NCBI GenBank assembly: GCA_024742285.1
Contig: JANSYR010000006.1
Coordinates: 62,001-126,000, forward strand
Source: a bacterium
GTDB lineage: Bacteria > Myxococcota_A > UBA9160 > UBA4427
Length of the DNA: 64,000 nucleotides
Direction: 5' to 3'
The position numbers and the translations under genes were made by a program. The stretch's first letter is position 1; each line of letters starts with the position of its first letter. Below are positions 1-64,000 of this stretch, piece by piece. The notes below the pieces were generated by a model. The model was not told the origin of the DNA, made no database searches, and was given only the letters and a program-made list of their open reading frames with translations.

Positions 1-642
1 CTTCTCGTCACTAGCCAAAGCGAAGGCGCGCAGCTCCAAGTCCGCTACGGCCAGATTCTCGGCAAGGGCGGAATGCACCGCCTCCGCTTCTCGATCGCAC
101 ACGAGCTCGGTCACACGTTCTTCTTCAAGCGAACGCCGCACGGTGCGAAGCGCGTCCGCGCCCGAAGTCGAGCTGAGGAGCGATTCTGTGATGAGTTCGC
201 CGGAGAACTTCTCTGCCCCAAGAGCGCGATCCCGCCGCAATTCGGCCCCAATGACTGCTGGAGACTCTCGGACCATTTCGGTGTCACCCCGAGCGCCGTC
301 GCGAACCAAGCGATTCGGGCGGGGCGATTCCCGTGGCACGGCATTGTGGGCGTCGCGTATCGGGGCAAGCCCCAAAGCGAAGACAAGATCGCGCCCCGCG
401 TCGTCTGGGCGATGGCCCCGCGCGGTACCTACCTTCCACGCCACTACCGATTCCGTGACGGCCCTGTGGTTGAAGCCCTAGAGACCGCAAATCCAGTCGA
501 GGGCAAGTACGCGCTCAAACGAAGCTTCGGCAGCTTCGAGACGGGCGAGTACCTCGTCGCCGCATCCCCGGGGCCGGGCCGGACCGTGATCGCGGCCTTC
601 CGTGCCCTTGCGGAACCACAAGAGCGTGCAGCCCCTCGATAG
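1..642 (+). CDS. ImmA/IrrE-type metallopeptidase, 5' end outside window
   Basis: The frame is open to the left edge, so the gene starts before the window; an internal ATG lies at 73. The segment RFSIAHELGHTFFF carries the HExxH zinc motif. It is followed by a conserved E..FCDEFAGELLCP stretch, which is how ImmA/IrrE (COG2856, M78) peptidases place their third ligand and helix. Family members cleave or regulate HTH repressors of integrative elements and phages, or act as the metalloprotease half of toxin-antitoxin-like pairs. An XRE-type HTH domain or partner gene would be expected just upstream but is not visible. The position at the left of an island fits a regulatory or immunity role. The family call is firm and the role is inferred. 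Confidence 0.85.
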   Translation, partial: LLVTSQSEGAQLQVRYGQILGKGGMHRLRFSIAHELGHTFFFKRTPHGAKRVRARSRAEERFCDEFAGELLCPKSAIPPQFGPNDCWRLSDHFGVTPSAVANQAIRAGRFPWHGIVGVAYRGKPQSEDKIAPRVVWAMAPRGTYLPRHYRFRDGPVVEALETANPVEGKYALKRSFGSFETGEYLVAASPGPGRTVIAAFRALAEPQERAAPR

Positions 643-764
643 TCCATCATCGGCTCCGTGCATCGACGTGCCGCCTCACGGCGCCAGTCATCCGTGGCGA
701 GACGGCTAATTTTCGCTACACTTTCGCCTTTCGCGCTATCCATCGAAACCCAGGGGAACGAGCT

Positions 765-1343
765 ATGGCACACCCGCAGGTCTATCTAGCCGGACCTGAT
801 GTCTTTGAACGCGATCCCCAAGCCGCCGCGGAGCGATTGAAGCGGCTCTGCGCGGATCAGGGCCTCGAGGGCCTCTTCCCTCTCGATGCAGGCGTTGAGC
901 CGGATCCCGATCTCTCGCTCTTCGCTGCGAGGATTAGCGAGGCGAACGAGAACCTTATCCGCCGTTGCGATGGCGTGCTCGCCAATCTCTCGCCCTTCCG
1001 GGGGCCAAGTGCGGATCCGGGCACCGTGTACGAAGTCGGTTTCGCTCGCGCGCTCGGCAAGCCAGTCGTTGGCTATACGGAAGCGACCGCCCTCTATGCG
1101 GAGCGCTCTCTTCGCTGGATCGAGCGCATCGACGGCAAGATCCGCCGGCGGCCGTCGGGCAGTGTCGAGGACGCCCAAGGCTACGAAGTCGAGAACTTCG
1201 GGTGCGTCGAGAACCTAATGATTGATTGCGGAATCGCTGCCAGCGGCGGGATGATAATCCGGCCGAAGGACGGCGCAGAGCCCGGCGCGATTCCGGTCGA
1301 GCTTGCCATCGAGACCCTCGCCCGAATTCTGAGGCGTGCCTAG
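765..1343 (+). CDS. Nucleoside 2-deoxyribosyltransferase family protein
   Basis: 192 aa. The N-terminal VYLAGPDVF (about 6-14), the D69 region (RRCDGVLANLSPF) and the block ADPGTVYEVGFARALGKPV (about 83-101) match the nucleoside 2-deoxyribosyltransferase family (PF05014). E90 sits where the family's nucleophilic glutamate lies. Known members transfer deoxyribose between nucleobases or hydrolyse modified nucleosides, and some relatives are NAD- or nucleotide-consuming effectors in conflict systems. The protein is cytosolic, with no signal sequence. It lies 122 nt after the ImmA-like gene on the same strand and converges with the next gene. A salvage role and a defence-effector role are both possible; the sequence does not decide between them. 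Confidence 0.85.
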   Translation: MAHPQVYLAGPDVFERDPQAAAERLKRLCADQGLEGLFPLDAGVEPDPDLSLFAARISEANENLIRRCDGVLANLSPFRGPSADPGTVYEVGFARALGKPVVGYTEATALYAERSLRWIERIDGKIRRRPSGSVEDAQGYEVENFGCVENLMIDCGIAASGGMIIRPKDGAEPGAIPVELAIETLARILRRA

Positions 1344-1358
1344 TTAGGCTCGTCCCAC

Positions 1359-2270
1359 TCAGGCGATTCCGAAGAACCGCCGCCAGCGCCCGGTGCTGCG
1401 TTCGATCGCGATCGCAAGCGCTTTGTCGATAGCCTCATCGTCCGCATCGGCCCAGGTTTCTCCAGCCGCAATGCCGGTTTCCGCCTCTCCGTGAATGGCG
1501 TCCATGTGCAGGTGGAACGTGTCGTCCTTCTCCCAGTACTTCGTACGGGAGAGCATCTCCCACACGTCCTGGTAGGAAACGGTCTTACCGTCACCGACGT
1601 CGTGCGCGACACCAGCGAAATAGTCGCGGCGCCGCTGGCAGAGCCAGAGCCGGTAAGGCTCATCCTTGAGGACCCCTTGCTGCCAGAGAAACATCTCGGC
1701 CCAATGGAGATCGAGCAACCCACGAAAGTGCGACTCCATCTGCGCCTTGCGCATTGCGGGATCCGCGGCCGCATTCTCAGCCGCCACCCGGTCCTTGAAG
1801 ACCGCAAGATAGGAATCAAGGCACTTTAGCGTCGTATCGCGAGCGCTCTGCATCCAATGGAGACGCAGCACGCCGCCGGCGACGAGGGTGCCGATGGCCA
1901 CAAGAGCTAGATCTAGAAGTCGGACCGTCGAAAAGAGCGAATCCTCGGTCGGCTCCTTCGGCTGTTGATGTCCATGCGCCCGCTGTTGAGCCTTGAGCGC
2001 CCGGATCTCGGTCGCCATCTCGTCCAAGCGCTGCGTGACGTTCCGTCCGTACGGCTCGTCTCTAAGCGCGCGCGACATCGCCTTGATCGTGTCCGGCCCA
2101 ACAATTCCATTCACGACGAGCTGATGGCCGCGGAGGTTCAGTCGCGTCTGCAGCAAGCAGACTTCCGACGCTGGACAGCCGCCCGATGAGACCGACTCGG
2201 ATGCCGCAATCGTCGGTGTTGCCAGTCCGAGTCCCAGAGCCGCCGCCGCGACACCTTTTTTGAATCGCAT
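1359..2270 (-). CDS. Secreted or anchored peptidoglycan-binding-domain protein
   Basis: 303 aa from the ATG at 2270, chosen because GGAG lies 7 nt upstream and a clean signal peptide follows (MRFKKGVAAAALGLGLATPT). An earlier in-frame ATG at 2312 would bury that signal. Residues about 35-70 (LQTRLNLRGHQLVVNGIVGP and onward) are a PG_binding_1 repeat. A hydrophobic segment near residue 125 (LALVAIGTLVAGGVL) could be a transmembrane anchor. The rest is a helical region rich in Trp, Arg and Asp with no family I recognise. The C-terminal block KTVSYQDVWEMLSRTKYWE is repeated as a broken copy at 5894-5953, so this family has been duplicated within the island. Function unknown; a cell-envelope location is likely. 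Confidence 0.7.
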   Translation of the reverse strand: MRFKKGVAAAALGLGLATPTIAASESVSSGGCPASEVCLLQTRLNLRGHQLVVNGIVGPDTIKAMSRALRDEPYGRNVTQRLDEMATEIRALKAQQRAHGHQQPKEPTEDSLFSTVRLLDLALVAIGTLVAGGVLRLHWMQSARDTTLKCLDSYLAVFKDRVAAENAAADPAMRKAQMESHFRGLLDLHWAEMFLWQQGVLKDEPYRLWLCQRRRDYFAGVAHDVGDGKTVSYQDVWEMLSRTKYWEKDDTFHLHMDAIHGEAETGIAAGETWADADDEAIDKALAIAIERSTGRWRRFFGIA

Positions 2271-2791
2271 ATCGTCACTCCGCGTTCTTGTGTTGACGAA
2301 CCTCCTAAACAACCTAGAACCAAAAAGTCGCTACGGCACCCTGACGTGCGTGACGTGCCCCCCCTCTCTTGGTCATCTTGGCCATCAGTCCCTCGACAGG
2401 TCGAGTCCACGAATCGATTCCGCAAGCAATCACCAGCACTTGACGCCACCACAATTCTCGTATCTGCAAGCGGCTCAACTCGACACCATGAATTGTTGTC
2501 CCGCCATCGCCGGCGGCTAGATCTGGGCCGCAGTAGCCGCTTTTCTCCGAGCTCCCGATTGAAGCAGGGAGCCGCGAGTGGCCGATCAAGCGCAACAACG
2601 GATACGTAGACGTTAGTCCCTCGCTACGCTTCCAGAGCGTCCACGAAGCGGTGCCTCACCTACTCTTGCCGCGGCGACGATGCGCTCGACCTCGCCCCGC
2701 TCGGAATCGCCATCGAGTAGCTATCCCTTTCCCGCGCGCATGCCGCCGAAGGCACCATCGTTTCGGCTCTCAAATACTTGCCCCTGCGCGG
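2271..2791. other. Intergenic region, no gene seen
   Basis: About 520 bp between the start of the peptidoglycan-binding gene and the end of tcmP. Short open frames exist on both strands, but none has a ribosome site or recognisable protein. It contains the 13-mer TGACGTGCCCCCC at 2349, which recurs at 5951 just after the broken gene copy there. It could be an old mobile-element end, but no transposase or terminal repeat pair supports this. Confidence 0.5.
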
Positions 2792-4090
2792 TCAGCTCTT
2801 GCGGGAACCGCCAGGAAATGAGAATACCCGCTGTGAGGGAAGCGCAATCGCATCGGTGCTCTTGATTCTTGCAGCGGAACGGCGAAAGCCACTATCGGAA
2901 CTTCGAGCCTCGACAAGGCGCTCCGACATCAGCGCGTCTAGGACTTCCCGGATCATCGCATCCGACGCCGGAGTCTCGTTCGTAACCGACTCAAACAGGG
3001 ACGTGTATGCCACGCCTTCGCTTGTAAGGCGGTTCGGCAATTCGGCCACGAGCTGACCAATGCTGCGCTTCCTAGCCGGAATATCGAAATCGTATCCGAG
3101 CTGAATCTGCCCCACGAGGTCGTCGTCACGAGTCGGGTCGTATCCAAGCATATCGAGCCCTGCAGCCCCGTAGTGCCGGAAATGGTTCGCGAACTCCCAG
3201 TGCAACGCCTTCATCTCCATGTTCGCCCGCTGGCTTTGGCAGAGATGCACCAGCCAATAGGCTCGGTGACTAGTCTCGGAGACATTGAAAAATGGGGTCA
3301 TATACGCCGCCCCCGACCCCTTGCGAAGCGCTCCCGCCAGCTGGTGCTGGATAAGCCAGCGCCATCCATGTTCTTGCGAACGCTCTTCAAGCGCGCCTTC
3401 TAGATCTACTAGGCCCGATAGACCAACCTCATCGAACACACGTTTGTGGCTCTCAAGATTCTTCTCGCTCAGGTACTGCGTCAACGAATCCACGGCGAAC
3501 GTGACCAGAAGCTCAGCGTTCGGCAAGCGACCGAGAATCTTCTGAAGAAGCGGAACAGGGACATCCTTGTAGCCGTATTGGTCCAGCAGAAACAGCGAGC
3601 GACCCGCTCGGCTCGAGCCTTCGGCTCGGGAGATGATACGTTCCGCATGAGATTCGAACGCACCCGCAAGAACGTGGACGTCCTCCCCGACCCGGTCAGC
3701 GAAACGCGACTCGGCGAGTACTTTCTTCAGACACTCGACGTTCCCCTTGTTGATGTCGACGAAGAAAAACTCCGCCTTCACCCTAAGCAGTGTCCGCTGG
3801 CCCTGAGCCATTCGGCGTTCGTTGACGACACGCTCGGCACGCTCGACAGCGTCGAGCATGATCAGCGGAGACCCTGGGTGCAGAGCCTGCTCGTCGTTGT
3901 TCCAGTAGAGGCCGCCGCCAGCGAAACCATCGACAAGCGTTAGGTGAATCGACTCACGCTGCGGAAGCGCACACAAGACCTCGATGTATCGCTCAACGTA
4001 GCGATCGAGAATCGCGTGCTTGGCTCTACTGTGCGCCTCGATAGGAGGCGGTCTGCCACCCTGTTCCCACTGATACGGGCGTCTCGGCAT
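2792..4090 (-). CDS. tcmP: Three-Cys-motif partner protein TcmP
   Basis: 432 aa from the ATG at 4090, 2 nt after the stop of the three-Cys gene. A longer reading from 4276 would overlap that gene and adds no domain. The N-terminal half resembles TcmP proteins: KHAILDRYVERYIEVL, then LTLVDGFAGGGLY (a Rossmann/methyltransferase-like glycine motif), then FFFVDINKGNVECL, and LLDQYGYKDVP, a DPPY-like position. TcmP is defined by co-occurrence with the three-Cys DUF5131 protein, and the biochemical role of the pair is unknown. The sequence suggests a nucleotide- or SAM-binding fold. It is the last gene of a three-gene operon in an island, which fits a mobile accessory or defence function. Family confidence is high; function is unassigned. 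Confidence 0.88.
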   Translation of the reverse strand: MPRRPYQWEQGGRPPPIEAHSRAKHAILDRYVERYIEVLCALPQRESIHLTLVDGFAGGGLYWNNDEQALHPGSPLIMLDAVERAERVVNERRMAQGQRTLLRVKAEFFFVDINKGNVECLKKVLAESRFADRVGEDVHVLAGAFESHAERIISRAEGSSRAGRSLFLLDQYGYKDVPVPLLQKILGRLPNAELLVTFAVDSLTQYLSEKNLESHKRVFDEVGLSGLVDLEGALEERSQEHGWRWLIQHQLAGALRKGSGAAYMTPFFNVSETSHRAYWLVHLCQSQRANMEMKALHWEFANHFRHYGAAGLDMLGYDPTRDDDLVGQIQLGYDFDIPARKRSIGQLVAELPNRLTSEGVAYTSLFESVTNETPASDAMIREVLDALMSERLVEARSSDSGFRRSAARIKSTDAIALPSQRVFSFPGGSRKS

Positions 4091-4092
4091 CT

Positions 4093-4854
4093 CTAGGGCC
4101 CTGCCCTCGCTGGGTCGAATGCCCAGACAGGTAGACCGTCTGCGGCCTTCCCACGGATCTCTCGACCATTGGCCTTCTTGCTTCGGCGCACACCATCGGG
4201 ACCGAACGCGCCCCACTGCTTGAAGAAGAACGGCACCGATTGACGCTCGCATTCGCTGCGGACCGAATCCACCCATTCGGGCTTCATCGGCCGCGCTCTG
4301 GGCCCCGATTCACCCCCGACGATCACCCAGTGAATCCCCGCAAGGTCGAGCTCCCCAAGTTCTTCGAGGAGGGGCTCCACTGACAGGAATCGGCACCGTG
4401 CTGAAACCTCACGAAGATGACCGATTCTGGGGATGCCGTAGCGTTGGTCCTCCACAGAAACCCCAAGCCAGGCGTTCGGCGGCACCTTGCGGCTCCGGAA
4501 ATAGCGCTCCATCCGTCCGGAACGCTTCGTCAGCACCTGAAAAGTATGGTGCGCGCAGTCGGCGATTACGCCGAACACGTCATCAAGAAACGCGTCGGAA
4601 ACGCCCTGGTGAAACAAGTCACTCATCGAATTGACGAAATAGACTGTCGGCTTCCGCCTACGCGTCGGCTCGGAGAGCCTCTCGCGAACGGTATTGAGAC
4701 GAAATCCCTGCTTGTAGGCCGGCGAGCCCATGGCCTTAAGCCGCCCCGCCATCGTCTCCGCGTAGCAGTGCTTGCACCCGGGAGACACCTTGGTGCAGCC
4801 GACTGTCGGATTCCACGTCAGCTCAGTCCACTCAATGCGGCTACGAGTTGACAT
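4093..4854 (-). CDS. Three-Cys-motif protein, phage Gp37/Gp68 (DUF5131) family
   Basis: 253 aa. The opening IEWTELTWNPTVGC, followed by SPGCKHCYAE, carries the family signature: C20, C27 and C30 (C-x6-C-x2-C), as in radical-SAM-like cluster sites. Further conserved blocks are YFVNSMSDLFH, HTFQVLTKR, LGVSVEDQ, CRFLSVEPLL and WVIVGGESGPRARPM, ending with FFFKQWG. These are typical of phage Gp37/Gp68 proteins (DUF5131). Known members occur in phages and mobile islands next to TcmP, as here. Translation is probably coupled to tcmP, since the stop and the next start are 2 nt apart. The upstream neighbour is a HEPN-like gene 23 nt away. A radical-SAM reaction is likely; the substrate is unknown. 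Confidence 0.9.
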   Translation of the reverse strand: MSTRSRIEWTELTWNPTVGCTKVSPGCKHCYAETMAGRLKAMGSPAYKQGFRLNTVRERLSEPTRRRKPTVYFVNSMSDLFHQGVSDAFLDDVFGVIADCAHHTFQVLTKRSGRMERYFRSRKVPPNAWLGVSVEDQRYGIPRIGHLREVSARCRFLSVEPLLEELGELDLAGIHWVIVGGESGPRARPMKPEWVDSVRSECERQSVPFFFKQWGAFGPDGVRRSKKANGREIRGKAADGLPVWAFDPARAGP

Positions 4855-4877
4855 CGCTGTACTCCGAGATCGATGCG

Positions 4878-5642
4878 CTAGAGGCCATGGCGAATCTCAT
4901 GGCCGACTCCGAGGTCGCCAATCTGCTCGAAATCGATGACGAGCGCTTCGATGCGGTCTAGGTCCGTCCCCGACAGCAAGCTCTCGACGGTGTCCTCTGC
5001 GTGGAGCAGCTTATGCCGAACACGCAAGAATGTGCGAACCAACCGCACTTCATCGTCGCCGAGCACGTCACGCAGAAAGCTCAACAGGTGCTCAACCCGA
5101 CGAGGCGCAACGAGCACATGGTCCGACGCAGCATATCTGAGTGCTGACACAAGCCGGTTCGCCAAAGTTGCTACGCGACCGATCACTTCGAGGTCAGCGA
5201 GCCGAGATGGCGGAACTTGGACTCCGAACAATCGCTCGAGTACTAAGGCCGCATGGCCGAGATAAAGCTCAAGATTCGCCCTCCGAACTGTCATCCCTAT
5301 ACCCTGGTGGTAGAGCTCGTTGCGAAGCTGGTGCAGCCACTGAATCGCGCCAAGGTCAAGGTCCTCGCAAACCTCGGGTGCGATCTCCTCGAGCGCATCA
5401 AGCAGAGCAGGAAAGCTGCTGCCGGCCTCGGCCAGCCGCTTTCTTGAGGCTCGGTGCCCGGAGATCCTTGCCGGCAAGAGGAGATACGTGCGCAGCGCCT
5501 GCTCGACGCAATTGTCGACGAGCAGGTACGCGATTCGAGCGCTCCTCTCCGTGTGACCAGCGGCCAAGACATCCAAAGCCTGGGCCAAGAGCTCGGCCGG
5601 CCCTTGGGCCCAGACAGCATCAAACGGTGCATTTTCGTTCAT
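4878..5642 (-). CDS. HEPN-like protein with two R-x4-H motifs
   Basis: 254 aa from the ATG at 5642; the frame stays open upstream, but that part is low-quality and shows no conserved feature. The protein is almost entirely helical. Two candidate HEPN ribonuclease motifs are visible: RNELYH (R107-H112) in WLHQLRNELYHQG, and RHKLLH (R209-H214) in LRVRHKLLHAED. HEPN RNases use R-x4-6-H and act as toxins and phage-abortive nucleases, often with a partner that restrains them. This gene is first in the operon with the DUF5131 and TcmP genes, 23 nt upstream. A tandem-HEPN toxin controlled by the other two products is one reading. I see no named family, so HEPN membership is an inference from motif and fold. 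Confidence 0.6.
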   Translation of the reverse strand: MNENAPFDAVWAQGPAELLAQALDVLAAGHTERSARIAYLLVDNCVEQALRTYLLLPARISGHRASRKRLAEAGSSFPALLDALEEIAPEVCEDLDLGAIQWLHQLRNELYHQGIGMTVRRANLELYLGHAALVLERLFGVQVPPSRLADLEVIGRVATLANRLVSALRYAASDHVLVAPRRVEHLLSFLRDVLGDDEVRLVRTFLRVRHKLLHAEDTVESLLSGTDLDRIEALVIDFEQIGDLGVGHEIRHGL

Positions 5643-5893
5643 CTGACGCCCCTCGAGTCCATTGGCGAAAGTACACCGAAAACAGGCAACTTCCCATTCT
5701 ATATCGCGTACCCCTTCGGGAACCCACAAGAGAGGCCGCGCTCGCGATACGGCCCCTCCTCTTCTACGGACGCCGAGAATCGCTCCCAAGCTCAGCGACG
5801 AAGTCCGCGACATGAGCTGGTCCATGGTCGACGAGCCGGCCCCAGACCCGGTGATTCCCTCGTGCGAAAAGCTCCCTATTGGCAGCTGACACA

Positions 5894-5953
5894 AAGACCG
5901 TTCCCTACGAGGACGCGTGGGAGATGGTCTCCCGTACGAAGTACTGGGAGTGA
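5894..5953 (+). pseudogene. Broken copy of the peptidoglycan-binding protein C-terminal region
   Basis: The frame reads KTVPYEDAWEMVSRTKYWE and then stops. The intact gene at 1359-2270 encodes KTVSYQDVWEMLSRTKYWE and continues for about 60 residues. The two DNA stretches are nearly identical over about 57 nt but lie on opposite strands. Upstream of the match the frame has no similarity to the parent. This is therefore a short remnant of a second copy, cut by a stop and flanked by unrelated sequence. Confidence 0.7.
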
Positions 5954-6204
5954 CGTGCCCCCCGTATTTGGGACCAGGCGCGCTGCCAGTCCTCCAGGAG
6001 ATTGGGTCTGCGAGTCGACGCCATGGTCCGAGCTGCGGGCCCAACGTCAGCGAGATTCTTGCCGGCGTATACGGTGGAAACACGCGCCGTCTATCGCCGT
6101 CAATCCGATTCCGCGCCGTCAAACCGCCTGCCCTATTCCGCTCTATGCCGGCGTATGCCAAGCACTTTCACGTAACCCCCTGTTTCTTCGAGCCCTTGCT
6201 CAAT

Positions 6205-6225
6205 GCTTCGAACCTGAGGGTCGGG
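6205..6225. repeat. 21-nt repeat, copy 1
   Basis: Begins GCTTCGAACC and ends GAGGGTCGGG. It matches 17211-17231 at 20 of 21 positions, the difference being T or C at position 11. The copy is followed 174 nt later by the hairpin repeat at 6399, as the second copy is followed by the one at 17428. Confidence 0.6.
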
Positions 6226-6398
6226 GGTCCAAATTTCGTCGCGAAGCCCGAGCCACGAGCGGCTGCGGGAGCCTCACGTGCCAGTAGCGGTGGACGTCCT
6301 CGTCAGCCTGCACGATGGGGCGGAATCTCGGCACGCCGATCAACGATCGCTGGCACGGCTCACCCATCGGCGAGATTCACCCGAGAGTGCGGAGGACG

Positions 6399-6423
6399 AG
6401 CAGCTCATCCCAGATGAGCTTCT
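6399..6423. repeat. 25-nt hairpin repeat, copy 1 (imperfect)
   Basis: The arms AGCTCATC and GATGAGCT flank CCA, an 8-bp stem. The sequence matches 17428-17452 at 23 of 25 positions. The mismatches weaken the outer stem here compared with the other copy. Confidence 0.6.
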
Positions 6424-6929
6424 TGGGGCGCACAAGCGACACGTGCCACTTCACGTGCGGCAGGATTGTTTGGCTCATATTCGAGCAAAGCCCAGCAAGT
6501 GCCACGGGAGCTCGGCCCACGACGGATGGTCCGCTGATCGTCGACACGGGGCAACGGTCTCATCTCTTTGAGGCAGACGTAGACGCAGCGGAATCAAGTC
6601 GAGTGACAGGATGCGTCGATCCAAAATGCTTGTGGCGCTTCCTGACGGAGTGAAGGTACCTGCCACGATCACGGTGTTCCTGCTTGGACGACCGTGCGTG
6701 GCGGAGCATCAGCGGGGCGAAGCAGGGCCCAGGAACGCGGCCTGTCCCCCCACGCCCGTGGTGGACGTCGCAGGGAGCTATCGGACCTGGTGCCGAACAC
6801 GGAGCCAGGAATCCCGATCCACTGGTCCGAAACGGCCCCCCGCGCAGCCCACGGCGAACAGACAAGAAACGAAGAGCGAAGCGAGGATGGACGAGCGCAA
6901 GGCCGTGGCTTCCGGTGATGGCCCCCCGT

Positions 6930-7685
6930 TCAGCCGGCGGACCGAGCGAACTTCGGTGAGCCGAAGATCGACTCGAGGCCCGGCGGGATGCGCCATGCAG
7001 GGGGAGAGAGCGGTGCGATCCGCTCGGCGAACAAGTAGACGGTCGCGACCAGCATCGACGCGACGTGCGGTGCCTCGACGACCATCGGGACGAGCATCCA
7101 TGGCCAGCATGCGATGATGCAGCCGCTCGCGGTGGCGCGTCCCTGGCGCAAGCCGTCGGACCACGCGGTTCCTGGAAGGCCACCGATCCGCACCGTCCGA
7201 TGGCAGCGGTTCCGGGCGCGCTGCGCCCAGGGAGAGGCACTCCAGGTTGCCGCGAGTGCGAGCGCGAAGAGGCCGCCTGCGACGCCGGGCAGCACGATCG
7301 ACCAGGCGACGACGAGCGGGACGAAAAGGATCGCCGACAGCAGCCAGAGCCCCCCGTAGGCCCACAGGAAGCCCGCGGTCGCGGCGCCCCTCGCCCTCGG
7401 ATGGCTCGCGTTGCGCACGTACGCGATCGGCATCGAGACGAGCGGCGTCATCATGGCGACCACCATCACGGCCCAGTCTGCAGCGACCCGGGCTGGTGCC
7501 CACAGGTGGCTCCAGGCCTCGAGGGCACCGGGGAGCCCGGCCTCCCGCGCGCGGTTGCAGAGCATCCCCAGCCCGCCGTGGTGGGGCAGGACGGCCATGA
7601 CGACGAAAGCCCCGCCGCTCGCAGCGAGCAGCCAGGGCATCGGCCCCCGTCCGAGCTGCCGGGCGAACGCCTGGAACCTGCGCAT
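6930..7685 (-). CDS. DUF2182 integral membrane protein
   Basis: 251 aa with about six hydrophobic segments (for example WLLAASGGAFVVMAVL, WAVMVVAMMTPLVSMP, LWAYGGLWLLSAILF and IACWPWMLVPMVVE). The block AADWAVMVVAMMTPL is the signature of DUF2182, described as predicted metal-binding membrane proteins. It is the last gene of the seven-gene operon and starts 2 nt after the tyrosinase stop, so it is almost certainly translated from the same message. DUF2182 genes often accompany small metal-handling proteins. Here the partner is a di-copper oxidase, so copper delivery or membrane placement is a reasonable guess. No experimental function is known to me. Confidence 0.82.
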   Translation of the reverse strand: MRRFQAFARQLGRGPMPWLLAASGGAFVVMAVLPHHGGLGMLCNRAREAGLPGALEAWSHLWAPARVAADWAVMVVAMMTPLVSMPIAYVRNASHPRARGAATAGFLWAYGGLWLLSAILFVPLVVAWSIVLPGVAGGLFALALAATWSASPWAQRARNRCHRTVRIGGLPGTAWSDGLRQGRATASGCIIACWPWMLVPMVVEAPHVASMLVATVYLFAERIAPLSPPAWRIPPGLESIFGSPKFARSAG

Positions 7686-7687
7686 GC

Positions 7688-9136
7688 TCAGCCTCGACGA
7701 CGCCGGTAGAGGCTGACCCGGTCCACCGTGATCGGCCGGATCGCAGCCTCCTCGGGCTGCGAGATCTCGACCGAGAGCGTTCCCGGCGAATCGCCTGCAG
7801 CGCTCTCCAGTGCCTGCACCTTCTCGGTGACGTCGATCGTCGCGGAGAGCCCGTTTCCCGCGTGCGCCCCGTCGGTATTCGACGCTTCCCGGAGTCCGAA
7901 GAAGACCAGGGTCTCGGTCACCGTTTCACCCGTGCCGGGCGCCGCAATGGAGACGTTCAGGACGCCGCTCGCGGCCTCTCCGCGCACCCCTTCCACATTG
8001 AGGAAGACGCGCTCTTCGCCGGCCGCAGCGACGCGCGGCCCCGGGGCCGCGGCGAATGTGACCTCGGTCCGGACCGGCCCACGCTCGATCGTGACCGCAG
8101 CGTCGTTCGCTGCGATGAGAGACGTCGAAGTCGAGCCCGGTCGTGTCACGGCCGCCACTCCGGGGCCCGGCGGGGCGATGCCGGTCCCGCTCGTCAGAGA
8201 GTCGTAGGTCGGTTCGAGCCGGCCACCCGGGAGCGTATCCTCCGGGACGAACACCTCAAGGCTCTCGTCGGGTCGGGGCATCTCGAACTGGCGTGGGAAG
8301 GGACCGTTTCGCCAGGGCTGACTCCGCTCCTGGTCGTTCTGTGGATCGTCCATCCAGGCCGCCCAGAGGCGGTCGATGTTGCAGTGGTGGACCCAGAAGA
8401 TGGGGTCGAGGGCAGCGAACGAGGGATCGGACATCCAGCCATCGGGCCCGGTAGTTCGTCCGCCGCCGACCATGACGTGCACGAAGTTGTGGGGGTTGCT
8501 CTCGATCGCCCCATAGGCGTTGCCCTGCTGGTCGAAGCCGCTGATCGGACCTCCGTATCCGAGGGATCCGGGGTCCGACGTGTACGTGTCTTCGGTCTGG
8601 GCTGCGAGGTCGATGTCGCTGGCGATCCAGGTCTGCGGCCCAAGCGACGCCGCGGGGCCGCGCAGCGCGTCGGCGAGCGGGTTCGGATCTCCCGCGGTGG
8701 TCGCGGGATGACTCGGAAGTGTGGGGTCCCGGAACTCCTGAGGGATGTCCCGAGCCGCGGAGTTCGACGCATCCAGGTAGTTCCAGTACGGCAGGGCCCA
8801 ATCGGCCGGACCGCCCTGGCTCGCGATCCAGTCCGCGAGGATACTCTCGAAGGCCGCCAGGTAGCCGCGATGCCACGGCAGGAAGAACCAGCCGGCGTGC
8901 TGGCATTGGTTGAACAGGCGGCCCCGCTCCACGCGACCCGGCGCCGGCGTCGTGCTCGAAATGAGCCCCTGGTCGAGCCAGCCTTGGCCGTTGATTCCGT
9001 GGATCGCGGCGAGGTAGAGCCAGCTCGTCCGCGTCGCCAGCGCCCTCGAGCGGAGCTCTCCGACGGCCAGCGCGTACCAGACGAGCTCGTCGGACCAGGT
9101 GCCGAGTCTCGCGATGTCCTTTCGCGTCCCTGCCAT
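7688..9136 (-). CDS. Tyrosinase (di-copper oxidase) with C-terminal beta-rich domain
   Basis: 482 aa from the ATG at 9136, chosen for a strong AGGAGG 6 nt upstream; the frame runs on to 10405, but that part only shadows the next gene. Copper A ligands are likely H46 (AAIHGING), H80 (CQHAGWFF) and H89 (LPWHRGY). Copper B ligands are likely H216 and H220 (NPHNFVHVMVGG) and H251 (DPIFWVHHCNIDRLW). These match the tyrosinase/polyphenol oxidase domain (PF00264). Residues about 300-480 form a beta-rich tail like those covering the active site in latent polyphenol oxidases. There is no signal peptide, so the enzyme appears cytosolic. It is sixth in an operon of proteases, 53 nt after a caspase-like gene. 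Activation of a latent oxidase by cleavage of this tail is an inference worth testing. Confidence 0.88.
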   Translation of the reverse strand: MAGTRKDIARLGTWSDELVWYALAVGELRSRALATRTSWLYLAAIHGINGQGWLDQGLISSTTPAPGRVERGRLFNQCQHAGWFFLPWHRGYLAAFESILADWIASQGGPADWALPYWNYLDASNSAARDIPQEFRDPTLPSHPATTAGDPNPLADALRGPAASLGPQTWIASDIDLAAQTEDTYTSDPGSLGYGGPISGFDQQGNAYGAIESNPHNFVHVMVGGGRTTGPDGWMSDPSFAALDPIFWVHHCNIDRLWAAWMDDPQNDQERSQPWRNGPFPRQFEMPRPDESLEVFVPEDTLPGGRLEPTYDSLTSGTGIAPPGPGVAAVTRPGSTSTSLIAANDAAVTIERGPVRTEVTFAAAPGPRVAAAGEERVFLNVEGVRGEAASGVLNVSIAAPGTGETVTETLVFFGLREASNTDGAHAGNGLSATIDVTEKVQALESAAGDSPGTLSVEISQPEEAAIRPITVDRVSLYRRRRG

Positions 9137-9189
9137 GAGTTTCCTCCTCGTGTGTCGTGTGTCGAGTCCGTTGCGCGTTGCGGGCGGGG

Positions 9190-10581
9190 CTACGGGGCCA
9201 CCGAGACAGGTGCCACGGTCGGGTCGCCCAGGATCACCAGGCTCTGCCGGTCGAGCGCCGTCAGCTGGAGACGCAGCGCGCGGGGTCGCGTGTTCGGGTC
9301 GCCGAGCGGCGAGTGGTCGCGGAGCTGGGCGAGCTGCCCGAAGAGGTCGCCCGCCGCCCGATGGCAAACGTCGAAGGCCATGCCGATGGTCTCGGGTCGC
9401 GCCTGGTAGAGGCCCTCGTAGAGCGCGCGCACGGTGCCGTCGGTCATCAGCTGCTTGGACTCGGGCTGCTGCAGCGTCCAGTCGAACGTCGGCTCGACAT
9501 GGCCGACGAAGGAGCGCAGGGGCTTCTCTGCACCCAGGAGTCGCTCCGGGAGCGGTGCCACCTGGGCGCCCAGCGCCGCGACCCCGTCCACCACGCGGAG
9601 AGCGGCGGAACCCTGTGGCAGCAGGCCGTGATAGATCGTGCCCGTATCGCCTCCCGCCGAGCAGCACGCGTGCGCGTACCAGATCGCGCCGTCCGGCTGC
9701 CACGCGTCCAGCAGGGCATCGACCTGCAGCACGTGGTGGCCGTCGTCCACGGGCACGCCGAGCTGCGCGCGCATCGCGTCCGGGTCGTGGGTCGGGCCCG
9801 TCATGCCGTGGCTGGTGGTCACGACCAGCCCGGGGCGCTCCTGCGCGAGTGCCTCGATGAGCGCCGGGCCCGTCGCCGCCTGGTCGAAGAGCGTCGTCGT
9901 CTGCTGGACGTCGGAGTCGTGGTGAAGGCGCTCCGCCGTCTTCTCCGCGATCGAGACGCGCATCAGGTGCGAGATCGCGTCCTGGTCCGTTGCCCAGACG
10001 ACCGGGTGCGTCGGCCTCGACTCCGCGCCCGCCCATCCATCGATCAGGGCATCCACGTAGCGATCGAGTCCCTCCATCGACGGCCGTAGCCGTCCAACGT
10101 AGAAGCCCTGGTTCAGCACGTACTGCATGGCCCACGGGACGTCGCTCGGGTCTGCGCAGATCAGCAGGTAGAGCGGCAGCCGACCCGGGCCGGTACCGCG
10201 CTTCGTTCCGGTCAGCGGAATGTCGGCGTGTCCGCCGTCGGCGCGGTAGCGACGCAGCGCCTCGGGAGCCAAGTCGGGCGCGTAGCGAAGAACGGGCGAC
10301 CCCGGGCGGGAGAGCAGGAGCTTCTGGATCGGCTCCGGCGCGTCCGCCGCCGTGGCCTGCTCCGCTGGGGTCAGCGCGGGGTTCTCGGGAAGCAGGAGCC
10401 CCCATCCCACCCGCTCGTCTCGGAAGTCGCGCAGGTCGGGCGGGGACTCGGCGGCGAGCATCAGGCGCTGGCGGCCACGTTCGTGGAGGGCCCAGTTCCT
10501 ACCCCCCTCGGCGAGCGCGTCCGCGCTCGCGACCTCGTCACCGGTCCACGCATTGATCGAGAGGCTCTCGGGAAGCGTCAA
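9190..10581 (-). CDS. Caspase-like (CHAT / C25-related) peptidase
   Basis: 463 aa if it starts at the TTG at 10581, 5 nt after the previous stop; no better in-frame start lies nearby and the first ATG would remove about 40 residues. The catalytic pair is visible: H258 in LVVTTSHGMTG and C306 or C307 in IWYAHACCSAGGD, the His-then-Cys order of caspase-fold peptidases. The C-terminus (LVILGDPTVAP) resembles the end of clan CD domains in gingipain-like proteins. No TPR or transmembrane segment is seen. It follows another caspase-like gene and precedes the tyrosinase, so it may be a downstream member of a cascade. The family is inferred from motif order, and the subfamily is uncertain. Confidence 0.75.
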   Translation of the reverse strand: MTLPESLSINAWTGDEVASADALAEGGRNWALHERGRQRLMLAAESPPDLRDFRDERVGWGLLLPENPALTPAEQATAADAPEPIQKLLLSRPGSPVLRYAPDLAPEALRRYRADGGHADIPLTGTKRGTGPGRLPLYLLICADPSDVPWAMQYVLNQGFYVGRLRPSMEGLDRYVDALIDGWAGAESRPTHPVVWATDQDAISHLMRVSIAEKTAERLHHDSDVQQTTTLFDQAATGPALIEALAQERPGLVVTTSHGMTGPTHDPDAMRAQLGVPVDDGHHVLQVDALLDAWQPDGAIWYAHACCSAGGDTGTIYHGLLPQGSAALRVVDGVAALGAQVAPLPERLLGAEKPLRSFVGHVEPTFDWTLQQPESKQLMTDGTVRALYEGLYQARPETIGMAFDVCHRAAGDLFGQLAQLRDHSPLGDPNTRPRALRLQLTALDRQSLVILGDPTVAPVSVAP

Positions 10582-10586
10582 GGGGA

Positions 10587-12017
10587 TCAGCCCACCCCGG
10601 CCCGGTGCTCGGTCGCGGGCTCGGGTTGCGTCGGCGGGTGGAGCTCCGGAGCCGAGGCATGGGGGAAGTTGCCGTTCCGGTCGGGCACCAGCTCCGGCGG
10701 ATAGCCATCGAGCAGATCCAGGAGCGCGTCGCGCATGTCTTCCGGCGCATCGACCTGCATGACCCGGAGTTGCCCGGCGACGAGGTCCGCCTTCCGTTGC
10801 ATGAGTGCGAACGTCTCCGGGTCCATCCGGTGAGACGCGTCCTCGAGGGTCAAGACGAAGGCATCGGGACGCACGTAGAGCAGGGGCAGCGCCCACTCGC
10901 GGTTGTTCTCGGCGTCGCCCTGGTAGCGCTGGCACAGGCTGCGGCGGGGCGCGTGGAGCGCCGCCGCCCACTCGATCTCGAGGGACTGCCCGAAGGCGAG
11001 GCCCGACAGCCCGTCGTCGAGCAGGCCGAACAATGCCTGGTAGAAGTCGGCAGCGAAGCTGCTGGCGTCCGACGCGTTGACGGGCTCCAACATGCCGATC
11101 GCCGCCGGGACGCCCCGCTCGGAGACGAGGAGGTGCGCGAGGGAGTGTCCGTTCGCCGGGGCCTGGCCGCTCTTGCAGCAGCTCAGCGTGACGAGCCAGA
11201 CGCCATCCAGGCCGGGCATGGAGGCGAGGTCGCTTCCGGTCAGCTGGATGGAGGAGCCACTCGCGCCCGTCGCGATGTCCAACGGGGTCGCGATGTGCAG
11301 CTCCGTCATTCCGGCACTCGTCCTGCCGTGACACGAGAGGTGGAGGATGTTGGCCCTGGCGTCGGCCAACGCACGCTCGAGCTCGGCCAGGTTCGGGGGG
11401 ACCTCGTCCGCCTGGATCCACGCCTCGAGCCCGTCGGCATCGATCTCGCCGCGAATCGTCGCAAGCGTCGCTTCGCTTGCGACGAAGAGCTGCATCTCCA
11501 GCTCGAGGCCGGCGTCGTGGGCTCGTACCGCGGTCTGCTTGAGCGCAAGCCATTCCGACAGACCGGAATCCTCCCGCACGCCCAGCACGGCGACGAGCCG
11601 TAGCGGCAGGCTGAACTCCGCGGTGTTGGCCGAGAGCGGTCGCGTCGAGTCCGCCATCCGGCCGATGGGCGACACCCGCTCAAGGGAAACGAACTTCCCA
11701 GCGTCGCTGCAAAGGGTCTCCCACGAGAGCAGCTCGGAATCGGAGACGCCCGCGATCCGGAAGAAGATCGGGCTGATCTCGCCCGGGGGTGCGGCCAGCG
11801 CGTTCTGGAGCGCCGCCGCGACGGCCTGATCCTGTCGAAGCTGGGCCCAGAGCCGCTGTCCGTGTTGCCGAACGGATTGCGGCACCGACCAGTCCGGGGG
11901 GTCGCAGTCGAGCGGCTGCAGAATCGCCTCGTGCCCGTTGGCCTGACCCTTGTCGAGACGGAAGAGCGCCGCGTCCTGGTACGACGCATGGAGACTGATG
12001 ACCGTCCGGTCGCCCAT
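10587..12017 (-). CDS. CHAT-domain caspase-like protein
   Basis: 476 aa. The C-terminal half is a CHAT domain: ILHLSCHGRTSAG gives H230 and LVTLSCCKSGQAP gives C281, matching the CHAT pattern xHxxCHG ... LSxCxTG. Then comes SLAHLLVSERGVPAAIGML, the usual strand-helix after the cysteine, and LSGLAFGQSLE. The N-terminal 200 residues (an early segment EISPIFFRIAGVSDSELLSWETL) look like the pre-CHAT region. CHAT proteases are activated by partners in conflict systems, for example TPR-CHAT with type III CRISPR effectors or gasdermin modules; none of those partners is present here. The start overlaps the previous stop by 1 nt (TGATG). Both catalytic residues are intact. Confidence 0.85.
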   Translation of the reverse strand: MGDRTVISLHASYQDAALFRLDKGQANGHEAILQPLDCDPPDWSVPQSVRQHGQRLWAQLRQDQAVAAALQNALAAPPGEISPIFFRIAGVSDSELLSWETLCSDAGKFVSLERVSPIGRMADSTRPLSANTAEFSLPLRLVAVLGVREDSGLSEWLALKQTAVRAHDAGLELEMQLFVASEATLATIRGEIDADGLEAWIQADEVPPNLAELERALADARANILHLSCHGRTSAGMTELHIATPLDIATGASGSSIQLTGSDLASMPGLDGVWLVTLSCCKSGQAPANGHSLAHLLVSERGVPAAIGMLEPVNASDASSFAADFYQALFGLLDDGLSGLAFGQSLEIEWAAALHAPRRSLCQRYQGDAENNREWALPLLYVRPDAFVLTLEDASHRMDPETFALMQRKADLVAGQLRVMQVDAPEDMRDALLDLLDGYPPELVPDRNGNFPHASAPELHPPTQPEPATEHRAGVG

Positions 12018-13435
12018 CAGGAACGCTCCCGTCGTGAGAAGTCCGCCACGATGCTCTGGATCTTGCCGAGGGTGTCCGTCAGCTCCTCGACGTCCGAGCT
12101 GGCTCGCGGGAGGCTGCCGCTGCGAATCTGCTCCGTGAGGCGTCCGATCTCCAGCGACTGCTTCTGCATGTAGCGTTCGCTCGCCGAGAGCCAGGTGGGC
12201 ACACTCTCCTCGGTGAGGCGGATGTCCTCGAGGAGGCTCTTGAAGTCGGACGTGAGGATCGCCTGCGCGGTCTGCTCCTCCTCCGTGGTCGTCTGGCCCA
12301 GGAGCTCGGGGTGGCAGTAGAGGAAGAGGGCCGGCGATCGGGGTGGCGGCGACGGGGCTGGGCCCTCGGCGGAGCCGAACAGGAATCGCTCGGCTTCGCG
12401 GAGTGCGAGACAGCTCGGGTCGAGCCGGAGCTCGTGGTGGAGCACCGGGCCCGGTCGCAGCTCCGCGAGCTCGTACGCCAATGCGCGCAGCCCCATCTCC
12501 GAGTGACTCGGATCGGGGGAGGAGAACACCGTCCCCCAGGCGCCGATCCGTTCGCAGAAGCTGTTGAGCTCCGGCGCGCCGACGAAGCGTGCCATGCGGA
12601 GGTCTTCGTTCTGGCGGGGCGACTCGGATAGCGCGAGTGCGCCCTGCCCGCGTGCCGCGTACCCGTGCGCGAGGAAGTGCACGACGTCGATCGAACGTCC
12701 GGAGAGAGCGTCCTGCATCCAGAGGAGCCAGGGATTCACGATCCTGTCGTCGCTGCGGATTGTCAGGTCCCGCTCGGGCGCGCCGTAGTCGCCGGCGCCG
12801 GAGGGCTCGTGCAGGCGGACCGGTCCGTCGGGACCGACGCGGTCCTGGAGACGGCGTTGCAGCTCGTCGAGGAAGACCGGCTCCACGAAGACGTGGACGC
12901 GGACCCGCTCCCGGACGTGCCCGTCGGTCAGGATGTCGACCAGGCTCTCGAGCGTCTCCACGAGGTGGAAGTCCTCCTTGGCGATGGGGCTGCTGCTGCA
13001 GATCGCCACCTCGAGCCTGCCGGGTGCACCGTGGCTCGAGTCGACGAGGAAGTCCGGCAGCCGCAGCAGCGGATGCGGGAGTCGCTCGCGGAGGAGACGC
13101 TCCCAGGGCACCATCGAGAGGTATCCGCAGGGCTTCACCAGGTGGATCCAGACCGGGTCGTCCGCCCCATGGTCGTGCTCCAGCGCGGCCCCGATCGCGT
13201 CGAGGACGGAGTCGGGAAGTTCAAACGGGATGCCCTGGCGGAGTGTGGCTCGCCGCTCGAGCCGCTCGGGCACGCCGATCTCCTCGATCGGGACGCGCTG
13301 CTGCGGCATCAGGGGCTCCGCGTGTCCCTCGCCTCCCCCCTCCAGGTCGAAGAGCACCCAGGTCTCCGATCCCGACAAGTCGAGGGCGATTCGAAGGACG
13401 ACGAGCCCGAATCGCTGCTTCAGGATGATCGCCAT
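12017..13435 (-). CDS. CHAT-like protein lacking the catalytic cysteine
   Basis: 472 aa. The segment GYLSMVPWERLL (about 104-115) is the CHAT pre-domain signature. IDVVHFLAHGYAARGQGALAL places a caspase-type histidine at H257. Where the LSxC strand should follow, the sequence reads WGTVFSSPDPSHSE, with S305 and S306 instead of cysteine. The C-terminal 100 residues are helical and charged, with coiled-coil character. It is probably a pseudo-protease that pairs with or regulates the intact CHAT protein encoded next, whose start overlaps this stop by 1 nt. Serine acting as nucleophile is not excluded but would be unusual for this clan. It lies 8 nt after the MBL gene. Confidence 0.65.
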   Translation of the reverse strand: MAIILKQRFGLVVLRIALDLSGSETWVLFDLEGGGEGHAEPLMPQQRVPIEEIGVPERLERRATLRQGIPFELPDSVLDAIGAALEHDHGADDPVWIHLVKPCGYLSMVPWERLLRERLPHPLLRLPDFLVDSSHGAPGRLEVAICSSSPIAKEDFHLVETLESLVDILTDGHVRERVRVHVFVEPVFLDELQRRLQDRVGPDGPVRLHEPSGAGDYGAPERDLTIRSDDRIVNPWLLWMQDALSGRSIDVVHFLAHGYAARGQGALALSESPRQNEDLRMARFVGAPELNSFCERIGAWGTVFSSPDPSHSEMGLRALAYELAELRPGPVLHHELRLDPSCLALREAERFLFGSAEGPAPSPPPRSPALFLYCHPELLGQTTTEEEQTAQAILTSDFKSLLEDIRLTEESVPTWLSASERYMQKQSLEIGRLTEQIRSGSLPRASSDVEELTDTLGKIQSIVADFSRRERS

Positions 13436-13443
13436 CGGAGCTC

Positions 13444-14547
13444 CTACGCGAGTGTCAACGTCTTGAAGTGATGATTCGAGGGCATGATCTTGAGGTCGTA
13501 GCCGAACTCGTTCTCGGGGAACTCCTGCTGCAGCTTCGTCAGCGTGTTGCGCCGGTTCGTCGCGATGATGTCGATCTCGCGCTCCTGGGCCTTCGCCGCC
13601 TCGACGATCCAGCTCAAGGTCGACAGGTCCGGGTTGTCCGGGTGGCCGTTGGCGGAGATCACGTAGGTATCGGCAGTGACCTTCTTGAAGAAGGTCTTGG
13701 TGACGTTCCGGTCGCTCCCGTGGTGCGGAACCTTCATGACGTCGACGTGGAGCTTTCCGTCGTCGTCGAGGTGGCCGGCATCGCCGAGACCGTCGAGCAG
13801 GTGGTCGCTGCGTCCGTCGCCCGTGAACAGGATCGTCTTGTCGTGAGCCTCGGCGATCATCATGACGCTGCTCAGGTTCGGGACGCTCTGGTCCGCGTTG
13901 GCCATCACCTGGGACTCACCGCTGATGAGGTCATCCTCGTGGACGTCGAGCCATTCCGCCCACTCCGTCTTCAGCGCGTCTAGGTTCGCGCGGGTGGGCC
14001 CGACGATGTGGAGATTGAGGTTCCCGAACTCGAGGGGATTTGGTGCGTCGTCGACGCAGATCAGCCCGTCGGGGAACTGGTCGTTCAGGGGTAGTCCGAG
14101 CAGGACGGCGAGCCGCCGGAAGCGGCTCCCCTGCCCGAGCCCGAGGAAGCCCGCCATCGCCATCGGCATGCTGGCGGTCCCTGCCGCGCCCAGCGCTGCC
14201 GCCATCCGGGCCTGGATGCTGCCGTCCGAATCGATCGCCTCGGTGAACGAGTTGTGCCAGACGTTGTCCACCTCGATGAGGGGCGAATCGCCCTCCGCCT
14301 GGTCCTCCTCGAGCTCGGCGAAGAAGTCGAGCAGTCCCACGATGTGGTCACCGTCGACATGGCTGACGTTGACCACGTCGAACTTGCCGCCCGCGTTGCG
14401 GACGTGGCGGATCTGTCGCCGCAGGTGGTCGCGGTAGACGTCCTCCGGCCCGCCGTCGATGAGGCTGAAGCGCGGGTTCGACTCCGATCCGTACTCGAGG
14501 ATGAAGCAATCGCCGAAATCGGCCTGGATGATGCGCAGCTTGAACAC
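13444..14547 (-). CDS. ComEC/Rec2-like metallo-beta-lactamase-fold hydrolase
   Basis: 367 aa. Metal motifs: SHVDGDH (H63, D65, D67, H68), TILFTGDG near 240, and VPHHGSDRN near 275. The D in place of the second H of HxHxDH is common in ComEC/Rec2-type enzymes, as is LIDGGP near residue 30. Such proteins are nucleases or phosphodiesterases, and stand-alone copies are recurrent in protease-containing conflict operons. There is no signal peptide or membrane segment, unlike ComEC itself. The gene lies between the S8 protease (34 nt away) and the CHAT-like gene (8 nt). Possible roles are a nucleic-acid or cyclic-nucleotide hydrolase acting as sensor, effector or off-switch. Its substrate cannot be read from the sequence. 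Confidence 0.85.
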   Translation of the reverse strand: MFKLRIIQADFGDCFILEYGSESNPRFSLIDGGPEDVYRDHLRRQIRHVRNAGGKFDVVNVSHVDGDHIVGLLDFFAELEEDQAEGDSPLIEVDNVWHNSFTEAIDSDGSIQARMAAALGAAGTASMPMAMAGFLGLGQGSRFRRLAVLLGLPLNDQFPDGLICVDDAPNPLEFGNLNLHIVGPTRANLDALKTEWAEWLDVHEDDLISGESQVMANADQSVPNLSSVMMIAEAHDKTILFTGDGRSDHLLDGLGDAGHLDDDGKLHVDVMKVPHHGSDRNVTKTFFKKVTADTYVISANGHPDNPDLSTLSWIVEAAKAQEREIDIIATNRRNTLTKLQQEFPENEFGYDLKIMPSNHHFKTLTLA

Positions 14548-14581
14548 AGGGGGGTCCTCCTTGGGCGGAACGTCCGTCGGA

Positions 14582-16804
14582 TCAGGCCGGAACGAGCTCG
14601 GAGTCGAGGGCGCCCGTTGCGACCAGCGCGAAGTCCTGCGCGAACTCGCCGAGCAGGTTGGTCGCCGTGACCTGGACGCGGTACGTGCCGGCCGTCGGGT
14701 TCGGGATGCGAACGACCTCGACGTTGTTCTCGGGGTCGGGGATGCCGAGGCTCAGCGGCAGGTCCTGATTGCCGACCCACTTCCGCCCGGTCGCGGCCTC
14801 CTCCACGAACAGGTTCAGGTTGTTCTGCAGCGCGCGTGCGGGTAGGTCGGTCCAGGCGAGACACAGGCGCAGGAACTCGCCGCCGTCGGCGACGTCGATG
14901 TCGAAGCGCATGCGCTGGCCCGGCGTGGCGAAGTGGAGGTTGGTGTCTTCCCAGGGGTCGAGGAAGGCCAGGCGCATCCACGGCTCGGCGTCGTTCGGGA
15001 TGGCGTGCTGCATGTGCAGGCAGCCGAAGCCCTGGTGGAAGTTGGGCGACACGGAGAACTCGGCGGTGGCGCTGCGGCCGCTGAGCCAGCGCGTGCTGTT
15101 GACGAGGGTCGCCTTCACGAGAGCGGCGCTCGGGCTCTCGTGCTCGCGCTGCTTACGGTAGTACTCCCGCACGAGCGCGGCGCATCCGGCCACCAGCGGC
15201 GCGGACATGCTCGTTCCGCCGTTGTATGCATAGCGCCGGTTGCTACCCGGGAAGGAGCCCCAGAAGTTCCGGCTCGGGGCCGTCGAGGACCGGGTCGAGA
15301 CGATGTCCGTCCCCGGGGCCACGAGGTCCGGCTTGATGCGACGATCGTCGCAGGGTCCCCGACTGCTGAATGCCGCGATCTCCTCCGGGTCGCCGGAAAC
15401 GCGGTCGTCGCCCTCCGGCGCGTGGGGGAAGTCAGCGGGCCAGGCGTCGTTGTTGCGCAGCCCCGAGTAGCCCCCGCTCGAGCGGTCGCTGCGGCTGGCG
15501 CCGACCGTGAGCGCATTCTTGCTGGAGGCCGGCGATCCGATCGAGAGCCAGTCCACGAAGCCCGAACCGGTATTCGGGCCGCCGCGATCGACGCCCTCGT
15601 TGCCCGCGGAGATCACCAGCAGCATGTCGCGGTGTTCGTGAACGAACTCGTCGGCCTCGATCGAGTTGAAGGTGTAGCGGGAGGCGGTCGCCGCGCCCCA
15701 GCTGTTGTTGTGGATGCGCGCCCCCGCGTCATAGGGGGGCTGGAACAGGTCGGCGAGGTTCCAGGGCAGGCCGCCCAGCTCGCCATCGGCGTCCATGATC
15801 GACTGCACGTACAGCTTCGCGCCGGGCGCGGTCCCGCGGATCCCACCGTTCGAGGCGCTTCCGTCGCCGGCGACCGAACCGCACACGTGGGTTCCGTGAC
15901 CATCGGGGTCGCTCGCGTCGCCCGTGCGCCCGAGCGCGTCGACCCGCTCGATGCGACTCACGAGGTCGGGGTGCGCGCGGTCGACGCCCGTGTCGGCGAC
16001 GGCCACGAGCTCGCCATCCCCCGTCTGGGTCAGGACCGGCTCACCCCCCGGCTCGGGGTCGATGCCCATCAACGCGCGGGCGCGGTCGTTGTGGAGTGAA
16101 GGCGCGATGAACTCCTCCACGGCCTGGACCTCCTGCCTGGCCCGAATACGCGTCAGGAGCGGCGAGCTCTCGAGGAGATAGATCCGGATCTTGCGCCCGC
16201 GAACGCCGGCCACCGAGACGCCCTCGGAAGCGAGCCAAGACTCCACTGTGTCGGCGTCTTCCGCGCGATGGAGGCGCAGGTCGAGCGTCAGCATGCGGTC
16301 GACGCCGATCGCGGGAGCCTGGGCTCGCGCGGATGCGGCGGCGGGCGCCTGGTCGTTCGGGTCGTAGGGTCGAACCGCCGCCACGAAGCCCAAGCCCCGG
16401 ACGTTCTCCAGCTGCTGCGGCGTGAGATAGGTGCTGTAGAGGCTTCGACTCGGCGCGACGCACTCGAGAAGACGGACGTCGAGGTCTTGCAGCGACTCGC
16501 GTCGGGCGGGGGTGATGGGCCCGGCCAGCTGGACGACGAAGAAGCCGGGCTCCGGCGCGCCCGCGACCTGGGGTCCGGCCGCCGCCGCCGCGGGTTGGGG
16601 AAGACCCTCGACGTCCACGCCCGGATCGGTCCCGCCGTCGAGCACGCCGACGATCAGACCTGCGTCCCGGAGCTGCGACAACTGCGACGCGTCGATCGAC
16701 CCGAGCGCATAGCCCTCCGTGAACTCGGCGTCCTCGAGCAAATCCTGGGCCGATGCGGCCTCGGACTCGTGCATGAAGTGTGCGATGACGCGAACGACCG
16801 CCAT
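14582..16804 (-). CDS. Subtilisin-like S8 serine protease with doubled pro-like region
   Basis: 740 aa from the ATG at 16804, which has GAGGGG 10 nt upstream; the ATG at 16813 directly abuts that site. Catalytic residues: D271 (AVADTGVD), H303 (DPDGHGTHV) and S532 (GGTSMSAP), with oxyanion N402 (VISAGNEG). Residues about 88-150 and 170-235 look like two inhibitor_I9-type pro-segments. The last 120 residues form a beta-sandwich tail like P-domains (LAWTDLPARALQNNLNLF). No signal peptide is present, which is unusual for a subtilase and fits an internal role. It is the first gene of the operon. Within a multi-protease locus it is a natural candidate for initiator or executioner. The enzyme call is firm; the pathway is inference. 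Confidence 0.9.
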   Translation of the reverse strand: MAVVRVIAHFMHESEAASAQDLLEDAEFTEGYALGSIDASQLSQLRDAGLIVGVLDGGTDPGVDVEGLPQPAAAAAGPQVAGAPEPGFFVVQLAGPITPARRESLQDLDVRLLECVAPSRSLYSTYLTPQQLENVRGLGFVAAVRPYDPNDQAPAAASARAQAPAIGVDRMLTLDLRLHRAEDADTVESWLASEGVSVAGVRGRKIRIYLLESSPLLTRIRARQEVQAVEEFIAPSLHNDRARALMGIDPEPGGEPVLTQTGDGELVAVADTGVDRAHPDLVSRIERVDALGRTGDASDPDGHGTHVCGSVAGDGSASNGGIRGTAPGAKLYVQSIMDADGELGGLPWNLADLFQPPYDAGARIHNNSWGAATASRYTFNSIEADEFVHEHRDMLLVISAGNEGVDRGGPNTGSGFVDWLSIGSPASSKNALTVGASRSDRSSGGYSGLRNNDAWPADFPHAPEGDDRVSGDPEEIAAFSSRGPCDDRRIKPDLVAPGTDIVSTRSSTAPSRNFWGSFPGSNRRYAYNGGTSMSAPLVAGCAALVREYYRKQREHESPSAALVKATLVNSTRWLSGRSATAEFSVSPNFHQGFGCLHMQHAIPNDAEPWMRLAFLDPWEDTNLHFATPGQRMRFDIDVADGGEFLRLCLAWTDLPARALQNNLNLFVEEAATGRKWVGNQDLPLSLGIPDPENNVEVVRIPNPTAGTYRVQVTATNLLGEFAQDFALVATGALDSELVPA

Positions 16805-16862
16805 GTTCGCCATCCCCTCACGTCCCGCGGCGCCTGATGCGCGCGGGGATGCAGCCTTATCT

Positions 16863-16891
16863 ATGATACACGGCAGGCGCTTGAGCACTAA
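16863..16891 (-). promoter_or_regulatory. Possible sigma70-type promoter of the seven-gene operon
   Basis: On the minus strand the pair TTAGTG (16891-16886) and TATCAT (16868-16863) is separated by 17 nt and lies about 59 nt upstream of the S8 start. The match is moderate. No other start signal appears in the 110 nt before the gene. Confidence 0.35.
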
Positions 16892-17210
16892 CGTGGGTTA
16901 CACCTAGCCGCGACGGTCGGAAAACGGCGCGAGGCGCGCGCCGGATCCGGCTACTACGTTAGGCTCGAATGGGCAACCGAAGCGCCGTCCCGCTGGAGGC
17001 CGACCCTCGCGGAGCACGTCCTCTCATCGCAGCGCGCCGCGCAGCTGCTCAAGGGCGGCGAGCCGCGCTTCCGGGCAGAGGCATGGTCGCGGCGCGCAGT
17101 CACATCGCGCTGGTCTGCTGTAACCATCTTGTGCCCGTGTTCCCGATCATTCCCGCGTATTCCCGATCGGAATCGCGTCACTCTCTGGATCTCCCGCGGG
17201 TCCCGTTCAG

Positions 17211-17231
17211 GCTTCGAACCCGAGGGTCGGG
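17211..17231. repeat. 21-nt repeat, copy 2
   Basis: Matches 6205-6225 with one difference. It precedes the hairpin repeat at 17428 by 196 nt, close to the 173 nt between the corresponding repeats at 6.2-6.4 kb. Confidence 0.6.
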
Positions 17232-17427
17232 CGTGGGAGTCCCCCATCACGGGTGTGCATTGGACCGGCGAAGCATGACGCGGACGGGGCCGTAGCGACA
17301 GGCTGTTGCACAAAGACCGTGGGCCGGTGACGCGCCCGAGAAGCCCTAATGCTGCGAGCGTCGGAAAGCCGCACGGGCCCGCGAATGTCATTGACGGCGC
17401 CCCTCGGCAGCCGCAACCCGTCGACCA

Positions 17428-17452
17428 AGCAGCTCATCCGAGATGAGCTGCT
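17428..17452. repeat. 25-nt perfect hairpin repeat, copy 2
   Basis: AGCAGCTCATC, a CGA loop and GATGAGCTGCT form an 11-bp perfect stem. It is followed by no T-run, so a classic intrinsic terminator is unlikely. A diverged copy lies at 6399-6423. Confidence 0.65.
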
Positions 17453-18271
17453 CGAACGCCCCCACCGTCGAGTCGGGGTCCGCGTGCGTAAGACTATGGG
17501 CCGCTTCGGCAGGAATCTGGGTAGGAACTCAACCTGTGGGGCAGCCACCTACGACCAGGCCCAGAAGATCCGCATCGCCGCTTCTAGGCGTCGTCACGAC
17601 GCTCGCCCCGATGCGCCGCAACCGAGCCCCAGGAGGCGTCGGCGACGAGGAACCCCCTCTCGCGCGTAGGGGCTCGCCAGATAGGATCGAGAACTTTCAG
17701 GCGCGCCTAGACCCTCAACCGGCTTGGCGGTGGAGTGGTCCAGGGACTACTCGTCGATTGGATAAGCGAGGCCTCAGTCGGGCTATCGGGTAGAAACGAC
17801 GGGGCCTACCCGCTGCCTTCGGCACGCGAGCGGTGAATCCCGAACGGCATCCGGCTGTGCGGCCCGACTAGATCGTGCGGGCGCAGCAAGTCCGGATTAG
17901 CCGTCTACTCTCTGCGTGTCCCGCGGGCTACCGCCTCCGGGCTCCGAACACTCTGTCGCTGAGGTCGCCTCCACCGCGCAGGCCTCGGTCCGAGAAGGCA
18001 CGCACGATATCGATCGTTGTGACCAGCGTGGATCGCGGGCGAGAACATTCTCACGGGCAGTGACGGAGATGTTACCGAGCACCGACGCAGGGGGTCTGCC
18101 TGCGAGGCGGGGAAGGCGGTCCGGTATCGGTCGCCGTCATCCAGGCAGAGTCTTGCTTCATTGAATCTGCTGCATACCCCCTTTCCTGGGGGACGCAGGT
18201 GCGGCAGGTCAGCAGGCTCGGGCGCGTCTGACGTGCCCGAGCCCGACTCTGCCGCCCTGGGTGGACCGGTT

Positions 18272-18853
18272 CTATGAATCCGAGGAGCCACCGGCTCGAT
18301 GAGCAAACACCGATTGCGTCGCGTCCAGCACTAGATCTCGACGGGCAACGAACTGCTCGATGTGGAGAACCATCTCGGCAACAGCGTCCAGCGTTGGCGG
18401 CGAGAGCAAGACCGCAACGCACTCCGGGAATTGCACTCCCCGTCGTTTGGAGCAGCAAAGAATCGCGTCCCAGTTCACCACCGCTGCGCGCATGATCTGC
18501 ATGGCCTTCACCTCGGTCTCGATTCCCCAGCCGTCACAACCAAGGATTCCCGCGCAGACCTCAAGCAGGTAGTCCGCGTTACCGATCTGCTCGGGACCGT
18601 TTTCTTCCCAGTCGTAGCCGGCAAGCGAACAGAGCTGTACCCACGACCACGCAATGAAGCTGAGCGTCTCGCTCGGACGCGAGAACTCCGCCAGATGCGC
18701 GGTGCTACTGAAGTGCGCTGCGAATCGCTCCTCGAACTCGGAATTGCTAGGGAGACGATCCGATGGAGACGGCTGCTTTAGCTCGCCCCAGTATCCACGA
18801 CGCCGCGTAGTGAGGCTTCCGATTCCCGCGGTGTCCGATTCAATTGTCGACAT
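18272..18853 (-). CDS. Unrecognised protein
   Basis: 193 aa if it starts at the ATG at 18853; the frame is open to 19039, but the upstream part has poor composition. I do not recognise it. It is helical with a Trp/Cys-rich middle (SFIAWSWVQLCSLAGYDWEE, then LLEVCAGILGCDGWGIE). It ends in a charged helix and a Gly/Ser tail. No signal peptide or membrane segment is clear. The 12-bp palindrome GCAAGCGCTTGC lies 55 nt upstream of the start, where an operator would sit, and the same palindrome recurs up to and inside the reverse-transcriptase gene. That makes a shared regulator, or a functional link with the reverse transcriptase, possible. Coding status is moderately supported. Confidence 0.5.
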   Translation of the reverse strand: MSTIESDTAGIGSLTTRRRGYWGELKQPSPSDRLPSNSEFEERFAAHFSSTAHLAEFSRPSETLSFIAWSWVQLCSLAGYDWEENGPEQIGNADYLLEVCAGILGCDGWGIETEVKAMQIMRAAVVNWDAILCCSKRRGVQFPECVAVLLSPPTLDAVAEMVLHIEQFVARRDLVLDATQSVFAHRAGGSSDS

Positions 18854-18907
18854 ATCGAGTTCTCCGTCTGCTGTTCGACGATCCACATTTTCGCAGACGG
18901 AAGAGAT

Positions 18908-18919
18908 GCAAGCGCTTGC
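18908..18919. repeat. Palindrome GCAAGCGCTTGC, copy 1
   Basis: Perfect 12-bp palindrome, within a 19-nt stretch (GATGCAAGCGCTTGCGCAG) shared with copy 2. It resembles a LacI-family operator (TGCAAGCGCTTGCA type) and lies 55 nt upstream of the gene at 18272-18853. Confidence 0.75.
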
Positions 18920-19300
18920 GCAGTCCAGCTGAGTACCGATCGCCGTGTGAGCCCGCAGCTGCCGCTGATTTGCCCGAAGCTCCACGACACCCGGACGACT
19001 CGAACAGTCGTCTGCCGTGTAGTTGTGGGCTCCTGTCATCTCATCCGCCGGCCGACACCTCTGGGACAGGTCCCAGGAAAGTCGCCTCCATGCGGATTCC
19101 CGAACGATGACAGCCTACCGCTACGTGCGGAGCGTTAGCTCCCCTTTTAATCCAGCTACAGGTCAGCGCGCCACACTTTTCTACAGAAATTTGAAGTCGA
19201 CGTCGCTCCCGCCCTCTGGAATCACGTCCGGACACGCCTCGGTAACGAGAGCACTTCGAGCAGAATCCCTCTAGATGACCGCCTAATGAAGGTTCGGGCT

Positions 19301-19356
19301 ATTCGGTTCTGTTTCGTTCTGTCTGGTTCTGTCTGGTTCGGTCCGATTCTAGTCGG
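19301..19356 (+). repeat. Tandem 10-bp repeats (iteron-like)
   Basis: Successive decamers from 19311 read GTTTCGTTCT, GTCTGGTTCT, GTCTGGTTCG and GTCCGATTCT, with partial units on both sides. The 10-bp period is close to one helical turn, as in iteron or protein-array sites. The sequence stands out as T-rich against its surroundings. Confidence 0.7.
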
Positions 19357-19757
19357 ACTACGCAGCTCCTGTGCAGTAGTGCAGTAGAGGCGCGTGGGCA
19401 ACGAGCGTCGAGTCATCTTCGGGCCGTATCGCTGGTTAGCTCCCCTAGATCAAACGAAGGACCACCCTTCAGATTCGCTCCCAACCTCCCGGCGAGTCGG
19501 CAGACGTGTTCTCGAGGGCCTGATTGACCGCGTGGTTGGTTGGACGCTGCAGGAGTCCAGCCGTGCCTGGTTGCAGGGCAACTCCTCGCGATCGAGCGAC
19601 CTCACGAGATCAGCGCCCCAGATCGACCGTGCGCCGATCACGTCGTGTCCGAGGTTCGCGGGGCCGCCCCAGGGCGGGGGGCCACCGCGCTCTCGCGTCC
19701 TCACGAGTTGCAGGAGCGCACCGACACCTAACTGGCTGTGTACCCGGCGCGTTCGAT

Positions 19758-19769
19758 GCAAGCGCTTGC
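19758..19769. repeat. Palindrome GCAAGCGCTTGC, copy 2
   Basis: Perfect 12-bp palindrome in non-coding DNA. It shares 19 nt with copy 1 at 18905, so these two copies may descend from one duplication. Confidence 0.75.
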
Positions 19770-19999
19770 GCAGGTCACGTGTCGCGGACTCCGCTGGATC
19801 GGCCGAACGTCGCCGTAATTCCGTCCCCCCCCCGCGCGGATCAGGCTGCCCTCCCTTGAGGAGTCGACTCACTCTAGGCGGTCTAATCCGCGTCTGAGCC
19901 TTTGGGGCCGGGGAGCCGACAGCGGTCGCCAGCGTCCGATCAGACTCGCGGGCCAAGGTTTCCAGGCCAAGCCAGAGACCCAGCCGCCCGCGAGAATCG

Positions 20000-20011
20000 G
20001 CAAGCGCTTGC
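20000..20011. repeat. Palindrome GCAAGCGCTTGC, copy 3
   Basis: Perfect 12-bp palindrome, extended to GGCAAGCGCTTGCC. Its flanks differ from copies 1 and 2, so the conserved unit is the palindrome itself. Confidence 0.75.
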
Positions 20012-20475
20012 CAATACGAAGAATCCCGACCATCGGCCGGACGGTCCTCCGAGGGCCGCTCGCGAACGGCGATTGGCCGGAAGCCAGCTCCCAACACCGG
20101 CGAGTACCGCTCCGCTGGCTAGGGGGCCGCTCGGTCTGCGCAGCGCCATACCCCGGAGGTCAATCGGATTGGCGCCGACGGCGCGAGTGTTTCGCCTCCT
20201 CGCCCGTTGACCTGCGCACCCGGTCAAGGTCTCCCCTGCCAATCGTCGACACCGATTTAGCTGCTGGGGCGCGCAGGGGGCCGGCGGCAACGGCCACCAC
20301 GCAGATCGGCGACCGGCGCAACTCACTCCCAGGCAGGCGCAGACATCTCCGCGTCGACTGAGTTCTCCAACGCGAGATCACGCCGCCAAAGGCGTCGGGC
20401 GTCGCAGACCTAGCTCCGTGCGGAGTGGCGTCGAGGCGTCAACTCAGGCTCTCCACAGCAACTTTCTCGCGAGGC

Positions 20476-20541
20476 GGCTCCTGGAGCCCTCCCAGCTGTG
20501 AAGTCGTCCGGCGCACGTGCCGATACGGCCCACATATCGGC
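20476..20541 (+). other. Hairpins immediately upstream of the reverse transcriptase
   Basis: Two perfect dyads: GGCTC-CTG-GAGCC (20476-20488), and GCCGATA at 20519-20525 paired with TATCGGC at 20535-20541 across a 9-nt loop. They end 45 nt before the start codon. They could belong to a leader or a template RNA; no conserved retron feature was identified. Confidence 0.4.
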
Positions 20542-20586
20542 GAAGCGGGTCGCAAACCTTAGAAGAATTCCTGACCTGGGAAGAAA

Positions 20587-22239
20587 ATGATGACGGCCGA
20601 CGAACTCAAGCAATCCGAGCGCAAGACTTTCATGGTCGACAACAGCTCACGAAGCATCGTGTTCCGCGCGATCAACCTATTCAAGGAGCTGGCGGAGGTC
20701 GACCTCCAGGCGCACCCGTTGGAGTGGATCTGCATCGAGTACACCTCCGGCCTGCCGAAGTATGCCGAGAAGGCCAGTAAGACCGGCAATCGACGTGCAG
20801 TTCGGCTCGCAGCTTACCCCGATCAATGGGAGACGATTGAGCAAGCGCTTGCACTTGCACAGACGCGAATCGAAACCAACGATCGCTCCCTCGCCCTACG
20901 TCATATCTGCGAGAGCGTCCTCGATCACTACACCCCTCCCGCTTGCGGCGGAGATCTCGGCGGATCCCAACTCGGATCTAGCTCGGGCCCCTCCCCCGCT
21001 GAACACGGCTGTGCCGCAAGCGGAGAGACTGCCGACTCGCCTTCTGTTGAGGCGTGTTCGGCAACGCGCGCCAGCCAGGTAGGGTCGCATGCCGCTCTAG
21101 CCTCCGTGACGGAGTCTGGGTCTGGTTGTGCCCCTATTGAGGGTCTGTCGCGCCCTCCGCACCAGTCCTCCGATGGATCGAACACATCCGACGTGTTCAG
21201 CGGCCCAGGCAGCGATGCCTACCGAGTCGCCGAGGTCGATACGTCCTCGGCGGTGTCGACCCCAATGGCTGGTGCGGATAAGGATCTTCCAGGCGGTACT
21301 CAAAGCCCCTGGCCCGGCGAAATGCGCAAGCGCTTGCGCTCATCGTTGGAGTACTCGGCATTCCGGCAGCTTGGCGCTCACCTTGGAAGCCTTGGCGGGG
21401 TCGCTGTCGCACTTGAGTCGCTAGAGGGATTCGGGCCGCCGATTCGCAGCTACCCGCGGGCGAAGCCTGCGGGTGGCTACCGAACGATCGAAGCACCGAG
21501 AGACGACCTGAAGCTGCTGCAGCGCCTGGCCAGACAGCTTCTGCAGCAGCCCTGGACCCCATCGCCCATCGCATTTGGAGTACACGGCCGACCGTACTGG
21601 CATGGGGCTCGCCGACATCTCTGCTCGCAGTGGGTCGGCACCACCGACATCCACAACTGTCACCCATCAGTCAGCCGAGACTCCGTCTCCCGGCTCCTCG
21701 AATCACTAGAGATCGAATCGGACGTGGTGGACGTTCTGGTGGACGTCTTGGCGCTCCGCGGGCACCTGATCCAGGGCTCTCCAGCGAGCCCGATCTTCCT
21801 CGAGCTGCTGTTTTTCGGACTCGACCGTCGTATCGCCACGTTCGCGGCCGCTCGCGGCCTGGCCGTCAGTCGCGTCGCGGACGACTGGGCAATTAGCGGC
21901 GCCCAACAGTGCGATGTCACGGAGGCCATCGAATTCATCCGACATGGCCTCCAGGCCCTCCAACTCCGCCTCAACGAGCGCAAGACGCGGATCCTCCCGC
22001 GCCGTAGGATGCCGACCGTCTGCGGTCTGCGCGTCGACCAGCACCGATTGATCCTGCCTCGCCAAAGTCGACGCTCCATCGAGCTACGTGTGCGACGAGT
22101 AGCCCGCAGCGGCGGCTCCGATCTCGATTTCGATGCCGCAACCGGGGCAATCCATCACGTCGCCCAGTTCCACCCGGGGTTGGGGCGCCGACTTCGAGAT
22201 CAGCTCGATCGGGCGATGTCGAACTGCGGATCCTGCTGA
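20587..22239 (+). CDS. Retron-like reverse transcriptase with long N-terminal extension
   Basis: 550 aa from the ATG at 20587 (GGGAAG upstream; a second ATG follows directly). The RT domain spans about 285-505: GGYRTIEAP, AFGVHGRPYWHGARRH, motif A TTDIHNCHPSVS (D354), motif B QGSPASP (396-402), catalytic VADD (430-433), LNERKTRI, and TVCGLRVD (476-483), which sits where retron RTs have VTG. The usual Y of YxDD is V430. Residues 1-115 form a helical domain I do not recognise, and about 116-245 is a Ser/Gly/Pro-rich linker. Retron RTs usually begin near the RT domain, so this extension is atypical. Two of the palindromes lie inside this gene. It resembles retron and unknown-group RTs of defence islands; its product and partner are not known. 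Confidence 0.85.
   Translation: MMTADELKQSERKTFMVDNSSRSIVFRAINLFKELAEVDLQAHPLEWICIEYTSGLPKYAEKASKTGNRRAVRLAAYPDQWETIEQALALAQTRIETNDRSLALRHICESVLDHYTPPACGGDLGGSQLGSSSGPSPAEHGCAASGETADSPSVEACSATRASQVGSHAALASVTESGSGCAPIEGLSRPPHQSSDGSNTSDVFSGPGSDAYRVAEVDTSSAVSTPMAGADKDLPGGTQSPWPGEMRKRLRSSLEYSAFRQLGAHLGSLGGVAVALESLEGFGPPIRSYPRAKPAGGYRTIEAPRDDLKLLQRLARQLLQQPWTPSPIAFGVHGRPYWHGARRHLCSQWVGTTDIHNCHPSVSRDSVSRLLESLEIESDVVDVLVDVLALRGHLIQGSPASPIFLELLFFGLDRRIATFAAARGLAVSRVADDWAISGAQQCDVTEAIEFIRHGLQALQLRLNERKTRILPRRRMPTVCGLRVDQHRLILPRQSRRSIELRVRRVARSGGSDLDFDAATGAIHHVAQFHPGLGRRLRDQLDRAMSNCGSC
20841..20852. repeat. Palindrome GCAAGCGCTTGC, copy 4 (inside RT gene)
   Basis: Perfect 12-bp palindrome read as codons for QALA (residues 86-89). 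Its conservation here is not explained by the protein, because copy 5 is read in a different frame. Confidence 0.75.
21326..21337. repeat. Palindrome GCAAGCGCTTGC, copy 5 (inside RT gene)
   Basis: Perfect 12-bp palindrome read as part of RKRLR (residues 247-251), a phase different from copy 4. It lies at the boundary between the linker and the RT domain. Confidence 0.75.
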
Positions 22240-22449
22240 TCAGCCTTGAGCGCAGAAGAGGCCTCGTAGGCTCTGCCGGTCTGCGTCGAGTCCCCCTGTG
22301 AGCCAACCGGCCAGCTCGCCCCATCCCATGAGGACAGGAGCCCTAACTACCGAGCTTGCAGAAGCCACTCTGCGAACTGACCTAGACGTTGATCCCGCGT
22401 CGAGCGCGCAAGGAGACCAGATTGACGCGAAACGAGACTGGGCTGAGGT

Positions 22450-23529
22450 ATGCCGCGAGCTTCAACGTCAAGCAGGCCGGGAGTAGTCCGCCGTCGCGGG
22501 GACCGGTGGCAAGTCGATGTAACGATTCGAGGAGACCGCGTTCGTCGATCAGCGGCAAGCCGCCTCGAAGCCGAAGCCCTCTTGGCGGCGATCCTCAGTC
22601 AGCCTGAAGAGGCGGCGATCCAGACCGCCGCTTACGCCGAGACGGAATCACAGAGCGTTCTCGTCCAGACTGCTCTGGATCGGTTCCTCGCGTCGACGCG
22701 ACTCCGGCGTCGCGACCGCACCGTGGCGGCGACAACGAGCGCCGTTCGGCGCCTAGGGCGGCACTTCGCAGGCCTCGCACTGGGTGATCTGTCGAGGTCG
22801 CAAATCGACCAGTTTCTCCAGAGCCGCAAGGGCGAGGGCGTCTCGGACAACACGGTCAACCGAGACCTCGCGTGCCTGCGGGCCGCCCTTACGCTCGCGA
22901 AGGATGACGGGTTCATTGAACGTGTGCCCAAGATCCAGATGCTGCGAACCGTGCGCCCCGTCCCACGAGTGCTGAGCAAGAACGACATCCGGAAGCTCGT
23001 CGGATACGGCGGGGAGTATTCCATGGTCTTCGCCACGGCCGCTCTCGCAGGGCTTCGAGCGGCCGAGATGCGGTGGCTTTCCTGGCAGGACGTCGATCTC
23101 GCGCGCCACCAGATCCACGTGCGGGCGAAAGCAGATTGGCGGCCGAAGTCGCACGCAGAGCGCTCGGTGCCGATTCCGCAGGTTCTCGTGGATCGCCTCC
23201 GCGCCCACGCGGACTCGACAAGGTCGAGCGGTGAAAGCTGGGTGTTTCCCTCTCCGACAACAGGAGGTGTCTGGAGCGAGAGTGGGTTCAGCAAGCGAGC
23301 AACCCGCGAAGCGAGGGCCGCCGGCGTCTGGGAGCCGGGATGCAAACCGCTCCACGATCTACGGCGATCGTGGGCCTCCCACCTGATCGCGGGCGGCGCA
23401 CCAACACACACGGTAGTGGCCCTCGGGGGTTGGTCCAGCATCGCCGTCGTTGAGCGGTTCTACCTTAGTCCAACCTCCGAGGCGATCGATGCAGCGATTG
23501 CCGCGAGCGCATCGATCCTTGCCACCTAG
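22450..23529 (+). CDS. int: Tyrosine recombinase (integrase) of the island
   Basis: 359 aa. A SAM-like core-binding domain covers about 70-165 and the catalytic domain about 175-345. Active-site residues are R203 (AALAGLRAAE), K227 (VRAKADW), H302 and R305 (LHDLRRSWASHL), W328 (LGGWSS) and the nucleophile Y338 (VERFYL). An in-frame stop two codons before the ATG at 22450 fixes that as the earliest start, although no good ribosome site precedes it. The gene points at a partial tRNA-Thr gene 240 nt downstream, the usual arrangement for integrases that insert into the 3' end of a tRNA gene. No excisionase is evident. It is expected to catalyse integration and excision of everything to its left. 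Confidence 0.93.
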   Translation: MPRASTSSRPGVVRRRGDRWQVDVTIRGDRVRRSAASRLEAEALLAAILSQPEEAAIQTAAYAETESQSVLVQTALDRFLASTRLRRRDRTVAATTSAVRRLGRHFAGLALGDLSRSQIDQFLQSRKGEGVSDNTVNRDLACLRAALTLAKDDGFIERVPKIQMLRTVRPVPRVLSKNDIRKLVGYGGEYSMVFATAALAGLRAAEMRWLSWQDVDLARHQIHVRAKADWRPKSHAERSVPIPQVLVDRLRAHADSTRSSGESWVFPSPTTGGVWSESGFSKRATREARAAGVWEPGCKPLHDLRRSWASHLIAGGAPTHTVVALGGWSSIAVVERFYLSPTSEAIDAAIAASASILAT

Positions 23530-23931
23530 AGGGGGTGCGAGGCCATGGCGCCGCGCCGCAGCACATGCGCATCGATCGACTCCCGCCCTCCGTTCATCCC
23601 GTGCCTGGTAGGCATAGTTGAGCTCCGCTCTCCGATTCTGCTGGACTCAGCGGCCTCCGGTGTGAGAAGCTCATTTACCAATCGGTCGCTCTCCGGAACG
23701 GACGTTTCTCCATACGCCGCCACTCGTTGGGTTGGTGTGGCCGGCAACAGACTCGCAACGGAACCCACCCACTCGTAATGAGCAGGTCGTCCGTTCGAGT
23801 CGGATCGTCGGCTCCACTCATTCCCGCAGAATGTTTGGAGAACCAGGGAGGCCTCCGCGCAGGGAAGCCAGGGGCGCACCACCGGTCGGCCTCAAAGGTC
23901 GAACCGAGAGCACGCGCCAGTCTCGGGAGCG
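23530..23931. other. Island border region
   Basis: About 400 bp from the integrase stop to the first chromosomal gene. It contains the tRNA-Thr 3' fragment and nothing else that I can support as a gene. Confidence 0.6.
23770..23816 (+). other. Attachment site: 3' part of tRNA-Thr (anticodon CGU)
   Basis: Reading + strand: anticodon loop CTCGTAA (23772-23778, anticodon CGT), TGAGC half-stem, AGGTC variable region, T-arm GTCCG/TTCGAGT/CGGAT (23789-23805), acceptor half CGTCGGC, then T and CCA at 23814-23816. Upstream, the 5' anticodon half-stem is ACCCA, which does not pair with TGAGC, and no D-arm or matching 5' acceptor (GCCGACG expected) is present. It is thus a truncated tRNA, as left by recombination at a tRNA gene, and an integrase lies beside it. 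The full tRNA should lie at the other end of the island, left of the window. Confidence 0.8.
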
Positions 23932-24684
23932 CTACGTCGGAGGGCGACCCGAATCCGCGCGCGCGCCGGCGTCCGCTTTGCGCCCCCGGCTCGCCGCGGG
24001 GGCAACCGACTCCCAGCCACAGCCGAGAAGCGGGTCGTCGCATCGGGCCGGCGTCCTGCGTTCGGAGACCACACAATGCTCTCCCTGCGTGCACGGAACA
24101 CCTCGGATGTGTTCTTCGAGGGCGAGGATCTGCTCCTGGAGCGAGCCGAAATAGTCGACCGCGTGCATCACGGAGCCCCGGGCGAGCGCGAGGTCCCAGG
24201 CATCCCGTGCCGACAGGCCGCGGTGCTTCATCTGATAGTAGGCCGCCAGTCGGCCCGTCCGGTGACAGCCACAGCTGCACCGGAACGCGATCTTCACCCC
24301 CTGGTCCCGGGCGCGCTCGACCCAGGCGTCGAAGGCCTCGAGCCAGCTCCGGTCGAGGGGCGAGAGATCGTCCTCGTGGTTGTAGACGACGCGAAGGCGG
24401 GGGCATCGTTCCCGATGAGCGATCTCGTGCTCGAGGGCCGTGCCCGCGAGCACGGCGATCTCGTCCACGCCGAGGTCGCACAGCGCTTCGATGTCGTCGG
24501 CGTCCGGCTCCCCCAAGCGGTAGATCGCGAAGCCCGTGTCCCGGTCCTCGTCGATCAGATGAAGGTTGTTGATGGCGTCCGGATTGTGGAGGCGCTCGAT
24601 CGTCGGCTTGGGCCGGGAGACGAACTGGTAGCCGGAGAAGAGCACCACCACCGTCACGGCGAGGATCCGGATCGCGATCTTCAT
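23932..24684 (-). CDS. Membrane-anchored dual-specificity-phosphatase-like protein
   Basis: 250 aa from the ATG at 24684, preceded by GGAGGGAGAC; four extra residues from 24696 are possible. The N-terminus (IAIRILAVTVVVLFSGYQFV) is a signal anchor. The middle resembles dual-specificity phosphatases: LGVDEIAVLAG, then the signature FRCSCGCHRTG, a C-x5-R-T-G loop with extra cysteines instead of the common HCxxGxxR. LAAYYQMKHRGLS follows, as in the family. The last 50 residues (rich in Arg, Pro and Ala) have no counterpart and lie toward the island border, so the true C-terminus may have been altered by insertion. Phosphatase activity is likely, acting on the outer side of the inner membrane; the substrate is unknown. 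Confidence 0.7.
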   Translation of the reverse strand: MKIAIRILAVTVVVLFSGYQFVSRPKPTIERLHNPDAINNLHLIDEDRDTGFAIYRLGEPDADDIEALCDLGVDEIAVLAGTALEHEIAHRERCPRLRVVYNHEDDLSPLDRSWLEAFDAWVERARDQGVKIAFRCSCGCHRTGRLAAYYQMKHRGLSARDAWDLALARGSVMHAVDYFGSLQEQILALEEHIRGVPCTQGEHCVVSERRTPARCDDPLLGCGWESVAPAASRGRKADAGARADSGRPPT

Positions 24685-24917
24685 GTCTCCCTCCATTCCA
24701 GTCGCTCCCGATTCTACACCCTGGCGGCGAACGACCGCGCTTCACGAGAAGCGGCCGGCCCCCTCTCGCACCTCCTCGCGCGCGATGACGTGGGACCCAG
24801 GACGCCACGACGGACCGAGCACCACCGAAGCCCCCGAAAGCCCGTCGCGAGTCTGCGCGGCCGCAGTAGACTTGGCGAACGGCGCCGAGAATCCGGGCCG
24901 GTCGCGAGGTGCGGGTC

Positions 24918-25901
24918 ATGACGGTGAAGCTCGGAACGAATCTCCCCGAACATCTGATCCTCGAGGACATGGGCGCCCTGCGCGAGTTCCTCCAGGCGAT
25001 CGAGGAGTTGGGCTACGGCTACGTCACGATCGGCGACCACGTGCTGGGCGCCGACCTCGAGGTGCGGCCGGATTGGCGACCCTATCTCGGCCATCCGCCT
25101 CTCTACGACCGACACATGCCCTGGCACGAGCCGATGGTGCTCTTCGGCTACCTCGCCGCGATCACGAAGAGCCTCGAGTTCTGCACCGGCATCATGGTCG
25201 GGCCGCAACGCCAGACGGCGCTGCTCGCGAAGCAGGCCGCCGAGGTCGATCTGCTCTCGGGCGGACGGACGCGCTTCGTGATGGCGGTGGGCTGGAACGA
25301 CGTCGAGTTCGAGGGCATGGGCGTCGACTTCTCGAAGCGCGGCAAGATCATGGACGAGCAGCTCGAACTGCTGAAGCGACTCTGGACCGAAGAGGTGGTG
25401 ACCTATCACGGCGACTTCCACACGCTCAACGCGGTCGGCATCAACCCGCTGCCGATCCAGCGACCGATCCCCGTCTGGCTCGGCGGTCAGAGCTCCCGGG
25501 TATTGAAGCGCGTCGGCCGACTCGCGGACGGCTGGTTCCCCTACTACCCGTGGTTCAGCGAAGACCTGGTCCGCGAACACCTGAGCACGATCCACGATGC
25601 GGCGAAGTCCGTGGATCGCGACCCCTCGGAGATCGGACTCGAAGGGGCGATCTACTTCGCGGACCCGCGCTTCGAGATGCCGCCGGGGGGACGGAAGCCA
25701 CCGGAGACGCTCGACGAGTGCGTCGAGTACGCGCACATCTGGAAAGGGCTGGGCGCGTCCCGCTATTGGGTCACGGCGCCGTGGGCCGATCTCGGCCCCG
25801 AGGAGACCGGGGTTCGGGAACAGGGCGTACGGTGGAGCGGAATCGAGCCACGGATCAAGGCGCTGTCGGAGTTCAAGGCTGCGCTCGGGGACGATTTCTG
25901 A
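24918..25901 (+). CDS. LLM-class F420-dependent oxidoreductase
   Basis: 327 aa from the ATG at 24918, with GAGGT 7 nt upstream; a GTG at 24909 would add three residues. It has a luciferase-like TIM-barrel fold: LREFLQAIEELGYGYVTIGDHVL near the start, EFCTGIMVGPQRQTALLAKQ, the block LLSGGRTRFVMAVGWNDVEF, and RPIPVWLGGQS. These are hallmarks of actinobacterial-type F420-dependent LLM oxidoreductases. It is related to the LLM gene at 35646 but not closely. The gene stands alone between two minus-strand genes and is the first catabolic gene outside the island. The substrate is unknown, and FMN instead of F420 cannot be excluded from sequence. Confidence 0.88.
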   Translation: MTVKLGTNLPEHLILEDMGALREFLQAIEELGYGYVTIGDHVLGADLEVRPDWRPYLGHPPLYDRHMPWHEPMVLFGYLAAITKSLEFCTGIMVGPQRQTALLAKQAAEVDLLSGGRTRFVMAVGWNDVEFEGMGVDFSKRGKIMDEQLELLKRLWTEEVVTYHGDFHTLNAVGINPLPIQRPIPVWLGGQSSRVLKRVGRLADGWFPYYPWFSEDLVREHLSTIHDAAKSVDRDPSEIGLEGAIYFADPRFEMPPGGRKPPETLDECVEYAHIWKGLGASRYWVTAPWADLGPEETGVREQGVRWSGIEPRIKALSEFKAALGDDF

Positions 25902-26047
25902 GCGGCCGTCGGGCGTAGGGCGACCTTCACAGCGAGCGCCGTCGAGACCAACGCGACCCGTTGATTCTCCACGATCGTCCCCCTGATCTCGGGGAAGGTC
26001 GTGACCCGGAATCCCGGAGACCGAACTCGCGTCCTCGACTCATCCAT

Positions 26048-26716
26048 TCAGTCGTCGCCGCCGAACAGCCGCGACCAGAAACCGCGCGCGTTCTCGTTCG
26101 GCTGTGCCTGGGTGCGCGCGGCTTCACGGGCGCGGTCGGCACGCTCCGCAGCTTCGGTCGCCCGGTCGCCAGCGGCGTCGCGCTTCTCTCCGGCCGCTTC
26201 GCGCGCCTTCGCCGCGCGCTCCTCGGCGTCCTCGCGAGTCTCGCCCTCCTTCTCCTTGGCGCCCTTGCGCATCTCGCGCGCCTTCTCCTCGGCGTCCTCG
26301 TGGCGCTTGCGCGCCGCATCCTCGAGGTCGTCCGCATCCTCGCGCGCCTCGCGCCGCTTGTCGCGCGCTTTCCGCTCGGCCTTCCCCTTCTGCTCAGCCG
26401 CCTTGCGCTCCGCCTTCTCGGCTTTGCGCGCGGCCTTGTCTCGCGCGTCGCGGCCTCGTTCCTTGGCCTCCTCGCCCTGCTCCTCGGCGCGGTCGCGCAC
26501 CTCATCGGCGCGCGCCTTGCCACGCTTCGACGCGTCATCCCACTGCGCATTTCCGCGCTCGCTCGCGCGCTCGGCGCGGTTTTCGACGGCCCGTCCGCCC
26601 TTGCCGTGCCCCTTGCCGCCGTGACCATCCGCGGAGGCACCGAGCGCCGGGGTGAGCAGCAGCGCGGCGATCGCCGTGCCAATGAGAGTCCGGTTGAATC
26701 CGTTCCGATGAACCAT
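26048..26716 (-). CDS. Secreted, highly charged coiled-coil protein
   Basis: 222 aa. The signal peptide covers residues 1-30 (LIGTAIAALLLTPALGASA). After a Gly/His/Lys patch (about 30-40), residues 45-205 are almost entirely Ala, Lys, Arg, Glu, Asp and Gln in a continuous amphipathic pattern, like a long single helix or a LEA-type protein. The end, RGFWSRLFGGDD, is an amphipathic tail. AAAGGA lies 8 nt before the ATG. Such low-complexity helices are hard to assign by homology. A periplasmic stress or structural role is a guess. The complementary strand is also open over this region, a side effect of the composition. Confidence 0.65.
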   Translation of the reverse strand: MVHRNGFNRTLIGTAIAALLLTPALGASADGHGGKGHGKGGRAVENRAERASERGNAQWDDASKRGKARADEVRDRAEEQGEEAKERGRDARDKAARKAEKAERKAAEQKGKAERKARDKRREAREDADDLEDAARKRHEDAEEKAREMRKGAKEKEGETREDAEERAAKAREAAGEKRDAAGDRATEAAERADRAREAARTQAQPNENARGFWSRLFGGDD

Positions 26717-27062
26717 GTGTTCGATCCTTTGTCTTCGCGGCCTGGGGCCGCGGTGATCTTCCGCTCTGCTCGGCAGGCCGCACCGTCAGAGACCGCCCGC
26801 CTCGAGTACGCAATGCGCGTGCGCCAAAGAGAGTCACCCATCTGGAACCAATTCGGCATCGAGCTGGTCCCCGGACGCTCGCCGTGCAGCTCGCTTGATG
26901 CGGAATCGCGGAATGCGGAGCACCGACGTCGAACACCGATCTTGCGCACGGGTCGCCGATCTGCTGCCGGTCTCGCTCAAGGTCTCGAGCGAAAGCGTCG
27001 AATGTGTAGGGAAGTTCACCCTGGCGAGCCATCGGATTCGTTCGGGTGGTGGAGGAACGCTC
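26717..27062. other. Divergent intergenic region
   Basis: About 350 bp between the starts of the charged protein (minus) and the lipoprotein (plus). It should carry both promoters. I found no clear -35/-10 pair or operator. Confidence 0.4.
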
Positions 27063-27752
27063 GTGCACCATCTTGTTCGCGACGCGATGCGTCGGCTGAT
27101 CCCGGTCGCGCTCGCCCTCGTCCTGGCGGGCTGCGCTTCGTCGGGCGGAGCGATCCGGTCGGCTTCGCCGACCACGGCGATGATCTACGGACATCTCGAT
27201 CTGCCGGAGGAGGTGCGTGACAAGATCCAGTGGATCCATGTGTACAGGTACGGTGAGGTCTATGTCCCCCCGTTCAAGAGCCCGGTCGTCGCTCGCTTCT
27301 TCCCCAACGGCGATTTCTTCGCGGAGGGCGTGAAGCCCGGTCAGTACTTCGTCCACCACGTGGTCGCGGGATTCGAAGCCTTCTACCTCTACCCGCCGAA
27401 GATGTCCGAAGCGAAGGAGGCGATCACCGAGCGACTCGTAGAGGTCCGTGCAGGCGAAGTCGCCTACCTCGGCAATCATCGGATCGACGACTGGAAGCGA
27501 GGCCTCTCGAGCAAGCTGAGTCCGCAGATCGGTCCCGTTCGCCTGATGAGCTCGACGCCCGGAGCGGGGCCAGAGCCGATTCCCAACTTCATGAACCGTT
27601 CGAGCCTCCTGACGGCGGGCAGCGGAACGTTCTCGCTGGAGCTGCGAACGCTCGCAAGAGAGGAAGAACGAGTCCTTCGAAGCGTGCTGCGGGAGGTTCC
27701 CGACAGCGGCTGGGACACCAAGATCCACGCGAAGCTGACGGCGAACCGCTAG
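27063..27752 (+). CDS. Lipoprotein of unknown function
   Basis: 229 aa from the GTG at 27063, with GGAGG 7 nt upstream; an ATG at 27087 also leaves a working signal. The N-terminal RRLIPVALALVLAGCASSGG ends in the lipobox LAGC. The mature part starts with a beta strand (TTAMIYGHLDLP). It continues as a beta-rich domain with FFAEGVKPGQYFVHHVV, a layout seen in carboxypeptidase-regulatory-like beta sandwiches. No enzyme motif is present. It is likely anchored in the outer or inner membrane. It lies 66 nt before the regulator gene on the same strand, so co-transcription is possible. Confidence 0.7.
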   Translation: MHHLVRDAMRRLIPVALALVLAGCASSGGAIRSASPTTAMIYGHLDLPEEVRDKIQWIHVYRYGEVYVPPFKSPVVARFFPNGDFFAEGVKPGQYFVHHVVAGFEAFYLYPPKMSEAKEAITERLVEVRAGEVAYLGNHRIDDWKRGLSSKLSPQIGPVRLMSSTPGAGPEPIPNFMNRSSLLTAGSGTFSLELRTLAREEERVLRSVLREVPDSGWDTKIHAKLTANR

Positions 27753-27818
27753 CCCTCCTTCAGGCAGGTGGCGCGTTCCGAGGAACTCTCCAGACGGTCG
27801 AGCGCGCCGACACGACGC

Positions 27819-29819
27819 ATGCCCCAGACGATCCTCTACATCGACGACGACGAGCACCTGATCGACGAGATCGGGCCGATGCTGCGCCAGGCGGACTTCG
27901 CGGTCGCGCACGCGCGCACGCCGAAAGAGGCGATGCAACACGTCCGCGACGCTGCGCCCACCCTCGTGCTCGCCGAGGTCCTGCTTCGGGGCCACGACGG
28001 CTACGCCCTCGTGGAGAGGTTGATGGCGGAGGCCGCGCCTCGGCCGCTCCCCGTGATCGTGCTGACCCGAGGCGACCGGACGCCGGAGCTCTACGGACGG
28101 GGCCTCGAGCTCGGCGTCGAGGACTTCCTGTGCAAGCCTGCGACGCGGGCCCAGATTCTCGAGGCGGTGCTCGACTGCGCGCAGTACGCGAACGCGGAAG
28201 CGCCGCGCGCGACGACGGCCCCCGCCGCCGCGTCCTCCTTCTCGGGAGCGCTCGACGACGAGCTGCTTCCGGCTCTGCTCGGCCGCCTCCATCGCGCGGC
28301 GGCCTCCGGCGTGCTGTCGATCCGCGCGGGCGGCCGCACCGGCGCGCTCGAGCTGCGCAACGGCGCACCGCTCCAGGTCTCGCTCGAGCAGGAAACCGAA
28401 TCGGTCGCGAAGTACCTGCTGAAGACCGGGCGCATCGACGAGCAGCAGTACGAGATGCTGCTCGATCATCTGATGGCCAAGCTGGCGGGCCCTCGCGAGA
28501 TCCTGCTCGGCATGGGGGCACTCGGCGAGGCCGAGCTCCGGGCCGCGACCCACGAGCAGGCGCACGGCCTCGTCCTCGCGATGTGCCGCTGGAGCTCCGG
28601 CACGTTCGCGTTCGAGGCCGGCGCGAAGTTGGACGCGGCGAACTCCCTCGAGATCTCGGGCAGGGCCGAAGCGATCGTCCTCGCCGGCACGAAGCGGCTC
28701 GACCGCGAGATCCTCGACCCCTTCCTCGCGCGCCGCGCACATCTCTACGTCTGCCTCGCGACGAATCGCAGCGACGCCTTCGATCCCCTGGGCCTCACCG
28801 CCGATCAGCGCGCCGACGCTCTCGCCCTGACCGGCGAGCAGTCCCTCGGCGAGGTGCTCGACCGCAGCCGTCTCGACGGCCCCACGCTCTACCGGCTGCT
28901 CGCGACGGGACTCGTCGATCTGGACGACGCCCCGATGCTCGTGCTCGACGAGGAGCTCAAGCCCGAGCTGCCCGCCGAGGAGCCGCTCGAGATCGACCCC
29001 GAAGACGAGCTGATGGGACCCGACCTCTCGCGGAGTCGACTTCCTCGACAGCGCGTCGTGGACGACGGGACGACCGAGGCCACGATCCGCCACGTCGAGA
29101 AACGACTGGCGGCGCGGGACGACTTCGCCCTCTTCGAGATCGACGGCGACAGCAGCAACACGGAAGTGCGCGCGGCCTACGATCGACTCCGCGGCTGTCT
29201 CGCCACCGACCACATTCCGGCGGAGCTCGACGAGCTGCGTGCGCTCGCCCGCGAGCTGCTCCCGAAGCTCGACCAGGCCTACGCTCGGATCAAGGACGCG
29301 GACGTGCGACAGGCCTTCGCGGACCTGAATCGCCGAAGAGGCGAGACCTCCGCGCGTTCGAAGCCCAAGCCCGTGGAGGACGAGGCCGCGGCCGCCGAGC
29401 GAGCGCGCGAGGCCGAGAGCTGGTTTCGAACCGGCGAGGGACACCTGGCGCACGAGGCGTACGCCGAGGCGATCGAGGCGTTCGGCATGGCGGTCCACTG
29501 CGACCCGAGCCAGGGCGACTACCACGCCCACCTCGGCTACGCGATGTATCGCAACAACCCGGACCAGGAGATCCTGCGTCGCGAGGCGCTCGAGCACGTG
29601 GCCAAGGGCGTCAAGCTCTCGCCCGACCGCGAGAAGCCCCTGCTCTTCCTCGGGCGGATCTTCCGCGAGTCCGGCGAAGCCGCGCAGGCGGCGAAGGTCC
29701 TGCGACGCGCCCTCGAGCTGAGCCCCGACAGCCCCGCCCTGGTGCAGGAGATGTGCCTGATCCAGGGCACGTCCAAGCGCGCGAACCGCGGCCTCTTCGC
29801 GCGACTGCGGGGGCGCTGA
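27819..29819 (+). CDS. Pseudo-receiver / DUF4388 / J-like / TPR protein
   Basis: 666 aa from the ATG at 27819. Residues 1-120 form a receiver domain: acidic pair D9-D10, T83 and K106 (FLCKPAT) are kept, but the phospho-acceptor is E53 (LVLAEVLLRG) instead of Asp. Residues about 140-260 are a DUF4388 (PATAN-like) domain (LSIRAGGRTGALELRNG). After a linker, about 425-510 resembles a divergent J-domain region (LFEIDGDSSNTEVRAAYDRLRG), and the C-terminal 150 residues are TPR-like (AYAEAIEAFGMAVHCDPSQ). This architecture is common in Myxococcota and related deltaproteobacteria, where it links to motility and predation regulation. The Glu may mimic constant phosphorylation. The protein is cytosolic and lacks a DNA-binding domain. 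Confidence 0.82.
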   Translation: MPQTILYIDDDEHLIDEIGPMLRQADFAVAHARTPKEAMQHVRDAAPTLVLAEVLLRGHDGYALVERLMAEAAPRPLPVIVLTRGDRTPELYGRGLELGVEDFLCKPATRAQILEAVLDCAQYANAEAPRATTAPAAASSFSGALDDELLPALLGRLHRAAASGVLSIRAGGRTGALELRNGAPLQVSLEQETESVAKYLLKTGRIDEQQYEMLLDHLMAKLAGPREILLGMGALGEAELRAATHEQAHGLVLAMCRWSSGTFAFEAGAKLDAANSLEISGRAEAIVLAGTKRLDREILDPFLARRAHLYVCLATNRSDAFDPLGLTADQRADALALTGEQSLGEVLDRSRLDGPTLYRLLATGLVDLDDAPMLVLDEELKPELPAEEPLEIDPEDELMGPDLSRSRLPRQRVVDDGTTEATIRHVEKRLAARDDFALFEIDGDSSNTEVRAAYDRLRGCLATDHIPAELDELRALARELLPKLDQAYARIKDADVRQAFADLNRRRGETSARSKPKPVEDEAAAAERAREAESWFRTGEGHLAHEAYAEAIEAFGMAVHCDPSQGDYHAHLGYAMYRNNPDQEILRREALEHVAKGVKLSPDREKPLLFLGRIFRESGEAAQAAKVLRRALELSPDSPALVQEMCLIQGTSKRANRGLFARLRGR

Positions 29820-29898
29820 GCGTCGCCAATCGTCCGCAGCGCTCGCATGCGCCGCCCGTGATGTGTCCCAGGTCGTCGAACGGAATCTCGGGCGGAAC

Positions 29899-30294
29899 TC
29901 AAGCCGCCGGCTCGTGGAACTCGATCACGTTGCCGTCCGGGTCGCGCACGAAGAAGAAACGCGCGCCCTCGAACTCGACGAACTCCGTGATCGGGATCGA
30001 GTGCGTCTCGAGCTGGCGCTGGACCTCGTCGGCGTCGGTGATCTCGAGTGCGACATGCGTAAAGCCCGTGTGTTTGGCCGGATCGTCCATCAGCAGGTTG
30101 ATCGGAGACGCTTCCGCGGTCGCGTTCAGGATGAAGTTGATGTTGACCCCGGACGGGTGCAGCATGACGGCGACGGGCTCGGGGCCGATGGGGCCCGCGA
30201 TGAAGTCGAAGCCCAGCTTCTCGTAGAAGGCGCGCGTGACGTCGAGGTCTCGCACGCGCAGTCCGACGTGATTCATTCCGGTGATCTGCTTCAT
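29899..30294 (-). CDS. VOC (glyoxalase/dioxygenase fold) protein
   Basis: 131 aa from the ATG at 30294, with GGAGA 7 nt upstream. It has two beta-alpha-beta-beta-beta modules: MNHVGLRVRDLDVTRAFYEK at the start and FTHVALEITDADEVQRQLE in the second half, ending RFFFVRDPDGNVIEFHEP. H9, H85 and the final E125-type residue are typical VOC metal ligands. Family members include glyoxalase I, fosfomycin resistance proteins and extradiol dioxygenases; the sequence does not choose between them. It is divergent from the GST gene with 67 nt between starts, so the two may share regulation. Confidence 0.85.
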   Translation of the reverse strand: MKQITGMNHVGLRVRDLDVTRAFYEKLGFDFIAGPIGPEPVAVMLHPSGVNINFILNATAEASPINLLMDDPAKHTGFTHVALEITDADEVQRQLETHSIPITEFVEFEGARFFFVRDPDGNVIEFHEPAA

Positions 30295-30361
30295 CGATGG
30301 ATCTCCCCGCTCTCGGAGCGACCATAGCCGGCGAAACGATCCACGAAAGCGAGCGACGACC

Positions 30362-31129
30362 ATGTACGTCTTGACTGGGATCGCGTTCTCCCCGTGGTCG
30401 GAAAAGGCCCGTTGGGCGCTCGATCATCACGGGATCGACTACCGCGAGGTCGACTACACCCCGATCCTCGGCGAGATCGCGCTTCGGTGGCGACTTCGTC
30501 GACCGCTGGGGCCCGTCACGGTCCCCGTCCTTCGGGACGGGAAGCGTTGGTGGACCGACTCCTTCGACATCGCCCGCCACGCCGAATCGATCGGCCACGG
30601 CGCCCCGCTCTTTCCGAGCACGGCCCGGGCCGAGATCGAGGAATGGAATCGCCGAAGCGAGATCGCGCTCGCAGCCGGCCGTGCGATTCTGATGCGCAGC
30701 TGGGTCGACACGCCCGAGCTCGTCCGTGCCGCCCTGCCGCCCGGCATCCCGCGGATCCTCGAGCCACTCTTCCTGCCCATCGGCCGAAAGCGACTCGCGA
30801 GCTTCATGGCCCGCTACCGCATTCCCGAATCGAAGGGCACACCCGATGATCTGTTGTCGGCCGAGCTGGACAGGCTCGAGAGCGCACTGGAAGGACGGCG
30901 CTATCTCGTCGGCGATACGTTCAGCCATGCCGACATCGCGATGGCCCTCACGCTCCAGCAGGTGAGCCCCGTCGCCCCCGGCTACATCGTCCGACTCCAG
31001 GGCCTGCCCGAGAGCGGCATGCACATCGAAGCCTTCGCCAGCCGCTACGAAAGGCTGATCGCGTGGCGGGACGCGATCTATGCGCGCCACCGACCCGCGA
31101 GCGAAGCGCGAGAATCGCTGGGCGGGTAG
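30362..31129 (+). CDS. Glutathione S-transferase family protein
   Basis: 255 aa from the ATG at 30362. The N-terminal thioredoxin-like domain opens YVLTGIAFSPWSEKARWALD, where S and the following WSEKAR replace the common xCPFxxK motif. It goes on to TVPVLRDGKRWWTDSFDIARH, which carries the cis-proline (VPV) and the glutathione-binding DS pair. The all-helical domain covers about 90-240 and contains RRYLVGDTFSHADIAMALTL, the N-capping box. It probably conjugates or isomerises an electrophilic intermediate. It is divergent from a VOC gene, a combination often seen in detoxification pairs. The exact class is unknown. Confidence 0.85.
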   Translation: MYVLTGIAFSPWSEKARWALDHHGIDYREVDYTPILGEIALRWRLRRPLGPVTVPVLRDGKRWWTDSFDIARHAESIGHGAPLFPSTARAEIEEWNRRSEIALAAGRAILMRSWVDTPELVRAALPPGIPRILEPLFLPIGRKRLASFMARYRIPESKGTPDDLLSAELDRLESALEGRRYLVGDTFSHADIAMALTLQQVSPVAPGYIVRLQGLPESGMHIEAFASRYERLIAWRDAIYARHRPASEARESLGG

Positions 31130-31171
31130 CCCGAACGCGCCGGCTCCTGAACGATCCGGAGGAGCGCGGCC

Positions 31172-31759
31172 CTACCCGGGGGCCTCCGCTCCCTGCGGAG
31201 GGCGCTCGATCCGCTTGCGATCGATCGTGAGCGGTCGCTCGTAGGAAGGGTCATTCCGATCCCGAGTCGCAGGCCCCGCCCCGAACAGGATGGCAAGCTG
31301 CTCGGGTGGCAGCGCGTAGTCGCCGGGCTGCCCTTGCCAGTCGTAGAGGCACTTCCGGGCGGCGATCGCCCAGCGCCCCGCTCGTCGTTCCATTCGATCG
31401 ATGTAGCGCCCGCCGCCCAGCGAGAGAACGGGACCCTCCCGGTTCATGCCCGCGAACATCCAGTAGGTCTCGCAGTGGGCCGTGTCGCCGTCGAGCTCGC
31501 AGGAGTGGTTCGTGATGATGTGCTGGGTGGCCGTCTGGTTCTTCTCGTGGAACGCCAGGAAGTAGTCGGCGAACTGATGAGGCCGGCCCACGTAGATGCC
31601 GTGATCGTCGATGGCATCGGGGTGGTAGGCCGAAGCGAGCATCTCGGCGTCGAGCCGATCCACGCCCCTGCAGTAGCGCACGAGGCAATCGTGGATCTCC
31701 TGACGGTCGAGCAGCGCCTGCAGGCGCGCCTCCCGGTCCTGCGCATCGTGCACACCCAT
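31172..31759 (-). CDS. SnoaL-like (NTF2-fold) protein
   Basis: 195 aa from the ATG at 31759; GGGAGGGAAGA lies just upstream. The N-terminal LLDRQEIHDCLVRYCRGVDRLD and the following DAIDDHGIYVG match SnoaL_4 proteins, whose helix-sheet cone binds small polycyclic or aromatic ligands. HHITNH-type histidines are present near residue 90 (TQHIITNHSCELDG). Such proteins act as isomerases, dehydratases or ligand-binding partners in catabolic clusters. A second one is encoded at 42011. It is divergent from the PPOX gene across an operator-like region. The role is inferred from fold only. Confidence 0.82.
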   Translation of the reverse strand: MGVHDAQDREARLQALLDRQEIHDCLVRYCRGVDRLDAEMLASAYHPDAIDDHGIYVGRPHQFADYFLAFHEKNQTATQHIITNHSCELDGDTAHCETYWMFAGMNREGPVLSLGGGRYIDRMERRAGRWAIAARKCLYDWQGQPGDYALPPEQLAILFGAGPATRDRNDPSYERPLTIDRKRIERPPQGAEAPG

Positions 31760-31775
31760 CTTCTTCCCTCCCTGC

Positions 31776-31905
31776 CCGGACGATCGTCGGTGGTCCGAAT
31801 GGTCAGGCACCCGCTCCCCGGGTACCGTGGCTCGATCCAGCTCGTCGTCCGTGTGTCGCCGTCCGATCGAACGATCGCTCGTGCCCGAAGCCGACGATCG
31901 TCCGG
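31776..31905. promoter_or_regulatory. Paired operator-like dyads in a divergent promoter region
   Basis: CCGGACGATCGTCGG at 31776-31790 is the exact reverse complement of CCGACGATCGTCCGG at 31891-31905. Each centres on the palindrome ACGATCGT. They lie 17 nt before the minus-strand SnoaL-like gene and 14 nt before the plus-strand PPOX gene. This is the layout expected for one dimeric repressor, TetR-like in size, acting on both genes. A further ACGATCG lies between them at 31871. Confidence 0.5.
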
Positions 31906-31918
31906 AGGTCACACCGAC

Positions 31919-32332
31919 ATGAGCACGACCGAGATTCCGCCGACGCACGCCGACATCCTCGACAAGCGATGCTTCGCCAGCGTGGCCACCCTTCGACCGG
32001 ACGGTCGCCTCTCGTGCAATCCGGTGAGTATCGTATGGGACGGCGAGAAGATCCGCTTCAGCACCCGCGAACGGACGAAGAAGGTCCGCAACCTCCAGGC
32101 CGACCCCCGGATCGCGCTCTCGATCCCCGACCCGGACGATCCCACCCGCTACGTCGAAATCCGCGGCACGGCCCAGCTCACGGACGACGACGACCGGCGC
32201 TTCGTGAACGAGATCGCCAGGAAGTACATGGACGCCGACGAGTACCCCTACGATCCACCCGGCGAGAAGCGCATGATCGTCACGGTCGAGATCGAGCACG
32301 TCTCGGCGCCGTCGATCCCGAGCGGATCCTGA
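31919..32332 (+). CDS. PPOX-class F420/FMN-dependent protein
   Basis: 137 aa from the ATG at 31919, with GGAGGT 9 nt upstream. It has a split-barrel flavin/deazaflavin reductase fold: ILDKRCFASVATLRPDGRLS, then NPVSIVWDGEKIRFST, KKVRNLQADPRIALSIPDPD and YVEIRGTAQL. This is the PPOX-class F420-dependent family, which binds F420, FMN or heme and reduces or senses small molecules. The left dyad arm of a paired operator is only 14 nt upstream. It supports the idea that the host makes F420, as do the two LLM proteins in the window. The substrate is unknown. Confidence 0.88.
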   Translation: MSTTEIPPTHADILDKRCFASVATLRPDGRLSCNPVSIVWDGEKIRFSTRERTKKVRNLQADPRIALSIPDPDDPTRYVEIRGTAQLTDDDDRRFVNEIARKYMDADEYPYDPPGEKRMIVTVEIEHVSAPSIPSGS

Positions 32333-32488
32333 GCACACACCGTCCGCGAAGACCGTGGCGCGTGTCGAAATCGACGACGCGTCGTCCCCCGACCAGAGGG
32401 GCACGGCACCCCCCGGCGCCCTGCCCTATCGTCGTGAGAGCCGCCTCGATCCCAGAACCCGAGGCGCGAACGTGGGAGTCCCCTCGCC

Positions 32489-33931
32489 GTGCCCAATGAC
32501 CGCTCCTCGAAGACCCTTCGCGCCTCCCTCCCCCACCCCGTCCTCGACGCCGACGGACACGTGATCGAGGTCCAACCGCTCTTCGAGGAGTGGTTCTTCG
32601 AGTTCGCGCGGGCCCAGGGCGGGCACGAGGCGGCCGTCGCCCTCGCCGAGAAGGACGGCCTCTTCTACGACCGGCGCGTCCAGGGCCGCTTCGAGGGGCT
32701 GAGCGCCGAGCAGCGCCGCGGTCGGGGCATCAACCGCCCGCCCTTCTGGTCCCTGCCCGCTGACACCCTCGACCGCGCGACGGGCCATCTCCCCCGGTTG
32801 ATGTACGAGCGGCTCGACGATTTCGGCGTCGACTTCGCGATGCTCTTTCCGTCCCGGGCGCTGCCGATGGTCTCGATCCCCGAGGCCGAGCTGCGTCAGC
32901 TCGCGATCCGCGCGCTCAACGTGTATCAGAAGGAGATCCACGCCGAGTTCGCGGACCGCCTGCGTCCCGTCGCGGTGATCCCGGCGCATACGCCCGAGGA
33001 GGCGATCGCCGAGCTCGAGTTCGTCGCGAGGGAGCTCAGGGCGAAGGCGGCCATGATCAACGGCGTCGTCCATCGCCCCCTCGAGAGCGGCGGGACCCGG
33101 CTCGATACGCTCGGCATGGACAGCGAACACGACTACGAACCGCTTTGGGAAGCGCTCGTGCGAGAGCGCGTCGTCCCCTGCTTCCACGCGAGCGGCCAGG
33201 GCTGGGGCAGCCGGCGTTCACCGACCAGCTACGTCTCGAACCACATCGGCTCCTTCGCCGCCTCCGGCGAAGCGATCTGCCGCTCGCTCTTCCTGGGCGG
33301 CGTCACGAAGCGCCATCCCGAGCTCGATTTCGCGCTGCTCGAGGGCGGCGTCGGCTACGCGGTGAACCTCTGGGCCGATCTCGTCGGCCACTGGGAGAAG
33401 CGCAACGGCCGCGCGATTCGGAGCCTCGATCCAGCGCACCTCGACGCCGAACGGATGCGGGCGCTCTTCGAGGAGTACGGGGACGCGAAGGCACGGAACG
33501 CCCTCGATCGGTTGCTGCCCTGGCTCGTGCAGGGCGAGCCCGAGCCCGAGCCCCTCGACGAGTTCGCCGCGGTCGGGGCCGAGACGGTCGATGCGCTGCG
33601 GGCGCTCTTCGCGCCGCGCTTCTATTTCGGTTGCGAGGCGGACGACCCGATGGTCGCCTGGGCCTTCGCCGACCGGGTGAATCCGGGCGGCGCGACCCTC
33701 CGGCCGATGTTCAGCTCGGACGTCGGCCACTGGGACGTGCCGGCGATGGACGGCGTGCTGGCCGAAGCCTACGAGCTCGTCGACGACGGTCATCTCGACG
33801 CCGACCAGTTCCGTGCCTTCACCTTCGAGAACGCCGTCCGCTTCTACGGCTCGCTCGACCCCGACTGCTTCGCGGGGACGACGATCGAGACCGAGGCGGC
33901 GCGGGTGCTCGCCGAGCCGGACCGGAGCTAG
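32489..33931 (+). CDS. Amidohydrolase-family (PF04909) protein
   Basis: 480 aa with a GTG start. The motif VLDADGHVIE (18-27) is a variant of the first metal motif of amidohydrolase_2 proteins, D-x-H. Other conserved parts are RLDDFGVDFAMLFPS, VVPCFHASGQGWG (metal His near 235), FALLEGGVGY and FSSDVGHWD, whose Asp is the likely catalytic residue. These proteins are decarboxylases or hydrolases of cyclic or acyl substrates, often in aromatic and terpenoid breakdown. A paralog of similar length and motif order is at 38751-40211, so the cluster contains a duplicated pair. The stop directly abuts the next gene, indicating an operon. Confidence 0.85.
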   Translation: MPNDRSSKTLRASLPHPVLDADGHVIEVQPLFEEWFFEFARAQGGHEAAVALAEKDGLFYDRRVQGRFEGLSAEQRRGRGINRPPFWSLPADTLDRATGHLPRLMYERLDDFGVDFAMLFPSRALPMVSIPEAELRQLAIRALNVYQKEIHAEFADRLRPVAVIPAHTPEEAIAELEFVARELRAKAAMINGVVHRPLESGGTRLDTLGMDSEHDYEPLWEALVRERVVPCFHASGQGWGSRRSPTSYVSNHIGSFAASGEAICRSLFLGGVTKRHPELDFALLEGGVGYAVNLWADLVGHWEKRNGRAIRSLDPAHLDAERMRALFEEYGDAKARNALDRLLPWLVQGEPEPEPLDEFAAVGAETVDALRALFAPRFYFGCEADDPMVAWAFADRVNPGGATLRPMFSSDVGHWDVPAMDGVLAEAYELVDDGHLDADQFRAFTFENAVRFYGSLDPDCFAGTTIETEAARVLAEPDRS

Positions 33932-33937
33932 GTGGCG

Positions 33938-35626
33938 ATGGGCAAGGAACTCAAGACCTGGCTGCGAGGCGGGACGCTCGTCGACGGAACCGGCGCGCCG
34001 CCGCGCCGCGGCGACCTGCTCCTCGAGGGCGACCGACTCTTCGCCGTCGGGACCGTCGACGCCGAGACGGCCCGCGACGCCCGGACGATCGACTGCGACG
34101 GACTCGTCGTGGCCCCCGGCTTCATCGACGTCCACACCCACTACGACGCCCAGGTCTTCTGGGACCCGGACTTCACGCCCTCCTCCTGGCACGGCGTCAC
34201 CACCGTCGTGATGGGCAACTGCGGCTTCGGGATCGCCCCCACGCGCCCGGCGGATCGCGGCACGATCGCGCGCATTCTCGAGAACGTGGAAGGGATGACC
34301 CTCGAGGCCCTCGAGGCGGGCATTCCGTGGGGCTTCGAGTCCTTCCCGGAATACCTCGATGCGGTCGAGCGGCTTCCGCTGAGACTCAACGCGGCGGCCT
34401 ATGTCGGGCACACGCCGGTCCGGCAATACGTGATGGGCGAAGACGCGACCGAGCGCGAGGCGACCGACGACGAGGTGGAGGCGATGCGGCGGATCGTCGG
34501 CGAGGCGATCGACGCCGGCGCGATCGGCTTCTCGACCTCCCACGCCGCGTCCCACGTCGGCGCCTACGGCAAGCCCGTCCCGAGCCGACTCTCCACCCTC
34601 GACGAGATCTGGACCTTGGCAGGCGAGCTCGGTCGGCGCGACCGCGGCGTCATCGAGGCGACCTGGGGCCCCGACCTCTTCGTCGACGAGTTCGCGCGCC
34701 TCGCGCGAGACATCGACCGCCCGGTGTCGTGGGCCGCGATCATGGCGACGCGTCGCGATCCCGACTACGCGCCCGAAGTGGTCGAGCGAACGGAGGCAGC
34801 GGGTGGCTTCGTGCGCCCGCAGATCGCGGTCCGACCGATCGTCGTCCAGATCATGCTGACCGATCCCGGCCCCTTCGGAAACGTGCCCAGCTTCGTCGAG
34901 GTGCTCGCGCTCCCGCCCGCGGAACGCCCCGCGAAGTACCGCGACGCCGAGTGGCGCGGCCGGGCTGAAGCCCAGATCCGCGAGAGCTGGGGCGACATCG
35001 TCGACCGCGCGACCGTTTCCGAGAGCACCCTCCATGCCGACCTCGTCGGAGCCGGTCCCCTCGGCGGGCTCGCGGCGGAGCGCGGCGTCTCGTCCTTCGC
35101 CCTGATGATCGACCTCGCCCTCGAGGAAGAGCTGAAGACGCGCTTCCACGTCCCCATGACCAACGACAACGAAGCGCAGGTCGCCGAGATGCTCGCGAAC
35201 GACCATCTGCTGCTGGGCCTGTCGGATGCCGGCGCGCACACTTCGCAGCTCTGCGACGCGGACTTCGCGACCTATCTGCTTCAGCACTGGTGGCGGGAGG
35301 AGCAAGCGATTTCCCTCGAGCGCGCGGTCTGGCGCCTCACCGGCCAGCCCGCCGAATTCCTCGGTCTCAGCGATCGCGGGCACCTCGTGCCCGGCGCCAT
35401 CGCCGACGTCACGGTATTCGACCCCGACCGCGTGGGGTCCCGTCCGACCGAGCGCGTCCGCGACTTTCCGACCGGTGCCGATCGCCTCGTCGCCCGGAGC
35501 ACGGGCGTCGAGCACGTCTTCGTCGCCGGGCAGGCGATCCGGCGGAACGGCGAGGACGTGCCGAACGCGGGGCCAGAGGCGCCGGGACGATTGCTGCGGA
35601 CGGGTGGGGCCGGCGCGCGCGCGTGA
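33938..35626 (+). CDS. N-acyl-D-amino-acid deacylase-like amidohydrolase
   Basis: 562 aa from the ATG at 33938 (GGAG 9 nt upstream); a GTG at 33932 directly follows the previous stop. The opening LRGGTLVDGTGAPPRRGDLL is typical of D-aminoacylases. The metal motif is FIDVHTHYDAQ, and the block GVTTVVMGNCGFGIAPTRP, with its bridging cysteine, follows near 100. Late in the protein GLSDAGAHTSQLCDADF gives the catalytic Asp. The end GHLVPGAIADVTVFDPD is the usual amidohydrolase cap. It acts in the cytosol, probably on an N-acylated or cyclic amide substrate. It is second in a four-gene plus-strand run that ends with a P450. Confidence 0.85.
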   Translation: MGKELKTWLRGGTLVDGTGAPPRRGDLLLEGDRLFAVGTVDAETARDARTIDCDGLVVAPGFIDVHTHYDAQVFWDPDFTPSSWHGVTTVVMGNCGFGIAPTRPADRGTIARILENVEGMTLEALEAGIPWGFESFPEYLDAVERLPLRLNAAAYVGHTPVRQYVMGEDATEREATDDEVEAMRRIVGEAIDAGAIGFSTSHAASHVGAYGKPVPSRLSTLDEIWTLAGELGRRDRGVIEATWGPDLFVDEFARLARDIDRPVSWAAIMATRRDPDYAPEVVERTEAAGGFVRPQIAVRPIVVQIMLTDPGPFGNVPSFVEVLALPPAERPAKYRDAEWRGRAEAQIRESWGDIVDRATVSESTLHADLVGAGPLGGLAAERGVSSFALMIDLALEEELKTRFHVPMTNDNEAQVAEMLANDHLLLGLSDAGAHTSQLCDADFATYLLQHWWREEQAISLERAVWRLTGQPAEFLGLSDRGHLVPGAIADVTVFDPDRVGSRPTERVRDFPTGADRLVARSTGVEHVFVAGQAIRRNGEDVPNAGPEAPGRLLRTGGAGARA

Positions 35627-35645
35627 TCCACGATCGGGAGAGACC

Positions 35646-36605
35646 ATGAAGAAGCCGCTGGGGATCGGTCTCGTCCTGCCCAATCTCGGCCCGCTCGCCA
35701 CGGCCGAGTCGATGATCGCGATCGCCGAGCGGGCCGAGGCGCGCGGCTTCGCGGACCTCTGGACCGCGGACCACGTCGTCCTCCCGATCGAGTCGGACAC
35801 GTCCTACCCCTACGTGCGGGACGCGAAGGTCCGGCTCGATCCGACGCATCCGATCATCGACCCGATGATCGCCCTCGCCGGTCTCGCCACGCGAACGCGA
35901 ACCATCGGACTCGGCATCAGCGTCTATCTGGCGGCCCTGCGCCATCCCCTCGTCGCCGCCCGCCTCGTCGCCTCCCTCGATCACCTCTCCGGCGGGCGCG
36001 TGCGTCTCGGCGTCGGCGCCGGCTGGATTCCCGAGGAGTACGAGACCATGGGCATCCCGTTCGCGGAGCGCGGCCGCGTGCTCGACGAGCACCTCGCCGC
36101 CCTGCGGACGCTCTTCTCCGACACCGCGCCCCGCTTCGAGGGCGAGCACTACCGTTTCGACAACCTGGGCTTCGAGCCGAAGCCCGTCCAGTCCCCGCTC
36201 CCGATCTGGATCGGGGGCAACAGCCCCCCCGCAAGGCGCCGCGCGGTCACGCTCGGCGACGCCTGGCACGTGATCGACCTTCCCGTCGAGACGCTCGATC
36301 GAGGTGTGCGCGACCTGCGTGCACGCTGCGAGAAGGCGGGGCGCGACCCCACGGAGATCGTCGTCTCCATGCGCGCGCAGGTCGTGCTGTCGGAGGCGCC
36401 GATCCCGGAGAAAGAGCGCTTCGCCCCGCTCATGGGACCACGCGACTTCGTCCTCGAGGAGATCGGTCGGCTGCGCCAGGCGGGACTCGACCACATCGCG
36501 CTGTGGCCTGCTCGAGCAGGCAGCGACGTCGGTGCGTACCTGGAGTCGGTCGATCGGTTCGCCGAGGAGATCGTGCCCGCATTCGCTCCCGAGACGGGGG
36601 CGTGA
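35646..36605 (+). CDS. LLM-class F420-dependent oxidoreductase (TIGR03619-like)
   Basis: 319 aa from the ATG at 35646, with GGGAGAG upstream. Typical blocks are GIGLVLPNLGPLATAESM, ERAEARGFADLWTADHV, GLGISVYLAALRHPLV, LSGGRVRLGVGAGWIPEEYE and SPLPIWIGGNSPPA. The sequence is closest to the subfamily often annotated TIGR03619. It catalyses a hydride transfer or Baeyer-Villiger-type oxidation in known relatives. The stop overlaps the P450 start by 4 nt (GTGA), so translation of the two is coupled. That suggests they act on the same intermediate. Confidence 0.9.
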   Translation: MKKPLGIGLVLPNLGPLATAESMIAIAERAEARGFADLWTADHVVLPIESDTSYPYVRDAKVRLDPTHPIIDPMIALAGLATRTRTIGLGISVYLAALRHPLVAARLVASLDHLSGGRVRLGVGAGWIPEEYETMGIPFAERGRVLDEHLAALRTLFSDTAPRFEGEHYRFDNLGFEPKPVQSPLPIWIGGNSPPARRRAVTLGDAWHVIDLPVETLDRGVRDLRARCEKAGRDPTEIVVSMRAQVVLSEAPIPEKERFAPLMGPRDFVLEEIGRLRQAGLDHIALWPARAGSDVGAYLESVDRFAEEIVPAFAPETGA

Positions 36606-37768
36606 CGGATCCGGAGGCCATCACGGGCCTCGCCTGGCGCCCGGACGACGCGCAGTTCCTCGACGACCCCGCCGACTACTATCGGTGGCTCCGTGAGGAA
36701 GACCCCGTCCATGAGCACGCGCCCTCCGGCAGCTTCTTCCTGTCGCGCTTCGAGGACGTCTGGCGGGCGACGGAGGATTGGCGGAGCTTCTCCTCCGAGA
36801 GCCCGGTCGCCCGACTCAAGCACATGGCCTCGACCGATCCGCCCGCCCACGATCGGCTCCGCGCGAGCGTCGCGCGCCACTTCGCGCCCCGTCGGATCGC
36901 CGAGCTCGAACCGCAGATCCGCGGCGTCGTCGACGCACTCCTCGACCCACTCGAAGCGGAGCCGGCCTTCGACCTCGTCGAGGGCTTCACTTCCCGCTTC
37001 CCGAGTCTCGTGATCCACCGGCTGATGGGGGTCCCGGAGGCGCTCGACGAACCGATGCGCCAGATCGCGCTCGGGATCGGCGCCGCTCGCGACGCGGGCG
37101 AGCTCGGCCGTCTCATGGAGGCGCTCTCCGACCTCACGACGCGCGTCGTGCGAGGCGATCCAGCGCCCTCGAAGCCGGGTTTGATCCAGGCGCTCCAGAG
37201 CGAGACGAGAGCGGGGGCGAAGGACGAGCCCCTGGACGAAGACGAGCTGCGCGGTGTCTGCAGCAACCTCGTGCTCGCCGGCACCGACACGGTGACCAAT
37301 CTCGTCGGCAACGGCGTGGTCCTGCTCGCGCGCCATCCCGAGGCCCGCGCGCGGCTCGCGGCGGACCCGTCCGGGATCCCGAACGGGATCGAGGAGATGC
37401 TCCGCTTCGAGTCGCCGGTCCAATCCCTCGCTCGGCGCCTGACCCGGGACGTGACGTTGCACGGCGTCCGCCTGCCCGCCGGAAGCGAGGTCCGGCTCCA
37501 GTGGGGCGCCGCGAACCGCGACGACCGCGAGTTCGAGCGCCCGGACGTCTTCGACGTCGAAAGACCGATCCGTCGCCATCTCGCCCTCGGCCACGGGACG
37601 CATTTCTGCCTCGGTGCCGGCCTCGCGCGCCTCGAGGCGCGGATCGCCTTCGAAGCGCTCCTCGAACGCTGGCCCGACCTGCCCGTCGACGAGGCGAAGC
37701 TCACGCGCCTGCCCTCGCTCTGGGTGCGCGCCTGGGAGCGGATCGAGCTCGCACCGGGCACGGCGTGA
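36602..37768 (+). CDS. Cytochrome P450
   Basis: 388 aa from the GTG at 36602, which overlaps the previous stop. I-helix: VLAGTDTVTN. K-helix ExxR: EMLR near residue 265. Heme loop: LALGHGTHFCLGAGLAR, with the cysteine ligand in HFCLG, where the usual FG is LG. No membrane anchor, so it is a soluble bacterial class I type enzyme needing a ferredoxin and reductase, which are not in the window. With its operon neighbours (amidohydrolase, deacylase, LLM oxidoreductase) it probably hydroxylates a ring or side chain. A second P450 at 44516 is only distantly similar. Confidence 0.92.
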   Translation: MTDPEAITGLAWRPDDAQFLDDPADYYRWLREEDPVHEHAPSGSFFLSRFEDVWRATEDWRSFSSESPVARLKHMASTDPPAHDRLRASVARHFAPRRIAELEPQIRGVVDALLDPLEAEPAFDLVEGFTSRFPSLVIHRLMGVPEALDEPMRQIALGIGAARDAGELGRLMEALSDLTTRVVRGDPAPSKPGLIQALQSETRAGAKDEPLDEDELRGVCSNLVLAGTDTVTNLVGNGVVLLARHPEARARLAADPSGIPNGIEEMLRFESPVQSLARRLTRDVTLHGVRLPAGSEVRLQWGAANRDDREFERPDVFDVERPIRRHLALGHGTHFCLGAGLARLEARIAFEALLERWPDLPVDEAKLTRLPSLWVRAWERIELAPGTA

Positions 37769-37788
37769 CGATTCCGCGAAGTCGCCAC

Positions 37789-38754
37789 TCAGGCGAGGCC
37801 GAGCGCCCTCGCCCACTCGAGGTTCAGCCGCGCGCTCTCCACGTGGGCCAGATGGACTTCGTGGCCCTCGCCCTGACTCGGGTCCCCGTAGAGGATCGGA
37901 CCTTCGCCGCTCTCCGCCGCGGCATCCCCGAGACGCACCAGGTCGGACCAGTAGGCGACCTCTTCCGCCGACGGCGTGAACACCTCGTGAACCAGGGGCA
38001 CGTGCGCCGGATCGCCCAGCATCATTCCGTAGTAGCCGAGCGCCCGAAGCTCGTCGGCGAACATGCGGAGGCCATCGAGATCGTCGGACGCCCCGCCCCA
38101 CATCCCGCTCACCGGGTAGCGGATGCCCGCCGCCTTCACGTCCATCAGGACCTTCGACCGAACGAAGAGCGTCTCGCGGCCCTCGGCGGTCCAGCGATAG
38201 CCGAGCGCCTGGTGGATGTCGCCGAAACGTGAGATGGCTCCGCCCATGTACACGACCCGCGGCGACGCCTTTGCGATCTCGTAGGCGAGCCGGAGCCCCT
38301 CCGCCGTCTCGAGAATCGGATAGAGCCCGATCGAGCCGCGCGGTCGTTCGGCTTCGACCTCCGCCGCGAGCAGGAGCGCATCCATCGCGACGACGTCCTC
38401 GGGTCCCTCGATCTTCGGGACGAGCACTCCAGCCAGGGCCGGTCCCACGAGCGCGCGAAGATCCGTGAAGGCGCCGCCGGAGTACGCGGTCCGAACGCGC
38501 GCGAAGATCAGCGGCCCTTCGCTCCCGGCCCGCCCGGCCCGCTCCCGCAAGACCTCTCCGCAGACCGAATGTGCCCGTTCGCGGACCGCCTCGGTCATCG
38601 GCGTCTCCGGCTCCTCGAGGTCGAGCACGACCGCATCGGCCCCCGAGGCCATCGCCCGCGAGACCGCGGCTTCGTTCGAGCCCGGCGCAAAGAGCACGCT
38701 TCGCAGCGGCGGGACCGCCGGGCGCTCGAGCCGGCGACGCGGCGCGAAGCTCAA
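37789..38754 (-). CDS. HpcH/HpaI aldolase / CitE-like lyase
   Basis: 321 aa if it starts at the TTG at 38754, which forms a 4-nt TTGA overlap with the stop of the amidohydrolase gene; no closer ATG exists. SVLFAPGSNEAAVSRAM near the start binds CoA phosphate in CitE-like proteins. ADAVVLDLEEPETPM gives the metal acid, and LVPKIEGPEDV and GLYPILETAEGL are the next two conserved strands. It probably cleaves or forms a C-C bond on a CoA thioester such as a citramalyl- or malyl-CoA. It is translationally coupled to the amidohydrolase, indicating successive steps. Confidence 0.85.
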   Translation of the reverse strand: MSFAPRRRLERPAVPPLRSVLFAPGSNEAAVSRAMASGADAVVLDLEEPETPMTEAVRERAHSVCGEVLRERAGRAGSEGPLIFARVRTAYSGGAFTDLRALVGPALAGVLVPKIEGPEDVVAMDALLLAAEVEAERPRGSIGLYPILETAEGLRLAYEIAKASPRVVYMGGAISRFGDIHQALGYRWTAEGRETLFVRSKVLMDVKAAGIRYPVSGMWGGASDDLDGLRMFADELRALGYYGMMLGDPAHVPLVHEVFTPSAEEVAYWSDLVRLGDAAAESGEGPILYGDPSQGEGHEVHLAHVESARLNLEWARALGLA

Positions 38755-40211
38755 GCGCTCGACGCTTTCACGAGCGCCTCGGCGGCGGCCTCGGCGACGA
38801 TCGTGTCCTCGAAGAACGCCGGATTCATCCCCGCATGGAGACGCACGGCGTTCGTGAAGGCGAAGTCGCGGAAGTCCCGGTCCGAGAGTCGCCCGTCCTC
38901 GACCGCCTCGAAGGCCTCGTGCACCGGCTCGGTCATATCGGAGACGTCCCAGTGGGAGATGTCGGACCCGAACATCGCCCGGAGCCGCGCGCCGAAGGGG
39001 TTCACGCGCTCGGCGAAGGCCCAGGGCACGAGCGGATCGTCGGCTTCGCAACCGAAGTAGAAGTTCGGCTCGAACCGGTCGCGGATCTGGGACGGCGCCT
39101 CCAGCGCGACGGCTTCGAACTCGTCGATCCGAGCAGGCCGGGCGCCGGGCTGCGCGAAGTGTCGCTCGACGCGGTCTCGCGCCGCCTTCACCTCGTCGCC
39201 CCCATGCGCGTCGAAGAGCGCCATCAAGCCGCCGACGTCGAGGCGCTCGGGATCGAGGGATCCGATCGCGTGGCCACCCCGCTTCTCGTAGTGACCGATC
39301 AGGTCCGCATAGAGGCTGCACCCCCAGGCGACACCCCCCTCCAGGAATCCGATCCGCAGATCCGGAAAGCGTCGGGTGACGCCGCCGAGGAAGAGCGCCT
39401 TGCAGAGACTCTCGTGGCCGCGCGCGAGTCCACCGACGTGGTTGAAGACGTAGCTCGACGTCGACCGGGCCACGTTGTGATACTGATCCGAGCTGTGCGA
39501 GATCGGCGAGAAGCGCCGATCGAGGCAGCGCTGCCAGAACGGATCGTAGTCGTAGGCGGAGTCCATCCCGTACTGGTCGTAGACGTGCACCGGCGGATCG
39601 AGCTTCCCGTGGGCGCGTTCCAGGGCCGGGATCGATCGGCGCACGTAGCCCGAGATGGCGCCCGTGTGCAGGCCCAGATCGACCGCGTGGTCGAGGGTCT
39701 CGATCGCGACATCGGGCGTGTTCATCGGGATGAGGGCGCCGACGACGATCCGGTCGCGGTAGGGCGCGAAGATCCGGGCGTGCATGCGGTTCATCGCCCG
39801 GCACGCAGCGCCCGCGAGCTCCGCGTCCTCCAGGTCGAGAAAGGAGAGGCTCATCGACGCATAGAGGATCGTCACGTCGATCCCGAAGTCGTCGAGCCGC
39901 TGGTAGAGGAGCTCGGGCAGGTAGGCCGTCGCCCGATCGAGGGTGTGCTCGGTCGGCCAGCCCCACCACGAGGGCATCGCCTGCCCGCGATCCGGATCGC
40001 CGCCGATCGTCGCGACGGACGAGGTCGTGTCGAAGGGCGCGGCGTGGCCGGCGAGGAATCGATCGCGCAGCGCGGCGCCCCCCTCCTGCTCGACGTACGC
40101 GGTGATCTCCTCGTGGGCCAGCGGCCAGATCTCGACGAAGTGCCCGTCGGCGTCGATGATCGGGTGGTCGACGGCCTCGCGGACCCGTGCGGACTGGCTC
40201 TTCTCGCTCAT
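38751..40211 (-). CDS. Amidohydrolase-family (PF04909) protein, paralog of 32489-33931
   Basis: 486 aa. Metal motif IIDADGHFVE (18-27), then RLDDFGIDVTILYASM, SPISHSSDQYHNVA with metal histidines, IGFLEGGVAWG and FGSDISHWD for the catalytic Asp. Each block has a counterpart in the 32489-33931 product, so the two are paralogs with probably related substrates. It has no signal peptide. The two genes face each other across about 4.8 kb. Its stop overlaps the TTG start of the CitE-like gene by 4 nt. Function by family is hydrolysis or decarboxylation of a carboxylated ring or acyl group. Confidence 0.85.
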   Translation of the reverse strand: MSEKSQSARVREAVDHPIIDADGHFVEIWPLAHEEITAYVEQEGGAALRDRFLAGHAAPFDTTSSVATIGGDPDRGQAMPSWWGWPTEHTLDRATAYLPELLYQRLDDFGIDVTILYASMSLSFLDLEDAELAGAACRAMNRMHARIFAPYRDRIVVGALIPMNTPDVAIETLDHAVDLGLHTGAISGYVRRSIPALERAHGKLDPPVHVYDQYGMDSAYDYDPFWQRCLDRRFSPISHSSDQYHNVARSTSSYVFNHVGGLARGHESLCKALFLGGVTRRFPDLRIGFLEGGVAWGCSLYADLIGHYEKRGGHAIGSLDPERLDVGGLMALFDAHGGDEVKAARDRVERHFAQPGARPARIDEFEAVALEAPSQIRDRFEPNFYFGCEADDPLVPWAFAERVNPFGARLRAMFGSDISHWDVSDMTEPVHEAFEAVEDGRLSDRDFRDFAFTNAVRLHAGMNPAFFEDTIVAEAAAEALVKASSA

Positions 40212-40272
40212 GACGAGAGCCTACCACCCCGAGGCGAAGCCGCCGTCACACGACACCCTGCCGAAATCCGCG

Positions 40273-41100
40273 TCACGACAGCCCCTCGAAGGACCGTTCG
40301 ATCTCGCGGTAGCGAAGCTGGACGTCCTCGCGGATGTGGGGGTGGGTGGGGATCACGAAGAGTCCGCGCCGCAGTCCCGCCAGCGCGGCCTCCGCTACGT
40401 CGCGCGTGTCTCGCGAGCGCTCGTCCACCGCTTCGTCGTCGTCGGCCTCGGGCCCACGCAGCTCCGCCGCGCCGCCGAGATGAGCCACGCGCGCAGCCTC
40501 CGAGGTCACGGCGAGGTCCGTGGGCGTCGGTCCAGGACAGAGGACACTCACGCCGATTCCGTCGGGCGCGAGCTCGCCCCGCAGCGCGTCGCCCATCGAG
40601 AGCACCGAGTGCTTCGTCATGTGGTAGATGCCGACCTGCATCGGTCGGACGAAGTCGGGATGGGAGAGGCTGGCCTCGGAGCCGGTGAGGAGCAGATGCC
40701 CGGGGCGGCCTTCGCGACGCAGCCGCCGCACGAACGCCTGGCAGCAGTCGAGCACCCCCCACACGTTCACCGCGAACTGCCATTCGGCCTCGTCTCGGCT
40801 CACCTCGATCAACGGCGCCGAGCGAACGACGCCCGCGTTCGCGCAGAGGACGTCGATCGGGCCACACGTGTCCCAGGCCTGCGCGAGAGCGGCCTCCACG
40901 GCGTCCGGGTCGGTCACGTCGCAGACCACGCTCCCGACGCCGAGGGTCGCCGCGCTCTCCGCCAGACGCGCCGGATCGCGATCGGCGAGGCAGACCCGCG
41001 CGCCCCGCTCCTGGAAGGTCCGCGCGAGCGCGAGACCGATTCCGCTGGCTCCGCCCGTGATCAGGACGCCGCGCTCGTCGAGTCTCTCGAAGTCGATCAT
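40273..41100 (-). CDS. Short-chain dehydrogenase/reductase
   Basis: 275 aa from the ATG at 41100, with GAGAGAGGAC upstream. Cofactor motif GVLITGGASGIGLALAR (TGxxxGIG); D39-D41 region LADRDP after the second strand suggests NAD preference. NAG motif: VLCANAGVV. Catalytic Ser lies in LLLTGSEAS, and the expected YxxxK reads YHMTKHSV (Y and K kept). The C-terminal region ends with RYREIERSFEGL. It is first of a minus-strand group and separated by 62 nt from the next SDR gene. It oxidises or reduces an alcohol or ketone intermediate; the substrate is not readable. Confidence 0.88.
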   Translation of the reverse strand: MIDFERLDERGVLITGGASGIGLALARTFQERGARVCLADRDPARLAESAATLGVGSVVCDVTDPDAVEAALAQAWDTCGPIDVLCANAGVVRSAPLIEVSRDEAEWQFAVNVWGVLDCCQAFVRRLRREGRPGHLLLTGSEASLSHPDFVRPMQVGIYHMTKHSVLSMGDALRGELAPDGIGVSVLCPGPTPTDLAVTSEAARVAHLGGAAELRGPEADDDEAVDERSRDTRDVAEAALAGLRRGLFVIPTHPHIREDVQLRYREIERSFEGLS

Positions 41101-41162
41101 GTCCTCTCTCCACGAGCCGAACGACCGCGGGGCGCCCCCGCGTGCTCGGGTCGCTCTCGAGC

Positions 41163-42014
41163 TCAGTCCTTCAGCAACCGATCGCGGATCGTGTCGTCCG
41201 TGATGAATACGGGCAGATCGTGCTCGTCGTTGTAGGGCGCGCGGGCCAGTGCGCCGCCGTCGACGCCGAGCACGGTGCCGCTCACGTAGCTCGAGAGATC
41301 GCTGAGCAGGAAGAGCGCAGCGCCGGCGATCTCCTCGGGCTCCCCGGTCCGTCCGAGCGGCACGACGCGCCGGGCCGCTTCCTCGACGCCTTCCGCCCAG
41401 CGCCGGGCCTCGGCGGTCTGGATCGTCCCGCACGCGATCGCGTTCACGCGGATCCTCGCGCTTCCCCACTCGACCGCCATCGTTCGCGTGAGGTTCACGA
41501 GCGCCGCCTTCGCCGCGGCGTAGCCCGCACCGAAGGGCATCGAGACGAGGCCCGTCGAAGACGTGATCTGCACGATGGAGCCGGCGCTCGATCGATCGCG
41601 GAGCCGTCGAGCGACCGCGATCGACGTCGCCAGGGTCGGACGCAGGTTGAACTCGAGGAGCCGGCCGAAATTCTCCTCGGCGCCGGCGCCGAGCAGCGGC
41701 CCCATCTGGTCCTGGGACTCGAACCCGCCCACCACGTTGACGACGCCGTCCACGGGGCCGAGCGCTCGCTCGATCGCCTCCAGCGCCGACTCCGCGGCGC
41801 CCTCGGCGGCGAGGTCGCACTCGACGAGGTGGTGGGGCAAGCCCATTCGCTCGAGGTCGTCGCGGACCGCACCGAAGGCCTCGGCGCTGCGGTCGATTCC
41901 AGCCACGTGCGCGCCCGCAGCGGCCAGAGACCGCGCCGTCGCGCTGCCGATCCCGCCTCCGCCGGCGCCGGCGACGACGAAGACCCGCTCTTCGAGATCG
42001 AGCCCGAGTCTCAA
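41163..42014 (-). CDS. Short-chain dehydrogenase/reductase
   Basis: 283 aa. Glycine motif VFVVAGAGGGGIGSATAR (a longer glycine run than usual); GIDRS follows. GVVNVVGGFESQ stands in place of NNAG. Catalytic residues are S in IVQITSSTG and YAAAKAAL (YxxxK). The end (SSYVSGTVLGVDGGA) is the common SDR C-terminus. The start overlaps the SnoaL-like gene stop by 4 nt (ATGA). This tight coupling with a SnoaL-like and an EthD-like gene suggests one catabolic unit with promoter beyond 43290. Confidence 0.88.
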   Translation of the reverse strand: MRLGLDLEERVFVVAGAGGGGIGSATARSLAAAGAHVAGIDRSAEAFGAVRDDLERMGLPHHLVECDLAAEGAAESALEAIERALGPVDGVVNVVGGFESQDQMGPLLGAGAEENFGRLLEFNLRPTLATSIAVARRLRDRSSAGSIVQITSSTGLVSMPFGAGYAAAKAALVNLTRTMAVEWGSARIRVNAIACGTIQTAEARRWAEGVEEAARRVVPLGRTGEPEEIAGAALFLLSDLSSYVSGTVLGVDGGALARAPYNDEHDLPVFITDDTIRDRLLKD

Positions 42015-42568
42015 TCTTCGTCCTTCTGGAACGGAGGCAGATCGCCCGGGGGCAGTCGGCGTCCGTGCTCTTCGAGGTAGTTCACGGTCACGTTCGGCGG
42101 AGCGTCGATCGGGTCGACGATCTCGTGGATTCGCTGGAACTCGATCTCCCGGATGACCCAGCGGCCGTCGACCTTCTCGTAGCGCTCGTGGTAGAACGCC
42201 GCGCCCGTGATGTGCATCTTGCGGCGGAACTCCCAGACGCTGTCCTGGAGGTACCAGGTGCCGCGCGCTTCGGTGGGCGAGAGGATGTCGATCTCGGGGT
42301 GATGTCCCTGGTGCTGCGTGATCATCTCGGCGTGCGCGCCGTCGCGGACCATGTCGAGATAGGCGTCCCGTCCCTCGAGCTTGAATTTGTACACGCCCCC
42401 CACGACGGAGAGCGTCACGTCGGGATGGAAGACGTCCCGAATCCCCTCGACGTCCGCCGTGTCGAAGCAGCGGAAGTACTTGTACTTGAGGCGCTTGATC
42501 TCTTCGATGTCGAGCAGCCGTTCGACCTTGGCTTCGAGGTCTTCGCCTTCACGGTTCAGGGGATTCAT
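42011..42568 (-). CDS. SnoaL-like (NTF2-fold) protein
   Basis: 185 aa. LLDIEEIKRLKYKYFRCFDTAD at the N-terminus and VFHPDVTLSVVGG are typical of SnoaL-like proteins in steroid and aromatic degradation clusters. Histidines lie in the cone (MITQHQGHHPEIDIL). It ends with a charged tail (PPFQKDED). It has only distant resemblance to the 31172 product. It overlaps both neighbours by 1-4 nt, so its stoichiometry is likely matched with the SDR and EthD-like proteins. A dehydratase or isomerase role is possible. Confidence 0.85.
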   Translation of the reverse strand: MNPLNREGEDLEAKVERLLDIEEIKRLKYKYFRCFDTADVEGIRDVFHPDVTLSVVGGVYKFKLEGRDAYLDMVRDGAHAEMITQHQGHHPEIDILSPTEARGTWYLQDSVWEFRRKMHITGAAFYHERYEKVDGRWVIREIEFQRIHEIVDPIDAPPNVTVNYLEEHGRRLPPGDLPPFQKDED

Positions 42569-43290
42569 CAGGAGGTCCTCTCGATTTCGGCCTCGTGCTC
42601 TCCCACGCGGGAGCCCGAAGCCCGGGCTCCGCCGAAGAGTCGGTGGGCGGGTGTCTCGATCGGGTCGAGGGTGAGCAGCGACCAGGGCGACGCGGGCATC
42701 GCGTCGAGTGGCACGTCGGCCGCCCGGGCGTCGACGAGAAAGATCGTCATGAGCGTGTCGAAAGGCGCTCCTGGCGGCGGACCGAGCACGCGCTCGAGCG
42801 TCGCGTCGGCCACGCGCTCGGCGAGCGGCGCCACGATGCGCGACGCGCGCGCGGCCGCGTCGGCCGGCGGCGTCTCACCCGAGGTCCAGAGCAAAGCCAC
42901 CTTCTCCACCGCATCCGGCGGCGCAGAACCGGGGCCTTGCGATCCGCACGCCATGTCTACGAAGGGCACGGCCACGACCTCGCCGGAGAAGCGGGCGTCG
43001 ACGTCGAGGAAGCGGGCGTCGTCTTCGTGGAGCGCTGCGAACTCGGGCGAGGCGACGAATCGGGCGAGCGCGTCGTCGTCTGCGTCATCGTCCACCCAGA
43101 ACTCCGTGTAGCCATCGAAGCCGACCGGCGTCCCGATCGAGCCGACCACGTAGTTACGGACGTAGCGCCGCCATTGGAAGCGATCCACGTACTCGAGACC
43201 GAGCGGGACGTGTCGGTTCTCGTAGTGGTCGCGGAACGCCGAGGGCGAGAGTCCGGGGCGTCGGGTCTTGAGCGAGATTCGCTTGCGCAT
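42568..43290 (-). CDS. EthD-domain protein
   Basis: 240 aa. The first half has RRPGLSPSAFRDHYENRHVPL, then VDRFQWRRYVRN, a ferredoxin-like EthD/dabb fold with the conserved H of YENRHVP. FDGYTEFWVDD is the second strand pair. A second half (about 120-230) looks like another, more divergent copy (VALLWTSGETPPADAA). EthD proteins accompany P450s in ether degradation, and other members are isomerases or cyclases. The start codon region is followed by a 1-nt overlap into the SnoaL-like gene. The role here is unknown. Confidence 0.78.
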   Translation of the reverse strand: MRKRISLKTRRPGLSPSAFRDHYENRHVPLGLEYVDRFQWRRYVRNYVVGSIGTPVGFDGYTEFWVDDDADDDALARFVASPEFAALHEDDARFLDVDARFSGEVVAVPFVDMACGSQGPGSAPPDAVEKVALLWTSGETPPADAAARASRIVAPLAERVADATLERVLGPPPGAPFDTLMTIFLVDARAADVPLDAMPASPWSLLTLDPIETPAHRLFGGARASGSRVGEHEAEIERTS

Positions 43291-43490
43291 GGGCTCCGAC
43301 GGAGAGGGATCGGGGAAGTCTCGAAGGACCGATCGCAGAAGTCAAGGGAGGGCCGATCACGGCGAGATCGCAGGCTCATTCCATCGATGGTCGTGCCCCT
43401 CGTCCTCGTGCCGAGCGGCGCCGGCCTGGCATCCGCCACGATCTTCTCGCGGACGTGCCCCTGATCCGGGCCGACGTACTCCACTCGGGA

Positions 43491-44336
43491 CTAGCTGGGG
43501 AAGCCGCCCGATTCGATCGCGTCGAGCATCGGACGCGTTCCGCCGCCGTCGACGAGCCAGTCGACGCCGGTCACGAAGCTCGCCTCGTCCGAACAGAGGA
43601 AGTTCACGACCGAGGCGATCTCCTCCGGCTGACCGGATCGTCCGAGGGCCGCGATCTTCAGGAGGTCGTCGATCGCGGGCTGCTCCGCTCTCTCCGCCTC
43701 GCCCATGGGTGTTTCGATCAAGGCCGGAGAAACGGAGACGATCCGCGCGCCACGCTCGCCGAAGCCGCGGGCTTGCGCGGCGACCAGCTGATGCACGCCG
43801 TACTTGGACAGGGAGTAGGCGAGCGAAGGCACGTCCCAGGCCGCGGGTAGGAGCGCCTTCGCCTTCGACTGGAAATCCGGGACCAACGGGTCCGCGACGA
43901 GCGCGGTGATCTCGGGGGTCACGTGGGACTTGAAGACGTGCCCGGCTTGAGAGGCGAGAATCACGACGACGCTCCCGGCATGCGCGTGCGGAAGCAGATC
44001 GCGGAGCAGCTCGGCCGCGGTGATCAGATTCAGGTCCAGGATCAGGTCCGCGCCCGCCTGGCTTCCCGCCACGCCGGCAGCATGGACCAGCGAACGAAAA
44101 CCACCGCGCTCGGCGATGCGATCGACGAGCGCCTTTCGCACGCCCGGGTCGGTGAGATTCCCCGCGAGCGTTTCGACCTCGGCCCCCTGAGCTTCGAGTG
44201 CCTTCGCGCTCGACTCGAGCGAGCCGGCATCCAGATCCGTCATGAGGAGGGGGCCCGAGGCGCGGAGCCGGTCAGCGCAACACAGACCGATACCACGGGC
44301 GGCACCGGTCACGACGTGGGGAGTGGATTCGTTCAT
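43491..44336 (-). CDS. Short-chain dehydrogenase/reductase
   Basis: 281 aa. VVTGAARGIGLCCADRL (TGxxxGIG) and LLMTDLD give NAD binding. LVHAAGVAG replaces NAG, S lies in VVVILASQAG, and YSLSKYGV is YxxxK. The tail DEASFVTGVDWLVDGGG is the family's C-terminal strand. An insertion near 150-170 (SHVTPEITALVADPLVPDF) is longer than usual and could form a lid over the substrate. It is divergent from the P450 at 44516 with 179 nt between starts, so the two may be co-regulated. Confidence 0.88.
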   Translation of the reverse strand: MNESTPHVVTGAARGIGLCCADRLRASGPLLMTDLDAGSLESSAKALEAQGAEVETLAGNLTDPGVRKALVDRIAERGGFRSLVHAAGVAGSQAGADLILDLNLITAAELLRDLLPHAHAGSVVVILASQAGHVFKSHVTPEITALVADPLVPDFQSKAKALLPAAWDVPSLAYSLSKYGVHQLVAAQARGFGERGARIVSVSPALIETPMGEAERAEQPAIDDLLKIAALGRSGQPEEIASVVNFLCSDEASFVTGVDWLVDGGGTRPMLDAIESGGFPS

Positions 44337-44515
44337 CGGACCTCCTGTCTCTGTGTGCGACGTCCCGTCCCACGATCTCGGGATCGAGTGCGCGAGGCGG
44401 CGCTTCGTGACCGCCGCCCGGAGCGGCCCCGAACGCGGGACGAGTGCTTCATCGGCCTCCCCTCGTTCGATACGCTTCGTTTCCCTGCTCGCCGATCACC
44501 AGGAAACAGTACGCC

Positions 44516-45742
44516 ATGACGCTTCCGCCCTTCCATCCCTTCTCGCTCGAGTACACCGCGAACCCGAAGCCCTATTTCGCGCACTTCCACGCCGACGGTC
44601 GACTCTTCGAGCACGAAGCGTTCGGCGCGTGGTTCGCCCACGACTACGAATCCGTCCGCGCCTTCTGCGACCACCCCCAGATGTCGAGGCGGCCGAGCGT
44701 CGAACACGTGTCCGAAGAGGAGGCGGAGGCGCGCCTTGCGCGCTGGCCGATCCTCGAGGCGAGGATGACCGGCGGATCGGCACCGCAGGACGAGGAGTAC
44801 AACGATCAGCTCGTGCTTCGGAAAGTCCTCGCCCCCGATTTCCGACCGGGCACGATCCGCAAGATGGCCGCGACGGTCCGAGACGTCGTCGCCAAGCATC
44901 TCGCGCCGATCCAATCGGAGGAGAAGGTCGACGTCGTGAAGCTCGTCCAGAGCGTCCCGCTGAGCATCATCACGCAGCTGCTGGGCATCTCCGAGTCCGG
45001 CCCGAACGCGGAGACCTTCCTGACGGCGGGCCCCGACTTCTTCCGTGGCATCGGTCCGCTCGTCTCCGACGCGGCGAAGGACCGGGCGGAGGCGGCGGCC
45101 CTGGCGATGATCCAGGTGCTCGCCGAGGAGGTCGAGTCGCGGCGCGTGCAGCCGCGCGACGATCTGATCTCCAACGTGATCGAGGTCGTCGACGAGACGG
45201 AAGGGATGGACCCGGACGAGGTGATCCCGACGCTCGTCGTTCTGCTGGCCGCCGGAACGGACACGACCCGGCTCACGACGTCGCTCGCCGTGAAGACCCT
45301 GCTCGACCATCCCGAGGAGATGGAGAAGCTTCGAGCGAATCGAGACCTCCTGCCCAACGCGATCATGGAGCTGATGCGTTTCGAGGGCGCGACGAAATTT
45401 CTCGCGCGATCGACCCTCGAGGACGTGACGTGGAAGGGCCAGACGATCCCCGCCGACACGAGCGTCTTGATCTCGATCCTCGGCGCCGGCTGGGATCCCA
45501 GCGTCTACGAATCACCCGAACGTTTCGACATCACCCGGGAGCTGCGCGGCACGCTCGCGTTCGGCCACGGGCGCGGGTTCTGCATGGGCTCGCACCTGGC
45601 GAAGCTCCAGCTCGAAGAGCTCCTCGGCTTCTTCCTCGACCACCTGCCGGTCGGAGCGAGCGTCGATCCTGCCGAGATGGTCTGGGACCCGTCCAACGCC
45701 TTCCTGCGTGAGATCCAGAGCATGCCCGCACGGCTCAGGTGA
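44516..45742 (+). CDS. Cytochrome P450
   Basis: 408 aa from the ATG at 44516. I-helix: LLAAGTDTTRL. K-helix ExxR: ELMR. Heme loop: LAFGHGRGFCMGSHLAKLQLE with the ligand cysteine in GFCMG. The protein is soluble with no anchor. It is divergent from an SDR and followed by a convergent solute-binding gene, so it may be monocistronic. Redox partners are not in the window. Bacterial P450s of this type hydroxylate terpenoid, steroid or fatty substrates. Confidence 0.92.
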   Translation: MTLPPFHPFSLEYTANPKPYFAHFHADGRLFEHEAFGAWFAHDYESVRAFCDHPQMSRRPSVEHVSEEEAEARLARWPILEARMTGGSAPQDEEYNDQLVLRKVLAPDFRPGTIRKMAATVRDVVAKHLAPIQSEEKVDVVKLVQSVPLSIITQLLGISESGPNAETFLTAGPDFFRGIGPLVSDAAKDRAEAAALAMIQVLAEEVESRRVQPRDDLISNVIEVVDETEGMDPDEVIPTLVVLLAAGTDTTRLTTSLAVKTLLDHPEEMEKLRANRDLLPNAIMELMRFEGATKFLARSTLEDVTWKGQTIPADTSVLISILGAGWDPSVYESPERFDITRELRGTLAFGHGRGFCMGSHLAKLQLEELLGFFLDHLPVGASVDPAEMVWDPSNAFLREIQSMPARLR

Positions 45743-45808
45743 GCGCGGGCCGGCCCGTCGTCTCCGGCCCGTCATCGCTGGCGCGGAGGAGGCCGACGCC
45801 TCTCGCTC

Positions 45809-46858
45809 CTAGAACCGGATCACCGTCACACCCGACTCCAGCGGCTCCCGCGTGCGATCGATCTCCACCTTGTAGCGATCGGGGATGTGTTCCCAGCTCT
45901 CGTAGATCACGCCTTCGACGGCGTAGCGCGACGCCCTCTTCTCACCCGACGCGCCCCGCTCCCCGGCCACGACGTCATAGCCTTGAATCGGCTCGCTCGC
46001 GCCGGCCTGGACTCCGCCGAGAACGAGTTCGGTATCGCCATCGCCATCGATGTCCGCCCACAGCCAGTCGACGTCCAGCGTCTGGTGGTACGTGCCATCC
46101 GCCATCATGGCACGAATCTCCCGGTCGAACGCTTCTACGATTCCTTCGGCACCGTCGACGTCCTTGCGCAGCGCGAAGTGGAGCGTTCGGCTCACGAGCG
46201 GATACCCGCCGACCGCGAGGGCGGCCTCGGCCTCGGCTTCCTGTCCGCGAAAGAGATGATGGACCAGGAGCTCGTCGACGAGGACGTAGTCGACTTTCCC
46301 GTCGAGCAGCTTCTGGAGGTTCGCGGCGTCGCTTTCCCCCGGCACCAGCTCGGGCCCGACAGCAGACTCGAGGATTCCGCCGTAGGCGTAGGCGCCCACC
46401 GTGGCGACCCGCTTGCCGGCCAGCTCGGAGATGCTCCGCGCGTCCACGGCGCTTCCCTCGCGCCCCACCAGAACGAGACGATTCTCGAGGTAGGGTACGG
46501 AAAAACGAAGGAAGGCTTCTCGCTCGGGCGTCTTCCAGAGAGCGGCGCTCCCGTCGAAGTCGCCCTGCTCGATGCGTTCCATGACGTTGGCGAAGTCGCC
46601 CTCGAGAATCGTCGACGCCGGGAGCTGGCCGGTTCGGCCGAGCGCCAGCTCCACGAGCTTGATCGCCACGCGAGCGGAGCCTTCCTCGTCCGTGAAGGGA
46701 GGCCATCGATCGGAGGCGAGGCGCAGGGCCGTGGTGGAGGGTTCCGTCGCGATCGCGACCCGTGAAGAAGGGAGCGTCAGGCCGACGCCCACGAGCGCGA
46801 TCAAGCCGCAGAGCGCAAGGCGTCGGGGAGAAAGGCAATCTCGGAGCACGTGGCGCAT
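45809..46858 (-). CDS. Periplasmic solute-binding protein (SBP_bac_3-like)
   Basis: 349 aa from the ATG at 46858; the start is chosen because a signal peptide follows (RRLALCGLIALVGVGLTL), though the ribosome site is weak. The mature part begins LRLASDRWPPFTDEEG, the classical first strand of family 3 binding proteins, and continues LEGDFANVMERIEQGDFDG and KRVATVGAYAYGGI. The last 90 residues (from DTELVLGGVQAG onward) are an unusual addition. No permease or ATPase genes adjoin. It may act in uptake with distant partners, or as a sensor. Confidence 0.78.
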   Translation of the reverse strand: MRHVLRDCLSPRRLALCGLIALVGVGLTLPSSRVAIATEPSTTALRLASDRWPPFTDEEGSARVAIKLVELALGRTGQLPASTILEGDFANVMERIEQGDFDGSAALWKTPEREAFLRFSVPYLENRLVLVGREGSAVDARSISELAGKRVATVGAYAYGGILESAVGPELVPGESDAANLQKLLDGKVDYVLVDELLVHHLFRGQEAEAEAALAVGGYPLVSRTLHFALRKDVDGAEGIVEAFDREIRAMMADGTYHQTLDVDWLWADIDGDGDTELVLGGVQAGASEPIQGYDVVAGERGASGEKRASRYAVEGVIYESWEHIPDRYKVEIDRTREPLESGVTVIRF

Positions 46859-47230
46859 CCTGCCCCGCCGCGCCGACGCGACCGTCGGTCGCTTCTCCGG
46901 GCGGCGGATTTCGTGGGGTACGCGCGGAGCGTAGCCGATCCGCACCTCGGCCCGACCGGCCTCGGAAGTCGCCCCACGTAGCCCTCCTGCACCAGGTCCC
47001 TGGTGCGCGAAGAAGCGCGAGCCCCTCCGGCGAATCATCGGTCGACCGTCTGGACCCGCCCCGCCACGGATCGCTCGTCCCGATTCGGAGGCCCTGCAGG
47101 CCCGCGCTCGCCCATTGATCGATCGCATTTCCGTCCGTCCGATCGAACCCCGCAGGATCACGGATCCCTTGCTTTCCGTTGACGCGATCGAGCCGCCCAT
47201 GGGACAATCGACGCATAACCTGGAGGTCCG
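46859..47230. other. Divergent intergenic region
   Basis: About 370 bp between the start of the solute-binding gene and that of the PEP-CTERM gene. GGAGG at the right end serves the PEP-CTERM gene. No clear operator or hairpin was seen. Confidence 0.4.
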
Positions 47231-48499
47231 ATGCGAAGGCGCTTCTTCCTACCGCTCGCTCTCACGACGCTGCTCGCGACGCTCATTCTCGCCTCACCCG
47301 CGATCGCCATCGACCCGGTCTTCGATCGGCTGCTCGACGACACGACGCTGATCCCGGGCTCCGCGAACACCTTCGCCAGCGTGCGCTTTCCCGTCGTCGA
47401 AGACAGCCAGCTCGTTTTCACTTCCAACGTCGGCGAGAGAGGCTTCTACGCCGTCGATTCGACGACCGGCAACGTGACGACGCTCGTCGACGAATCGACC
47501 CTCGTCCCCGGTGGCGCCGCGCTCTTCGACTCCTTCGGCGCGAGCGACATCGATGGCGGACATCTGATCTTCACCGGCGGCAACCCGAGCGTGCCCGGAG
47601 CAACCGGTCTCTATCGCGTTCCGCTCGGCGGCGGTCCGATCGAGGTCATCGCGAACACGACTACGATCGCCCCGGGATACGGGCAGCCTTTCACCGCGAT
47701 CACCGACGCGTCCGCGGGCTCGGGCACGATCGCATTCAAGGCCCAGGTCGATACCGGCCAGCTGGCCGGCATCTACCGGTACGAGAACGGGTTGCTCGAG
47801 GTCGTCGCGGACCGGAACACGACGGTTCCCGGACAAGGCGTGCCCTTCCGGAGCTTCTCGACGGTCCACGTCGGCACCGAGGGCAACATCGCCTTCCTCG
47901 GCGGCGTCTCCCCGCTCCAGGAAGGGCTCTTCAGCGACCGCACGGGCGCACTCGAGAGCGTCGCCCTCGAAGACGTGGTCCTCGATCCCGTGAACGGAAC
48001 GACGCTTTCGGGATTCGACTTCGGGAGCGCGATCGGAGGCGACGACGTCGCGTTCCGCGCAGCGCACAGCGGCGGGAGCTTCGGCGCGGTCTACGTCGAC
48101 GAGGCCGCGGGCCTGCGTCGTATCGCGTCCCGAGGCGATCTCGTTCCTGGCGGAGGCGATTCCTTCCTCTGGTTCACAGGAGACGTCGCTCACTTCGGCG
48201 ACAAGACGGTCTTCCGGGCACGAACACTCAGCGGGGAAGAAGGGATCTACGTCGACGTCGCAGGGGAAGTGCACACGCTCCTCGCGTTCGGATCCCTGCT
48301 CGACGGCGCCGAGGTCGACTTCGCGAACTTCTACTCGGACGGGCTGCACGGCGACGAGCTCGCGCTGGGCGTGGACTTCATCGGCGGAACCAACGCGCTC
48401 TACCTCGTGACGATTCCCGAGCCCGGCACGGCGATCCTGCTCGGCCTGGGTCTGGGAGGCCTGTGCGCTTTCCGGCGCAGAGCAGGGTCGCCCGCGTAG
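47231..48499 (+). CDS. PEP-CTERM sorted exported protein
   Basis: 422 aa with GGAGG 5 nt before the ATG. Signal peptide: FFLPLALTTLLATLILASPA. The body is made of about seven repeated beta blades, each with a variation of VPGGAALFDSFGA, suggesting a beta-propeller or repeat sheet. The C-terminus VTIPEPGTAILLGLGLGG, followed by an Arg-rich tail (FRRR), is a canonical PEP-CTERM signal: PEP, hydrophobic helix, basic cluster. This implies that the host has an exosortase and probably makes an exopolysaccharide-associated surface layer. The function of the propeller is unknown. Confidence 0.85.
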   Translation: MRRRFFLPLALTTLLATLILASPAIAIDPVFDRLLDDTTLIPGSANTFASVRFPVVEDSQLVFTSNVGERGFYAVDSTTGNVTTLVDESTLVPGGAALFDSFGASDIDGGHLIFTGGNPSVPGATGLYRVPLGGGPIEVIANTTTIAPGYGQPFTAITDASAGSGTIAFKAQVDTGQLAGIYRYENGLLEVVADRNTTVPGQGVPFRSFSTVHVGTEGNIAFLGGVSPLQEGLFSDRTGALESVALEDVVLDPVNGTTLSGFDFGSAIGGDDVAFRAAHSGGSFGAVYVDEAAGLRRIASRGDLVPGGGDSFLWFTGDVAHFGDKTVFRARTLSGEEGIYVDVAGEVHTLLAFGSLLDGAEVDFANFYSDGLHGDELALGVDFIGGTNALYLVTIPEPGTAILLGLGLGGLCAFRRRAGSPA

Positions 48500-48550
48500 G
48501 CTCGCCCCCTGGATCCTGCCGGGGTCCGTGCGCCTCCTTGCGGACGGGAC

Positions 48551-48586
48551 ACTACGCCGACTACGCCAACTACGCCGACTACGGCC
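48551..48586. repeat. 9-bp microsatellite-like repeat (4 units)
   Basis: Units are ACTACGCCG, ACTACGCCA, ACTACGCCG and ACTACGGCC. They lie in the spacer between the PEP-CTERM gene and fetB. Confidence 0.7.
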
Positions 48587-48683
48587 GAACCACGTCGGCC
48601 CGCTTCGTCGCCTGCTCTGCGACATCGCCCTGACGTTGTGAGAGGATCGTGGACACGATTCCTCCGTCTCTGCGAGGCAACCC

Positions 48684-49400
48684 ATGAGCGAAGCGCTTCC
48701 GACCATTCCGTTCTCCAGCCTCTGCCTCGCCTTCCTGCCGAGTCTCTTCCTGATCGGCGTGATGAAGCGCTGGCGACTCTCGACCGGAGAGGCCCTCTAC
48801 GCGAACGCGAGGATGCTCGGGCAGCTGCTGCTGGTCGGCTACGCGCTCGCGTACGTCTTCGAGGCCGAGACACCGTGGGTGGTGCTGGCGGTCTTCGCCC
48901 TGATGGTGGGTGTCGCGGCCAGGATCGCGATGCGGCCGATTCCGGATCGGGGCGCGCGGGTCTATGCGATCGTGCTCGCCGCGATCGCGTCGAGCGGCTT
49001 CGGGATGCTGGTCCTGGTGACCCAGCTCGTCCTCGATCTGCCACGCTGGTTCGAGCCTCGCTTCACGGTTCCGCTCGCGGGCATGATCTTCGCCAACACG
49101 ATGAACACCGTGAGCCTGGCGGCGGAGCGCTTCGCCTCCGAGCGGCGTCATCAGGAAAGCGTGCTCGAGGCGCGCCGCGTCGCGCTCGAGGCCGCGCTGA
49201 TTCCCCAGATCAACGCCCTGCTGGCCGTCGGCCTCGTCTCGCTACCGGGCATGATGACGGGCCAGATCCTGTCGGGCATCGCGCCCCTGGTGGCCGTCCG
49301 CTACCAGATCATGGTGATGTGCATGGTCTTCGGCTCTGGAGGCCTCGGTGCCGCCGCCTATCTCGCCATGGTCACCCGGCGCTTCGACGCTCGCGACTGA
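48684..49400 (+). CDS. fetB: FetB-like (UPF0014) ABC permease, without FetA
   Basis: 238 aa, about seven hydrophobic segments. The block LEARRVALEAALIPQINALL, followed by VGLVSLPGMMTGQILSGIAP, is the UPF0014/FetB signature. In E. coli, FetA (ATPase) and FetB form an iron exporter that protects against oxidative stress. No ATP-binding gene adjoins here: the previous gene is PEP-CTERM and the next is on the opposite strand. Either the ATPase is encoded elsewhere or the protein works alone. The family call is strong, and the iron role is by analogy. Confidence 0.85.
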   Translation: MSEALPTIPFSSLCLAFLPSLFLIGVMKRWRLSTGEALYANARMLGQLLLVGYALAYVFEAETPWVVLAVFALMVGVAARIAMRPIPDRGARVYAIVLAAIASSGFGMLVLVTQLVLDLPRWFEPRFTVPLAGMIFANTMNTVSLAAERFASERRHQESVLEARRVALEAALIPQINALLAVGLVSLPGMMTGQILSGIAPLVAVRYQIMVMCMVFGSGGLGAAAYLAMVTRRFDARD

Positions 49401-49493
49401 ACGAACCACGCCGGGCTCTCGACTCGGCGGATCCAGGTCGATTCGATGAGGCCTGCGGCGGACTCATCTCCCTCCGCCGATCCCCACGCCGAG

Positions 49494-50705
49494 TCACCGG
49501 GCCTCGATCAACCTCGCGAGCTCCTGCCCGACGATCAGGGAACCGTGTTCGTTGAGGTGACCCTCGCGAAGGAAATAGGCCGGCTCGCCCACGACGTCGC
49601 GGAGAAGCTTCGGCGTGAGATCGTGGCATTCGATTCCATGCCGCTCACAGGACTCGAAGAACACTCGTTGCGGCCTGTTCATGTCCTCGAGAAAATCCGC
49701 GAAGGCCTCGTCGTCCTCGTGACCTCGAATGACTTCGGTGAGGACAGGCTCGACCTGGAACGGGGACGGAAGGAATACGACGACGAAGCGCTCTGCGCCG
49801 GCCGCATGCGCCGTCTCCTTGAAATCGGCGAGCAAGGCCTCCGTGGTTTGCCACATCTCGGTCCAGCCGTCGCGATACCAGCCGTTGATGATCCCTGGCG
49901 TTCGCGGCAGCGGAACCCGAATACCGAGTTTCGTCGCGAAGCCCGCGAGGCCCGCGAGATTCGAAGCCGCGACGTAGGCGCGTTTCTTGAGCACGCCGAC
50001 GAAGAGAGAGCGCTCCAGCAGACTCGGTGTGTAGAACGCCCGCGGCCGGCCATCGGTCGGGTCGATCGGCTCGCGAACGCGCCTCACGCCTTCCGGCGTG
50101 ATCGCCCAGGCAGGTCGCGTGGGGTCATCGACTTCGCGGCCGTACTTCCGCCCCGCGTTGTCGAGGATGTCGTTGAGGAAGAAGAGGTGCACGATCGTTC
50201 TACCCGGATCGTATCCCTGGGCGACCAGTCGTTCGACGAGGAGCTTCTGCTGGCCAGTTCCGAATCCCGGCACGGATACGTCTACGACCTCGGTGCCCGC
50301 GAGCTGCGACGCCATTCGCCCGGTCAGCCGCGTCTGTTCCGACAGAGCGGCGGCGAAGACGAACGAGTCACCGACGACGGTCACTCGTTCGGTGCGCGAA
50401 GGCGGCTTCAGGCGGATGTCTCGGCCGCGAAGACCGATCTCGTCGATCGAGATCGTGGAGTGTGTGAACGCAGCCGGATGGAAGAACTCATAGTCCCCTG
50501 GGATCAATGACCAGCCCAGCTCCCGATCGAACCTGGCGATGCGGTAGAGCTCGTAGTGAACGCCGCCCTCGACCTGCATGCGCAAGACCAGCTCGCCGAT
50601 CACGCCCAGTACGGCGAGCGAGAGCGTCAACGAACTCGCGGCGAGGAGCCAGAGTGCGAAGGCGCGCGAGAACCGGGTGCGACTGTTCGGAGCCTCGTGA
50701 CTCAT
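49494..50705 (-). CDS. Membrane-anchored SGNH-type hydrolase-like protein
   Basis: 403 aa. The N-terminal anchor is FALWLLAASSLTLSLAVLGV. VTVVGDSFVFA gives the GDS block I Ser. HLFFLNDILDN is the block III Asn. REGHLNEHGSLIVGQEL resembles the block V region, with His and with Asn-Glu where DxxH is usual. These are features of the SGNH/GDSL fold, including the AlgX-like and DUF1574-like O-acetylation enzymes. The active domain should face the periplasm. An acyl- or acetyl-ester role in envelope polysaccharide is reasonable next to a PEP-CTERM gene. The atypical catalytic triad leaves the exact activity uncertain. Confidence 0.7.
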   Translation of the reverse strand: MSHEAPNSRTRFSRAFALWLLAASSLTLSLAVLGVIGELVLRMQVEGGVHYELYRIARFDRELGWSLIPGDYEFFHPAAFTHSTISIDEIGLRGRDIRLKPPSRTERVTVVGDSFVFAAALSEQTRLTGRMASQLAGTEVVDVSVPGFGTGQQKLLVERLVAQGYDPGRTIVHLFFLNDILDNAGRKYGREVDDPTRPAWAITPEGVRRVREPIDPTDGRPRAFYTPSLLERSLFVGVLKKRAYVAASNLAGLAGFATKLGIRVPLPRTPGIINGWYRDGWTEMWQTTEALLADFKETAHAAGAERFVVVFLPSPFQVEPVLTEVIRGHEDDEAFADFLEDMNRPQRVFFESCERHGIECHDLTPKLLRDVVGEPAYFLREGHLNEHGSLIVGQELARLIEAR

Positions 50706-51031
50706 CGCTTCTCGGGATGTGCACGTTCATGCTCAATGTTATGCGACTTCGATCTGAAGGTGAAGCCGGAATCGGAGTCCGTTCGAGACTGCACGGGTCG
50801 GATGTCATGCTCGATCTCCCCACAGGCACCGGGCCGCTCGAGCGCCCAATGCCCGCGACGCAAGGCCTGCCTGGAGCGGGCGACGCCGACGCTGCGGAAG
50901 GAAAGAGGCAACTCCTGCCCGCAACCCGTCGATTTTCATCAGCTCGATCGTGGGCGCGGCGACATCCTGGAGAGCCGAGCGAATAGAATCGAGCACGGCA
51001 TCGAGGCGAACGATCCGACTAGCCGCTCCGC
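50706..51031. other. Intergenic region, nothing recognised
   Basis: About 330 bp between the start of the SGNH-like gene and the stop of the HPF/RaiA-like gene. I see no gene, tRNA, clear hairpin or repeat here. Confidence 0.4.
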
Positions 51032-51406
51032 CTAGCCAATGTCGGCCCAGCTCGTGGAGGCCGGTCGCGGCGCCGGCGCGAGCGAGTGCAGCGGCAGGTG
51101 CGGGACCGGACCGCTGGCTCGATCGGCGCGCTCGATGCGCCGGTCGACCGCCTCTCCGAGCAGTTCCGCGGCGCGTTCGACGACGTCGTAGACGTCGTCC
51201 GCCAGGGCGTTCACCTCGACCGTGCCCAGCGCCTCCGAACCGACCGAGAGGCGACAGCCGGCGCGCCCCGGCCCGTGCAGGTAGAGCTCGACGTGGCAGT
51301 CCTCGAATCGATAGTGAGGATGGAACGTGGCGAAGGCCAGTTGAGTGTGGGCGAAGGCGTGGAAGTCGTCGTTCGCTCCCACCGGCTCGTTGACGTCGAT
51401 CTTCAT
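51032..51406 (-). CDS. HPF/RaiA-like ribosome-associated protein
   Basis: 124 aa. The fold order is strand, helix, three strands, helix: MKIDVNEPVGANDDFHAFAH, then FEDCHVELYLHGPG, CRLSVGSEALGTVEVNALA and DDVYDVVERAAELLGEAVDR. This resembles short HPF/RaiA proteins, which bind the 30S subunit and silence ribosomes in stationary phase. The C-terminal 30 residues are Pro/Ser-rich and unlike the family. It has no close operon neighbour. The assignment is by pattern and is not certain. Confidence 0.6.
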   Translation of the reverse strand: MKIDVNEPVGANDDFHAFAHTQLAFATFHPHYRFEDCHVELYLHGPGRAGCRLSVGSEALGTVEVNALADDVYDVVERAAELLGEAVDRRIERADRASGPVPHLPLHSLAPAPRPASTSWADIG

Positions 51407-51663
51407 GGAACCCCCCGGTCCGATCCTGGCGCGCGTCTCTTTGTACGCCGAACTCCAGGTTTCGGTTCCATACCGACACGAGAAAGCGTACGACGGCCCC
51501 CTGTCCCGCCCGGAAAAGGTTCGGACCGCGAACGTGGAGGGCCGCGTGATGGGGATGCCCCTCGGCTTGCGACTCCGTCTCTCATCCGAACTTCGCGTCG
51601 TGGCGGTCGGTCTCGGGTGAAACCCCGGGCGAGCTCAGAGGTGAGATGGGGCCGACGAGATGT

Positions 51664-52578
51664 TCAGTCTCCTTCGACTGCCGCGCGGCAGATCGCCTCG
51701 AACGCGGCACGAAAGTCTCGAGTCGGGGGACCGGTGATCGCTCGACACCGGGAAGCGTCGAGCACGTAGCCGTGCCCCGCCCCAGGCACGTCGACCGGAT
51801 CGAGCTGCAGCGTCTTTCCGGTGAACTCGTGGATCATCTCGGCCATCTCCTGCATCGTCACGACCTCGTCGGACGCCCAGTTCACGACGTTCGCGGGCAC
51901 CGACGCGGCGCCGAGCAACGCCTCGACCTCGCGACACATGTCGTCGATGTGGATCGTCGAGTAGGGCTGGGGGTCGTGGAAGACGGGGTAGGAGGCGCCG
52001 GCGAGGGCCGCCTGGAGCGCCATGCCCGGGACGTCTGGACCGGTTCCGTAGGGCGAGCTCGGTCTCACGATCACGGTCGGCAGGTCGAAGTGTTCGGCGC
52101 AGAAGCGCGCCACGGCTTCCATCGCCACCTTCGACGTCGGAGCCGAAGGCGCCCAGGGCGCCGAAGCCTGACCGATGTCGTCGGTCTCGCGGAACGCATG
52201 GTGCGGATCTCCGGGCCGGGTCGAGTAGACGGTGCCCGACGACATGACGAGCGCCGCCTTCGCGTCGCGGCAATGCGCGAGCACGCGACCCGTGCCGACG
52301 CCGTTGACCTCGATCGCTTCGTCGAACTCACCGGAGTTCCTTCGGGCGTAGGCGTAGTGCAGGACGTAGTCGATCCGCTCGGGCAGCGCCGAGAGGTCGC
52401 TGCCACCGAGATCGATCGGACACGGCGTGACCCCCGCCGCCTCCACCGCGGCGCGGCGCGCAGGATCTTCGAGGCGGGCCGCCCCGAAGACGTGGTTCTC
52501 TTTCGCGAGGAAACGGGCCACCGGCAGCGCGATGGCGCCGGTCACGCCGGTGACGAGGATTCGCTGGTCCTTCAGCAT
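51664..52578 (-). CDS. NAD-dependent epimerase/dehydratase family protein
   Basis: 304 aa from the ATG at 52578, with AGGAGA 6 nt upstream. Rossmann motif: ILVTGVTGAIALPVARFL (GxxGxxx, the last glycine replaced by alanine). YVLHYAYARRNSGEF, VMSSGTVYS and VIVRPSSPYGTG are typical extended-SDR blocks. The YxxxK is not present in its usual form; the region after the serine (APTSKVAMEAV) has S-x-x-A instead of Y. A sugar or cyclic alcohol substrate is possible. It stands alone between the HPF-like gene and the ligase gene. Confidence 0.8.
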   Translation of the reverse strand: MLKDQRILVTGVTGAIALPVARFLAKENHVFGAARLEDPARRAAVEAAGVTPCPIDLGGSDLSALPERIDYVLHYAYARRNSGEFDEAIEVNGVGTGRVLAHCRDAKAALVMSSGTVYSTRPGDPHHAFRETDDIGQASAPWAPSAPTSKVAMEAVARFCAEHFDLPTVIVRPSSPYGTGPDVPGMALQAALAGASYPVFHDPQPYSTIHIDDMCREVEALLGAASVPANVVNWASDEVVTMQEMAEMIHEFTGKTLQLDPVDVPGAGHGYVLDASRCRAITGPPTRDFRAAFEAICRAAVEGD

Positions 52579-52867
52579 TGGAATTCTCCTGCATGATCTG
52601 GTTCGTGACTCCGAGACGGCCATTCGGCAGCGGTCGATACGACCGTGGGCTTCGCCTGTGGTCCGCTCGGCTGCGCGCGGCGATCATGTTCGCGCGGAAG
52701 AAGCCCGTACGCCCGCGGTGCGGTCACCGCCCGCGGACTCCAGATCGAACCCGCGGCGACCGTTCGATGCCGCACTCGAAGTCTGCTCCCACGAATTCGA
52801 GCTCCCATTGGGCGGCCGATCGCGCGACGACGACGCCCCCCCGCCATACGAGGCGGTCGCTCGCCGA

Positions 52868-54496
52868 TCACCCCTCGGTCCCGAAGAGCCCCTGCAGCTT
52901 CGGCTTCACGATCTTGTTCATCGCGTTCCGGGGCATCACGTCCACGAAGCGCACCCGTTCCGGCGCCTTGTAGCGCGCGAGCGACTCGCGAACGAAGACG
53001 ATCAGCGCTTCTTCGTCGACCTCGGTCCCGGGCGTTCGCTGGACGACCGCGACGACGCGCTCACCCAGGCGGTCGTCCGGAATCCCGAGCACCGCCGCGG
53101 CCTCGACGGCCGGATGCGAGCCGAGGACGCGCTCGACCTCGGCCGGATACACGTTCGCCCCGCCCCGCAGAATGAGTTCGTTGCGTCGGCCGCGCACGTA
53201 GAGTCGCCCGGCCTCGTCGAGCAGGCCGAGGTCCCCCGTGTGGTACCGGCCGCCGGCGAGCGCCTCCCGACTCGCCTCCGGGCGATCCCAGTACCCGAGC
53301 ATCGGCGTGTACGCGCCCGCGAAGTTGCCGGTCCTCGCCGGGCGCACGCAGATCTCGCCGACCTCGCCGGCGGGCAGGACCTCGCCGAGCTCATCCAGGA
53401 TCTCGAGTTCGACGTGCGCGATCGGGCGACCGCAGAGTCCGGGACTCGGCGGGACGGAGTCGTCCGTCCAGGTCACCGCCGTCGGCGCTTCGGTCATGCC
53501 GTATCCGATGATGACGTCGGCGCCGAAGCGTTCGCGATAGAGCTCGACGATCGCCGGCGGACAATCGGCCCCGCCCATGCCCGGGGCCTCGAGCGTACGC
53601 AGGTCTTCGCGGGTGACCTCCGGATGGGTGAGCAGGTCGTGGATGATCGTCGGGACCCCGTCGAAGGCGCCGATCTTCTCCTCCCGCACCCACTCCGCGA
53701 CCCCGAGCGCGTCGATCCGATCCATCGCGACGACGCAACGTCCTTCGTGGAGCACGCAGAGCGGCCCGAGCACGACCAGGTTCAGGATCGTGAGCGGGAG
53801 CACGACGCCATGAAAGGGAGGTCTCGGCCGATTCCCGACGATCGCCGCGACGGCCCCCGGCATCAGCAGGTTGTGCTGACTGTGAACGGCGCCCTTGGGG
53901 TGGCCCGTCGTACCGCTCGTGTACGCGATCGCGCTCGCGCCGAACGGATCGATCTCGACGTCCGGGCGCGTCTGGCCCTTCGTTCGTTCGAGCAGCGAAC
54001 GCCACGCGCAGTCGGGTCCACTCGGATCGACGAGAAGGACGTGCTCGAGCGTCGGGAGATCGGAGCGGTGGTCCCCGAGCTCGTCGGCGAGCTCGCGAGC
54101 AACGAGGTAGGCGCGCGCCCCGCTGTCTCGCAGGAGGTAGACCTTCTCCACGGGCGCGAGGGGGCGATTGATGCCGACCCAGACGAGCCCGAGTCGTTGA
54201 CTGGCCAGGAAGGCGATCACGATGTCGACGTCGTTCGGCAGGCATGCGGCGATCCGATCGGGGGCACGAAGCCCGAGGGCGTGGAGCGCGGCGGCGGCGG
54301 CCTCGACCGCCGTATCGAGCTCGCGGTAGCTGAAGCGACCGTGTCGCCCGACGAGCGCCGGCGCGTCGGGTGTCTCGCGGACCCATGGGTTGAGCAGGTC
54401 CGCGATCGTCTGGATGCCACCGCCGGGAAGGGCCGGACGTTCGGCCGAGACCCGGAGCCCGTGCTCCTCGTGCCAGCGCGCGCTCTCCGGGTTCAT
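52868..54496 (-). CDS. AMP-forming acyl-CoA ligase
   Basis: 542 aa from the ATG at 54496. Adenylation motifs: A3 AIAYTSGTTGHPKGA, A5 GYGMTEAPT, A7 YHTGDLG, A8 RGRRNELILRGGANVYP, and C-terminal A10 NAMNKIVKPKL with the catalytic lysine. All are intact, so it should activate a carboxylic acid to its CoA thioester. It has no signal peptide. Its start overlaps the acyl-CoA dehydrogenase stop by 4 nt (ATGA), making it the last gene of the five-gene minus-strand acyl-CoA operon (plus its ACAD leader at 59663). It is one of three ligases in the window. Confidence 0.93.
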   Translation of the reverse strand: MNPESARWHEEHGLRVSAERPALPGGGIQTIADLLNPWVRETPDAPALVGRHGRFSYRELDTAVEAAAAALHALGLRAPDRIAACLPNDVDIVIAFLASQRLGLVWVGINRPLAPVEKVYLLRDSGARAYLVARELADELGDHRSDLPTLEHVLLVDPSGPDCAWRSLLERTKGQTRPDVEIDPFGASAIAYTSGTTGHPKGAVHSQHNLLMPGAVAAIVGNRPRPPFHGVVLPLTILNLVVLGPLCVLHEGRCVVAMDRIDALGVAEWVREEKIGAFDGVPTIIHDLLTHPEVTREDLRTLEAPGMGGADCPPAIVELYRERFGADVIIGYGMTEAPTAVTWTDDSVPPSPGLCGRPIAHVELEILDELGEVLPAGEVGEICVRPARTGNFAGAYTPMLGYWDRPEASREALAGGRYHTGDLGLLDEAGRLYVRGRRNELILRGGANVYPAEVERVLGSHPAVEAAAVLGIPDDRLGERVVAVVQRTPGTEVDEEALIVFVRESLARYKAPERVRFVDVMPRNAMNKIVKPKLQGLFGTEG

Positions 54497-55614
54497 CGCT
54501 TCGCTCCCAGACCGAGGCCCTGCCGGGCGACGATCCCCCGCATGACCTCGGTCGTGCCGCCGCCGATCGTCTCCCACAGACCGAGCCGCCACAGCAGCTC
54601 CGGCCCGGCTCCCTCGACGAGGGCGAGGTCGCCGCCGAACTCCATCGCGGCACGCGCGATGTTCTGAACGGCGACGGTGTGCGCGATCTTGTTGGCGGCC
54701 GCGGCGACGCTCGCATCTCGGCCATGCAGCATCGCGTCGAGCACGTTCAGGCAGTGCATCTCGGCCTCGCGCACGTCGACGGCGAGGGAGGCGAGGCGCG
54801 TTCGCACTTCGCTGGATTCGCTCAGTCCCTCCGCCTCGGCCCAGGCGAGGACGTCCTCGAGATCCCGACGTACGCGGCCAGCCGGGAACTGGACGTGCCG
54901 CTCGTCGGCCAGGGCTTCCGCCATGATCCGCCAGGCCTCGTTCTCGGCGCCGACTCGCTGCTCAGCAGGCACACGGACGTCGTCGAACACGACCGCGTTC
55001 AGCTGGTCGCCATCCAGGGTCGGGAGCGGCTCGACAGCGAGGCCCGGCGAGTCGCGCTCGACGATGAACAGCGAGAGGCCACGGGCGCGGCTTTCGGGTT
55101 CGCCCGTTCGCGCGAGCAGCCAGAAGCAGTCGGCGTCCTGGGCGTAGGACTGCCAGCACTTCTCGCCGGAAACGACGTAGTCGTCGCCGTCGCGGACCGC
55201 GCGCGTCCGGACGGCCGCGAGGTCCGAGCCCGCCTCCGGCTCGGAGTAGGCGAGCGAGAAGTGGAGGTGGCCCTCCCGGATCGGAGGGAGCCACCTCGCT
55301 TTCTGGCCGTCGTCTCCGTGACGAATCAAGGTCTTCGCGACGATCCCGGCGGAGAGTGGATTGCGGGCCGCGCGCGCGTACCCGAACTCGTCCCAGAGAA
55401 TGTATTCCCAGGTGATGGGCCGCCCTGCCCCGCCTTCCCGAGCCGGCCAGGAGAGCGACAGCCAGCCGAGTTCGGCCATCGCTTGGAAGAGGGCCTTCAC
55501 CTCGGGCCACTTGTGCCCCTGCTGAACGAAGCCGTGGAGGTCCGCGTAGGGCACGAGGAAGCGACGGACTTCAGCGCGAAAAGCCTCCTCCGATTCGTTG
55601 AAGCGGAAATTCAC
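54493..55614 (-). CDS. Acyl-CoA dehydrogenase
   Basis: 373 aa from the GTG at 55614; the reading upstream of it is not conserved, and VNFRFNESEEAFRAEVRRFL is the usual ACAD opening. FAD/substrate loop: FSLAYSEPEAGSDLAAVRT. DERHVQF in the middle places Glu at the position used as base by isovaleryl-CoA dehydrogenase-type enzymes. The C-terminus LWETIGGGTTEVMRGIVARQ is complete. It should be a full-length catalytic FAD enzyme introducing an alpha-beta double bond. It is 34 nt after the enoyl-CoA hydratase stop and overlaps the ligase gene. Confidence 0.92.
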   Translation of the reverse strand: MNFRFNESEEAFRAEVRRFLVPYADLHGFVQQGHKWPEVKALFQAMAELGWLSLSWPAREGGAGRPITWEYILWDEFGYARAARNPLSAGIVAKTLIRHGDDGQKARWLPPIREGHLHFSLAYSEPEAGSDLAAVRTRAVRDGDDYVVSGEKCWQSYAQDADCFWLLARTGEPESRARGLSLFIVERDSPGLAVEPLPTLDGDQLNAVVFDDVRVPAEQRVGAENEAWRIMAEALADERHVQFPAGRVRRDLEDVLAWAEAEGLSESSEVRTRLASLAVDVREAEMHCLNVLDAMLHGRDASVAAAANKIAHTVAVQNIARAAMEFGGDLALVEGAGPELLWRLGLWETIGGGTTEVMRGIVARQGLGLGAKR

Positions 55615-55648
55615 GGCGCGCGCTCCCCGGATGCATGGAACGGACTCC

Positions 55649-56548
55649 TCACGATTCGCGTTCCTTCGAAGACGCATCACGGGTCGGCGCGTCCGCCTCT
55701 GGATCGCGCGCCTCGGGATCGGGGTTCCAGCGCGGCGCGCGCCCTTCCGCAAAAGCACGGGGCCCCTCGCGGAAGTCGGGGTGGACCCAGTGTCCCTTGA
55801 GCAGCTCCCAGCCGCGTTCGAGCGCTTCTTCGTAGCCGAACTCGAGCGCGCCCCAGACCGCCTGCTTCGAGCGCGCCATCGCCTGCGGCGAGTTCTCGAG
55901 GATCTGTCGCGCCATCGCGTCCGCGGCATCGTGGAGCGAAGCCGGCGAATCGGCGAGCTCGTCGACGAGGCCGAGCTGGTAGGCGCGCGCCGCCGGCATC
56001 CGGTAGTGCCGACCCTGGAGCGTCATGCGAAGCGCACTCCCGAGCGGGAGTCGCTTCGCGAGACCGATGTTCTCGAGCGCACCGACCATGCCGACGTTCA
56101 CGTGCGAGTCCATGAAGGCCGCGTTCTGCGAGGCGAGGACGATGTCCGCATCGACCACGAAATGGAGGCCGCCACCGACGCAGAGCCCGTTCACGGCGCA
56201 GATGACCGGCTTCGTCACCCGATTCTGGAGCGGCGACCAGAACACGGACTCGGCGAGCGGAAGATCGACGAAGACGTCGTCCGCATCGTCGGACTCCGCC
56301 TCGGCGACGTCGAAGCCGGTGCAGAAATGGCGCTCTCCCTCGGCGCGGAGGACCGCGACGTGGATGGAGGGCTCGTCGCGAACCTCGCACCAGATTCGTC
56401 GCAGGATCGGCTGCATCGAGGGCGTGAGCGCGTTGCCCCGCTCGGGACGCGCGAGGGTGATGGTCGCGACGCCGTCGGCGACGCCGAAGACCACGCCTTC
56501 GAGCGGCGCGTCCAGGTCGATCGAGGCGTAGTCGGCCATCCGCGTCAT
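55649..56548 (-). CDS. Enoyl-CoA hydratase/isomerase family protein
   Basis: 299 aa from the ATG at 56548, with GGAGG nearby. Crotonase fold: VATITLARPERGNALT, then VICAVNGLCVGGGLHFVVDAD (oxyanion-hole glycines) and HVNVGMVGALENIGLAKRL. The second acid position, normally Glu in hydratases, lies in GALENIGLA; Glu is present. A long C-terminal extension (about 40 residues, charged) goes beyond the usual family length. It probably hydrates the double bond formed by the dehydrogenases of the same operon. Confidence 0.9.
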   Translation of the reverse strand: MTRMADYASIDLDAPLEGVVFGVADGVATITLARPERGNALTPSMQPILRRIWCEVRDEPSIHVAVLRAEGERHFCTGFDVAEAESDDADDVFVDLPLAESVFWSPLQNRVTKPVICAVNGLCVGGGLHFVVDADIVLASQNAAFMDSHVNVGMVGALENIGLAKRLPLGSALRMTLQGRHYRMPAARAYQLGLVDELADSPASLHDAADAMARQILENSPQAMARSKQAVWGALEFGYEEALERGWELLKGHWVHPDFREGPRAFAEGRAPRWNPDPEARDPEADAPTRDASSKERES

Positions 56549-57540
56549 TCGCTCCTCCTCTCCGCGGGGCTCCGCGCGATGCTTCCGTAGAGCAATGCGT
56601 TCGTGCTCTCCGACGTCGGCGGGCAGGCGGCCAGCGCCATGATCCGGCTCGACGTCGACCAGGCCGGCCCCTCGATCGTGATCCCGACCGCGCCGAAGAC
56701 CTGATGGCAGACGTGGACCGCCTCGACCGCGCTCCGTCGGGCCGAGGCGTGGGCGGCGGACGCTTCGCTCGAGGCCGTGCTCGGGTCCCTGTCGAAACGA
56801 TCCGCAGCGGATCGCGCGAGCAGCCGCGCCGCCTCGAGATGGACGTGCACGTCGGCGAGGGGATGGGCGACGGCCTGGAAGTCGCCGATCGATTGGCCGA
56901 ACTGGCGTCGGACGTTGGCATGTTCCGCGGCGGCGGCGACGAGTCCCTCCGCGAGACCGAAGAGCTGGGCAGCGAGCGCGATTCGGATCAGCGCGAGTCC
57001 CCGGGCCGGGTCGGCCCAGGTCTCGACCCGCTCGCCTTCGACGTGGCGCCAACGGACGCCGCCCATGACCGGAACGGCGCGATCTTCAGACGTCGACCGT
57101 CGGCGATGGACGCATTCGCCGTCGATCTCGAGGAGGATGTCGGCTCCCCTCGCATCGGCAAAGAGCGGACCGCGCCCGACCGCCGCTCGCAGGTCGCCCG
57201 AAGCGAGCGCCACGCGTTCCGACGGCGAGACGAGCTGGGTCGCGAGAAAGGTCGCCGCGAGCGGCCCGGGGAAGCCCTCTCGCCCGAGGGTCTCCATCGC
57301 GGCGACGACCTCGCGCGCGCCGCCGTCGCCTTCCGGGGTCGCGACCCCGAGCGCACCGAGCGCCGCGAGCTCGCGCCAGAGCGCATCCGGGAACCCATCC
57401 CCTCCGATCGCTGCCGCACCTGCATCGAGTCGATCGCGGCAGAACTCGCCGAGCGCCGAGGCGATCGCGGCCTGTGCATCGTCGAGCCCCAGATCGAGGC
57501 TCGGGGGTTGGATGGACTCGGGATCCGCGCCGAGGCTCAC
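56545..57540 (-). CDS. Short acyl-CoA dehydrogenase-like subunit (no catalytic base seen)
   Basis: 331 aa from the GTG at 57540, which overlaps the previous stop by 4 nt. It contains the ACAD helical core (RRQFGQSIGDFQAVAHPLADV) but is shorter than typical 380-aa enzymes. Where the E254-type base should be, the sequence is LIRIALAAQLFG with no Glu. The usual EGT-like C-terminus is also absent. In steroid catabolism, such short proteins pair with full-length partners as alpha2-beta2 complexes (for example FadE28 with FadE29). It overlaps the enoyl-CoA hydratase start by 4 nt. It probably supports FAD binding and does not catalyse alone. Confidence 0.82.
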   Translation of the reverse strand: MSLGADPESIQPPSLDLGLDDAQAAIASALGEFCRDRLDAGAAAIGGDGFPDALWRELAALGALGVATPEGDGGAREVVAAMETLGREGFPGPLAATFLATQLVSPSERVALASGDLRAAVGRGPLFADARGADILLEIDGECVHRRRSTSEDRAVPVMGGVRWRHVEGERVETWADPARGLALIRIALAAQLFGLAEGLVAAAAEHANVRRQFGQSIGDFQAVAHPLADVHVHLEAARLLARSAADRFDRDPSTASSEASAAHASARRSAVEAVHVCHQVFGAVGITIEGPAWSTSSRIMALAACPPTSESTNALLYGSIARSPAERRSE

Positions 57541-58472
57541 GCGACCCCCCAACGCGCCCGGGCGAGCGCGCGACGATGGCCGCGGGCGCCTTCGAGCTCG
57601 CTGCCGAGCGCGTGGAGACGCATCGACCAGACGTGCAGCGGGTGGTCGCGGGTGAATCCGATCGCGCCGGAGAGCTGGTGGGTCTCGCGAAAGACCTGAC
57701 GGGCGGACTCGAGGGCGTAGGCCGCTGCGCAGGCCGTCGCTTCGTCCTGCGCACGATGATGGGCCGCTTCGTAGACGAGCCAGCGGCTCGCCTCGACGCG
57801 CACGGCACATTCGGCGAGCCGGTGTTGTACGGCCTGGAACGAACCGATCGCGACACCGAACTGCTTGCGCTCCGTGAGATAGGAGACGGTGCAGTCGAGC
57901 GCAGACGCCATCGTGCCGACGGCCTCGGCGGCCACGGCGAGCCGCCACCACGCGCGCAGGCGATCCGCGCTTCCGGGACCGAGCGACCGCTCGGCACCGA
58001 CCGCGTCGGCAGGGACGCGGCCGAGTGGGTAGCCGAAGTTGGACGCGACCGGCTCGACCTGCCGAGCGTCGAGCGGGGCGAGCAACGCTTCATCGTCCGC
58101 CGCCCAGAGCAGCCATGCCGCCTGTGCGCCGTAGCGGACGGGATGCGACCGGTCTGCGTCGCCGAGCGCGACCGTCCCTTCGAGCCTTTCTCCCGCGACC
58201 GCCGGCCCGATCAGCGCGCGCGCCGCGAAGGGGACGACGCCCGCGGCACGGGCGATCGTTTCGATGAGGAGCGTGGCCTCGAGCGCACCCTTCTGGGACT
58301 CGGGGTCCAGGATCTCGTCGAAGCCGGCCTCCGTCAACGCGCGATCGAGTTCACCGTCGTGCAGCCCCGCGCGATCGAGCTCAGTCGCGCGCGCGACGCC
58401 GGCGTGACGTTCGAGCATCTGCTCGACCGCGCCGACGATCTCCCGCTGGTCGTCGTCGAGTTCGAAGTTCAG
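57537..58472 (-). CDS. Short acyl-CoA dehydrogenase-like subunit
   Basis: 311 aa if it starts at a CTG at 58472, preceded by GGAGAGAG; the in-frame peptide NFELDDDQREIVGAVEQM before the first ATG (58418) is clearly the conserved ACAD N-terminus, so the ATG would truncate it. Core block RKQFGVAIGSFQAVQHRLAE is kept. The E254-type position lies in RAWWRLAVAAEAVG and is not Glu, and the EGT-type C-terminus is missing. It is most likely a second non-catalytic partner. It lies 45 nt after the full-length enzyme and overlaps the other short subunit. The unusual start should be checked. Confidence 0.78.
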   Translation of the reverse strand: MNFELDDDQREIVGAVEQMLERHAGVARATELDRAGLHDGELDRALTEAGFDEILDPESQKGALEATLLIETIARAAGVVPFAARALIGPAVAGERLEGTVALGDADRSHPVRYGAQAAWLLWAADDEALLAPLDARQVEPVASNFGYPLGRVPADAVGAERSLGPGSADRLRAWWRLAVAAEAVGTMASALDCTVSYLTERKQFGVAIGSFQAVQHRLAECAVRVEASRWLVYEAAHHRAQDEATACAAAYALESARQVFRETHQLSGAIGFTRDHPLHVWSMRLHALGSELEGARGHRRALARARWGVA

Positions 58473-58517
58473 CGACTCTCTCCGGCCGCGTTCGCGCGCG
58501 GGCGCGTCGCCGTTCGC

Positions 58518-59663
58518 CTAGGCACGGGGCAGGCCCAGGTGCCGCGCGGCGATCAGGTTGAGCTGGACCTCCGTCGCGCCGACCGCCACGCCCGCGGTCA
58601 TGGCGAGACGGAAGTTCGCGTCGGCGAAGGACCCGTATTCGAGCGCGTCGGGCCCGAGGATCTCGACCGCGAGCTCGCCGACCCGATAGTCCGCGTTCGT
58701 GTTCGCGACCCGCGCGAGCTGGGTATCGGTCGACGGGGGAAGGTCGTGCGCGCGCTGGTCGATCACGCGATAGGTCAGCATCCGCGCCGCCTCGCAGAGC
58801 GTGCGCGCGTCGGCGAGCCGGTCGACCACGAGCGGGTCGTCGAGCAGACCGCGTGCCCGGGCGTGCTCCGCCAGGCGATCGAGGGTGAGCGCCGCTCTCG
58901 CATAGCGCGCCGCGCCGACCCGTTCGTACTGGAGCGCATAGGTGACCACGCCCCACCCTTCGTCCTCGGGTCCGAGCCGCACGCTCGTCGGGACGCGAAC
59001 TCCCGTGAAGAAGACCTCGTGGAAGTAGCGATCGCCGACCACCGATGGGATCTCCCGCACCTCGATCCCGGGCGTGTCCATCGGGACCAGGAGCACGGAA
59101 ATCCCGCGATGACGATCGGAGTCCGGATCCGTTCGGACGAGCAGGATGATGAAGTCGGCGTGGTTCGCGTAGGACGTCCAGATCTTGCTGCCGTCGATCA
59201 CGTATTCATCACCGGCGCGAACGGCGGCCGTCCGGAGCGCGACGAGATCCGAGCCCGCTTCGGGCTCCGAGAATCCCTGACACCAGAGAACGTCGCCGGC
59301 GGAGATCCGCGGCAGGTGCTCGCGCTTCTGCTCGTCCGAGCCGAAGCGCATGATCGCAGGGCCGATCCAGTTGACGTTCATGTACTGCGGGCCACGGGGT
59401 TCACCGTTCGCCCAGCACTCCTCGCCGATGATCGAGTGGCGCCACGGCGGAGCGTCCCGCCCACCGTATGCCTCGGGCCAATGCTGGGTGAGCCAGCCGC
59501 GACGGGCGAGCTCGCGGCAGAAGCGGCGCGAGAAATCGGCCTGGACGTCGCTCCCTGGACCGCCTTCGGAGAGTCGCTCCCAGTCGTCGGGGAGGAACTC
59601 GTCGAGGAAAGCTCGAACCTCGTCCCGATGCCGAAGGTCCTCGTCGGACCAGTCGAATTCCAT
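58518..59663 (-). CDS. Full-length acyl-CoA dehydrogenase, catalytic partner
   Basis: 381 aa. MEFDWSDEDLRHRDEVRAFL opens the protein. QGFSEPEAGSDLVALRTAA binds FAD/substrate, and SKIWTSYANHADF follows. YERVG in the middle places Glu at the isovaleryl-type base position. The C-terminus (GATEVQLNLIAARHLGL) is normal. It is the first gene of the minus-strand operon, divergent from a ligase gene. It matches the FadE29-like component of heteromeric dehydrogenases, with the following two short genes as candidate partners. Such enzymes attack steroid or other branched cyclic acyl-CoAs. The substrate is inferred. Confidence 0.9.
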   Translation of the reverse strand: MEFDWSDEDLRHRDEVRAFLDEFLPDDWERLSEGGPGSDVQADFSRRFCRELARRGWLTQHWPEAYGGRDAPPWRHSIIGEECWANGEPRGPQYMNVNWIGPAIMRFGSDEQKREHLPRISAGDVLWCQGFSEPEAGSDLVALRTAAVRAGDEYVIDGSKIWTSYANHADFIILLVRTDPDSDRHRGISVLLVPMDTPGIEVREIPSVVGDRYFHEVFFTGVRVPTSVRLGPEDEGWGVVTYALQYERVGAARYARAALTLDRLAEHARARGLLDDPLVVDRLADARTLCEAARMLTYRVIDQRAHDLPPSTDTQLARVANTNADYRVGELAVEILGPDALEYGSFADANFRLAMTAGVAVGATEVQLNLIAARHLGLPRA

Positions 59664-59687
59664 GCGAGTTCCCCGCTTCGCCGGCGT

Positions 59688-59727
59688 TCGATCGAAATTG
59701 ACGCGCGAGCGAGAATCAGGCTATATC
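59688..59727 (+). promoter_or_regulatory. Promoter with overlapping palindrome for the plus-strand ligase operon
   Basis: TTGACG (59698-59703) and TATATC (59722-59727) are 18 nt apart, in the right direction for the gene at 59880. The perfect palindrome TTCGATCGAA (59688-59697) directly abuts the -35 and could be an operator that also affects the divergent dehydrogenase operon. Confidence 0.45.
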
Positions 59728-59879
59728 AGGCAGGAGGGCGTCGCCAAGCGCGAATTTCGCGTTCCGGTCGCGTCTCCCGGTCGATTCCTGATCGATTCCC
59801 GGTCGCTGGTTCCGATCACTCGGATCGATCGGTGTCCGGTCTCGAAGCGGCGCGCGCGTCCCTCTCGGAGGTCGATGGA

Positions 59880-61547
59880 ATGCCCAGCGAGACGCGACCC
59901 GAGGCGAGCTTCCCCGGCTTCTCGCCGACGATTCCCGAGCTGTTACGCAACGCACTCGAGCGTCACGGCGACGCGACGTTGATCGTCCACGCAGGCGGCC
60001 GCCGACTGAGCTACGCGGACCTCGACCGCGAATCGGGCGTCCTCGCCAAGGGACTGCTGGCCCGAGGCGTCGGCAAGGGCACCCGCGTCGCGCTCTGGAT
60101 GCCGAACGGGCCCGATTGGCTGATCGCGTGGTTCGCCGCGGCGCGAATCGGCGCGCTCGTGGCTCCCCTCAATACGTTCTACCGCCCCCGCGAGCTCGGC
60201 TGGGCCCTCGCGCACGCCGACGCCCACGTCGTGCTCACCCACGCGCGATTCCTCAAGGACGATCACCAGGCGATGCTCGAAGAAGCCGTCCCGGGCCTGG
60301 CCGACGCGACCCGGCCGACGCTCCGGCTCCCGAGCCACCCCTATCTCCGAGAGATCCACGTGTGGGGTGGAGACGATCGGCCGTGGTCGATGCCGGGACC
60401 GGATGAGCTTCTCGAGGCGGCGGCGGCCGAGGAAGGGATCGATGACGCCTTCCTGCGTCGGGTCGAAGACGCCGTCGCGCCCGCCGATCCCCTGGTCGTC
60501 ATCTACAGCTCCGGCAGCACCGGCGACCCGAAGGGCGCCGTCCACAGCCATGGCGCTCTCGTTCGCCACGGACACAACCTGAATCAGTTTCGCGATCTCC
60601 TGCCGGACGACCGACTCTACTCGCCGATGCCCTTCTTCTGGGTCGGCGGGCTCTCCTTCACCCTGCTCTCGGCGTTCCACGTCGGTGCCTGTCTCCTGAC
60701 GGAAGACTTCTTCGAACCCGGCGCGACGCTCGACTTCCTCGAGAAGGAACGCGCGACGCAGGTCGCGGGCTGGCCGCACTACGCGAAGGCGATGCTCGAG
60801 CACCCGAGCTTCGCCGACCGGGATCTCTCCTCGGTGCGGGGCGGCAACCTCTACGAGGTGCTGCCCGACGACCTCCGGCCGAAGGACCCCGAGCTGCGCT
60901 CGAACTCTCTCGGCATGACCGAGACCTGCGGACCGCATACCTTCGACCGCATGGACATCGAGCTGCCGGAGTCGCTGCGCAGCTCCTTCGGACACTCCGT
61001 TCCCGGCGTACACCACAAAGTCGTGGACCCGGCGACGGGGGTGACCCTGGGCGCCGACGAATTCGGCGAGATCTGCGTTCGCGGCTACAGCCTGATGCAG
61101 GGGCTCTACAAGGTCGAGCGTGAGGGGACCTTCGACGCGGAAGGCTACTACCACACGGGGGACGGCGGCCGCTTCGATGCGGACGGCGTGCTCTTCTTCG
61201 AGTCGCGTCTCGGCGATCTCATCAAGACCGCCGGAGCGAACGTCACGCCGCGCGAGGTCGAGGCGGTCCTCGAAGCCTGCGTACCGGTCCGCGAGGCCTA
61301 CGTCGTCGGCGTCGCCGACGACGCGCGGGGCCAGCGCGTCGCCGCGGCAGTCGTCCTCCAGGCGAACGGGGACGCGAGCGCGGACTCGCTTCGAGCGGAG
61401 ATCAAGCCACAGCTATCGGCCTACAAGGTTCCACGCGAGATCCACTTCTACGACCACGAGGACCTCCCCTTCACCGACAGCGGAAAGATCGACAAGGCGG
61501 CCCTCGTCCGGATGCTGGAAGGGGCAGCACCCGAGCAGGTCGAGTAG
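59880..61547 (+). CDS. AMP-forming acyl-CoA ligase
   Basis: 555 aa from the ATG at 59880, with GGAGG 9 nt upstream; the frame is open for 2.4 kb before this, but that is antisense to the dehydrogenases. Motifs: A3 VIYSSGSTGDPKGA, A5 SLGMTETCG, A7 YYHTGDGG, A8 ESRLGDLIKTAGANVTP, A10 DSGKIDKAAL with Lys. It should make an acyl-CoA, probably feeding the adjacent dehydrogenases and dehydratase. It is the first gene of the plus-strand operon. About 25% of the loop near 300-330 differs from the ligase at 52868, so the two are not recent duplicates. Confidence 0.93.
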   Translation: MPSETRPEASFPGFSPTIPELLRNALERHGDATLIVHAGGRRLSYADLDRESGVLAKGLLARGVGKGTRVALWMPNGPDWLIAWFAAARIGALVAPLNTFYRPRELGWALAHADAHVVLTHARFLKDDHQAMLEEAVPGLADATRPTLRLPSHPYLREIHVWGGDDRPWSMPGPDELLEAAAAEEGIDDAFLRRVEDAVAPADPLVVIYSSGSTGDPKGAVHSHGALVRHGHNLNQFRDLLPDDRLYSPMPFFWVGGLSFTLLSAFHVGACLLTEDFFEPGATLDFLEKERATQVAGWPHYAKAMLEHPSFADRDLSSVRGGNLYEVLPDDLRPKDPELRSNSLGMTETCGPHTFDRMDIELPESLRSSFGHSVPGVHHKVVDPATGVTLGADEFGEICVRGYSLMQGLYKVEREGTFDAEGYYHTGDGGRFDADGVLFFESRLGDLIKTAGANVTPREVEAVLEACVPVREAYVVGVADDARGQRVAAAVVLQANGDASADSLRAEIKPQLSAYKVPREIHFYDHEDLPFTDSGKIDKAALVRMLEGAAPEQVE

Positions 61548-61602
61548 ACCGAAGACGCGCCGGGTACCGCACGCTCCCGCACGACGAAACGGAGACGCAG
61601 AG

Positions 61603-62787
61603 ATGAGCGAAGCACCGAAGACCTCCGAAGCGCCCCTCGAGACGCTCGACACGACCGACGTCGATCGCTGGGTCGGCGTGCCGCTCGGCGGCGGCTCGAT
61701 GCGCGATCCGGTCGGGGCGAACGACATCCGGCGATGGGTGCAGGGCTGCCAGAACACCAATCCGCTCCACTTCGACGCGGACTACGCCGCAGAGAGCCGA
61801 TTCGGCGAGCTCGTCGCGCCCCAGTCGTTCGCCGTCTGCACGGACGACAGCCACGGCGCCGCACCGGCGATCCAGGGCAATATCCCGGGCCAGCACATGC
61901 TCTTCGGGGGCGACGAGTGGTGGTTCTACGGTCCGCGCATCCGACCCCACGACCACATCAAGCAGGACCGGATGCTCTTCGACTACAAGGTCACCCAGAC
62001 GAAGTTCGCCGGGCCGACGATGTTCTCGCGCGGCGACACGAACTACCGCAATCAGAACGGCGAGATGATCTGCAAGCAGCGGTCGACCTCGATCCGCTAC
62101 GTCGCCGAGGAGGCGGTCAAGCGCGGCGAGTTCATGGACATCCCCGAGAAGGAGTGGACCGACCCCGAGCTCGAGCAGATCGAGAAGGAGAAGTTCGAGT
62201 ACTTCGCGACGATCATGGACCTCGGTCATGAGAAGCGGCTCTTCGTCAAGGAAGGCGACACCCTCGCGAGGAAGCCGATCGGTCCCCACACGATCGCGAG
62301 CTTCACGACCGAATGGCGCGGCTTCATCCAGTCGATCTGGGGGAGTCTCAAGCGCGAGGGGCCGACTTCGCTCCACAACGCCGGCTGGATCCCGGAGATG
62401 GATCGGGATCCCGAGGCCGCGAAGATCGACCCGTCGATCAACGACGGTCTCTACCACGGTCCGTCCCGCGGTCACGTCCAGAAGCGATACGCCCAGCTGA
62501 TCGGCATGCCGCGCGGCTACGGCTACGGCGCGACGATGGGCGCCTGGATCCTCGACTACCTGGGCAACTGGGGCGGCGAGTGGAGCGAGATCATCCACAG
62601 CAGGATGTCGTATCGATCGCCCGCCCTCGTCGGGGACCTGACCTACCTCGACGGGCACGTGCGCTCGACGGGCTTCGATCCCGACACGGGCGACCCGATC
62701 GCGGTGGTCAGCGTCACGATGACGAACCAGCGCGAAGAGATCATGGCGAGCGGCGACGCCGAGATCCGTCTGCCGAAGCCGGACTGA
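61603..62787 (+). CDS. MaoC/FAS1-like double hot-dog dehydratase
   Basis: 394 aa from the ATG at 61603, with GGAGACGC upstream. The N-terminal hot-dog domain contains VGANDIRRWVQGC and NPLHFDADYAAESRFG, the signature of FAS1-like dehydratases (hydratase motif D-x5-H-variant region). A linker of about 100 charged residues follows. The C-terminal hot-dog domain contains GYGYGATMGAWILDYLGNW and SRMSYRSPALVGDLTYLDG. The protein is soluble. Family members hydrate enoyl-CoAs in polyketide-like or steroid side-chain breakdown. It sits between two ligase genes, 55 nt after the first and 4 nt before the second. Confidence 0.85.
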   Translation: MSEAPKTSEAPLETLDTTDVDRWVGVPLGGGSMRDPVGANDIRRWVQGCQNTNPLHFDADYAAESRFGELVAPQSFAVCTDDSHGAAPAIQGNIPGQHMLFGGDEWWFYGPRIRPHDHIKQDRMLFDYKVTQTKFAGPTMFSRGDTNYRNQNGEMICKQRSTSIRYVAEEAVKRGEFMDIPEKEWTDPELEQIEKEKFEYFATIMDLGHEKRLFVKEGDTLARKPIGPHTIASFTTEWRGFIQSIWGSLKREGPTSLHNAGWIPEMDRDPEAAKIDPSINDGLYHGPSRGHVQKRYAQLIGMPRGYGYGATMGAWILDYLGNWGGEWSEIIHSRMSYRSPALVGDLTYLDGHVRSTGFDPDTGDPIAVVSVTMTNQREEIMASGDAEIRLPKPD

Positions 62788-62791
62788 TCGC

Positions 62792-64000
62792 GTGATCGAC
62801 CCGGCGGACGGCGCGGAGCAAGCGGACGACCGTGCGGACGTCGGGAGCGATTCCGTCGAACCGGCCGCGCGGGAACCCGTCGACCTCGCGCTCACCCTCG
62901 CGCCGTCGGACCCGTCCGGCCTGACCCTTCCCCGCTTCCTCGCGGAGGTCACGCGCCGCTACGGCGATCGGATCGCGCTCCGTTTCGAAGACCGCGACTG
63001 GACCTACCGCGAGGTGGCCGTCGCTTCGCGCCAGGTCGCCGCGGCCCTCGTCGATGCAGGCGTCGGCGTGGGCGACCGGGTCGCGATCCTGATCTCCAAC
63101 CGGCCCGAGTTCGTCTTCGCGCTCTTCGGCGCGGCCGAAGCGGGCTCGATCGCGGTTCCGGTCAACACGTTCGCGACGCCCGATGAGCGCGACTACATCC
63201 TGCGCCACAGCGACGCGCGTACGCTCCTGATGCAGCGGCACCTCGCGGGACGCGACTTCGTTCGCGAGCTCGTCGAGGCGCATCCTCGACTCGACGGCGC
63301 GGCGTCGGACCCGCTCCAGCTCGAGGGACTCCCCGCCCTGCGGACGATCGTCTGCGTCGGCGCTGCGGCGGCCGGCGAAATCGACCCGCCCGCGATCCAG
63401 GACTGGGACGCCTTCCTGGCGCGCGAAACGCCCGCGGCGCGGGCGCAGGTCGCGTCTCGAATCGACGCGCAGCATCCAGACGACGACGGCGTGCTCATCT
63501 ACACCTCCGGCACGACGGACAAGCCGAAGGGCGTCCTGCACGCCCAGCGGTCGCCGACGATCCAGAACTGGCGCTTCGGCGAATACCTGGGCCTGACGGA
63601 GGACGACATCGTCCTGACCGCGCAGCCCTTCTTCTGGAGCGCCGGGATCTCGATGTCGCTCGGCGCGACGCTGGCGGCTGGCGCCAAGCTTCTGCTCCAG
63701 GAGACCTTCGACGCCGAGGCCGCCCTCGATTGCCTGGAGCGCGAGCGCGCGACGACCCTCCACGCGTGGGTCCACCAGGAGAAGGCGATGGCGGAACATC
63801 CGACCGCCGCCGGGCGCGACTACGGCGCGCTCCACCGGATCGAGTTCGACTCACCCCTCGCGCCGGTCATCGGTCTCGAGAAGGACGTCTGGGGCCTGCA
63901 CGCGTCGTATGGACTGACGGAGACGTTCACGCTCTCCGCGATGCTCCCGAGTTGGTCGACGGCCGAGGAGCGCGCCCGAAACTCCGGCGTGGCGTTGCCC
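62792..64000 (+). CDS. AMP-forming acyl-CoA ligase, 3' end outside window
   Basis: 403 codons are visible from a GTG at 62792, 4 nt after the previous stop, and the frame is still open at the right edge. Motifs: A3 YTSGTTDKPKG (Asp in place of the usual Gly), VPVNTFATPDERDYIL, FWSAGISMSLGATL, and A5 ASYGLTETFT. The C-terminal A7-A10 region lies beyond the window. The N-terminal 35 residues (rich in Asp, Ala and Glu) are an extra charged leader. It is third in the plus-strand operon. Confidence 0.9.
   Translation, partial: MIDPADGAEQADDRADVGSDSVEPAAREPVDLALTLAPSDPSGLTLPRFLAEVTRRYGDRIALRFEDRDWTYREVAVASRQVAAALVDAGVGVGDRVAILISNRPEFVFALFGAAEAGSIAVPVNTFATPDERDYILRHSDARTLLMQRHLAGRDFVRELVEAHPRLDGAASDPLQLEGLPALRTIVCVGAAAAGEIDPPAIQDWDAFLARETPAARAQVASRIDAQHPDDDGVLIYTSGTTDKPKGVLHAQRSPTIQNWRFGEYLGLTEDDIVLTAQPFFWSAGISMSLGATLAAGAKLLLQETFDAEAALDCLERERATTLHAWVHQEKAMAEHPTAAGRDYGALHRIEFDSPLAPVIGLEKDVWGLHASYGLTETFTLSAMLPSWSTAEERARNSGVALP

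What the first reader, a model, noticed from the sequence alone, without database searches (positions are those of the whole stretch)
20587..22239. Retron-like RT with VADD core and unknown N-terminal domain
The RT core has retron-like motif B (QGSPASP) and a VTG-like TVCG segment, but the catalytic YxDD is VADD. The RT domain is preceded by about 280 residues: an unrecognised helical domain and a Ser/Gly/Pro linker. Retron RTs are usually close to the bare domain. It may represent an unassigned group with its own effector or RNA-binding fusion.
Basis: partly seen in the sequence, partly recalled or inferred. Interest (0 to 1): 0.75.

Follow-up and report, generated by a model that had tools for sequence, protein, structure and literature searches.

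The report
Divergent retron-like RT beside an integrase
A bacterial mobile island, inserted in a threonine tRNA gene, carries an unusual relative of the retron reverse transcriptases (enzymes that make DNA from RNA, often for virus defence) right next to its integrase, and similar gene pairs sit beside unrelated integrases in two related bacteria; what the enzyme does is not yet shown.

Summary
In detail: window 20587-22239 encodes a 550-aa protein with an N-terminal helical domain (about aa 1-113), a disordered Ser/Gly/Pro linker (about 115-243) and a confidently folded RT core (about 285-515). The RT falls with retron-class RTs by HMM scores, tree and fold, but fits no retron type well. Both retron signature motifs are altered (GARRH for NAxxH, VCG for VTG). 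The active site also changes in concert: VADD for YADD, and DIHNCH for DxxxFF in motif A. The three catalytic Asp remain.

The finding extends beyond the coordinates. The RT lies at the right end of a ~47-kb island bounded by tRNA-Thr and a 47-nt exact repeat (window 23770-23816), 210 nt before a tyrosine recombinase. Two other genomes of the class carry RT, small protein and recombinase in that order, at tRNA-Arg and tmRNA, with unrelated recombinases; 0 of 127 other RT loci do. The small protein matches the N-terminal domain only weakly. A 12-bp palindrome occurs six times in this genome, all in the island, five around the RT.

Best reading: a divergent retron-type accessory module, probably defence-related, on an integrative island. 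Function inferred, not shown.

The parts
20587..22239 (+). Divergent retron-class reverse transcriptase gene, 550 aa
20587..20925 (+). N-terminal helical domain (aa 1-113), no known family; weak similarity (aa 77-129) to the small protein encoded downstream of the RT in two related elements
20929..21315 (+). Ser/Gly/Pro-rich linker (aa 115-243), pLDDT under 50, codon score slightly negative for codons 121-200
21439..22131 (+). RT core (about aa 285-515); GARRH, motif A TTDIHNCHPS, QGSPASP, VADD, TVCGL
22450..23529 (+). Tyrosine recombinase (integrase), 359 aa, 210 nt after the RT stop
   Evidence: Phage_integrase E 4.1e-18
23770..23816 (+). Right attachment repeat: exact 47-nt copy of the 3' part of tRNA-Thr(CGT) found intact at contig C6:38477-38552; marks the island's right end
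18908..18919 (.). Palindrome GCAAGCGCTTGC, copy 1, about 55 nt upstream of the minus-strand ORF's likely start
19758..19769 (.). Palindrome GCAAGCGCTTGC, copy 2
20000..20011 (.). Palindrome GCAAGCGCTTGC, copy 3
20841..20852 (.). Palindrome GCAAGCGCTTGC, copy 4, inside the RT ORF
21326..21337 (.). Palindrome GCAAGCGCTTGC, copy 5, inside the RT ORF in another frame than copy 4, directly after Met246
18140..18262 (.). Highly structured non-coding element (strand unknown): candidate ncRNA or 3' structure of the minus-strand ORF
   Evidence: z -5.7 (+) and -6.5 (-) for 120 nt, most structured segment of about 50 kb
18272..18853 (-). Possible gene, likely start at 18853, no family match; divergent from the RT gene

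Best explanation
This is a divergent reverse transcriptase of the retron class, carried as an accessory gene next to the integrase of an integrative genomic island. Most likely it works as a retron-type module: the RT reverse-transcribes an RNA made by the island, and the cDNA or RT complex controls or is controlled by a protein partner. In this copy the partner would be the fused N-terminal helical domain; in two related elements it would be a separate ~125-aa protein encoded directly after the RT, the position of the fused effector in type XI/XII retron RTs. The expected benefit is protection of the island or host against other mobile elements. Shown here: RT class, altered motifs with intact catalytic Asp triad, the island and its att sites, gene order shared with two other elements. 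Inferred: reverse-transcription activity, an RNA template, the role of the partner, defence.
For: Best profile matches are retron RTs: PADLOC RT_X 119, RT_VI 116, III-A 114 bits and NCBIfam St85 110.5 bits, against 33 bits for group II maturases and 17 for Drt2/Drt4. The best solved structure by sequence and by fold is the Ec86 retron RT. In the tree the RT lies on the retron side of a 100/99 split from group II-type RTs. All three catalytic Asp are kept and the core folds with pLDDT mostly above 90. L003 and L004 RTs match type XI/XII RT parts best (238 and 149 bits); there a separate small ORF overlaps the RT end by 4 and 16 nt. The islands carry defence-type genes: LmuA/MBL-like, CHAT and subtilase genes in the window and an HmaA helicase beside the L004 module. 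A strongly structured non-coding element lies upstream.
Against: Both retron signature motifs are altered in all three RTs of this set, although published retron-like RTs often lack them (VTG 47%, NAXXH 59%; PMC4244168). The structured element is 2.3 kb from the RT, far for a retron ncRNA, has no credible Rfam match, and no covarying homologue was found. The partner similarity is weak (E 0.21 in 10,312 ORFs; 19 of 3000 shuffles) and the separate partner did not fold confidently (pLDDT 47). VADD plus His at the steric gate could mean a weakened polymerase. The three RTs are not shown to be a clade (AU p 0.41 does not reject it, but long branches are involved).
Confidence: 0.45

Rival explanations
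1. Mobility accessory: the RT and its small partner belong functionally to the integrase. The partner would be a recombination accessory protein (as GinD/TnpC-like proteins are in integrase operons) and the RT would act in excision, repair or copying of the element.
For: RT is followed within 1 kb, on the same strand, by a tyrosine recombinase in 3 of 3 elements against 0 of 127 other RT loci; in L005 RT, partner and integrase overlap or abut as in one operon. Integrase operons with a small non-catalytic helper are known (GInts, PMC5385486).
Against: The three integrases are not close relatives (about 21-29% local identity). Integrases of the window's own family occur without any RT: the left-end copy (54% identical) and hits in four other genomes. 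Retrons and other defence genes often lie beside integrases without a role in mobility (own knowledge).
Confidence: 0.15
2. The window copy is a decaying or catalytically altered RT that no longer works as a reverse transcriptase; it is kept, if at all, as a binding protein.
For: Contacts of the nucleotide/primer pocket changed together: Tyr of YxDD to Val (132/132 Tyr elsewhere), motif A FF to CH (D+5 is Phe in 131/132), plus NAxxH and VTG changes. Long branch 1.91. Large non-coding stretch upstream and weak coding bias in the linker.
Against: A 550-codon frame is intact, the catalytic Asp triad, motif B and the conserved Lys are kept, codon score is positive over the RT, and the core is predicted to fold well. 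Codon bias is as low in the neighbouring integrase, so it more likely reflects foreign origin.
Confidence: 0.22
3. A known retron, simply of a type not separable by these profiles (types X, VI, III-A or an outlier of XI/XII), with its ncRNA and effector not recognised here.
For: High retron HMM scores of several types, all within a few bits; published retrons tolerate motif changes (Ec48, Mx65; PMC6868368).
Against: No type reaches a clear lead; NCBIfam St85 score 110.5 is far below its cut-off 235; no relative above 32% identity over the RT core among about 140 loci; no typical effector next to it.
Confidence: 0.15

Closest known systems
Retron RTs, e.g. Ec86 (type II-A) and PADLOC types X, VI, III-A
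   Same: RT class by HMM, tree and fold; motif B, catalytic Asp, length of RT core
   Different: NAxxH, VTG, YxDD and motif A altered; N-terminal domain and linker; no ncRNA or effector identified; integrase directly downstream
Type XI/XII retrons (RT fused to protease or TIR)
   Same: Best match of the two related elements' RTs; a protein partner sits right behind the RT
   Different: Here the partner is a small helical protein, separate or N-terminal, not a protease or TIR; the window RT itself scores lower with these models (96 and 84 bits)
Myxococcal retron RTs with N-terminal extensions (Mx162, Sa163; PMC6868368)
   Same: Long N-terminal extension before the RT
   Different: N-terminal sequence does not match the extensions of the RT ORFs gathered here from the same phylum and elsewhere; Mx162 itself was not compared
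Integrative genomic islands in tRNA genes
   Same: Intact tRNA-Thr, 47-nt direct repeat, tyrosine integrases
   Different: Two integrases of one family, one at each end, suggesting tandem elements; RT beside the right-hand one
GInts (integrase operon with small helper GinD; PMC5385486)
   Same: Small non-catalytic protein encoded with integrase
   Different: One integrase, not three; an RT in the operon; tRNA/tmRNA targets

Membership tests
Retron | RT belongs to the retron RT clade | tested here: met
   HMM scores, 100/99 split from group II-type RTs, Foldseek top hits Ec86 and other retrons
Retron | NAxxH motif in region X | tested here: not met
   GARRH; Asn in 129 of 132 relatives. Not absolute: two validated retrons lack the Asn
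Retron | VTG motif in region Y | tested here: not met
   VCG; Thr in 130 of 132 relatives. Published: VTG in 47% of retron-like RTs
Retron | Cognate msr-msd ncRNA next to the RT | tested here: inconclusive
   No credible Rfam match; structured element 2.3 kb upstream; regions next to the RT not unusually structured
Retron | Effector gene or domain | tested here: inconclusive
   N-terminal domain of no known family; weak match to separate partner
Retron | msDNA product | not testable with these tools
   needs small-DNA isolation
Group II intron maturase | Profile score over the curated cut-off | tested here: not met
   TIGR04416 32.6 bits against cut-off 300
DRT (Drt2, Drt4) | Profile score over the curated cut-off | tested here: not met
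   16.8 bits against 390 and 450
Diversity-generating retroelement | Template and variable repeats with an RT of the DGR class | not tested
   TR/VR repeats were not searched for; DGR RT is only a distant fold match (rank 21)
tRNA-integrated genomic island | Direct repeat of the tRNA 3' end at both ends and an integrase inside | tested here: met
tRNA-integrated genomic island | Excision and transfer | not testable with these tools
   an attempt to find the empty site in same-genus genomes was inconclusive

The most novel reading that the evidence does not exclude
A new RT-based module of integrative islands in which a retron-derived RT is coupled, through a small helical partner (here fused to it), to island-specific DNA sites (GCAANCGNTTGC palindromes) and to the integrase operon, so that reverse transcription takes part in the island's own regulation, maintenance or mobility rather than in a classical retron defence.
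Probability: 0.12. Interest if true: 0.8.

Novelty: new variant of a known kind. Interest (0 to 1): 0.5.

Why it matters
Retron RTs keep a nearly invariant active site; this one changes the Tyr of YxDD and the steric-gate pair together while keeping the catalytic Asp, which would show how far a retron RT can be remodelled, or what it becomes when it stops polymerising. The repeated order RT, small partner, integrase in islands with unrelated integrases, and a palindrome found nowhere else in the genome, make a functional link between an RT and an integrative element directly testable.

Tried and rejected
Close relatives of the whole protein: none in 84,980 genomes or viral contigs by peptide patterns, and none over the full length in plasmids by tblastn. 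Partner and HTH in viral contigs: none. Partner fold: AlphaFold2 model too poor for a fold search. Type XI retron in G082 (L011): RT fused to a protease, no integrase beside it among the ORFs listed; set aside as a different, known kind. Retron ncRNA next to the RT: flanking 150-nt stretches fold no better than shuffles; Rfam negative. One strongly folded stretch before the L004 RT (z -2.8; -2.4 with 180 nt) noted but not matched in L005. Structured element elsewhere: not repeated in held loci or plasmids. Third att copy inside the island: no match within 6 mismatches of a 24-nt core. Empty site in same-genus genomes: contigs end or synteny is lost. Clade of the three RTs: not rejected, not shown; the window RT moves when L004 is left out. 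The first claim that the N-terminal domain equals the partner (E 0.002) was weakened by a stricter test.

Full report
Observation. The ORF at window 20587-22239 (+) is real and 550 aa long. Pfam RVT_1 covers aa 293-470. AlphaFold2 (alignment of 34 sequences) shows three zones: N-terminal helices (4-36, 56-66, 79-96, 100-113, medium confidence for the last pair), a disordered linker 115-243, and an RT core with pLDDT mostly above 90. Frame 0 has the best or a positive codon score over the N-terminal and RT zones but not over codons 121-200.

Class. PADLOC retron models lead (RT_X 119 bits, RT_VI 116, III-A 114, II-A 113). NCBIfam St85 gives 110.5 bits, under its cut-off of 235; group II maturase 32.6; Drt2 and Drt4 16.8. 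The Ec86 retron RT is the nearest solved chain by sequence and by fold. In a maximum-likelihood tree of 52 RT cores the window RT is on the retron side of a 100/99 split from group II-type RTs. Its place inside that group is not settled: it joins L004 (97/87) with long branches, and moves next to two viral-contig RTs when L004 is removed. Highest identity to any RT core in the set is 32%.

Active site. Against 132 relatives: Asn of NAxxH 129/132, here Gly; Phe at motif A D+5 131/132, here His; D+4 Phe or Tyr in all, here Cys; Tyr of YxDD 132/132, here Val; Thr of VTG 130/132, here Cys. The three Asp, motif B QGxPxSP and the later Lys are kept. The two related RTs also lack the Asn and the Thr (A and L in both), with YGDD in L003 and FLDD in L004, but keep motif A FF. 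The relatives were found with a query from this set, so the frequencies are not those of all retrons: a survey found VTG in 47% and NAXXH in 59% of retron-like RTs (PMC4244168), and two validated retrons lack the Asn (PMC6868368). In a structure of the G2L4 RT the Tyr of YxDD contacts the primer base and the motif A Phe pair packs near the incoming nucleotide's sugar (PMC12337344), so Val and Cys-His here would remodel that pocket. Whether this lowers activity or changes substrate choice is not known.

Island. The 47 nt at window 23770-23816 are identical to the 3' part of an intact tRNA-Thr(CGT) at contig C6:38477-38552. The segment between, about 47.3 kb, includes window 1-23816. A tyrosine recombinase lies between the RT and the right repeat (22450-23529), and a second one, 54% identical, follows the tRNA at the left end, which suggests tandem elements. 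A same-genus genome has a related, interrupted integrase next to a tRNA-Thr(CGT). Cargo includes an LmuA/MBL-like protein, a CHAT protein and a subtilase.

Related elements. Of 91 genomes of the class only two others carry RTs close to this one: G077 (L005) and G084 (L004). Both have RT, then a ~125-aa ORF overlapping the RT end by 4 or 16 nt, then a tyrosine recombinase, then tmRNA or tRNA-Arg. Both also share a divergent HTH gene, 48% identical, found in no other genome of the class. Co-directional integrase within 1 kb downstream of the RT: these three loci, and 0 of the other 127 RT loci with enough flank. The three come from one class and the window's own case prompted the test, so this is a strong pattern but not an independent statistic. 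The small proteins of L003 and L004 are homologous (0 of 3000 shuffles reach the score). The window N-terminal domain matches them weakly: it is the best non-self ORF of 10,312 for their joint profile, but with E 0.21, and 19 of 3000 shuffles reach its score with L004. As a single pre-named candidate this is suggestive; as an open search it would be noise. The helix patterns of the two AlphaFold2 models agree roughly, but the partner model is poor.

DNA sites. GCAAGCGCTTGC occurs six times in the 6.55-Mb genome, all in this island: once inside the left integrase gene and five times in window 18908-21337. Two copies inside the RT ORF are in different frames, so the constraint is on DNA, not protein. 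Chance for all six to fall in 47 kb is about 1e-13, or 6e-10 after allowing for 4096 possible palindromes. L004 has an exact copy 96 nt after its HTH gene, one of two in its genome, and L005 has GCAAACGTTTGC at the like place. The core AANCGNTT resembles LacI-family operators (own knowledge). No binding protein is identified; the RT and, if the weak match holds, its partner are the only gene families common to all three elements besides recombinases that are not close relatives.

RNA. Window 18140-18262 is the most structured 120-nt segment in about 50 kb of the contig (z -5.7, -6.5 and -7.2 in three tests; background minimum -3.3 in 160 windows, next segment -5.0). It has a 9-bp closing stem and two hairpins, as a retron RNA might, but it also starts about 10 nt after the stop of a possible minus-strand gene, where a 3' structure would lie. 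It is 2.3 kb from the RT and has no credible family match. It is a candidate, not an assigned ncRNA.

Judgement. The class assignment is firm, retron membership is not: two signature motifs are not met and the RNA is unproven, so it is reported as a retron-class RT, not as a retron. The most likely function is a retron-type accessory, probably defensive, module of an integrative island (0.45). Altered or lost catalysis (0.22), a known retron type not separated here (0.15) and a mobility role (0.15) remain open.

Noticed in passing
window 18908-21337 and contig C6:39011: Palindrome GCAAGCGCTTGC: six copies in the 6.55-Mb genome, all in the island, five within 2.43 kb around the RT gene; similar sites beside the HTH genes of L004 (13741) and L005 (1056).
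   Followed up: partly
window 18140-18262: Most structured 120-nt segment of about 50 kb; function and strand unknown.
   Followed up: partly
window 10590-16888: Minus-strand cluster: CHAT protein (10590-12017), unknown 472-aa protein (12020-13435), LmuA/MBL-like protein (13447-14547), S8 subtilase (14585-16888); looks like a protease-type defence cassette.
   Followed up: partly
window 2795-4854: GMT-wHTH protein (2795-4276) overlapping a DUF5131 protein (4096-4854); a possible two-gene cassette in the island.
   Followed up: no
contig C6:38679-39761 and window 22450-23529: Two integrases of one family (54% identical) at opposite ends of one tRNA-Thr island, suggesting tandem integration.
   Followed up: partly
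L004 14003-17551: HmaA-type helicase (1610 bits in PADLOC) next to the RT-partner-integrase module of G084.
   Followed up: no
L005 about 820-1010: Small XRE-like HTH reading frame, by eye, next to two TGCAA-type palindromes (1055-1068 and 1081-1094).
   Followed up: no
L011 6202-7887: Type XI retron RT-protease fusion in another genome of the class.
   Followed up: no
contig C6:57360-57480 (L006): Second strongly folded segment (z -5.0) within the island, inside or near another integrase gene fragment.
   Followed up: no
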